This document shows, piece by piece, positions 1 to 35,530 of a DNA stretch of 35,530 nt (position 1 is the first letter of the stretch; each line of letters starts with the position of its first letter). This DNA comes from an uncultured Alphaproteobacteria bacterium (lineage in GTDB: Bacteria; Pseudomonadota; Alphaproteobacteria; Micropepsales; Micropepsaceae). Made by a program: the position numbers and the translations under genes. The DNA lies in NCBI GenBank assembly GCA_903902075.1, contig CAIUTH010000277.1, forward strand, positions 1 to 35,530. Reading direction: 5' to 3'. Under the pieces are notes generated by a model. That model was not told the DNA's origin. It was given only the letters and a program-made list of their open reading frames with translations, and made no database searches.

Positions 1-2
1 AG

Positions 3-935
3 CCGGGCATCACCGGCTGGGCCCAGGTGAATGGCGCACGCGGCGTCACGCCCACCACCGACGCCATGCGCACCCGCGTGAACCTGGACGCCTGGTATGT
101 CGAGCATGCCAGCCTGGCGCTGGACCTGCTGCTGGGCATACTGGCGGCGCTGATCGTCGAAAAGCTCGGGCCCATGATGCCGGTCCGCGTCCATGGCAGC
201 CGGCGCGCAACCATCGTCCCGCCCATTCCGCGCCCCATGCCGCGCGGCGCAAAGCCCAAATCGCCGGTCGCGGTGTGGAGCGGCCCGCCGATCCTGGGCG
301 AGATCAACGACACCGCCCAGCTGCGCGCCGCCGATTTCGTGCTGGATTATCCGGCCAGCAAATATTCCCACGCCATGCCGGGACTGGTGCGCCAGCTGGA
401 AGCCAGGGACGGCGAAGGTGCCGCCATCGTCGCCGTGACCTCGATCGACAGCGGCGAAAGCCGCAGCGCCATCGCCGTCAGCCTGGCGCGCGCCGCATCC
501 AAGATGGGCAAGAAGGCGATCATCGTGGATTGCGCGCCCCAGCGCCTGTCGTCCAGGGCCATCAACGCGCAAGTGAAGACCGGCCTGTATGACGTGCTGA
601 CCGGATCGGTGCCGCTGAACCAGGCGCTGGCCAAGGATCCGCGCGGAGAAACCTATCTGCTGGCCACGCCCAAGCGGCCGAAAAATGCCGTCACCATGTT
701 CCAGTCGCGACCCATGGAACGGCTGGTCTCGGTCCTGCGCGGCGGCGCCGATTTTGTGGTGATCGATTGCGGCCCTGTCGGCCAGGGCTCGAATGCGCCG
801 GTGATCGCGCGGCTGGCCGATGCCACCGTGCTGGTCTCCAAGCGCCAGGCGCTGCAAAGCCCCTTGATCGCCAAGGCGGCGCAGGTGCTGGAAAGCGCCA
901 AGGCGGCGCCGCTCGGGATCGTGATCACCAAGTGA
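3..935 (+). CDS. Sugar transferase fused to a degenerate BY-kinase-like ATPase (5' partial)
   Basis: The 5' end lies outside the window. The first visible residues, PGITGWAQVNG, are the C-terminal signature of bacterial sugar transferases (WcaJ/PglC-type phosphoglycosyl transferases), which load the first sugar phosphate onto undecaprenyl phosphate at the inner membrane. A hydrophobic stretch (visible residues about 37-53) and a Pro/Arg-rich linker follow. From about residue 135 the chain matches a polysaccharide tyrosine kinase (CpsD/Wzc cytoplasmic domain) in the same frame, with no stop between. The ATPase looks inactive: the Walker A position reads SGESRSA (residues 150-156) instead of GEGKST, so the lysine is replaced by Arg. 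Walker A' reads IIVDCAPQ without its second Asp. Walker B, FVVIDCGPV (251-259), is kept. There is no Tyr-rich tail; the protein ends at the last strand. It faces gltD convergently. Confidence 0.85.
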   Translation, partial: PGITGWAQVNGARGVTPTTDAMRTRVNLDAWYVEHASLALDLLLGILAALIVEKLGPMMPVRVHGSRRATIVPPIPRPMPRGAKPKSPVAVWSGPPILGEINDTAQLRAADFVLDYPASKYSHAMPGLVRQLEARDGEGAAIVAVTSIDSGESRSAIAVSLARAASKMGKKAIIVDCAPQRLSSRAINAQVKTGLYDVLTGSVPLNQALAKDPRGETYLLATPKRPKNAVTMFQSRPMERLVSVLRGGADFVVIDCGPVGQGSNAPVIARLADATVLVSKRQALQSPLIAKAAQVLESAKAAPLGIVITK

Positions 936-941
936 GGAGCG

Positions 942-981
942 ATTCGCCGTAAAGCGAATAAAACCGTCTAGTGGACGGTTT
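942..981. terminator. Two back-to-back hairpins between convergent genes
   Basis: The first hairpin is ATTCGC / GCGAAT (942-947, 954-959) with a six-base loop. The second is AAACCGTC / GACGGTTT (961-968, 974-981) with loop TAGTG. Read on the minus strand, the second is followed by GGTTTTATT, so it suits termination of the gltB-gltD transcript. The plus strand has no strong T tract, so terminator activity for the fusion gene is less sure. Confidence 0.6.
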
Positions 982-1014
982 CAAGCGACGAACGCCGCGA
1001 GCTCGGGCGAGCGG

Positions 1015-2466
1015 CTAGCGCGGCAGCTCCGAGCTGCCCATTAGGAACTCGTCTACGCCACGGGCGCATTGACGGCCCTCGCGGATCGCCCACACCACCA
1101 GCGACTGGCCGCGGCGCATGTCGCCGCAAGCAAAAATCTTGGACTTGCTGGTCTGGTAGTTGGTCAACGGCGCCTTGACGTTGCCGCGGGCATCCAACTC
1201 CACGCCGGACTGTTCGACCAGGCCGGCCTTGCGCGGGCCGACAAAGCCCATCGCCAGCAGCACCAGATCGGCCTTGAGCGTGAACTCGCTGCCGGGCACT
1301 TCGACCAGGTTCATCTTGCCACCGTCACCCAGCTGCCAGTCCACGCGGACACATTCCAGCGCCGTGATCTTGCCGTTCTCGCCAATGGCGCGCTTGGTCT
1401 GCACCGACCAGTCGCGCTCGCAGCCTTCCTGGTGCGAGGACGAGGTGCGCAGCTTCAGAGGCCAATCGGGCCACACCAGCTGCTTGTTCTCCTTCACCGG
1501 GGGCTGGGGCATGATTTCGAACTGGGTCACCGAAGCCGCGCCGTGCCGGTTGGAGGTGCCCACACAGTCCGAACCGGTATCGCCGCCGCCGATCACCACC
1601 ACATGCTTGCCCTTGGCCGACAGAGTGCCGTTCGGGGCGGCCTTGGCTTCCGGATCGCCCGCGACGCGCTTGTTCTGCTGCACCAGGAAATCCATGGCGA
1701 AATGGATGCCGTCCATCTCGCGGCCGGCCACTGGCAGGTCGCGCGGGTCTTCCGCGCCGCCCGACAGCACCACCGCATCATAATCGGCCTGCAGCATGTC
1801 CATCGAAACGGTGACGCCGACTTCGACATTGGTGCGGAACACCACGCCTTCGGCTTCCATCTGGCGCATGCGCCGGTCGATCAGATGCTTTTCCATTTTG
1901 AAGTCGGGAATGCCGTACCGCAGCAGGCCGCCGATGCGGTCGGACTTTTCAAACAGGGTGACACTGTGACCGGCGCGCGCCAATTGCTGGGCGGCGGCCA
2001 TGCCGGCGGGGCCGGAGCCCACCACCGCCACGGTCTTGCCGGTCTTCCTGGGCGCCATGACTGGCTGGATCCAGCCTTCTTCCCAGGCGCGGTCCACGAT
2101 CTGGCATTCGATGGTCTTGATGGTGACCGGGCTGTCGATGATGTTCAGGGTGCAGCTGGCCTCGCAAGGCGCGGGACAGATGCGGCCGGTGAATTCGGGG
2201 AAATTGTTGGTAGAGTGCAAACTCTCGGACGCGGTGCGCCACTGGTCGCGATAGACCAGATTGTTCCAGTCGGGGATCAGGTTATTGACCGGGCAGCCAT
2301 TGTGGCAAAAGGGAATGCCGCAATCCATGCAGCGCGCCGCCTGCTTGGCTACTTCCGGCGCCGGCAGGTTATTGACGAACTCTTTATAGTTGTTGATGCG
2401 CGCTTCCGGCTTTTCAGCAGGGCGCTCGGCGCGTTCAATTTCCAGAAAACCTGTGATCTTGCCCAT
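1015..2466 (-). CDS. gltD: Glutamate synthase [NADPH], small (beta) subunit
   Basis: The beta subunit of NADPH-GOGAT passes electrons from NADPH through FAD and iron-sulfur clusters to the large subunit for glutamate formation. The 483-residue product has the usual family length. The N-terminal cysteine clusters are visible at C46, C49, C54, C58 and C97, C101, C105. The FAD-binding GSGPAG motif lies at about residues 150-155 and the NADPH-binding GGGDTGSD in the middle. The C-terminal [17 protein letters not shown] closes the flavin site. The chosen start, MGKITGF, matches the conserved N-terminus; an in-frame extension of 35 residues runs back into gltB and is rejected. Only five bases separate it from the gltB stop, so the two are one operon. 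The paired 46-58 and 97-105 Cys motifs are intact. Confidence 0.97.
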
Positions 2467-2471
2467 GTCTC

Positions 2472-5400
2472 TTATTCCGCGGCGATGGCGGCGCGCGCCT
2501 TCATGTCGGTGAGCGCCTTGGCATAGTCGGACGGCATCACCTTGACGAACTTCGCCAAGCTTGCGTCCCAATTGTCCAGCAGATGCTTGGCGCGGGCGCT
2601 GCCGGTGTGCAGCAGGTGACGTTCCACCAGGATGCGCAACCGTTCCGCGTCGAAGGCGAGCAGGTCGCCCATGCCCGGATCGGCCACGCTGACCGAGCGC
2701 TGCTTGGGCAGTCCCGGATGATCGCCGCCTTCGGCAGGTGCGATCCTTTCCAGCTTGACCATCGCCAGGTTGCAGCGTTGCTCGAAAGTGCCTTCCTCAT
2801 CGAGGACATAGGCGACGCCGCCCGACATACCGGCGGCGAAATTGCGCCCGGTCTTGCCCAGCACCACCACCACGCCGCCCGTCATGTATTCGCAGCCATG
2901 ATCGCCCGTGCCTTCCACAACGCAGATGGCGCCGGAGTTGCGCACGGCAAAGCGTTCGCCCGCCACGCCATGGAAATAGGCTTCGCCGGCGATGGCACCA
3001 TACAGCACCGTGTTGCCGACAATGATGTTTTCGGCCGGGTCGCGGGAAAGCCCCGCCGGCGGCTTGACCACGATGCGCCCACCCGACAGGCCCTTGCCGA
3101 CATAGTCGTTGGCATCGCCCGTCAGTTCGATGGAAATGCCGCGCGCCAGGAAGGCGCCAAAGCTCTGCCCCACCGTGCCGGTGAACTTCACGCTGATCGT
3201 GTCCTCGGGCAGGCCTGCATGGCCATGGCGCCGGGCCACTTCGCCCGACAGCATGGCGCCGACGGTACGGTCCACGTTGCGCACGCTGCGCTCCAGCCGC
3301 ACCGGCTGGCCATGTTCGATCGAAGGCTTGGCGGCGATGATCAGATCGTGATCTAGCGCCGATTCTAGGCCGTGATTCTGCTTTTCCTTATGATGGATGG
3401 CGACGCCCGGCTTGGGCGTGACGCTGTAGAGGATGCGGCCCAGGTCGATGCCCTTGGCCTTCCAGTGCGACACGGCCTTGTTCATGTTGAGCTTGTCCAC
3501 CCGGCCGATCATCTCGTTCAGGGTGCGGAAGCCCAGGTTCGCCATGATGACGCGCAGTTCCTCGGCCACGAAGAAGAAGTAGTTGATCACATGCTCGGGC
3601 TGGCCGGTGAAGCGCTTGCGCAGCACCGGGTCCTGGGTGGCGACACCCACCGGGCAGGTGTTGAGATGGCACTTGCGCATCATGATGCAGCCCGAGGCGA
3701 TCAGGGGCGCGGTGGCGAAGCCGAACTCGTCGGCGCCCAGGAGCGCCCCGATGGCCACGTCGCGGCCGGTGCGCAGACCGCCATCGACCTGCACCGCCAC
3801 GCGGCCGCGCAGGCCATTCAGCACCAATGTCTGCTGGGTTTCGGCCAGGCCGATTTCCCAAGGCGAACCGGCATGGGTCAAAGATGTCAGCGGCGATGCG
3901 CCCGTGCCGCCTTCAAAGCCGGAAATGGTGATGTGATCGGCGCGGCACTTGGCGACGCCGGCCGCGACCGTGCCCACGCCCACTTCCGACACCAGCTTGA
4001 CTGAGATGCGCGCCTTCTGATTGACGCTCTTCAAGTCGCGGATCAGCTGCGCCAGGTCTTCGATGGAATAGATATCGTGATGCGGCGGCGGCGAGATCAG
4101 GCCCACGCCGGGCGTGGAATGGCGCACCTTGGCGATGTTGGCATCGACCTTGTGGCCGGGCAGCTGACCGCCTTCACCGGGCTTGGCGCCCTGGGCCATC
4201 TTGATCTGGATGTCGTCGGCATTGACCAGGTATTCGGCAGTGACGCCGAAGCGGCCCGACGCCACCTGCTTGATCGCCGAGCGCATGGAATCGCCATTGG
4301 CCATCGGCTTGAAGCGGTCGGCTTCCTCGCCGCCTTCGCCGGTGTTGGAGCGGCCGCCGATGCGGTTCATGGCGATGGCGAGGGTGGTGTGCGCCTCGCG
4401 GCTGATGGAGCCGAAGCTCATCGCGCCGGTGGAGAAACGCTTGACGATTTCATTGGCAGGCTCGACTTCATCCAGCGGCACGCTGTCGCCGACCTTGAAC
4501 TGCATCAACCCGCGCAAAGTCAGCAGGCGCTCGGACTGCTCGTTGATCTGCTGGGCGAACAGTTCGTATTCCGCCGGATTGTTGCCACGCACGGCGTGCT
4601 GCAGGCGGGACACCGAATCGGGCGTCCAGGCATGGTCTTCGCCGCGCAGGCGGAAGGCATAATCGCCGCCGACATCCAGCATGTTGCGATAGATCGGATT
4701 GTCGCCGAACGCGTCCCTGTGACGGCGCACGCATTCCTCGGCGATCTCTTTCAAACCGATGCCTTCGATGGTCGAGGCGGTGCCGGTGAAGTATTTCTGG
4801 ATGAAGTCGGTGGACAGGCCCACGGCGTCGAAGATCTGCGCGCCGCAATAGGACTGGTAGGTGGAGATGCCCATCTTGGACATCACCTTCAGCACGCCCT
4901 TGCCGATCGCCTTGATGTAGTTCTTCTGCACTTCGTAGGGCTTGAGGGCCAGGCCCTGGCGCACCCGGATCTGCTCGAGCGTTTCGAACGCCAGATAGGG
5001 ATTGATGGCTTCGGCGCCGTAGCCGGCCAGCACGCAGAAATGATGGACTTCGCGCGCTTCGCCGGTTTCCACGACAAGACCGGTCTGCATGCGCAGGCCC
5101 TGGCGCACCAGATGATGATGCACCGCCGCCGTCGCCAGCGCGGCGGGGATCGGAATACGGTCGGCGCTGACGGCGCGATCCGACAGGATCAGAATGTTGT
5201 TGTCCGCCAGCACCGCATCGGTTGCGTTCAGGCAGATGCGCTGCACGGCATTGGACAGACCTTCGGCGCCTTCGGATGCCGGCCAAGTGCAATCGATGGT
5301 GCCAGTCCGGAAGGCACCATCCACCAGTTCGGAAATCGAGCGTATCTTTTCCACATCGGCGTTGGTCAGCACCGGCTGGAGAACTTCCAGCCGCTTGTGG

Positions 5401-7094
5401 GCGCCGGCATCGCGGCCCAAGAGGTTCGGACGGGGGCCGATCATCGATACCAGGCTCATCACCAGCTCTTCGCGGATCGGATCGATCGGCGGGTTGGTGA
5501 CCTGGGCGAAGTTCTGCTTGAAATAATTGTAGAGCAGCTTGGGCTTCTTCGACAGCACCGCTATGGGCGTATCCGCGCCCATCGATCCCAGCGGATCATC
5601 GCCCACGATCGCCATCGGCTCCAAGAAGAACTGGATGTCTTCCTGGGTGTAGCCAAAGGCCTGCTGCTGATCGAGCAGCAGCGAAGGATCGTTCGCCTTG
5701 GCGCGATGATCTTCGGGCAGGTCCGGCAGGTCGCCCAGCTTGAACTGGGCGGCCTTCAGCCAATCCTCATACGGTTCGGCGGCGGAAAACTTCTGCTTGA
5801 TCTCCTCGTCCTCGACGATGCGGCCTTCCTCGAAATCGATCAGCAACATTTTGCCGGGCTGCAAACGCCACTTGCGCTTGATCTTCTCCTCCGGCACCGG
5901 GATCACGCCCGATTCCGAGGCGAGGATCACCAGGTCGTCTTCGGTTTCGATATAGCGCGCCGGGCGCAAGCCGTTGCGGTCCAGCGTGGCGCCGATCTGG
6001 CGGCCGTCGGTAAAGGCGATCGCGGCGGGGCCGTCCCACGGTTCCATCAGCGCGGCGTGATATTCGTAGAAAGCCTTGCGCTTGGCATCCATGCTCTTGT
6101 TGCCGGCCCAGGCTTCGGGGATCAGCATCATCACGGCATGAGCCAGCGGATAGCCGCCGGCCACCAGCAGTTCCAGCGCATTGTCCAGGCACGCGGTGTC
6201 GGACTGGCCATGCGGAATCAGCGGCCACATCTTGTCCAGGTCGGGGCCGAGCAATTCGGATTCCATGCCGCGGCGGCGCGCATTCATCCAGTTGACGTTG
6301 CCGCGCACCGTGTTGATCTCGCCGTTATGGGCGATGTAGCGGTACGGATGCGCCAGCTTCCAGGACGGGAAGGTGTTGGTGGAGAAACGCTGATGCACCA
6401 GCGCCACCGCCGAAACGGTCAGCGGGTTCTGCAGGTCGCGGTAAAAGCGGCCGACATCATGCGCCAGCAACAGGCCCTTATAAACCACGGTTCGCGTGGA
6501 CAGCGACGGCATGTAGAGCTGCTGGATCGCCGGCAGCTTGTGCTTCTTCGCGAGATCGGCCAGCGGGTTCTGCGCCTGCTTGCGGATGGTCAGCAGCTTG
6601 CGCTCGAACTGGTCCTGGTCGCGGATGTGCGGACCGGCCGCAATGATCGCCTGGCGGATCAGCGGCATGCCGTCGAGAACGGTCTTGCCCAGACCGGCCG
6701 GATCGGTCGGCACGTCGCGCCAGCCCAGCAGCTTCTGGCCTTCGAGCTTGAAGAAATGTTCGAACTGCTTGACCACGATCTCGCGCGCCTTGGCTTCGCG
6801 CGGCAGGAAACACATGGCCACGGCATATTTGCCCGGCTCGGGAAGCTTGACGCCCGTCTCCTGGGCCCATTCGCGGAATAGCGGATCGGGAATCTGGATC
6901 AGGATGCCGGCACCGTCGCCGACCAGCGGATCGGCGCCCACCGCGCCGCGATGGTCCAGGTTGATCAGGAGCTGAAGACCCAGCCCGATGATCTCATGGG
7001 AGCGTGCGCCCTTGATGTTTGCGACAAAGCCGACGCCGCAGGCGTCATGCTCATTCGCGGGGTCGTAAAGACCCTGTTTCGGCGGATAACCCAT
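2472..7094 (-). CDS. gltB: Glutamate synthase [NADPH], large (alpha) subunit
   Basis: The large subunit makes two glutamates from glutamine and 2-oxoglutarate in the cytoplasm (ammonia assimilation with glutamine synthetase). Domains in order: a class II glutamine amidotransferase with the nucleophile in DACGVGF (Cys19 from this start) and NGEINT; the central domain; the FMN/3Fe-4S synthase domain with Cx5Cx4C in [18 protein letters not shown]; and the C-terminal GXGXG helix ([17 protein letters not shown]). With about 1540 residues it has full family length. The Cys19 position implies removal of a short propeptide, as in other GltB proteins. The start is uncertain: ATG at 7094 begins [12 protein letters not shown], while a GTG at 7121 has the better Shine-Dalgarno (AAGGGGGCGGGG) and would add nine residues. 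It is divergent from imuA and upstream of gltD. Confidence 0.96.
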
Positions 7095-7200
7095 TTCAAC
7101 CCCAACCGTACATTCAGACACGTCTTCCCCGCCCCCTTGCGGAAGGCCATGGAAACGTTCGTTTCTTGTAAGAATTACCCAGCATCGAAACACGCCACCA

Positions 7201-7228
7201 GTTGCGGCGCAACATGCCAGTGTTGCGC
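7201..7228. promoter_or_regulatory. Inverted repeats upstream of gltB
   Basis: A perfect palindrome GTTGCG-G-CGCAAC (7201-7213) overlaps a second inverted repeat GCGCAACA / TGTTGCGC (7207-7214, 7221-7228) with a six-base spacer. It lies about 80-130 bases upstream of the candidate gltB starts, in the gap shared with imuA. It could be a regulator site for gltB, but no known operator consensus was recognised. Confidence 0.3.
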
Positions 7229-7282
7229 GCAGTAAATGCTTAGCCATGCAATTTGAGAGTTATTCACAACAAGTGGCCTGCC

Positions 7283-7310
7283 TTGACTCCCCCGAGAGCA
7301 GAAGCATTAT
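7283..7310 (+). promoter_or_regulatory. Candidate sigma-70 promoter of the imuA operon
   Basis: The -35 element is TTGACT (7283-7288, five of six matches to consensus), then a 16-base spacer, then the -10 element CATTAT (7305-7310, four of six). Transcription would start near 7317-7320, only a few bases before the imuA ATG at 7321. That implies a leaderless or near-leaderless mRNA and fits the absence of a Shine-Dalgarno sequence there. Confidence 0.55.
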
Positions 7311-7311
7311 A

Positions 7312-7326
7312 GAACATAACATGAAC
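7312..7326. promoter_or_regulatory. LexA operator (SOS box) overlapping the imuA start
   Basis: GAACATAACATGAAC is GAAC-N7-GAAC, the exact reverse complement of the alphaproteobacterial LexA direct repeat GTTC-N7-GTTC. It lies two bases after the candidate -10 element and includes the imuA ATG (7321-7323). LexA bound here would block the predicted transcription start. The identity of the downstream genes, a known SOS cassette, strongly supports the call. Confidence 0.85.
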
Positions 7327-8070
7327 AATACAGAAAAAATCGCGGAATTACGCCATTTTCTAGCGCGCTATGACCTGCCCCAGGACAGGCCGCCACTCCC
7401 ATTGGGGGATTCACAGGCCGATGCGGTTTTGGGCGGGGGACTGCGACCTGGTGCCCTGCATGAAGTCTTTGCCGGGAACTGGAGCGCCGGCGGCTTTGCC
7501 GTCGCGTTGGCGATCCTGGCGGCCAAGAGCAAACCCCTGTTCTGGGTGCGTCCGGATTACGAAGCCATGGAGTATGGCGCGGTATCGCCGAACGGGCTCG
7601 CGGAACTGGGCGGTGATCCGCGTCAGCTGATTCTGGTGCGCACACGCAATGCCGCCGAGGCCTTGTCGGCAACCGCCGACATCCTGGCCTGTCCGCATGC
7701 CGGCGCGCTGCTGCTGGAATTGAACGGCATGCCCAAATGCCTGGATCTGGTGGCCAGCCGCCGCCTGGCCTTCGCGGCGAATGAAAGCGGCGTGACGGCG
7801 GTGATGCTGCGCGAAGGCGCAGAGACAGAACCCAGCGCGGCGCTGACCCGCTGGCAGGTCTCATCGGCGCCATCGCGCGCCGATGACGATGACTGGGGAA
7901 ATCCGGTTTTCGACGCAGCCCTGGTCCGCCACCGCACCGGCGGGCTGGGACACTTTCTTCTGACATGGAATCCCGAACATGCCGCATTCGACACGGCGGA
8001 TACTGGCGCTGTGGTTGCCGCGCCTGCCCACCGACCGGCTTACCCGCAAGAGCAAAGGCGCGCCGTTTAA
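7321..8070 (+). CDS. imuA: ImuA, SOS-induced mutagenesis cassette protein
   Basis: This 249-residue RecA/SulA-like protein is the first member of the imuA-imuB-dnaE2 cassette, which performs error-prone translesion synthesis after DNA damage. Family features include the N-terminal helix (KIAELRHFLAR), the GGGLRPGALHEVFAG segment in place of a Walker loop, and the VAS.RRLAFAANESGVTAVMLR core. The start at 7321 gives the typical short N-terminus. An in-frame ATG at 7246 would add 25 residues, but it lies upstream of the predicted promoter. The 3' end overlaps imuB by 92 bases; both frames look conserved across the overlap, so translational coupling is likely. Control by LexA is visible in the operator at the start codon. 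ImuA is thought to act through contact with ImuB. Confidence 0.88.
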   Translation: MNNTEKIAELRHFLARYDLPQDRPPLPLGDSQADAVLGGGLRPGALHEVFAGNWSAGGFAVALAILAAKSKPLFWVRPDYEAMEYGAVSPNGLAELGGDPRQLILVRTRNAAEALSATADILACPHAGALLLELNGMPKCLDLVASRRLAFAANESGVTAVMLREGAETEPSAALTRWQVSSAPSRADDDDWGNPVFDAALVRHRTGGLGHFLLTWNPEHAAFDTADTGAVVAAPAHRPAYPQEQRRAV

Positions 8071-9511
8071 AGCGCCACTGATCGTCAGCGGCAAAAGCGG
8101 CAACGCCCTGCATGTTCATGCACTGGATCTGCGGGCGCAAAGACTGGGACTCTATAAAGGTCAGCCCCTGGCAAATGCCCGCGCCATGGTACAGCCGCTG
8201 ACCATCGTGCCGGCGGATGAAAAAGCCGATGCCATGCTGCTGGACGGGATCGCCGACTGGAGCGACCGCTTCACGCCGCTGGTGACATTGGATACGCCGG
8301 ACGGGCTGTTTTTGGACATCACGGGCGCGGCGCACCTGTTCGGCGGCGAAGCCGCAATGCTGGCGCATGTCACAGGATTGATCGCCAAACAGGGCTTTGT
8401 CGTGCGCGGCGCCATTGCCGGGACGTCATTGGCGGCGCATGCCCTGGCGCGCTTTGCGCCCAGCATCGTGCCGGCACGTGGCGAGGCGCAGGCGGTCGCA
8501 CCACTCCCAATCACCGCGCTGGAGTGCGGCGACAAGATTCTGCGCGCCCTGCGCCATGCCGGATTGAAAAACATCGGCATGGTGGCGGAGCGCCTGCGCA
8601 GCGAATTGTCGGAACGGCTGGGCAAGGCTTTCGTCACCCGCCTGAAAGTGATGCTGGGCGCGGAAGAACAGCCGCTCAGTCCGCGCCGTGCCCTGCCCGA
8701 CCTGATGGCCGAGCAACGCTTTGCCGAACCCATCGTCACCCAGGACGCCATCGCCGCTTCGCTATTCAGCCTGGCGCAATCCTTGAGCGAAATCCTGGAA
8801 CGCGAGGGCCGCAGCGCACGCGTGCTGGAAGCGGTGTTCTTTCGCGCCGACGGCAAGGTCGACCGCATAGCGATCAAGACCGGCGAACCGTTGCGCGATC
8901 CCAAGATCATCATGCGGCTCTTGAACCAGAAGCTGGACGCCTTGGCCGATCCGCTGGATCCCGGCTTCGGTTTCGATCTTGTCAGGCTGGAAGCCTTGCT
9001 GGCGGAGGAGACCAAACCCGGCACGATCAGCTTTGACCATGACGAGAATGCCCGCCGCCAGATCGCTTTCCTGGTGGACCGATTGAGCGTGCGCTTCGGC
9101 GAGCATCGGGTGCAGCGTTTCATCCCGCAGGACACCCACATCCCCGAAGCTGCAGGGATCGCGATACCAGCCCAGGACCGCGATTTCGCGCCGGGAAACT
9201 GGGTTTTAAAGCGCCAGCCCGGCGATCCGCCTCGCCGCCCGCTGCGGCTTCTGCAGAAACCGGAAGAAGTCAGCGCCATGGCCTCGGTGCCAGATGGACC
9301 ACCCATGCGCTTCCGCTGGCGGCAATGCCTTCATGAAGTGGCGCGCGCCGAAGGCCCGGAACGCGTCGCCATGGAATGGTGGCGCAGCACCGGATTGGCG
9401 CGCGATTATTTTCGCGTCGAAACCGAAACGGGCCAGCGCTTCTGGCTGTATCGCGATGGACCGTATGGCGGCCTGGCGCCGCGCTGGTATGTCCAGGGCC
9501 TGTTCGCATGA
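7979..9511 (+). CDS. imuB: ImuB, catalytically inactive Y-family polymerase-like protein
   Basis: ImuB is the hub of the mutasome that brings DnaE2 to stalled forks. The 510-residue chain begins with RRILALWLPRLPTDRL, the ImuB form of the Y-family HIDMDAFYAS motif, so the first metal-binding Asp is missing. The second catalytic motif (SIDEAYLD in active enzymes) reads DTPDGLFLD at 105-113, so the key Glu is replaced by Gly. This fits the known loss of polymerase activity in ImuB. The C-terminus, WYVQGLFA, is the usual family ending. A canonical QLxLF beta-clamp motif was not found. The start ATG at 7979 has GGAAT eight bases upstream and lies inside imuA. Its stop overlaps the dnaE2 start as ATGA. 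Confidence 0.93.
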   Translation: MPHSTRRILALWLPRLPTDRLTRKSKGAPFKAPLIVSGKSGNALHVHALDLRAQRLGLYKGQPLANARAMVQPLTIVPADEKADAMLLDGIADWSDRFTPLVTLDTPDGLFLDITGAAHLFGGEAAMLAHVTGLIAKQGFVVRGAIAGTSLAAHALARFAPSIVPARGEAQAVAPLPITALECGDKILRALRHAGLKNIGMVAERLRSELSERLGKAFVTRLKVMLGAEEQPLSPRRALPDLMAEQRFAEPIVTQDAIAASLFSLAQSLSEILEREGRSARVLEAVFFRADGKVDRIAIKTGEPLRDPKIIMRLLNQKLDALADPLDPGFGFDLVRLEALLAEETKPGTISFDHDENARRQIAFLVDRLSVRFGEHRVQRFIPQDTHIPEAAGIAIPAQDRDFAPGNWVLKRQPGDPPRRPLRLLQKPEEVSAMASVPDGPPMRFRWRQCLHEVARAEGPERVAMEWWRSTGLARDYFRVETETGQRFWLYRDGPYGGLAPRWYVQGLFA

Positions 9512-12500
9512 GCTATGCCGAACTGGCCGTCACCACCAATTATTCCTTCCTGCGCGGGGCTTCGCATCCGGGCGACTTCGTCCTCCAGGCGGCCAGCCTG
9601 GGCTATCCTGCCATCGGCATCGCCGACCGTAACAGTTTGGCGGGCGTGGTGCGGGCCTATGAGGCGTGGAGCAAGCTGGAGAAGGCGGATCGCCCGTGGC
9701 TGTTGATCGGGGCGCGGCTGGTATTCAACGACGGCACTCCCGACATCATCGCCTATCCGCGGGACCGCACCGCCTATGGCCGGCTTTGCCGGCTTCTCAG
9801 CCTCGGCAAGTCGCGCGCCCCCAAGGGCGAATGTTTTCTGTCCCTTCCCGACCTGCTCGATCCGCAATATCGCGAGGGCCTGCTGCTGATCGTGATGCCC
9901 GGCCCTGACACCGGTGTGTCGCTGCTAATGCAACTGGGAGCGGATACATGGCTGGCCGCCGCCATGCTGTATGGCGGCGAGGATCGCCGGCGCTTGCGTG
10001 ATCTGAAGCGCCTGTCGCGCGAAGCGCGTGTCCCGCTGATCGCCGTCAATGACGCACTCTATCACCATCCCGGCCAGCGGGAATTGCAGGACATCGTCAC
10101 CTGCATCCGCGAGCATGTGAGTTTGCAGGAGGCCGGCAAAAGGCTGGAAGCCAATGCCGAACGCCACCTGAAACCGCCCGGCGAAATGGCGCGGCTGTTC
10201 CGCAATTGCCCCGAGGCCGTCGCCGAAAGCCTGCGCTTTTCCGCTTCCATCAACTTCACCCTGGACATGCTCAAGCAGAACTACCCGCATGAGCCGGTAC
10301 CGCCGGGCAAGACGGCCGACGGCCATCTGCGCGATCTGACCAAGGCGGGCCTCAAGCGCCGATATCCGCAAGGCACGCCCTTCAAGGTGGCACGGCTGGC
10401 GGTAAAAGAACTGCGCTTCATCGCCTCCCAGGAGATCGCGCATTATTTCCTCACCGTGCACGACATCGTGAAATATGCCGAAGGCAAAGAAATTCTGTGC
10501 CAGGGACGCGGCAGCGCCGCCAATTCCGCCGTCTGTTATGTGCTGGGCGTCACCGCCGTGGACCCCGCCACCTTCGATGTGCTGTTCGAACGCTTCCTCA
10601 GCGCCGAGCGCAAGGAACCGCCCGACATCGACGTGGATTTCGAGCATGAGCGGCGCGAGGAGGTCATTCAGTATATCTACCAGCGCTATGGCCGCCGCCG
10701 CGCCGCCCTGACCGCCACCGTGATCTGCTACCGCTCGCGCAGCGCCATCCGCGAAGTGGGCAAGGTGTTCGGCCTGAGCGAGGACGTCACCGGCAAGCTG
10801 GCGGACACGGTGTGGGGTCATCACGGCGGCGAACTGAAAGAGCATCAGGTCATGGAGAGCGGCTATGACCTCGCCAACCATGCGGTCGAACGCGCCGTGC
10901 ATTTCGCGGGCAAAATTTCCGGCTTCCCGCGCCATCTGTCCCAGCATGTCGGCGGCTTTGTGCTGACCGACGATTTTCTGGACACCATCGTGCCCATCGG
11001 CCCGGCCGCGATGGACGATCGCAGCTTCATCGAATGGGACAAGGACGACCTGGACAGCTTGCGCATCATGAAGGTCGATGTGTTGGCGCTGGGAATGCTG
11101 ACCTGCATCCGCAAGACCTTCGACCTGATCCATGCCTATTCGCGCGGCACAAAGCCGAAATACACCGTGGCCAGCGTTCCGAAGGAGCGGCCTTACGTCT
11201 ACGAAATGCTGCAACGGGCCGACACCATCGGCGTGTTCCAGGTCGAAAGCCGCGCCCAGATGAGCATGCTGCCGCGCCTCAAGCCCCGTGAATTCTACGA
11301 TCTTGTGGTGGAAGTGGCGATCGTGCGCCCCGGCCCCATCCAGGGCGGCATGGTGCATCCCTATCTCAAGCGCCGAACATTGCAGCGCGACAATCCGGGC
11401 ATGGTGTTTGATTACCCCAAGCCCGGCCTAGGACACCGGCAGGACGAACTGCGGGATGTCCTGCACAAGACCCTGGGCGTACCCCTGTTCCAGGAACAGG
11501 CGATGAAGCTGGCCATCGTGGCCGCCAAATTCACCCCCGACGAGGCCAATGGCCTGCGCCGCGCCATGGCGACTTTCCGCCATGTCGGCACCATCGGCAC
11601 CTTCGAGCGCAAGTTCATCGATCGCATGGTCGAGCGCGGCTATGACCAGGAGTTCGCGGAAAACTGTTTCGAGCAGATCAAGGGGTTCGGCTCTTACGGC
11701 TTTCCCGAAAGCCATGCCGCCAGCTTCGCGCTGCTGGTCTATATCTCCGCCTGGATCAAGAAACATCATCCCGCGGCCTTCGCGGCGGCGCTGCTCAATT
11801 CCCAGCCGATGGGGTTTTATGCGCCGGCCGAGATCGTGCGCTGCGCCCGGGAGAACGGCAAAGTGACGGTGCTGCCGCCGGATGCCGCTTTCAGCCATTG
11901 GGACTGCACCCTGGAGCGAAACCAAAGCGGTGACATCTGCCTGCGCCTTGGCCTGCGCCAGATCGATGGCTTGAAGGAAGAAGACGCAAACACGATCAGC
12001 AACGCGCGGGGCTATGGCTATCGCAGCTTTGCCGATTTCGTGCGCCGCACCGCGGTCCCCAAGCACGCACTGGTCACCTTGGCCGAGGCCGATGCCTTTC
12101 GCAGTTTCGGGCTGGACCGGCGCGAGGGATTGTGGGCGGTGCGGCGTTTGCCCGACGATGATCCTTTGCCGCTGTTCGCGCCGCGCGCCGCGCCCGAGCA
12201 GGGCGCCGAACATATCGCGCCTTTGCCCGCCATGCCGCTGAGCGAACATGTGCTGGCCGACTACCAGGCCACGCGCCTGTCGCTGAAGGGCTATCCCACC
12301 CAGTTCCTGCGGCCCGGCTTCGAGGCCGAAGGCATTACAAGCTGCGGGGCGCTAAAGAACCTGAAAGAGGGCGCGGCCGTGCGCTGCGCCGGGGTGGTGC
12401 TGGTGCGCCAGTGTCCGGGCGAAGGCACCACCGTCTTCATCACCCTCAGCGACGAAACCGGGATCTGCAATGTGGTGATCTGGGAACGCGTCTTCCGCCA

Positions 12501-12714
12501 GTTCAGAAAGGAAGCCATGGGCTCGCGCCTGCTGCTGGCCGAAGGCCTGGTGCAAAAAAGTCCCGAAGGGGTCATCCACCTGATGGCCCATACCCTGACC
12601 GACCGCAGCGCCGACCTGAAACAGCTGTCGGGCGATGCAGTGCCGCGGCACTCCGCGGTCCACCGCCATCCCCGCAATGTGCGGGTTCTGCCGCCCTCGC
12701 GTGATTTTCACTGA
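9508..12714 (+). CDS. dnaE2: Error-prone DNA polymerase DnaE2
   Basis: DnaE2 is the C-family polymerase that copies past lesions with ImuA and ImuB. The chain is 1068 residues, the usual DnaE2 length. An N-terminal PHP domain (YAELAVTTNYSFLRGASHP) leads into the palm, where D373 and D375 in PPDIDVDF and D524 in MKVDVLALG are the expected catalytic acids. A helix-hairpin-helix region follows. An OB fold near the C-terminus contains GTTVFITLSDETGICNVVIW. The protein ends with the family hallmark RVLPPSRDFH. The start is fixed by the ATGA overlap with imuB; an in-frame upstream extension reads through imuB and is rejected. The stop codon sits inside a perfect 25-base palindrome. Confidence 0.97.
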   Translation: MSYAELAVTTNYSFLRGASHPGDFVLQAASLGYPAIGIADRNSLAGVVRAYEAWSKLEKADRPWLLIGARLVFNDGTPDIIAYPRDRTAYGRLCRLLSLGKSRAPKGECFLSLPDLLDPQYREGLLLIVMPGPDTGVSLLMQLGADTWLAAAMLYGGEDRRRLRDLKRLSREARVPLIAVNDALYHHPGQRELQDIVTCIREHVSLQEAGKRLEANAERHLKPPGEMARLFRNCPEAVAESLRFSASINFTLDMLKQNYPHEPVPPGKTADGHLRDLTKAGLKRRYPQGTPFKVARLAVKELRFIASQEIAHYFLTVHDIVKYAEGKEILCQGRGSAANSAVCYVLGVTAVDPATFDVLFERFLSAERKEPPDIDVDFEHERREEVIQYIYQRYGRRRAALTATVICYRSRSAIREVGKVFGLSEDVTGKLADTVWGHHGGELKEHQVMESGYDLANHAVERAVHFAGKISGFPRHLSQHVGGFVLTDDFLDTIVPIGPAAMDDRSFIEWDKDDLDSLRIMKVDVLALGMLTCIRKTFDLIHAYSRGTKPKYTVASVPKERPYVYEMLQRADTIGVFQVESRAQMSMLPRLKPREFYDLVVEVAIVRPGPIQGGMVHPYLKRRTLQRDNPGMVFDYPKPGLGHRQDELRDVLHKTLGVPLFQEQAMKLAIVAAKFTPDEANGLRRAMATFRHVGTIGTFERKFIDRMVERGYDQEFAENCFEQIKGFGSYGFPESHAASFALLVYISAWIKKHHPAAFAAALLNSQPMGFYAPAEIVRCARENGKVTVLPPDAAFSHWDCTLERNQSGDICLRLGLRQIDGLKEEDANTISNARGYGYRSFADFVRRTAVPKHALVTLAEADAFRSFGLDRREGLWAVRRLPDDDPLPLFAPRAAPEQGAEHIAPLPAMPLSEHVLADYQATRLSLKGYPTQFLRPGFEAEGITSCGALKNLKEGAAVRCAGVVLVRQCPGEGTTVFITLSDETGICNVVIWERVFRQFRKEAMGSRLLLAEGLVQKSPEGVIHLMAHTLTDRSADLKQLSGDAVPRHSAVHRHPRNVRVLPPSRDFH

Positions 12715-12723
12715 AAATCACGC
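12699..12723. terminator. Perfect 25-base palindrome spanning the dnaE2 stop
   Basis: GCGTGATTTTCA / C / TGAAAATCACGC has twelve pairs around a single central base (12711). As RNA it gives at least an eight-pair stem, GTGATTTT / AAAATCAC, with loop CACTG. No T tract follows, so it may act as a weak or protein-dependent terminator, an mRNA 3'-end stabiliser, or a protein-binding site. The dnaE2 TGA (12712-12714) lies just past the centre. Confidence 0.55.
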
Positions 12724-12725
12724 CA

Positions 12726-12757
12726 TCAAACAAAGCCGGACTTTCACTGAACCGGCT
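12726..12757 (-). terminator. Intrinsic terminator of the export lipoprotein gene
   Basis: On the minus strand AGCCGG and CCGGCT pair (12752-12757 with 12734-12739) around a twelve-base loop holding the stop codon of the lipoprotein gene. The T-rich tail TTTGTTTG (12733-12726) follows. Confidence 0.55.
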
Positions 12758-13088
12758 GGGACAGCCGCAAGGCTAGCGGCGGCGCCACCCGTTCAACCAG
12801 AACCTGCGGATTCTTCAGGTACCCGGCGGCCAGCAGCTGGCGCAGCCTTTCCTGCAACGCTGCCGGGCTGAGGCCTGCCGCCGGCACTGCGCCCAGCAGC
12901 TCCAGCCGCACATTGCCATCGCTGTTCACCACAAAGCCGCCGCTGAGTTCCTCTTCCCCCGCCACGGTGATGCGCAGGCCATCGCCCGGCACCAGCACAT
13001 CGGCTTGTGTCGCCGGGGACGTCTCCGGGGCCGACAGGCACCCAGCCAGCCCGAGGCACAAGCCAAGGCTCAGTAGAATGGGTCGCAT
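12744..13088 (-). CDS. Minimal Wza-like polysaccharide export lipoprotein
   Basis: This 114-residue protein has a lipoprotein signal peptide with lipobox LAGC (Cys17) and then one Poly_export (PF02563-type) domain: VLVPGDGLRITVAGEEEL, a NSDGNVRLELLG strand pair, LSPAALQERLRQLL, and NPQVLVERV. Full-length Wza/BexD/GumB-type outer-membrane proteins continue with SLBB domains and a C-terminal helix; here the chain ends after the first domain. It may be a small accessory partner of a translocon rather than a pore. There is no clear Shine-Dalgarno before the ATG at 13088. An alternative in-frame ATG at 13115 lies right where the candidate promoter would start transcription. It is divergent from the membrane-protein pair and convergent with dnaE2. 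Confidence 0.82.
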   Translation of the reverse strand: MRPILLSLGLCLGLAGCLSAPETSPATQADVLVPGDGLRITVAGEEELSGGFVVNSDGNVRLELLGAVPAAGLSPAALQERLRQLLAAGYLKNPQVLVERVAPPLALRLSQPVQ

Positions 13089-13122
13089 GACAAAACCGTG
13101 ACCAAAGCGAATCATTTCCCCT

Positions 13123-13151
13123 AGTATCGGAGCGGGGAAAACACGGGACAA
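13123..13151 (-). promoter_or_regulatory. Candidate promoter of the export lipoprotein gene
   Basis: On the minus strand: -35 TTGTCC (13151-13146), 17-base spacer, -10 GATACT (13128-13123). Each hexamer matches consensus at four of six positions. Transcription would start near 13115, on or beside an in-frame ATG, which would again give a leaderless message. Confidence 0.3.
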
Positions 13152-13159
13152 CGAGCCGG

Positions 13160-14716
13160 ATGGCCTGGGAACGGGATTGGGCGCCACGGCACTGGACCGG
13201 ATTCACCCTGGTCGCCGCCGCCCTGGTGCTCGCCGCTCCGCTGTGGAGCGTGTGGGCCCCGGCCATGCCCGACTATCCCGCGCACCTGGCCACCTTCGCG
13301 ATGATCCAGCAGGGAACGGGCACCGCGCTCTATCACCTGCATTGGAGCTTTGTGCCCAACCTGGCGTCTGAAGTGCTGGTGCCATTGCTGGCGCGACTGA
13401 CCGGCCTGGTGATGGCAACCAAGCTGTTCATCACCGCCGCCATCTTCCTGTGGGTCATGGGGCCAGGCGCCATCCACCGCGCCTTGTATGGTCGCACCGG
13501 CATCGCGCCTTTGTTCGGCTCCTTCTTTGCCTACAACGCCAACTTCGTCTGGGGCTTCTTCAATTACTATTTCGCCGCCGGGCTGAGCTTCGCCGTTTTC
13601 GCGGGCTGGATCGCCACGGACAGACGCAATGGCGTGATGCGGCTTGCAGGCTTCGCCATCGCCGTGACCGCCCTGTACTTCTGCCACATCTTCGCCGCTG
13701 CCAGCCTGCTGTTGATGCTGATCGGGTTTGAGATCGCCCAAAACATCCGCGAGGAGGATTTCAAGCTCGCCTTGCTGGCGCGCCGCGCCCTGCGCGTGGC
13801 GCTGATCTATGGTCCCGCCGCATTGGCCTTTGTGGCCCTGCGCCCGCGCAGCAACGAAGACGGCAGTGTCGAGTTCAACCTGGCCGACACGATACTGGAC
13901 CGCTTCGAAAGCCTGATGCAGCACGCCTTCGATGCCAGCGATTATGTCCTGCCGCTGATCCTGTTCGGCGGGCTGGCGCTGGCGCTGATCCTGCGCAAGG
14001 CGCGGTTGCATCCGGCCTTGTGGATCACCCTGGGGCTGTTGCTGCTGGGCGCGCTGGGCGCACCGGAATGGGCGCTGGGCGGCTGGGCCGTGCATCTGCG
14101 CCTGCCGGCCGTATTCGGCGCGCTGCTGTTCGCCGCCGCCGAGCTGCGCATGAGGCCGCCCGTGCGGGCCAGCCTGGCGGTGTTCGCCTTGATGATGATC
14201 GCCGCCAACGCGATCCTGCTGACACAAAGCTGGTTGGGCTATGACCGCCATTACCGCGAATTCCAGGCGGCGCTGGAGGAAGTGCCGCGCGCGGCGCGAC
14301 TGCTGACCGTGCTGGACGGCAATGCCATCGGCGAACGTGCCGACCAGCCTTACTGGCACATGGCCGAGTTCGCGATTCCCGAACGCGGCGTCTTCACCCC
14401 GCTCCTGTTCACCACCAAGGGCCAGCATGTGGTGCAGTGGAACCAGCCCTATGCGCGCTACGCCGCCAAGACCGCGCAACAAGGCTCGCCGCCTGACATC
14501 GATGAGCTGGAATTTCTGGCGCGCGGCCAGATGGACGCGGACGCGGAGATGAAAGAATCGGTGCCGTATCTGGACCACTTCCAATGCCATTTCGATATCG
14601 CGCTAGTCGTGCATCTGGACGGCAAGCGCACCCCGGTGCCGGCCATGCTGCAGCTTCGTCACGCCGGCAGCTTCTTTTCGCTTTATGACATCGTCCCCGG
14701 CCCGGAATGCGGCTGA
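13160..14716 (+). CDS. Multi-pass membrane protein, GT-C glycosyltransferase-like, unassigned
   Basis: I do not recognise a named family. The 518-residue chain has a first membrane helix (about 16-34), then a loop with APAMPDYPAHLATF. An acidic residue in the first outer loop is typical of GT-C lipid-linked sugar transferases. About eight to ten further hydrophobic segments reach to residue 370 or so. They include an aromatic-rich stretch, FFAYNANFVWGFFNYYFAAG, near 115-135. A soluble region of about 140 residues follows (from YDRHYREFQAALEEVPRAARLL). It probably acts at the inner membrane, with the C-terminal part outside. It overlaps the next gene and is divergent from the export lipoprotein, so a role in surface polysaccharide or glycolipid assembly is likely but inferred. 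The Shine-Dalgarno is weak. Confidence 0.75.
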   Translation: MAWERDWAPRHWTGFTLVAAALVLAAPLWSVWAPAMPDYPAHLATFAMIQQGTGTALYHLHWSFVPNLASEVLVPLLARLTGLVMATKLFITAAIFLWVMGPGAIHRALYGRTGIAPLFGSFFAYNANFVWGFFNYYFAAGLSFAVFAGWIATDRRNGVMRLAGFAIAVTALYFCHIFAAASLLLMLIGFEIAQNIREEDFKLALLARRALRVALIYGPAALAFVALRPRSNEDGSVEFNLADTILDRFESLMQHAFDASDYVLPLILFGGLALALILRKARLHPALWITLGLLLLGALGAPEWALGGWAVHLRLPAVFGALLFAAAELRMRPPVRASLAVFALMMIAANAILLTQSWLGYDRHYREFQAALEEVPRAARLLTVLDGNAIGERADQPYWHMAEFAIPERGVFTPLLFTTKGQHVVQWNQPYARYAAKTAQQGSPPDIDELEFLARGQMDADAEMKESVPYLDHFQCHFDIALVVHLDGKRTPVPAMLQLRHAGSFFSLYDIVPGPECG

Positions 14717-16047
14717 TGAACCCGCGCCTGTTCGACACCGTGCTGTGGAGCGTGCTGGCCGTGACGGGCCTGGCCGTGCTGTGGCTGCTGACGCGCAACA
14801 TCATGGCGATACCGCTGCATGTGCCGCTGGACCCCAATGAGGGCTGGAACGCCGCCCATGCAACCGCCGCGGCGCTGTATCCGCCGCCGCAGGCGTTGAT
14901 GGTCAACAATTACCCGCCCCTCTCCTTCTATCTCGTGCGCATCCTGATCCGGCATGGCGCCGATCCGGTGATCGTGGGCCGCTGGGTTTCGCTCGCCGCC
15001 TTCCTGTGCGCCGGCGCAGGAATCGCGGCTGTGCTGCGTGCATTGGCGTGCCACATTCGCGGCATCGCCTGCGCCGTGCTGTTTTTCGCGGCGGTGCTGC
15101 TGATCGGCAGCAACTATGTAGGAATCGACGATCCCCAGATGCTGGGCCATGCGCTGCAACTGGCGGCGCTGCTCTTGCTGCTGCGCGAACGCCCCGTGGC
15201 CTCGGCACTGCTGTTCGCCGTCAGTCTTTTCGTGAAACACAATCTGCTGGCACTGCCCCTGGCCTCGGCCGCGTGGCTGCTGCTCCAGGACCGCCGCGCC
15301 GGGCTGGCATTTCTGCTCTGGGGTACGGCCTTTGCGCTGGCCGGTCTGGTCGCGTTTCAGCTTGGCTTCGGCACCAGCCTGCTGGGGCAATTGGTGTCGC
15401 CGCGGCTGTCATCCTTCGCCAATCTGACAGCCGCCGCCGGGCACCTGTGGTGGATGATATTGCCGGGCATCGCCATCGCGGGATTGTGGCCCGACCGCAG
15501 CGCCCTGCTTTGCGCGCTGTACGCCGCCGCCGCGTTGGGGCTGGGATTGCTATTCGCCGCCGGCGACGGAGTGGACGCCAACGCCTTTTTCGATCTGGCC
15601 ATCGCCCTGTCGCTGGGCCTGGGGCTTACGATCGAAGGCGGCCGCTGGCCCATCATGGCGGCGGCATCCCTGCTGCCGCCGCTGCTGTTCCTGGGCTTTC
15701 ATTTCCAAGACAACAATTACTTCTTCACCAGAAGCTTTGCCGCCGAGTCGGCGCGCGACATCGTTTTTCTGCAATTACGGCCCGGTCCGGCCCTGTGCGA
15801 CCAGATTTCGCTGTGCCTGTGGGCCGGCAAAAAAGCCGCAGTGGATGTCTTCAATATCGGCGAGCAGATCAAGACCGGCGCCCGCGATCCCGCCGACCTG
15901 ACCTCGATGATCACGTCCCATCATTTCAAGGTGCTGCAATTGCAGGATCTGGATTCGCTGGGCCCGGCGGTGGGCGGCGCCATCCGGAAAAATTACCGCG
16001 CCGACCATGCGGGCGAAAACGGCACGTTTCTGGTGCCGCTACCCTAG
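14707..16047 (+). CDS. Multi-pass membrane protein, GT-C/PMT-like, unassigned
   Basis: This 446-residue integral membrane protein has one N-terminal helix followed by a loop with PLDPNEGWNAAHA and NNYPPLSFYLVRIL. An Asp/Glu pair in the first outer loop, followed by a Tyr-Pro-Pro motif, resembles the GT-C (GT39/PMT/ArnT) layout, in which a polyprenyl-linked sugar is the donor. About nine hydrophobic segments fill residues 90-345. A short soluble C-terminal domain (about 350-446) follows. It overlaps the preceding gene by ten bases; an ATG at 14716 (TGATG overlap) is an equally good start and would drop three residues. The two products probably work together. The stop TAG overlaps the stop of the convergent synthase gene on the sequence CTAG. 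Confidence 0.75.
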   Translation: MRLMNPRLFDTVLWSVLAVTGLAVLWLLTRNIMAIPLHVPLDPNEGWNAAHATAAALYPPPQALMVNNYPPLSFYLVRILIRHGADPVIVGRWVSLAAFLCAGAGIAAVLRALACHIRGIACAVLFFAAVLLIGSNYVGIDDPQMLGHALQLAALLLLLRERPVASALLFAVSLFVKHNLLALPLASAAWLLLQDRRAGLAFLLWGTAFALAGLVAFQLGFGTSLLGQLVSPRLSSFANLTAAAGHLWWMILPGIAIAGLWPDRSALLCALYAAAALGLGLLFAAGDGVDANAFFDLAIALSLGLGLTIEGGRWPIMAAASLLPPLLFLGFHFQDNNYFFTRSFAAESARDIVFLQLRPGPALCDQISLCLWAGKKAAVDVFNIGEQIKTGARDPADLTSMITSHHFKVLQLQDLDSLGPAVGGAIRKNYRADHAGENGTFLVPLP

Positions 16048-19000
16048 GCCCTGGCCTTGACGGTGCCGTGGCGCTCCAGCTTGCCCCACCCGACAAAGGG
16101 TCCGCGCAGCGCCGTCCACAAGGACCGCAACACCACGTAATACATGATCTGGCGATAGCCGAAGCGCTGCAGCGGCAGCCACCAGAGCAGCCGCCAGTCC
16201 TCGCCTTTTTCCAGCACAAAGCCGGTCATCGCCGCCAGCAGGTCCACCACAATGAAGATCGCATAATACACACCCACGATCTGCAGATTGTCCGTCGTAT
16301 ACGTCCCGACATGCTGGACATAGTTGATGTATTCGGCGACCAGTTGCCACAGCAGAAGCAGATCCGCCACCGGCGCCAGGGTCGTGAGCAGGATCTGGAA
16401 CAGCCATACCTGCGGCAGCGCCACCAAACCCAGCTCGCCATATTCGGCATTGAAGGTGATGCCGCGATACTTCCATAGACATTGCAGGGTGCCATAGGCC
16501 CAGCGGAAACGCTGCTTGGCCAGGCCCCCGACCGTGGCAGGGGCTTCGGTCCAGGCCACGGCAGCCGGATCGAAATGCACGCGGTATCCTTCGGTTTGGA
16601 TGTGGATGGTCAGGTCCTGGTCTTCGGCCAGCGTATCGGCGGGAAAGCCGCCCAGCTCACGCAACACATTGCGCCGCCAGGCACCCACCGCACCGGGTAC
16701 CACCGTCAGCGTGTCCAGCGCCGACAGCGCGCGGCGTTCCAGGTTCTGCGCCACGATATATTCCAGCGCCTGCCAGCGGGTGATCATGTTGATGCGATTG
16801 CCGACCTTGGCATTGCCCGCCACCGCGCCGATGCTGGGATCGCTGAACCAGCGCACCAGCCGCGAGATGGTGGTGCTTTCGAACTGGGTGTCGGCATCCA
16901 ACGCCACCACCACCTGGCCTTGCGCATTCTCCAGGCCCACATTCAGGGCATTGGCCTTGCCGCCATTGGGAATGGAGATCACGCCCACGCGCGGGTCGTT
17001 CATGAAATGCGACCGGACGATGTAGGCGGTGTGATCCTTGGAGCCGTCATCGATCACCAGCACGTCCATGTTGGAATAGTCGCTGGCCAGAATCCGCTCG
17101 ACGGTGGTGACGATAACCTTCTCTTCGTTGAAGGCAGGGATCAGCACCGTCACCTTCTGGGCCGCGTCGCCGCCGGCCATGGGCGTGCCCGGACCCTGCG
17201 CCTTTTTCCACAGCGCCAGCCCGGCCAGCACGAACAGCCGCGCCACGCCCAGCACGATCGCGCCCAGGAAGCAGTAATAAAGAAACTGGGACAGGTAGCT
17301 GATGGTCAGGAACACCGCGCGGTCGGCATACAGCGAGATGGTGAAGGGAAGAGGCGGCATCACCTCGTCGCGCTTGAAGCCGCCAAGCTCGGACAACGGC
17401 ACGAAACTGTATCCCCTGGCCCGCAGGGTATCGATCAGCTGGGGCAACAGCGTCAGGGTCTTGCTGCGGTCGCCGCCGGAATCATGCATCAGGATGACAT
17501 TGCCGCGCAGGTCGGGATTGGGATTGGTCAGCCCCTTGTTCACCAGCGCCATCATTTGCGGCACGGTGTAGTTCTCCCAGTCTTGGGTATCGAGATTGGC
17601 GGTGACCTCGATATAGCCCAGCGCCTGCGCCGCCTTGATCGGCTCCAGCTCGTCGGCATCCGACGGGCTGGCATCGCTGAGATAGGGCGAGCGGAAGAAG
17701 CGCATCGAACGGCCGGTCAGCGCCTGGAACAGCCGCTGGGTGGCGTTCAGTTCCAGCCGCACCGCCGCCGCCGGCACTTCGGCCAGATTGGGATGGGTGT
17801 AGGTGTGGTTGCCCACTTCATGCCCGCTGGCCAGCACCCGCTGCACCAGGCCCGGATGCGCTTCCATCGCCGAGCCGATCATGAAGAAAGCCGCTGGCAC
17901 CTTCTTTTCCTTCAGGATGGACAGGATGGTCGGCGTCCAGGCGGGATCGGGGCCGTCATCGAAGGTCAGCGCCAGCTTCATGGGCAGCGCGCCAGCGCGG
18001 CGGATCACATAGCTGGTGGGCATGCTGTCATAGCTTTCGTCCACGATGTCGCCGGTGGCCGCTTCCATGGTCAGGCTGCGCGCACCCAGTGCCGGATCGC
18101 TTTCCACCCGCAGGATTTCGCCGAACCCGTCATAATCCGGATTCTCAAGATCGTTCTGGATGTGCTTCAGGCTTTCCGGCGGCCCAGCGCCATAACGGCG
18201 GCCCATCAGCGGCAGTATGGAGGGATCCTCATAGCCCAGCTTCCACAAGGCATAGCCCGCGGGGCGATACGGATCGGCGGCGTGTATCTGGTTGAAGGCG
18301 GTGACGCCGTCCAGGAACCAGACCTGATGTTCGCCGTCGACATCGTTATAGCTGAAGTGCGGGTTGTTGGTGGCCGGGTCGAACAGCACCGTGGCGCTGG
18401 TGTCGCGCGCCGTGGCCATCGCATATTCAAAGCTCAGAACCGTGGCGGGTTTCTTGGCCGCCCAGTCATAGGCCCAGGAACCAAGGGTGACGATGGTGCT
18501 GTCGGCGGGCAGCTGGCGCATTCGCTTGTCCAGCGTCTTTTCGTACCAGTCCTGCGCCGAGATGGAACCGGCCGGACCGTCCTGGTCCACCTGGTCGTAG
18601 GCCATCAGCATCGTGTAATCGACGATGTCGGCGAAGGTGCGATAGGGCCAGTCTTCGTCATCGAAGGGCACGGCCTGGGCGATGATCCAGTCATGCGGCG
18701 CAAATTCCGCCGACATGCGGGTGAGAAAAGCCTCCAGGTCCTTGTGGGCGCTCTTGGGCACTTCCTCAAAGTCGATGGTCACGCCCTGCAGCTTGTTGGC
18801 GGCGATGAACGCCATGATGTCGTTCAGCAATTTGTCCGAACGCGCCGGATCGGCGAGGAGCTTGGCCAGCCCTGCCCCGTCCCAGCGCCCGCCGGCAGCA
18901 TTCTGGACCACCGGCAGCACTGCCACGCTTGGCTTGTTGGTGCGGATGTAGTCCAGCGCGCGCCGGTCCATCCATTTCGTCGTCAGGTGCATGTCGTCGC

Positions 19001-19466
19001 CATCGAGGGTCATCCAGACCGGCAGCACCCAGTCCAGCGTCTTCAGCGAACGCTTCAAAGACGGCCAGGCGGGATCATCCTTCCCCTGGAAGTTGGTATA
19101 GAAGCCGATGGCCAGGGCGCGGCCATCCTGCGGCTTGAGGATGGCGGGCAGCGCGCGGCTGGGCAGTGCGCTTTGCGCTTTGCGCAGCCGCGCGATTTCT
19201 TCCAGCCGGCGCTTTTGCGCCGCCGCCGCCAGCCGCTGAGCGCGCGCCAGCAGGCCGGGTTTCTGGGCCCGCTTGAGCACATTGGCCGGGGGCGCGGCCA
19301 CGCCCCGGCCCGGCAAGTCTAGGCCGGTGACCGGCGGGGCCAGCGCCAGGCTGGTGACAAAGCCCACCAGGATGACCAAGGCGGCGATGCCCACGACCCA
19401 GGCAACCACCTTGATGCGGGCGGCGCGGCGCCCGGAAGCGTCGAAGAAGATGGGCTTGTTGGCCAT
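16044..19466 (-). CDS. GH18-like / polysaccharide deacetylase / GT2 synthase fusion
   Basis: The 1140-residue protein carries three activities of exopolysaccharide synthesis. An N-terminal membrane anchor (about 18-43) and a coiled-coil-like Ala/Arg-rich stretch lead to a GH18-like domain (about 115-425) with GVTIDFEE (D232, E234) and LMAYDQ. A NodB-type deacetylase domain (about 490-695) has TFDDGPD (501-507), NHTYTH (553-558), RSPY (592-595) and MHD (660-662). A second membrane segment (about 715-752) precedes a processive GT2 domain with DAD (857-859), ED (948-949) and QRFRW (985-989). C-terminal membrane helices follow. GH18 plus deacetylase plus synthase resembles PgaB and PgaC in one chain, so a partly deacetylated beta-linked GlcNAc-type polymer is a reasonable guess. 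Start MANKPIFFD has AAGG just upstream. The upstream in-frame extension of 29 residues looks non-coding. Confidence 0.9.
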   Translation of the reverse strand: MANKPIFFDASGRRAARIKVVAWVVGIAALVILVGFVTSLALAPPVTGLDLPGRGVAAPPANVLKRAQKPGLLARAQRLAAAAQKRRLEEIARLRKAQSALPSRALPAILKPQDGRALAIGFYTNFQGKDDPAWPSLKRSLKTLDWVLPVWMTLDGDDMHLTTKWMDRRALDYIRTNKPSVAVLPVVQNAAGGRWDGAGLAKLLADPARSDKLLNDIMAFIAANKLQGVTIDFEEVPKSAHKDLEAFLTRMSAEFAPHDWIIAQAVPFDDEDWPYRTFADIVDYTMLMAYDQVDQDGPAGSISAQDWYEKTLDKRMRQLPADSTIVTLGSWAYDWAAKKPATVLSFEYAMATARDTSATVLFDPATNNPHFSYNDVDGEHQVWFLDGVTAFNQIHAADPYRPAGYALWKLGYEDPSILPLMGRRYGAGPPESLKHIQNDLENPDYDGFGEILRVESDPALGARSLTMEAATGDIVDESYDSMPTSYVIRRAGALPMKLALTFDDGPDPAWTPTILSILKEKKVPAAFFMIGSAMEAHPGLVQRVLASGHEVGNHTYTHPNLAEVPAAAVRLELNATQRLFQALTGRSMRFFRSPYLSDASPSDADELEPIKAAQALGYIEVTANLDTQDWENYTVPQMMALVNKGLTNPNPDLRGNVILMHDSGGDRSKTLTLLPQLIDTLRARGYSFVPLSELGGFKRDEVMPPLPFTISLYADRAVFLTISYLSQFLYYCFLGAIVLGVARLFVLAGLALWKKAQGPGTPMAGGDAAQKVTVLIPAFNEEKVIVTTVERILASDYSNMDVLVIDDGSKDHTAYIVRSHFMNDPRVGVISIPNGGKANALNVGLENAQGQVVVALDADTQFESTTISRLVRWFSDPSIGAVAGNAKVGNRINMITRWQALEYIVAQNLERRALSALDTLTVVPGAVGAWRRNVLRELGGFPADTLAEDQDLTIHIQTEGYRVHFDPAAVAWTEAPATVGGLAKQRFRWAYGTLQCLWKYRGITFNAEYGELGLVALPQVWLFQILLTTLAPVADLLLLWQLVAEYINYVQHVGTYTTDNLQIVGVYYAIFIVVDLLAAMTGFVLEKGEDWRLLWWLPLQRFGYRQIMYYVVLRSLWTALRGPFVGWGKLERHGTVKARA

Positions 19467-19608
19467 GGGCCTTAGATACAACTTGCCGGGGCTGGCGCGA
19501 AGAGGGTGCGCGTCATGGCGTCGCCACCCTGGGGTACATGGCGGGATACGCATAGCAAGCTGCGGCGTTCATGCTAATGAGGCATATAGCGATTCAGGGT
19601 GTTCCAAC

Positions 19609-19971
19609 GTGCCGTCTTATAATTGTGCGAAATGCCCGGGCTATTGCTGCTCCTATCCCCTGATCCCCCTGACCAAGCGTGACGTGGAGCGTCTGGCCAA
19701 GCATTTCGGCCTGGATTTCGAAGCGGCCAAGAAGAAATTCACCAAGGTGGATGCCGAGGCCAAATACGCCATGCGGCGCAAGGCCGATACGCACTTCGGC
19801 AAGATCTGCCAGTTCTTCGACACCACCAAGCGCTGCTGCACTATCTATCACGCCCGCCCCACCATCTGCCGGGAATATCCGGGCGGCGGTTGCGGCTATT
19901 ACGGGTTCCTGATGGCGGAGCGCAATTCGCAGGAAGACCCAACGCACGTGGCGTCCACCTGGAACGCTTGA
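19609..19971 (+). CDS. YkgJ-family cysteine-cluster protein
   Basis: This small cytoplasmic protein (120 residues from a GTG start) carries the CxxCx3CC signature near its N-terminus (C6, C9, C13, C14 in NCAKCPGYCC). Further cysteines lie at 67, 76, 77, 87 and 95, including KRCCTIYHARPTICREYP. The family (UPF0153/YkgJ) is predicted to bind zinc or an iron-sulfur cluster; its substrate is unknown. No in-frame ATG lies between the previous stop and the motif, so GTG at 19609 is chosen; AGGGTG stands seven bases upstream. It is divergent from the GH18/GT2 synthase, with about 140 bases between. It probably stands alone. A weak hairpin GCAGC / GCTGC follows the stop (19979-19995). Confidence 0.82.
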   Translation: MPSYNCAKCPGYCCSYPLIPLTKRDVERLAKHFGLDFEAAKKKFTKVDAEAKYAMRRKADTHFGKICQFFDTTKRCCTIYHARPTICREYPGGGCGYYGFLMAERNSQEDPTHVASTWNA

Positions 19972-20040
19972 TCCCGCCGCAGCATGTTGCGCTGCAGCAG
20001 CTAACACACGGACTTTCTTCATAAAATCGATGCGGGCCGC

Positions 20041-20106
20041 ATGACAGGACGCGTTTCCCTGCTCTAAGGTCCGCCCCTATCACGGGGAACGGCCGAGTTT
20101 GGCCGT
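20041..20106 (+). promoter_or_regulatory. Candidate promoter and structured leader of the permease gene
   Basis: -35 ATGACA (20041-20046, five of six), 16-base spacer, -10 TCTAAG (20063-20068, four of six). The predicted leader then contains CCCC / GGGG (20074-20077, 20084-20087) and ACGGCC / GGCCGT (20089-20094, 20101-20106), ending just before the Shine-Dalgarno AGGGGGA at 20111. No known riboswitch was recognised. Confidence 0.35.
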
Positions 20107-20125
20107 ATCAAGGGGGAACTGCTGC

Positions 20126-21805
20126 ATGCTGGGCTGGGCGCAAAATTACGATCCGTTCAACAATCCGTTGCTGTCGGCGCTGGTCGCCGCCATCCCGATG
20201 GTGCTGCTGCTGGCGATCATTGCCACCAACAAGATCACCGCCCACACCGCATCGGTCATCGCCATCGTGGTCGCCATCCTGGTGGTGATTTTCGCCTTCG
20301 GCATGCCCGCCGAGCTGGCCTTCAAGGTCACCGGGCTGGGGGTCGTTTCCGGCCTGTTCCCAATCGGCTGGATCATCCTGAACGTGATCTTCCTGTACCG
20401 CCTGACGGTGGACAAAGGCCTGTTCGCGGTCTTCCAGCATTCGCTGGGTTCCATCACCCCGGACAGGCGGCTGCAGCTTCTGCTGATCGCCTTCTGCTTC
20501 GGCGCCTTCTTCGAAGGTGCGGCCGGTTTCGGCACACCCGTCGCGGTGACCGCCGCCATGCTGATGGGCCTGGGCTTCTCGCCGCTGGCTGCTGCCGGCC
20601 TGTCCCTAATCGCCGACACCGCCACCGTGGCCTTCGGCGCCCTGGGCACCCCGATCCAGGCCCTGTCGGCCTCCACCGGCTATGACCCCTTCATCCTGGG
20701 CCAGATTATCGGGCGGCAGTCGTCCTTCTTCGCCCTGCTCATTCCCTTCTGGCTGGTGTTCGCGCTGGTCGGCTGGCGGAAGATGTGGGACGTGTGGCCC
20801 GCCATCGTGGTCGCGGGCGTCAGCTTCGCGGTGCCGCAGTACCTGATTTCCAACTACATCAACCCCTGGATCGTGGACATCGCAGCCGGCGGCTGCGCCA
20901 TGGCGTGCCTGATCCTGTTCCTGCGCGTGTGGCAGCCCAAGGAAATCTGGACCTCGACCAAGCTGTGGGGCACCAACGACACCTCCGCTGAAGGAAGGCC
21001 TGCGCCCGTGGCGCTTGCGCAGCTTCCCACCGGCAAGGAAATCTTCAAGGCCTGGGTGCCGTGGCTGATCCTGTGCGTCGTGCTGGGCATCTGGGCGACC
21101 GGCTGGTGGAAGGGCCTGGTCAATCCCCTGTTCTCGCCCACCTATCATGTGCCGGGGCTGGACAAGTTGATCCACCGCGTGCCGCCCATCGTGGCCAAGG
21201 CGACGGACGAGCCGGCTGTGTTCGCCTTCACCTTCCTGTCCTATAGCGGCACGGGCATCCTGCTGACCTCGCTGATTGCCGGTTTGCTGATGGGCTACAA
21301 GCCCATCGAACTGGTGCGCAACTACATCAAGACCATGTGGGTGGTGCGCTATTCCATCATCACCATCGCGGCGATGCTGGCGCTGGGCACCCTGACCCGC
21401 TTCTCGGGCGTGGACGGCACCCTGGGCCTGGCCTTTGCCCGCACCGGTATCCTCTATCCCTTCTTCGGCACCGTTCTGGGCTGGGTTGGCGTGGCGGCGA
21501 CCGGATCGGACACTGCCGCCAACGTGCTGTTCGGCGGCCTGCAGAAGATCACCGCCCAGCAGCTAGGCCTCAACCCCGTGCTAATGGCGGCCGCCAACTC
21601 CACCGGCGGCGTGATGGGCAAGATGATCGACACCCAGTCCATCGTGGTGGCCGCGACCGCCACCGGCTGGTACGGCCATGAAGGCTCGATCCTGCGCTTT
21701 GTCTTCTGGCACTCCATCATCCTGGTCAGCCTGGTGGGCATCATGGTGATGCTGCAGGCCTATGTGCCGCTCTTCCAGATGACGGTGCCGGTAGTCCCGC
21801 TGTAA
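20126..21805 (+). CDS. L-lactate/glycolate permease (LctP family)
   Basis: This is a proton-linked carboxylate permease of the LctP/LldP/GlcA family (PF02652) in the inner membrane. The 559-residue chain has full family length with about 13 hydrophobic segments. It contains the family core [18 protein letters not shown] and, further on, [17 protein letters not shown]. The C-terminal half has [22 protein letters not shown] and [11 protein letters not shown], also typical. The chosen ATG follows AAGGGGG by about nine bases; a nine-residue in-frame extension lacks a site. Sequence alone does not separate lactate from glycolate transport. The next gene, malate synthase G, is a partner of GlcA in the E. 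coli glc operon, which tips the guess toward glycolate. A strong terminator lies between the two genes. Confidence 0.93.
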
Positions 21806-21831
21806 CGGGCCGCGGCAAACAGAACGCGATC

Positions 21832-21859
21832 AGGCCGGGCCGCAATGCCCGGCCTTTTC
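21832..21859 (+). terminator. Intrinsic terminator after the permease gene
   Basis: AGGCCGGGC / GCCCGGCCT (21832-21840, 21847-21855) form a nine-pair stem with loop CGCAAT, followed by TTTTC. This separates most permease transcription from malate synthase. Confidence 0.85.
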
Positions 21860-21911
21860 ATTTGTGCGGGTGGGTTTTAGGCTGTGCCCAACCCTTAAAA
21901 AGAAGAGCGTC

Positions 21912-24047
21912 ATGGTGGAGAGAATTTCGGTTGCCGGCCTGTCTGTGGCGCAGCCCCTGTATGATTTCATCACCCGCAAGGCGTTGCCCGGCAGCGGTGT
22001 CGACCCGGAGAAATTCTGGTCCGGCTTTGCCGCCCTGGCCGTGAAATTGATGCCGCAGAACAAGGCGCTGCTGGCCGAGCGCGACCGACTGCAGGCCGCT
22101 ATCGATGAATGGCACAAAAAGAATCCGGCCCGGCCCATCGATGCCGCTGCCTATACCGCCTTCCTGAAAGACATCGGCTACCTGGTGCCCGAAGGCGCCG
22201 ACTTCCAGATCGGCACCACCAATGTCGATCCGGAAATCGCCACCATCGCGGGACCGCAGCTGGTGGTGCCGCTGACCAATGCGCGCTTTGCCCTGAACGC
22301 CGCCAACGCGCGCTGGGGCAGCCTGTATGATGCGCTGTACGGCACCGACGCCATCCCGCAGGACGGCGAGCTGGCGGCCGGCAAGGGCTACAATCCCAAG
22401 CGCGGCGAACGCGTCATCGCCCTGGCCCGTGACGTGCTGGACGGAGCAGCTCCATTGGCGGGCGGTTCGTGGAAGGATATCGGCGCGCTGACGATTGAGA
22501 ATGGATCGCTCAGGCCGGACCTGAAGAACTCGTCCCAGTTCAAGGGTTACGTCGGCGATGTCGATGCCCCGTCCATCATTCTGCTGGTGCACAACAACCT
22601 GCACATCGAAATCCATGTCGATCGCACCACGCCCATCGGCAAGACCGACAATGCAGGCATCAGCGATGTCGTGCTGGAATCGGCCATCACCACCATCATG
22701 GACTGCGAAGACTCCATCGCCGCGGTGGATGCGCAAGACAAGGCCGATGCATACAGCAACTGGCTGGGGCTGATGAATGGCACCTTGAGCGCCAGCTTCG
22801 AGAAGGGCGGCAAGACGCTGGAGCGCCGCGCCAACCCGGACCGCAGCTATACCGGCACGGATGGCAAGACGCTCACCCTGCCCGGCCGCAGCCTGCTCTT
22901 TATCCGCAATGTCGGCCATCTGATGACCAGCGACGCCATCCTGTTGCCGGATGGCAGTGAAATTGGCGAAGGCCTGATGGACGGCGTGGTTACTTCGCTG
23001 GTGGGGCTGCATGACATCAAGGGCAAGCGCGCCAACAGCCGCAAGGGCAGCATTTATATCGTCAAGCCCAAGATGCACGGTCCCGCCGAAGTCGCCTTCA
23101 CCAACACCATGTTCGATCGTATCGAGGACCTGCTGGGCCTGGAACGGCACACCATCAAGATGGGCGTGATGGACGAGGAACGCCGCACCTCCACCAACCT
23201 GAAAGAATGCATCCGCGCCGCCAGGGATCGCATCGTCTTCATCAATACCGGATTCCTGGACCGCACCGGCGACGAGATGCACACCTCGATGTATGCCGGC
23301 CCCATGGTGCGCAAGGGCGAAATGAAGACCAGCAAATGGCTGTCCGCTTACGAAGACCAGAATGTCGATATCGGCCTGGCCTGCGGGTTCCAGGACAAGG
23401 CGCAGATCGGCAAGGGCATGTGGGCGATGCCCGACAAGATGGCCGACATGCTGAAGGCCAAGATCGGCCATCCCAATGCCGGCGCCAGCTGCGCCTGGGT
23501 GCCATCACCCACCGCCGCCACGCTCCATGCGCTGCATTATCACCAGCTCAACGTGAAGGCGCGGCAGGACGAATTGAAATCGCGCCCGCGCGCCAAGCTG
23601 TCTGACATCCTCACCATCCCGCTGGCCGACCGGCCCAACTGGTCGCCGGAGGAAGTGCAGCAGGAACTGGACAACAATGCCCAGGGCATCCTGGGCTATG
23701 TCGTGCGCTGGGTGGACCAGGGCGTCGGCTGCTCCAAGGTGCCGGACATCCACAATGTCGGGTTGATGGAAGACCGCGCCACCTTGCGCATTTCCAGCCA
23801 GCACATCGCCAACTGGCTGCAGCACGGCATCTGCAAGCCGGAGCAAGTCACCGAAACCCTCAAGCGCATGGCCAAGGTGGTGGACCAGCAGAACTCAGGC
23901 GATCCCCTGTATCAGCCGATGGCGCCGGCTTACGACGGCATTGCCTTCAAGGCGGCCAGCGACCTGGTGTTCAAGGGCAAGGAACAGCCGAGCGGCTATA
24001 CCGAACCGCTGCTGCACCAGGCGCGCCGCGACTTGAAGGGCGACTGA
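21912..24047 (+). CDS. glcB: Malate synthase G
   Basis: The enzyme condenses glyoxylate with acetyl-CoA to malate and CoA in the cytoplasm (glyoxylate and glycolate use). With 711 residues it has the length of the monomeric G isoform. Typical motifs are visible: [17 protein letters not shown] with the catalytic Arg, [18 protein letters not shown] with metal-binding acids, and [18 protein letters not shown] holding the general-base Asp. The N-terminal FITRKALPG and DFWSG-like EKFWSGF segments also match. AAGAG lies six bases before the ATG; an upstream in-frame extension of 16 residues reads back into the leader. The leader holds a nested hairpin, GGGTT / AACCC around GGC / GCC (about 21873-21896), which could matter for expression. 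A terminator shared with leuB follows. Confidence 0.97.
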
Positions 24048-24058
24048 CCAAAAGAAAT

Positions 24059-24083
24059 AGGCCCCTGGCGGGGCCTTTTTTTA
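24059..24083. terminator. Bidirectional terminator between glcB and leuB
   Basis: AGGCCCC / GGGGCCT (24059-24065, 24070-24076) with loop TGGC is followed by a seven-T tract on the plus strand. On the minus strand it is followed by TATTTCTTTT, so it serves both convergent genes. Confidence 0.88.
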
Positions 24084-24100
24084 TTTCGCGTGATCGGCGA

Positions 24101-25204
24101 TCAGTTCGACTTGTCCAGCGCCTTCAGGATGGCATCGGTCATCGCCGTGGTACCGACCTTGGTCATGCCCGGCTGCATGATGTCGCCGGTGCGGAAGCCA
24201 TCGGCCAGCACCGTGTCGACCGCCTTTTCCAGCCGTGCCGCTTCGTCCTTCATGCCGAAGGAATAACGCAGGCACATGGCGAAGGAGAGAATGGAGGCAA
24301 TCGGGTTGGCCAGGCCCTGGCCGGCGATGTCGGGCGCCGAGCCGTGGATGGGTTCATACAGCGCCGACGGCAGGCCATTGGCCTTCTTGTCGCCCAGCGA
24401 GGCGGAGGGCAGCATGCCGATGGAGCCGGTGAGCTGGGCCGCTTCATCCGACAGCACGTCGCCGAACAAATTGTCGGTGACCAGCACGTCGAACTGCTTG
24501 GGATTGCGCACCAGCTGCATGGCGGCGTTGTCGGCCAGGATATGGTGCAGTTCCACGTCGGAATATTCGCGCTTGTGCAGGTCGGTGACGACTTCCTTCC
24601 ACAACACGCCGGTGACCATCACATTGGACTTTTCGGCACTGTGCACCCTGTTGCCGCGCAGGCGGGCCATGTCGAAGGCGACGCGGCAGACCCGTTCGAT
24701 CTCGCTGGTGGTGTAAACGCCGGTATCCACGGCGCGCTTCTGGCCGTCGGCCAGGGTAGTGGTTTCCTTGGGCTCGCCGAAATAGACGCCGCCCATCAAC
24801 TCGCGCACGATCAGGATATCCAGACCCGCCACGATTTCGGGCTTGAGGGTGGATGCATCCTTCAACGCATCAAAGCACAGCGCCGGGCGCAGGTTGGCGT
24901 AAACGCCCATGTCCTTGCGTACGCGCAACAGACCACGCTCGGCGCGCTTTTCAAACGGCAGGCCATCCCATTTGGGGCCGCCCACCGAACCCATCAGCAC
25001 CGCATCGGCGGCGATGGCCTTCACAAAGGTCTCATCCGGATCGGGACGGCCGGTGGCGTCGATTGCCGCACCGCCCAGCAGCGCTTCCTCGGTCTTGTAG
25101 GGCAGCCCCTTCTGGCCGTACCAGCCGACCACGCGCATGGTGGCGTCCAACACTTCGGGACCGATGCCGTCACCCGGCAGCAGAAGCAGCTTGTATTCGT
25201 TCAT
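24101..25204 (-). CDS. leuB: 3-isopropylmalate dehydrogenase
   Basis: The enzyme oxidises and decarboxylates 3-isopropylmalate to 2-oxoisocaproate with NAD, the third dedicated step of leucine synthesis, in the cytoplasm. The 367-residue chain has standard length. It shows the N-terminal [12 protein letters not shown], the substrate loop Arg residues in [21 protein letters not shown], the Lys/Tyr region ELMGGVYFG, the metal Asp residues in [15 protein letters not shown], and the NAD site [18 protein letters not shown] precedes the ATG by six bases. It follows leuD at 24 bases, so the two form an operon. No frameshift or missing motif was seen. Confidence 0.98.
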
Positions 25205-25228
25205 GGGAATCTTCCTAAAGCGGCCGGG

Positions 25229-25825
25229 CTAGAGCCAGGGCAGCTGGTTCTTTTCGTAAGCGTCGATTTTCTCGCCGGCCCGCAGGGTGAGCGCGATATC
25301 GTCCCAGCCGTTCAGCAGCACCTGGCGGCGGAAAGGATCGAGATCGAACTTGATCATGCCACCGTCGGGGCCGCGGATTTCCAGCTTCTCAAGATCGATG
25401 GAGATCACGGCGTTGGCACCGCGTTCCGCATCGTCCATCAGCTTGTCGACCTGCTCCTGCGGCAGCTTGATGGGCAGGATGCCGTTCTTGAAGCAGTTGC
25501 CATAGAAGATGTCGGCGAAGCTGGGTGCGATGACGCAGCGGATGCCAAAATCCAGCAGCGCCCAGGGCGCATGCTCGCGCGACGAGCCGCAGCCGAAATT
25601 CTCGCCCGTCACCAGGATCTTGGCCTTGCGATAGGCGGGCTTGTTCAGCACGAAGTCCGGCTTCTCGGAGCCGTCCTGGTTGAAGCGCATCTCGTCGAAC
25701 AGCGCCTTGCCCAATCCGGTGCGCTGGATCGTCTTCAGATATTGCTTGGGGATGATCATGTCGGTGTCGACATTGATCATGTTCAGGGGGGCGGCGACGC
25801 CCTCGAGCTTTGTGAATGGTTCCAT
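25229..25825 (-). CDS. leuD: 3-isopropylmalate dehydratase, small subunit
   Basis: LeuD is the small (swivel) subunit of isopropylmalate isomerase, which pairs with the iron-sulfur subunit LeuC. The 198-residue chain carries [15 protein letters not shown] at the start and [17 protein letters not shown], the family signature, in the middle. [21 protein letters not shown] follows. Start MEPFTKLEG matches family N-termini. No Shine-Dalgarno is visible, and a promoter-like pair lies so close that the message may be leaderless. leuB follows directly. leuC is not in this window: upstream of leuD there is only a terminator and a transporter gene, so leuC must be elsewhere. An in-frame extension of 30 residues crosses the terminator and is rejected. 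Confidence 0.97.
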
Positions 25826-25834
25826 GGCGGCGGG

Positions 25835-25862
25835 ACCATAGCCAATTTCGCGGAAAAGTGAA
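25835..25862 (-). promoter_or_regulatory. Candidate promoter of leuD-leuB
   Basis: On the minus strand: -35 TTCACT (25862-25857), 16-base spacer, -10 TATGGT (25840-25835), each matching consensus at four of six positions. Only nine bases separate the -10 from the leuD ATG, which predicts a leader of about one to four bases. Confidence 0.4.
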
Positions 25863-25880
25863 CACCCCGCCCAGGAAACA

Positions 25881-25906
25881 AAAAACCCGGCAAAAGCCGG
25901 GTTTTT
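25881..25906. terminator. Strong symmetrical terminator between the MFS gene and leuD
   Basis: AAAAACCCGGC / GCCGGGTTTTT (25881-25891, 25896-25906) is an eleven-pair stem with loop AAAA. The A and T arms provide a T tract on both strands. It ends the minus-strand transporter transcript before the leuD promoter. Confidence 0.9.
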
Positions 25907-25927
25907 CGCGTCCATTACCGGCTCCGG

Positions 25928-27214
25928 TCACATCACCGGGCCGGTGGTGTCCGGCGCCAGCTTGCGCCCGGCATCGATCTGGGTGAACAGGACCGCGCCC
26001 ACCACCGAAAGCCCCGCCACGACATAGAAAGCTTCGTTCCAGCCGTAATATTTGACGATGAAGCCCGTGGCCGTCGCGACGAGGGCGCCGCCAATATTGC
26101 CGAAGGTGTTCATGACCGCCGAACAGGAGCCGGCAAAGCTGCCGCCAATGTCCAGCGTCACGGCCCAGGCATTACCGACCACCAGCTCCAGCCCGAATAC
26201 GCCGATGCCGAACATGGCGGCGGTCATGTAGGGATCGCGCGTCCAGCAGCCCAGCGGAATGAAGATCGCGCCGATGATGAAACCGGTGATCGCCACGCTC
26301 TGGCGGGCAAACTTGATGCGCCCGGTGCGGTGAATGATCATGTCGGAGAACAATCCGCCGCAGACATCGCCCACCACGGCCGCGGCCAGGGTCAGGCTGG
26401 CGAAGAAGCCCATCTCGGCCAGGCTGTAGCCGCGATCGGCGCTGAGATATTTGGGATACCAGGCCAGGAACATGTTGATGCCATAGCCGTAGCAGAAATA
26501 CATGGTGGCCAGGATCCACATCTGGCGGCTGCGCAGGATCAGCTTCCACGGGATCGGCTGGCGCTTCTTGGCGGCCGCGCCCAGCGCGCCCACGATCTTG
26601 TGGCGCTCACCCGCATTGACGCCGGCATGCTCGCGGGGAACGTCGCGATAGTACCAGAACCAGACACCGGCCCAGACGATGCCCACCAGCGCGAACACGA
26701 AGAAGGGCATGTGCCAGCTGTACATGCCGATCATGGTCGCCACCAGCACGGGGGTCATCGCACTGGCCAGACGCGAGCCGGCATGGGTGGTGCCCTGGGC
26801 AATGCCGCGTTCACCGGGCAGCATCCAGCGCGACAGCGCGCGGTTGGAAATCGGGAAGGCGCCGGCCTCGCCCATGCCGATCAGGAACAGGCAGACCATC
26901 AGCATCGGCAGCGACGAGGCAATGCCGGTCAGGAATGTAAAGACCGACCACCACACCACCACGCTGGCCAGGGCGATGCGCGGACCGACCCGGTCGCCGA
27001 ACCACCCGCCGGGAATTTGGAACAGCGCATAGGCGATCTGGTAGCAGCCCAGAACCAGGCCCATGGTCTCAATCGGAAAGCCGTATTCCTTCTGGATCGA
27101 CGGCAGGGCGTTGGAAAGCAGCACCCGGTCCAGGTAGGTGATGAAATAGACCAGAACCACCAGGCCCAGCATGATGTAACGCACGCGCGTCGGACGGGCA
27201 CTGGCGATGGACAT
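25928..27214 (-). CDS. MFS transporter, anion:cation symporter (sugar-acid) type
   Basis: This 428-residue, 12-helix inner-membrane transporter resembles the ACS family (GudP, GarP, ExuT, DgoT), which take up hexonates, hexarates and hexuronates with protons. Helix 1 has YFITYLDRVLLSNALPSIQKEYG, where the Asp-Arg pair is an ACS hallmark. The loop 2-3 motif reads GGWFGDRVGPR, and helix 4 has GMGEAGAFPISNRALSRW, also characteristic of ACS. The helix 11 region has NTFGNIGGALVATATGFI. AAGGGGG stands seven bases before the ATG. Closeness to galactonate-type genes suggests galactonate or 2-keto-3-deoxygalactonate as substrate, which is inference. The upstream minus-strand gene is the secreted amidohydrolase, 94 bases away with a large hairpin between, so the two may be cotranscribed. 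Confidence 0.88.
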   Translation of the reverse strand: MSIASARPTRVRYIMLGLVVLVYFITYLDRVLLSNALPSIQKEYGFPIETMGLVLGCYQIAYALFQIPGGWFGDRVGPRIALASVVVWWSVFTFLTGIASSLPMLMVCLFLIGMGEAGAFPISNRALSRWMLPGERGIAQGTTHAGSRLASAMTPVLVATMIGMYSWHMPFFVFALVGIVWAGVWFWYYRDVPREHAGVNAGERHKIVGALGAAAKKRQPIPWKLILRSRQMWILATMYFCYGYGINMFLAWYPKYLSADRGYSLAEMGFFASLTLAAAVVGDVCGGLFSDMIIHRTGRIKFARQSVAITGFIIGAIFIPLGCWTRDPYMTAAMFGIGVFGLELVVGNAWAVTLDIGGSFAGSCSAVMNTFGNIGGALVATATGFIVKYYGWNEAFYVVAGLSVVGAVLFTQIDAGRKLAPDTTGPVM

Positions 27215-27232
27215 TGCGTTTCCCCCTTAGCA

Positions 27233-27270
27233 ATTCCGCGCGGATGGCCCCTGGCCACCCGCGCCGGAAT
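27233..27270 (-). promoter_or_regulatory. Long intergenic hairpin between amidohydrolase and MFS genes
   Basis: The arms ATTCCG-CGCGG-TGGCC and GGCCA-CCGCG-CGGAAT pair over 16 base pairs (27233-27249 with 27253-27270), with one A.C mismatch, one bulged C and loop CCT. No T tract follows in either direction, so it is not an obvious intrinsic terminator. It ends about nine bases before the Shine-Dalgarno region of the MFS gene. It may be an mRNA processing or stability element. Confidence 0.6.
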
Positions 27271-27308
27271 GCTGATTACCGTCACAAAAACGGCGTTTGC
27301 GTGACCAC

Positions 27309-28736
27309 TCAGTAAGGCATGTGCGGCGGTTCGGTGGACGAGCCGGTGGTGCAGGCGCTGAGCGGCCGGTCGCGGCAGGTCTGCCAGATGGTCGGCACGC
27401 TGTTGCCCGCAATGAACACCGCCGAAATCATCTGGGTGTTGCGGATATCGTCCAGCGGGCTCTTTTCCAGCACTACCAGGTCCGCCCATTTGCCCTTTTC
27501 CAGGGTGCCGATGCTCTTATCGCCCAGCCAAAGCGCATTGTCGGCGGTGGCGGACTTGATGGCGTCCATCGGCGTGCGGCCGGCCAGCACCTGCATCTGC
27601 ATTTCTTCATGGGCGTTGAAGCCGGGGAAGCGGCCATTGGGACCGCTGTCGGTGCCCATGCCGACATTCACGCCGGCATTGACCATCGCCTGCCAGTTCT
27701 CGATCGCCTGGACCAAGGTGCGGTCCATGTCGAAGAACACTTTCTTCTCATACGGCAGGCCGGGGAAACGCGTCGGGCCCAGTACCACGGCCTTTTCGCG
27801 GGCCATGCTGCGCAGCGCATCCAGGGTGCCCGGGGTGACGCCGCGGGTGAAGAAGGGATCGTTCAGCCACGGCATCATGGCCAGGCTGTAGGCCATTTCG
27901 CGCGACAGGGTGGCCGAGACCATCCACACACCCTTGGCCTTCATCATGTCCAAGAGTTCCTTGTCCACCGGCTGGTCGCGGATCATGTGGCCGAAACCGT
28001 CCACGCCCTGGCGGATCAGTTCCTTGGCGTCTTCCAGGTAGAAGACATGCGCCACGGCGCGCAGATGCTTCTTGTGCGCCTCGTCAATGATCGCGGCGGT
28101 GACTGGGGGCGGCATCTTGACCGGAATGGTCTTGCGCTCGTCGTCCACCCACAGCTTGATGAAATCGACGCCCTTGGCGGCCTGTTCGTCCACCAGCTTG
28201 CGGCCCTCTTCCGGGGTCGCGATGGGCTGGGTGACGCCCACCAATCCGCCATAACCGCCCTTGATCACGGCGCCCTGGCCGGCGCTGAACACCCGCGAGA
28301 TGCTGGGACGGCTCTTGCGCTGCTGGTTGCGCAGGTCGAGCACGAAATCCTTGTCGGTGCCCAGCACCTGCACCGAGGTGACGCCATACGCCGCATACTG
28401 CTTGAGGTCGGCGTTCACATTCTCGGGCGTGAAATACTTTTCGTCCTGGGTGACGTCATGCATCAGGCCGATATGGACATGGCTGTCGATGATGCCGGGC
28501 ATCACCACCTTGCCGGCCAGGTCCTGGACGGTGGCGCCCTTGGGCGTCTTCAGGCCCGACATCGGACCCACCCAGGCGATCTTGCCGTCGGTCATCACGA
28601 TGGCCGAACCCGGCTGAGCCGCGGCGCTGACGCCGTCGATCAGGGTCAGGTTCGTCAGCACGGTCGTTTCGGCCAACGCCGGCACGGCAAAACCCGCCGC
28701 CAACAATGCCGCCATGCCCCACTTCAAACCCTGCAT
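27309..28736 (-). CDS. Secreted metal-dependent amidohydrolase
   Basis: This is an amidohydrolase-superfamily protein of 475 residues, probably periplasmic. A Sec signal peptide (KWGMAALLAAGFAVPALA, cleaved near residue 22) is followed by the small beta-sandwich and the barrel. Metal-site features are PGIIDSHVHIG (H86, H88), DFIKLWVDDE holding the likely carbamylated or bridging Lys, AVAHVFYLEDA and GFGHMIRD for the later His ligands, and VGMGTDSG for the catalytic Asp. The family includes prolidase-like and imidazolonepropionase-like enzymes; the substrate cannot be told. The start at 28736 has GGAG six bases upstream; an ATG at 28748 is possible but has a poorer site. It could be first in an operon with the MFS gene downstream. 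Confidence 0.88.
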   Translation of the reverse strand: MQGLKWGMAALLAAGFAVPALAETTVLTNLTLIDGVSAAAQPGSAIVMTDGKIAWVGPMSGLKTPKGATVQDLAGKVVMPGIIDSHVHIGLMHDVTQDEKYFTPENVNADLKQYAAYGVTSVQVLGTDKDFVLDLRNQQRKSRPSISRVFSAGQGAVIKGGYGGLVGVTQPIATPEEGRKLVDEQAAKGVDFIKLWVDDERKTIPVKMPPPVTAAIIDEAHKKHLRAVAHVFYLEDAKELIRQGVDGFGHMIRDQPVDKELLDMMKAKGVWMVSATLSREMAYSLAMMPWLNDPFFTRGVTPGTLDALRSMAREKAVVLGPTRFPGLPYEKKVFFDMDRTLVQAIENWQAMVNAGVNVGMGTDSGPNGRFPGFNAHEEMQMQVLAGRTPMDAIKSATADNALWLGDKSIGTLEKGKWADLVVLEKSPLDDIRNTQMISAVFIAGNSVPTIWQTCRDRPLSACTTGSSTEPPHMPY

Positions 28737-28839
28737 ATCCCACTCCATGAATTTCTTGGCTGTTCCAAAGGGTTCTAAGGCAGGCACCGAAAAAAAACAT
28801 CAAAGAGTTACGCTGCACTGCGACATGAACCGCCAGGCG

Positions 28840-29040
28840 AAAAAAATGCCGCCCTCAGCAAAGAAGGCGGCACCGATGTTGCGGGTTGATCCCGCTTTAT
28901 GTTGTTCCGTCCTGTCAGGCGCGTAACGCAGACACGTTCGGTTTGCACCGATAACGTATTGATTCCTGTCCTGTTTCCTCGACCCCGGCCGGCGGTCTTT
29001 GCCGCCTTGCGCACCGCGACTCCCTTTGGCGGGGCCGCTT
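28840..29040 (-). ncRNA. Candidate structured small RNA or attenuated leader
   Basis: The divergent gap 28737-29148 (412 bases) has no convincing gene, but its minus strand looks like a structured transcript. From the predicted start near 29040 it can form several elements. The first is an outer stem CGGGG/CCCCG (29030-29034 with 28983-28987) around GGCGG-CAAAGA-CCGCC (28991-29006). Next is ACGTT-AT-CGGT-GCAA-ACCG-AACGT (28934-28957), with a GNRA tetraloop. Then comes GCGGG-ATCAA-CCCGC (28881-28895). Last is a terminator stem TGCCGCC/GGCGGCA (28847-28872) followed by seven T. It could be an independent sRNA of about 200 nt, or a regulated leader for the amidohydrolase gene about 100 bases downstream. 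No match to RNase P RNA, tmRNA, SRP RNA or a common riboswitch was recognised. Confidence 0.45.
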
Positions 29041-29046
29041 GCAAAA

Positions 29047-29075
29047 ATAGTATGTCAGGACACGGACAAAGACAA
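29047..29075 (-). promoter_or_regulatory. Candidate promoter of the minus-strand RNA
   Basis: On the minus strand: -35 TTGTCT (29075-29070), 17-base spacer, -10 TACTAT (29052-29047), each with four of six matches. Start would be near 29040. It could drive the structured RNA or the amidohydrolase gene. Confidence 0.35.
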
Positions 29076-29092
29076 ATCCGCGCAGCGCGATT

Positions 29093-29121
29093 TTGCGCGA
29101 GACGGGTAAAGGCGCTTAAAT
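29093..29121 (+). promoter_or_regulatory. Candidate promoter of the beta-propeller gene
   Basis: -35 TTGCGC (29093-29098), 17-base spacer, -10 TTAAAT (29116-29121), four of six matches each. The start codon follows 28 bases later behind the Shine-Dalgarno AGGGGAG. Confidence 0.35.
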
Positions 29122-29148
29122 TGCCGAAACAGCAAAGGGGAGACGTCG

Positions 29149-29988
29149 ATGGGGGAATTTTCACGCCGCACCATGTTGGCAGGCACCGCTGCGGGGCTGG
29201 CGATGCCGGGCGCCGTCTTCGCCGCCGATCCGGTGATCCCCGCCGCCACCATCGCGGCGCGCCTGAGCGCGCCGGTGATCCCCAAAAAGGTCAACAGGCT
29301 TTACAATTTGCGGCCTCAGGTCGATCAGCCCAACGATATGCAGTTCGCTGCCAATGGCGATCTGTGGATCCTGGACCAGAAGGACCCCAACAAGGTCTTC
29401 ACCATCAATGCCAAGACCGGAGCGGTGCTGGCCAGCGTCCAGACCGAATCCATTCACGGCAGCGGCATTACTTATGGCAACGGCGCCTGGTTCATCACCT
29501 CCACCAAAGTACTGAGCGGCAAGCCTTCGACCCTGAAGGTGGACCCCAAGACCGGCAAGACGCTGAAGAAGTGGGAGACACCAGGCTGGGGTATTTACGG
29601 CACCTATCTCACCCGCGTTGCCAAGCCCGGCGACCTGCCGCCGGAATCGGGCGGCCATGGCGTGAAATGGGCCGGTAACGGCCAGTACTGGCTGGCGACC
29701 CCGGCCGGCGGCAAGCTCTATCTCATCAATGCCGAAACCGGCACGGTGGCGCGCAGTATCCAGGCACCGACGGTGCGCACCCACGGCATCGCGCTGGAAG
29801 GCGATCACATCTGGTGCGTGGGCGCCGACGAAGCGGAAATCTACAAGCTGCAAAAAAGTGACGGCGCCATTATCGCCAAGATCGTGCTGGACAAGGCCAA
29901 TGATCCGTCCGTGCACGGGCTGGACATCAAGGATGGCGTGCTGTGGTATTGCGACGCCAACAAGGGTTGGGTCTGCAACCTGACCTGA
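29149..29988 (+). CDS. Tat-exported beta-propeller protein (Vgb/SMP-30-like fold)
   Basis: The 279-residue chain begins with a Tat signal peptide (FSRRTMLAGTAAGLAMPGAVFA, cleaved near residue 26), so it acts folded in the periplasm. The rest is a propeller built of repeats in which a blade opens with His-Gly and continues to a Trp strand: HG at 103-104 (HGSGITYGNGAWFITS), 170-171 (HGVKWAGNGQYWLAT), 212-213 (HGIALEGDHIWCVG) and 256-257 (HGLDIKDGVLWYCD). An earlier QPNDMQFAANGDLWILD blade lies at 60-76. Virginiamycin B lyase and SMP-30 lactonases share this fold. No specific catalytic set was confirmed; lactonase activity on a sugar lactone would suit the neighbouring dehydratase but is inference. 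AGGGGAG lies seven bases before the ATG. The next gene starts 35 bases on, so an operon is likely. Confidence 0.82.
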   Translation: MGEFSRRTMLAGTAAGLAMPGAVFAADPVIPAATIAARLSAPVIPKKVNRLYNLRPQVDQPNDMQFAANGDLWILDQKDPNKVFTINAKTGAVLASVQTESIHGSGITYGNGAWFITSTKVLSGKPSTLKVDPKTGKTLKKWETPGWGIYGTYLTRVAKPGDLPPESGGHGVKWAGNGQYWLATPAGGKLYLINAETGTVARSIQAPTVRTHGIALEGDHIWCVGADEAEIYKLQKSDGAIIAKIVLDKANDPSVHGLDIKDGVLWYCDANKGWVCNLT

Positions 29989-30023
29989 CCATAAATAGCC
30001 AAAAAATTACCGGGGAGATGACG

Positions 30024-31268
30024 ATGGACCGCCGCACCTTGATGACGGGCATGCTGGGCACTGCTGCCGCCGCGCTGTGGACGGCGCCCGATGCCTTCGC
30101 GCTTGGCCTGCCGAAGGACAAGATCAAGCGCATCCGCTACTACAAGACGCCCACCGATGCGGCGGGCCGTCCCAACATCCATCAGCCGACCTTCAACCAG
30201 TCCACCAACATCGTCACCATCGAGACCGAAAGTGGCTTGATCGGCATCGGTGAAGGCGGCGAGCCTTCGACCATGGAACAGGTCGCGGGCCTGTTGATCG
30301 GCGAAGACCCGTTCCGCATCGAGCATCTGTGGCAGGTGATGGAGCGCGCCTATTTCTATCCCGCCGGCCGGGAAAAGACCCATTCGCTGGGCGCGCTGGA
30401 CGTGGCGCTGTGGGACCTGAAAGGCAAGGCGCTGGGCGTGCCGGTGTGGCAGCTGCTCGGCGGCAAGAGCCGCGACTATGTCGAATGCTATGCCACCTCT
30501 TATCCCACGCCCAAGGGTGGCACGCTGGAAGATGCGGCGCGCGCCTGCATCGCCGAAGGCTTCCGCGCCTATCGCACCGGCGTGCGCGAGAACAAGGAGT
30601 TCGACCGCTTCCGTGCCGTGGAGCAGACCATCGAGGACTGCCAGCTGATCCGCAAAGGCGTCGGCAAGGATGGCGCCTGGGCGATCGACTTCCACGGCAC
30701 CATGGACCCGCAGGACGCCGTCACCCTGGCCACCGCGCTGGAACCCTTGCGGCCCTTCTTCTGCGAAGACCTGATCCGCGGCGAGAATATCGAGATCTAC
30801 AAGACCTTGCGCCCGCGCCTGCGGGTGCCGATCGCGGTGGGTGAAATCTATGGTGTGAAGTGGGAAATGAGCCCGCTGATCGAACAGAACCTGATCGATT
30901 TCGCCCGCTGCACCGTGCCGAACGTCGGCGGCATCACCGAATACATGAAGATCGCCGCCCTGTGCGAGACGCATTATTGCGGCATGATTCCGCACTTCAC
31001 CGGCCCGATCGGCGAAACCGCCCTGGTGCATTGCCTGACGGCAACGAGCGTGATCGCGCTGATGGAAATGACTAGCGCCGGCCGCCAGCCCTGGCCGTAC
31101 CTGCCGCAGGCCTATGACTTCCATAACGGCAAGCTGTGGCCCAACGAGCGCCCAGGCCTGGGCGTGACCTTGGACACCAGCAAGCTGCAGCAGGTCGGCG
31201 ATTGGACGGAGCATTACGCGCCGATCCAGATCAACAAGCGCCCGGACGGCTCCTACACGAATTGGTAG
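30024..31268 (+). CDS. Tat-exported enolase-superfamily dehydratase, galactonate dehydratase-like
   Basis: This 414-residue member of the mandelate racemase/muconate lactonizing group has an N-terminal Tat signal (DRRTLMTGMLGTAAAALW, cleaved near 27). After it the enzyme starts at DKIKRIRYYK, which aligns with the start of cytosolic DgoD. Metal ligands and bases are D222 and H224 (IDFHG), E248 (FFCEDL), E274 (VGEIYG) and H324 (MIPHF). Their spacing (2, 26, 26, 50) equals that recalled for E. coli DgoD (D183, H185, E209, E235, H285). D-galactonate to 2-keto-3-deoxygalactonate is thus the likely reaction, though a related acid sugar is possible. Export of this enzyme is unusual. ATG 30024 is chosen because GGGGAG lies six bases upstream; an ATG at 30018 abuts the site. 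The matching kinase and aldolase genes face it convergently. Confidence 0.88.
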   Translation: MDRRTLMTGMLGTAAAALWTAPDAFALGLPKDKIKRIRYYKTPTDAAGRPNIHQPTFNQSTNIVTIETESGLIGIGEGGEPSTMEQVAGLLIGEDPFRIEHLWQVMERAYFYPAGREKTHSLGALDVALWDLKGKALGVPVWQLLGGKSRDYVECYATSYPTPKGGTLEDAARACIAEGFRAYRTGVRENKEFDRFRAVEQTIEDCQLIRKGVGKDGAWAIDFHGTMDPQDAVTLATALEPLRPFFCEDLIRGENIEIYKTLRPRLRVPIAVGEIYGVKWEMSPLIEQNLIDFARCTVPNVGGITEYMKIAALCETHYCGMIPHFTGPIGETALVHCLTATSVIALMEMTSAGRQPWPYLPQAYDFHNGKLWPNERPGLGVTLDTSKLQQVGDWTEHYAPIQINKRPDGSYTNW

Positions 31269-31330
31269 CCTCACCCTTCGACAAGCTCAGGGTGAGGAAG
31301 TCCTCATGCTGGTCATGCCGAAGCATGAGG
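31269..31330. repeat. Tandem pair of intergenic palindromic repeats
   Basis: Two hairpins with equal geometry stand side by side. The first is CCTCACCCT / AGGGTGAGG (31269-31277, 31289-31297) with an 11-base loop, TCGACAAGCTC. The second is CCTCATGCT / AGCATGAGG (31302-31310, 31322-31330), also with an 11-base loop. The first is the common alphaproteobacterial 'CACCCTTCGACAAGCTCAGG'-type element. It fills the whole gap between two convergent stops and probably also ends both transcripts. Confidence 0.85.
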
Positions 31331-31336
31331 GCACGC

Positions 31337-31960
31337 TCAGTTGGCAGCCTTGAACGCGGCGACCATCTGGCGCGCGCGCGTGGCGATGTCTTCGTCGCTG
31401 AAGTCCGGCTTGAACAGTTCCGAGCCCAGCCCAAAACCGGTGGCGCCTGCCCAGCGCCATTCCTTCATGTTGCCCGCGCCGACCCCGCCCACGGCATAGA
31501 CCGGCTGGCCCCTGGGAAACACCGCCAGCATGGCCTTCAAGTGATCGGTGCCGGCGGTGGCGGCTGGAAACAGCTTGAGATATTTGGCGCCGGCCGCCAG
31601 CGCGCCAAAGCCTTCGCTGGGCGTATAGAAGCCGGGCATCACCGTCATGCCTTTTTCAACGCCGCGCGCGATCACGGCCGGGTTGGTGTTGGGCGTCACC
31701 AGCAGCTTGCCGCCCGCGGCGGCCACTTTGTCGACATGGGCAACCGTCAGCACGGTGCCTGCGCCGGTCAGGCAACGGTCACCAAATTCCTTCGCCAGGC
31801 TTTCAATGCTGGTGAAGGCGTCCGGAGAATTCAGCGGCACTTCGATGGCGCGGATGCCGGCGCCGAAGATCGCCTCGGCCACGCCCAGAATCCGCGATGG
31901 CGTCACGCCGCGCAGGATGGCCACGATGGGCAGTTCGGTCAGCAGGGCATCAGGGTTCAT
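31337..31960 (-). CDS. dgoA: 2-dehydro-3-deoxy-6-phosphogalactonate aldolase
   Basis: This class I aldolase cleaves 2-keto-3-deoxy-6-phosphogalactonate to pyruvate and glyceraldehyde 3-phosphate, the last step of the De Ley-Doudoroff route, in the cytoplasm. The 207-residue chain has KDPG/KDPGal aldolase length. Catalytic features are R17 (AILRGVTP), E40 (IEVPLN) and the Schiff-base Lys K129 (YLKLFPA). GTVLTVAHVDKV and GGVGAGNM for phosphate binding are also visible. Pairing with dgoK, rather than with a KDG kinase and edd, favours the galacto- over the gluco-specific enzyme. Its ATG overlaps the dgoK stop (ATGA), so translation is coupled. A double palindromic repeat follows. Confidence 0.93.
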   Translation of the reverse strand: MNPDALLTELPIVAILRGVTPSRILGVAEAIFGAGIRAIEVPLNSPDAFTSIESLAKEFGDRCLTGAGTVLTVAHVDKVAAAGGKLLVTPNTNPAVIARGVEKGMTVMPGFYTPSEGFGALAAGAKYLKLFPAATAGTDHLKAMLAVFPRGQPVYAVGGVGAGNMKEWRWAGATGFGLGSELFKPDFSDEDIATRARQMVAAFKAAN

Positions 31961-32868
31961 GAGAAGATTTCCGCATGGGCATGGACAAGGCCCGCCAGGG
32001 CCGCTTCATCACCGTCGATCACGGCGCTGGTCAGATCATAGGCCTGCAACACTTTGGCATAAAGCGCCGCCAGGCCTGGGGTGCAGATCAGCTGGACCGG
32101 GCTTTTCAGGTCCAGCAAGGTCCGCGCCGAGCCAATATCCTTGCCCAGCACCAGTCCCGATAAATAGGAGGCGGCATCCGCCTTGGGCATTTGCCCAGTC
32201 ACCACGCGGCTTCGGGTGCTGAACAGAAGATGCAGCAGATCGGCCGCTTCATTGGCGCGGGCAAAATCCAGCCCCTGGGCAAAGGCGGGGCTGTTCGCAT
32301 CCACCTCGCCGCTGTCGCGCGCCAACACGCTGTGGCGGCGCACCAGTTCGAACAATTCGCCCGACAGCGCCGTCTGGAACTGGACTACCGCACCGTCCTC
32401 CACCACCACCCATTTCACATGGGTGCCGGGCATGCAGAAAATATGGCGGCCCTTTGATAGCTCAGGCCGCAGGCGCAGTGCGCCCAGAATCTGTGTTTCC
32501 TCGCCGCGCATGACGTCCGGCGCGCCGGTCTTTCCGGTGCAGGACAGGCCCGGCAGGATGGCGATGGCGCGCCCCCCCGATTCAAAACGCAGCGCCGCAC
32601 CGGCGATGGCGTCCGGCTTGGCCGGACATTTCTGGTACGGCACTTCCTTCCAGCCGATGGTCGATCCCACCATGCCGCCCAAGACCGCCGGCAACACGCC
32701 ATGCGCCTTGTCCCATGCCGCCACCGCGGCAGCGAACCGCCCGCCGCAGTCGGGGACTGAAGCGCCTTCGCCTTCGCCCCGCGCCAGCACATGCCCGCGT
32801 TCATCGCACAGGAAAAGCCGCAAGCGGCTTGTGCCCCAGTCGCCCGCGATGAAAGCCGCCTTGCTCAT
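31957..32868 (-). CDS. dgoK: 2-dehydro-3-deoxygalactonokinase
   Basis: The kinase phosphorylates 2-keto-3-deoxygalactonate at C6 with ATP in the cytoplasm. The 303-residue chain carries the DgoK signatures FIAGDWGTSRLRLFL at the start (phosphate 1 region), GGMVGSTIGWKEVPY, VMRGEETQILGAL, MPGTHVKWVVVEDG and the C-terminal CTPGLAALYAKVL. It is the first gene of the dgoK-dgoA operon. Directly upstream of the ATG an inverted repeat, AGCGCC / GGCGCT (32890-32895 with 32869-32874), overlaps the Shine-Dalgarno AGAAGG, so initiation may be masked by RNA structure. No regulator gene (GntR-type DgoR) is adjacent. Confidence 0.93.
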   Translation of the reverse strand: MSKAAFIAGDWGTSRLRLFLCDERGHVLARGEGEGASVPDCGGRFAAAVAAWDKAHGVLPAVLGGMVGSTIGWKEVPYQKCPAKPDAIAGAALRFESGGRAIAILPGLSCTGKTGAPDVMRGEETQILGALRLRPELSKGRHIFCMPGTHVKWVVVEDGAVVQFQTALSGELFELVRRHSVLARDSGEVDANSPAFAQGLDFARANEAADLLHLLFSTRSRVVTGQMPKADAASYLSGLVLGKDIGSARTLLDLKSPVQLICTPGLAALYAKVLQAYDLTSAVIDGDEAALAGLVHAHAEIFS

Positions 32869-33106
32869 AGCGCCTTCTATAAGGGAACTGGCGCTGGTTC
32901 CGCCAGTGTCTGGGAGCCCCCGCTGGAACCGGGCTTTGCTTCGCCGGTTATGAATTCGTCACGTCCCGAGGAAGAAGACCAAAAAGAAGAAGGGCTAGGC
33001 GGTGATCTCCGCTGCCAGGGCGCATAGCCGTTCCAGGTTGAAGGGCTCGGGCGCGCATCTCCGCGACGGTAAAAGCGTCCCGGCCAATTCTCCGCGCGGA
33101 CGGCGC
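32869..33106. other. Gap with possible gene-end remnants
   Basis: This 238-base gap between dgoK and the M3 peptidase gene has no complete gene. On the minus strand an open frame running out of the peptidase 3' end reads PEPFNLERLCALAAEITA before TAG (32995-32997), which looks like a genuine protein C-terminus. On the plus strand a Lys-rich frame, HVPRKKTKKKKG, ends at TAG (32996-32998), so both stops share CTAG. They may be relics of two convergent genes or chance. Confidence 0.25.
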
Positions 33107-35203
33107 TTACTTGGGCGGCACCAGCCCGCGATGCTCCAGCATGGGACCGATATCGGGGTCCTTGCCATAAAAGGCCTTGAACATAGGGCCGTAATCCAGG
33201 GTATGGCCGCGCGACAGGATCAGGTCGCGGATGCGCTGGCCATTGGCCCGGGTCAGCCCGCCATGGGCGGTGAACCAGGAATAGGCATCGTCATCCAGCA
33301 TCACCGTCCATTGATAGGCGTAATAGCCGGACGCATAGCCATTGGCCCAGATGTGCAGGAAATAGCTGGAGCGATAGCGCGTCGGCACATTGGGGAAATC
33401 GGTACCGGTATTCTTCAGCGCCTGGATCTCGAACGCGTCCACATCCTGCCTGGATGTGCCGGGCGGCAAGGTGTGCCACTGCATGTCCAGCTGCGAGGCA
33501 GCCAGAAGCTCACCCAGCGCATAACCCTGGCCCCAATTCTCCGAAGCCTTGATCTTGTCCACCAGGCTTTGCGGAATGGTCGCGCCGGTCTTGTAGTTCA
33601 CGGCGTAATGCTTGAGCACGTCTGGATACAGCGCCCAATGCTCGTTGAACTGGGACGGGAATTCGACAAAGTCGCGCGCCACATTGGTGCCCGACACCAG
33701 CGGATAAGTCTGGTCGGCGAAAAGGCCATGCAGGGCGTGGCCGAATTCGTGGAACATGGTGCTGGCATCGTCGAAGCTGATCAGCGCCGGCGCGCCCGGC
33801 GCGGGCTTGGTGAAGTTGGCGACATTGTAGATCACGGGGCGGGTAGCCCGCAGTTTTGACTGACCGACAAAATTGCTCATCCAGGCGCCGCCGGATTTGT
33901 TGTCGCGCTTGAAGTAATCGAAATACATCAGGCCCAGTTTCGAGCCGTCCTGGTCGAAAACTTCATACACCATCACATCGGGATGATAGACCGGGATATC
34001 GGTGCGCTTCTTGAAGGTGATGCCGTACAGCTTGGTCGCTGCATAGAAGACGCCATCCTCCAGCACCTTGTGCAATTCGAAATAGGGCTTCAGCGCCTCT
34101 TCATCCAGATCGTAGCGCGCCTTGCGCACCCTTTCGGCATAACGCTGCCAGTCCCAGGGCTTGAGATCGAAATGCTTGCCGTCCTTGTCGATGGCGGCCT
34201 GGATCAATTTGGCTTCTTCCGCCGCCTTGGCGCGGGTGGCCGGCGTCAGCTGGCGGATGAACTTGTCCACCGCCGCCGGCGTCTGGGCCATCTGGTCGTA
34301 TAGCACATAGGCCGCATAGTTGGGATAGCCCAGCAGCTTGGCCTTCTCGGCGCGGATCATGGCGAGCTGGGCGATGATGGCGCGGGTGTCGTTCTTGTCG
34401 CCCTTCTCCGTACGGGTCCAGCTGAGATGGAACAGCTTCTCGCGCGTGGCGCGATCCGACAGCGACGTCAGTAACGGCTGCTGGGTGGTGTTCTGCAGCG
34501 GCAGGACGTATTTGCCATCAAGCTTGCGCCCCTTGGCCGCCTGCGCCGCATTGGCGATTTCCGCATCCGACAAACCTGCCAACTGCGCCTTGTCGCTCAC
34601 CACCAGCGCACCAGCCTTGGCGCCCGCCACCAGCCTCTGCTGGAAATCGGTTTCCAGGCTGGCGTCCTGCTTGTTGATCTGCTGCAGCCGAGTTTTGTCC
34701 TTGTCCGACAGGTTGGCGCCGGCATGGACGAACTGGCGGTAATAAAGCGTCAGCACCTGCAGCGCTTCGGGGTTCAGCTTCAGCGCGGCGCGGCGGTCGT
34801 ACAGCGTCTTTACCCGCGCGAACAATTTGGGGTTGAGATAGATCGCATCATTGTGCGCCGCCAGCTTGGGCGCCTCGATGGTCTGCACTTTATCAAGCGC
34901 GGGATTGGTGTTGGCCTGCACCACGCCGAAGAAGGCGTTGTTGACCCGCTCCAGCATTTTGCCCGACTGCTCCATCGCCACGATGGTGTTGTCGAATGTG
35001 GGCGCGTCCTTGTTGCCCGCGATAGCCGCGATCTCGGCCAGCTGCTGCTTCATGCCCGCCTCGAAGGCCGGCTGGTAGTCGCTGTCCTTTATGAGGTCGA
35101 AGCGCGGCGCCTGGTAAGGCAAGGTGCTGGGGGCATCGAACGGGCCCGCCAGCGCGGGCACGGCTGCGCCCAGCAACAGAGTGACATATATAATGTTGCG
35201 CAT
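33107..35203 (-). CDS. Periplasmic M3 family metallopeptidase (Dcp/oligopeptidase A-like)
   Basis: This zinc peptidase of the M3 (thimet oligopeptidase/Dcp) family has 698 residues, the usual length. A short Sec signal peptide (IIYVTLLLGAAVPALA, cleaved near residue 19) places it in the periplasm, where it would trim oligopeptides. The zinc site is HEFGH at 485-489, with the third ligand E514 in DFVEFPSQFNEHW. Substrate-loop features such as RSSYFLHIWANGYASGYYAYQW, with the conserved Tyr/His set, are near the C-terminus. GGGGAC before the ATG is a good Shine-Dalgarno, but it lies in the 3' arm of an inverted repeat, CGTCCC / GGGACG (35224-35229, 35207-35212). It appears monocistronic in this window. 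Confidence 0.94.
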   Translation of the reverse strand: MRNIIYVTLLLGAAVPALAGPFDAPSTLPYQAPRFDLIKDSDYQPAFEAGMKQQLAEIAAIAGNKDAPTFDNTIVAMEQSGKMLERVNNAFFGVVQANTNPALDKVQTIEAPKLAAHNDAIYLNPKLFARVKTLYDRRAALKLNPEALQVLTLYYRQFVHAGANLSDKDKTRLQQINKQDASLETDFQQRLVAGAKAGALVVSDKAQLAGLSDAEIANAAQAAKGRKLDGKYVLPLQNTTQQPLLTSLSDRATREKLFHLSWTRTEKGDKNDTRAIIAQLAMIRAEKAKLLGYPNYAAYVLYDQMAQTPAAVDKFIRQLTPATRAKAAEEAKLIQAAIDKDGKHFDLKPWDWQRYAERVRKARYDLDEEALKPYFELHKVLEDGVFYAATKLYGITFKKRTDIPVYHPDVMVYEVFDQDGSKLGLMYFDYFKRDNKSGGAWMSNFVGQSKLRATRPVIYNVANFTKPAPGAPALISFDDASTMFHEFGHALHGLFADQTYPLVSGTNVARDFVEFPSQFNEHWALYPDVLKHYAVNYKTGATIPQSLVDKIKASENWGQGYALGELLAASQLDMQWHTLPPGTSRQDVDAFEIQALKNTGTDFPNVPTRYRSSYFLHIWANGYASGYYAYQWTVMLDDDAYSWFTAHGGLTRANGQRIRDLILSRGHTLDYGPMFKAFYGKDPDIGPMLEHRGLVPPK

Positions 35204-35254
35204 AACCGTCCCCGCAAAATAACGGGACGATATTACCCGGCTGGCGGGTGCGCG

Positions 35255-35530
35255 CTAGATCAAGCCGCCAACGCTGCGGATGGCGGCGGTCGCGACATGG
35301 ACCTCTTCGCGCACACCCTGGCGCTTGTGTTTGCCCAGGATCAGCACGGCCTTGACGCTGCCCGCATATTCGCCCGGCTGGGCGGCGCGCACGGCCGTGA
35401 CCTTGGCCACATCGATCTTCACCGCCGCGCCGTCGGGACGGGTCAGCTTCACCACGTCGGCCGCGCTGGCGACCTTCAGGCTGCGGGTGATGCCGCCGAC
35501 ATAGGCGCGGGTTTCGGCCGGCAGACGGCC
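35255..35530 (-). CDS. Unrecognised protein, C-terminal fragment (5' partial)
   Basis: The open frame continues past the window edge; 91 residues are visible. I do not recognise the family. It reads as a small beta-rich domain: TRAYVGGITRSLKVASAADVV, then a KLTRPDGAAVKIDVAKVTAVRAA segment and KAVLILGKHKRQGVREEVHV, ending SVGGLI. There are no membrane segments, Cys motifs or obvious catalytic residues in the visible part. It is upstream of the M3 peptidase gene on the same strand with 51 bases between, so the two could be cotranscribed. Confidence 0.6.
   Translation of the reverse strand, partial: GRLPAETRAYVGGITRSLKVASAADVVKLTRPDGAAVKIDVAKVTAVRAAQPGEYAGSVKAVLILGKHKRQGVREEVHVATAAIRSVGGLI

Follow-up and report, generated by a model that had tools for sequence, protein, structure and literature searches.

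A disarmed BY-kinase domain of a probable Wzz-type co-polymerase and its very probably false fusion to a phosphoglycosyl transferase at the end of a metagenome contig

According to PMC12004946, Wzc of Escherichia coli and CapAB of Staphylococcus aureus are active kinases whose C-terminal tail is rich in Tyr, and EcpK/EpsV of Myxococcus xanthus and HfsB/HfsA of Caulobacter crescentus are cases in which a BY pseudokinase serves a PCP-2 co-polymerase. EcpK and HfsB are proposed there to be scaffolds that guide the co-polymerase by binding alone, and HfsB is reported to contribute to the stability of HfsA. The same paper mentions, after Cuthbertson et al., PCP-2 variants that carry a BY pseudokinase domain in the same chain, among them SMc01795 of Sinorhizobium meliloti and Mlr8439 of Mesorhizobium. 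No fusion of a transferase with a BY-kinase was reported in the literature titles and abstract openings that were searched.

The kinase-like domain described here fits, by its sequence, a BY pseudokinase of the EcpK/HfsB kind, being BY-kinase-like with the catalytic motifs and the Tyr tail missing. It shares with EcpK and HfsB the degenerate Walker motifs, the lack of a Tyr-rich tail, and the association with a Wzz-type co-polymerase, but EcpK and HfsB are separate proteins, whereas in most of the relatives that we read the pseudokinase lies in one chain with the Wzz part. In this respect, it is closer to SMc01795 and Mlr8439, which are likened to it by their description and also combine a Wzz part and a disarmed kinase in one polypeptide in Alphaproteobacteria, although the present clade comes from another genus and is known here mostly from draft genomes. 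The domain order Wzz-TM-kinase is also that of E. coli Wzc. Unlike Wzc and CapAB, described as active and with a Tyr-rich tail, the domain lacks both the Walker A Lys and the tail. BY pseudokinases serving co-polymerases have already been described, and the present clade is, by analogy, of a known kind.

The stretch of DNA analysed (the window, 35,530 nucleotides) is the entire contig C277 (G000:C277) of a fragmented genome of an uncultured alphaproteobacterium of the Micropepsaceae (386 contigs, 2.68 Mb), and the frame at positions 3-935 of its forward strand thus begins at the contig end. A previous sequence-only reading had taken this frame for one gene in which the C-terminus of a phosphoglycosyl transferase runs into a BY-kinase-like ATPase. 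The frame itself is as described, since the ORF listing and the translation show 310 uninterrupted codons, with neither a frameshift nor a stop between the two parts in the given sequence. Both domains were also recovered in a Pfam scan, with PF02397 (Bac_transf) matching residues 1-44 of the frame (profile positions 130-169 of 179) and AAA_31 matching residues 142-260. TIGR01007 matched residues 140-310 with 73.7 bits, which is below its cut-off of 108.05, and the best match to a solved structure was CapA1-CapB1 (4jlv; residues 93-310, E 3.1e-10). What could not be confirmed is that the frame is a single gene, because it starts at the contig end, its bases 1-128 copy another contig of the same genome (C113), and the part from about base 125 on corresponds to the last part of a gene that in relatives encodes a Wzz-BY-kinase. 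The features of this region are as follows.

1-128, forward strand: misplaced copy of bases from near the 3' end of a gene for a monotopic phosphoglycosyl transferase (PGITGWAQVNG...LALDL), from its exact identity with C113:4704-4831.
114-128, forward strand: junction zone, in which the C113 transferase and the Wzz-kinase gene of the relative G036 are alike at 13 of 15 bases; the window leaves C113 at 129 and, read leftwards, first differs from G036 at 124.
129-935, forward strand: probable 3' end of a Wzz-BY-kinase (PCP-2a) gene, comprising the presumed end of the second transmembrane helix, a cytoplasmic linker, the BY-pseudokinase domain and the stop codon (933-935), from the match to G036 C49 and full-length relatives.
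450-470, forward strand: degenerate Walker A, SGESRSA, with an Arg codon (462-464) where BY-kinases have Lys, from translation and alignment.
528-536, forward strand: degenerate Walker A', DCA in place of DxD, from translation and alignment.
765-767, forward strand: Asp of Walker B, kept, from translation and alignment.

When window positions 1-400 were searched against the same genome, the first 131 bases recurred on C113 at 99%, and alignment showed that the two sequences are identical over 128 bases and diverge from base 129. The transferase gene on C113 is complete (227 aa) and has a normal end, and the next gene is WecG/TagA. It matches PF02397 with 218.7 bits over profile positions 1-178 of 179 and TIGR03025 with 300.2 bits, over the cut-off of 295.55, and is an ordinary member of the WcaJ/ExoY-type monotopic phosphoglycosyl transferases to which these two models belong, whereas the window holds only a fragment of about 42 codons near the 3' end of the gene. 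C113 is collinear with the corresponding regions of three relatives, G036 (96%, 3.7 kb), G035 (77%, 5.8 kb), and G015 (79%, 5.0 kb). Together, these features of C113 and its collinearity with relatives indicate that the genome itself has the normal gene order past the junction.

To the right of the junction, the window is 95.7% identical at the DNA level to contig C49 of G036, its nearest relative, over 790 bases, and collinearity with this contig extends over window positions 114-3000 at 92.6%. Upstream of the junction, the G036 frame leads not into a transferase but into DNA that differs very little from the GNVR part of the relative L068. The full proteins of L068, with a protein identity of 87%, and of G035, the two relatives scanned, contain Wzz, GNVR and AAA_31, the last being below the cut-off in G035. 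In 26 of the 29 loci read, the kinase part lies within a frame of 681-779 aa, the exceptions being L003 (390 aa, cut by a contig end), L009 (264 aa, with an internal stop) and L012 (236 aa). In L009 (G005 C12), a TAG codon is located inside the kinase-like part of the co-polymerase gene; the domain may be broken there, or the TAG may contain a wrong base.

At the junction, the transferase sequence CTGGCGCTGGACCTG faces the G036 co-polymerase sequence CTGCCGCTGGGCCTG, and the final CCTG is common to both. The breakpoint is most likely this CCTG, at 125-128, if the Wzz gene of the source genome reads as that of G036 does at this place. In G035, the DNA between the transferase and the co-polymerase contains five scanned frames with Pfam matches (WecG/TagA, two family 2 glycosyltransferases, GH10, and an ATP-grasp-like protein), and two more frames, among the part of the locus frames that was scanned, had no Pfam match.

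The rest of the source genome was searched for the missing pieces in its readable sequence, 19 of the 42 contigs examined (the window and 41 others) being mostly N. PF02706 was not found elsewhere, nor were the Wzz half and the genes expected between the transferase and the co-polymerase; for the latter, only the end of C113 was recovered, together with a match of 33 bases on C334 that is taken for chance. A survey of 42 contig ends from the 23 readable contigs showed that the sharing of more than 100 bases is confined to C277, at both of its ends, and to the C90 end paired with one of these, and that one other end shares 38 bases. At the right end of the contig, window positions 35392-35530 overlap the end of C90 by 139 bases, 138 of which are identical, and C90 is likely, from this overlap, to be the true neighbour of C277 on that side.

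Among 61 genomes searched in a first set, the source genome included, 52 had a match; besides C277, no match spanning the transferase and kinase parts was among those listed for the 60 relatives. A class sample of 385 genomes includes the source genome, overlaps the first set and was limited to at most five scored candidates per genome; in it, 116 genomes had a match with an E value of 1e-8 or lower, and none of the matches listed for the other 384 genomes spanned both parts. With no further spanning match listed in either set, the idea of a fusion conserved in the genus or the class was rejected. A scan of contigs gave seven loci, of which L072 matches the transferase part only and L073, which was aligned and then set aside, looks like a MinD/ParA protein. 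Of the 36 relatives from the same genus, 24 carry the transferase as a gene of its own that precedes the co-polymerase by 1.9-18.4 kb on one contig and strand, and G029 has a further pair of this kind at 24.9 kb. Other arrangements within 25 kb comprise five pairs on opposite strands and three that share a strand but have the transferase after the co-polymerase (G030, G044, and G016). Together with the intact transferase gene of the source genome, these separate genes leave the supposed attachment of the kinase to the initiating enzyme unsupported.

Pairs were also found in other families, in G047, where the transferase lies 17.5 kb ahead, and in G049, with 180 bases between the two. The G049 pair (L125, G049 C1:331000-336000, 706-3131) was considered as a fusion and rejected, as it consists of a complete transferase and a separate gene in two frames joined by an ATGA overlap, the TGA of the transferase overlapping the ATG of a kinase-like gene of 231 codons. 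The latter reads GVGASS at Walker A, without the Lys, has two Tyr in its last 35 residues, and scores 37.8 bits against TIGR01007, below the cut-off. Judging from this sequence, a transferase and a disarmed stand-alone kinase can adjoin as two genes, and the pair is a candidate worth a look for a coupling of initiation with a BY pseudokinase. The tie between initiation and length control through one polypeptide, which had been suggested for the window, finds no support in our data, and the G049 neighbours leave room for a looser link.

On these results, the frame very probably does not represent a genuine fused gene. Its two parts would stem from separate genes of a single exopolysaccharide locus that came to be linked where a metagenome contig has its left end, window bases 1-128 coming from the transferase gene and the rest being the end of the co-polymerase gene, whose 5' part would lie past the contig end. 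From the exact copy, the look-alike and the contig-end position, which are all read directly in the sequences, we infer that the join most likely arose in assembly or from chimeric reads, helped by the short look-alike. We hold with good confidence that such an artefact at the contig end stands in front of a genuine pseudokinase co-polymerase; it is favoured by the position of the join, its cover of only 128 bases, the intact order in the same bin, and the lack of a second case among the matches listed. Several observations speak against it. The frame is open across the join, which a random join would achieve with a chance of about 1 in 3, and four exact shared bases are too few for a k-mer overlap alone, so that a join of this length needs some chimeric or real reads, or a Wzz gene in the source genome that is more alike than that of G036. 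The failure to find the Wzz half and the intervening genes, weighed below, also counts against the artefact, as does the close pair of G049, although this consists of two genes.

As an alternative, some cells may have lost the DNA from the transferase to the co-polymerase by a deletion at the short direct look-alike (about 6-11 kb, a very rough estimate) while others kept the order seen on C113. The two genes do lie on the same strand and in the right order in relatives, the look-alike is found at the breakpoint, the join is in frame, and neither the Wzz half nor the genes in between were found in the genome, 19 of 42 contigs being mostly N. This absence is nevertheless weak evidence for a deletion, because C113 keeps the undeleted order past the junction and because of the unreadable contigs; with the join covered by just 128 bases at a contig end and no other genome with the same join among the matches listed, we regard a real deletion as improbable, and it would most likely have left the locus broken and not created a fusion that works. 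Far less credible still is that the junction exists in some cells and that a transferase-pseudokinase hybrid is made and works there, coupling polymer initiation to chain-length control through a phosphorylation-free scaffold. The open frame would allow it, the transferase would be nearly complete if the sequence upstream continued as on C113, and the overlapping genes of G049, with their kinase-like partner lacking the Walker A Lys, suggest a functional tie of such partners elsewhere. However, no match spanning both parts was among those listed for the 60 relatives and the other 384 genomes of the class, and the hybrid would lack the C-terminal residues of the transferase as well as nearly the whole Wzz part, of which only the end would remain. 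Its topology would also be a problem, since the transferase is a protein of the cytoplasmic face and the helix before the kinase domain crosses from the periplasm to the cytoplasm: with one such helix after the transferase, the kinase-like domain would come to lie on the wrong side, or insertion would fail. With the artefact as the preferred reading, a domain fusion that is probably false is removed from consideration, and the contig provides an example of how false fusions of this kind can arise at contig ends.

The proposal that the kinase is disarmed through the loss of the Walker A Lys, the second Asp of Walker A', and the Tyr cluster was borne out by SGESRSA, DCA, and the lack of any Tyr in the last 35 residues of the window protein. 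All three losses are common to six relatives, which together with the window make up the seven rows of the Arg clade described below. In the domain, dN/dS was 0.07 against G036 and 0.18 against L068 (264 codons each), and 0.38-0.49 against four more distant relatives. A simple decay of the window copy was rejected, as the same changes are present in six relatives and silent changes prevail; judged from these sequences, the disarmed kinase is genuine. Within the source genome, TIGR01007 matched three proteins, all below the cut-off, namely that of the window and frames of 274 aa and 405 aa that are taken, by length and score only, for MinD/CpaE-like proteins. No active BY-kinase was found over this cut-off elsewhere in the readable contigs (19 of 42 mostly N). 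Of the 60 genomes sampled for the genus, 24 carry a kinase that exceeds the same cut-off.

The relation between the tail and the Walker A Lys was followed in a motif table of 54 rows, the window included, from which eight rows with identical ends had been dropped. The rows were chosen by their likeness to the window or to TIGR01007, and the counts are no census. All 25 rows with at least three Tyr in the last 35 residues have the Lys. The 29 rows without a Tyr tail have Lys (14, counting L112, which is cut by the locus end so that its tail is not visible), Arg (8), Gly (4), Ala (1), Cys (1), or no letter (1) at this position. A tree was built from the 51 rows that remained after L009, whose frame shows no Walker A, the truncated L112 and the fragment L120 had been set aside. 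In this tree, 25 tailless rows form one clade with a support of 100/100, in which the residue is Lys in 12, Arg in 8, Gly in 4, and Ala in 1; a tailless row outside it, L098, sits on a long branch. The window belongs to a seven-row Arg clade (support 100/99), and the remaining Arg row (L014) and the rows with Gly or Ala are found elsewhere in the tailless clade. From these positions, the Walker A Lys has been lost more than once among the tailless proteins, the order of losses being unproven in a tree that is midpoint-rooted and has several open forks. The mixed Walker A residues make the order (tail before Lys) testable, and this clade of one genus offers a natural series of how a BY-kinase domain persists without catalysis.

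As for its function, the co-polymerase would consist of a Wzz periplasmic part, two transmembrane helices, and a cytoplasmic BY-pseudokinase, the latter being placed, from the domain order and the full-frame relatives, on the cytoplasmic side of the co-polymerase as in Wzc. An assembly and disassembly driven by phosphorylation is unlikely for a domain without the Lys, the DxD, and the Tyr tail. It is most likely that the co-polymerase works without tyrosine phosphorylation and that the kinase-like domain acts as a fixed cytoplasmic collar which would hold or guide the Wzz oligomer, as suggested by the loss of the Lys, the Asp, and the Tyr tail, by the predominance of silent changes, and by what has been proposed for EcpK/EpsV and HfsB/HfsA.

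Several other genes of the contig deserve mention. A short polysaccharide export protein (PF02563, with no other Pfam domain) is encoded at 12747-13109 on the reverse strand, about 12 kb from the pseudokinase, and is a possible outer-membrane partner of the co-polymerase. The three overlapping frames at 7246-12714 on the forward strand resemble an imuA-imuB-dnaE2 mutagenesis cassette, in that Y-family (IMS) domains occur in the second and the third carries DNA polymerase III alpha domains; the first frame matched nothing in Pfam, and only its position prompts the guess at its name. Finally, a single frame of 1169 aa at 16044-19553 on the reverse strand combines a GH18-like domain, a polysaccharide deacetylase, and a family 2 glycosyltransferase.
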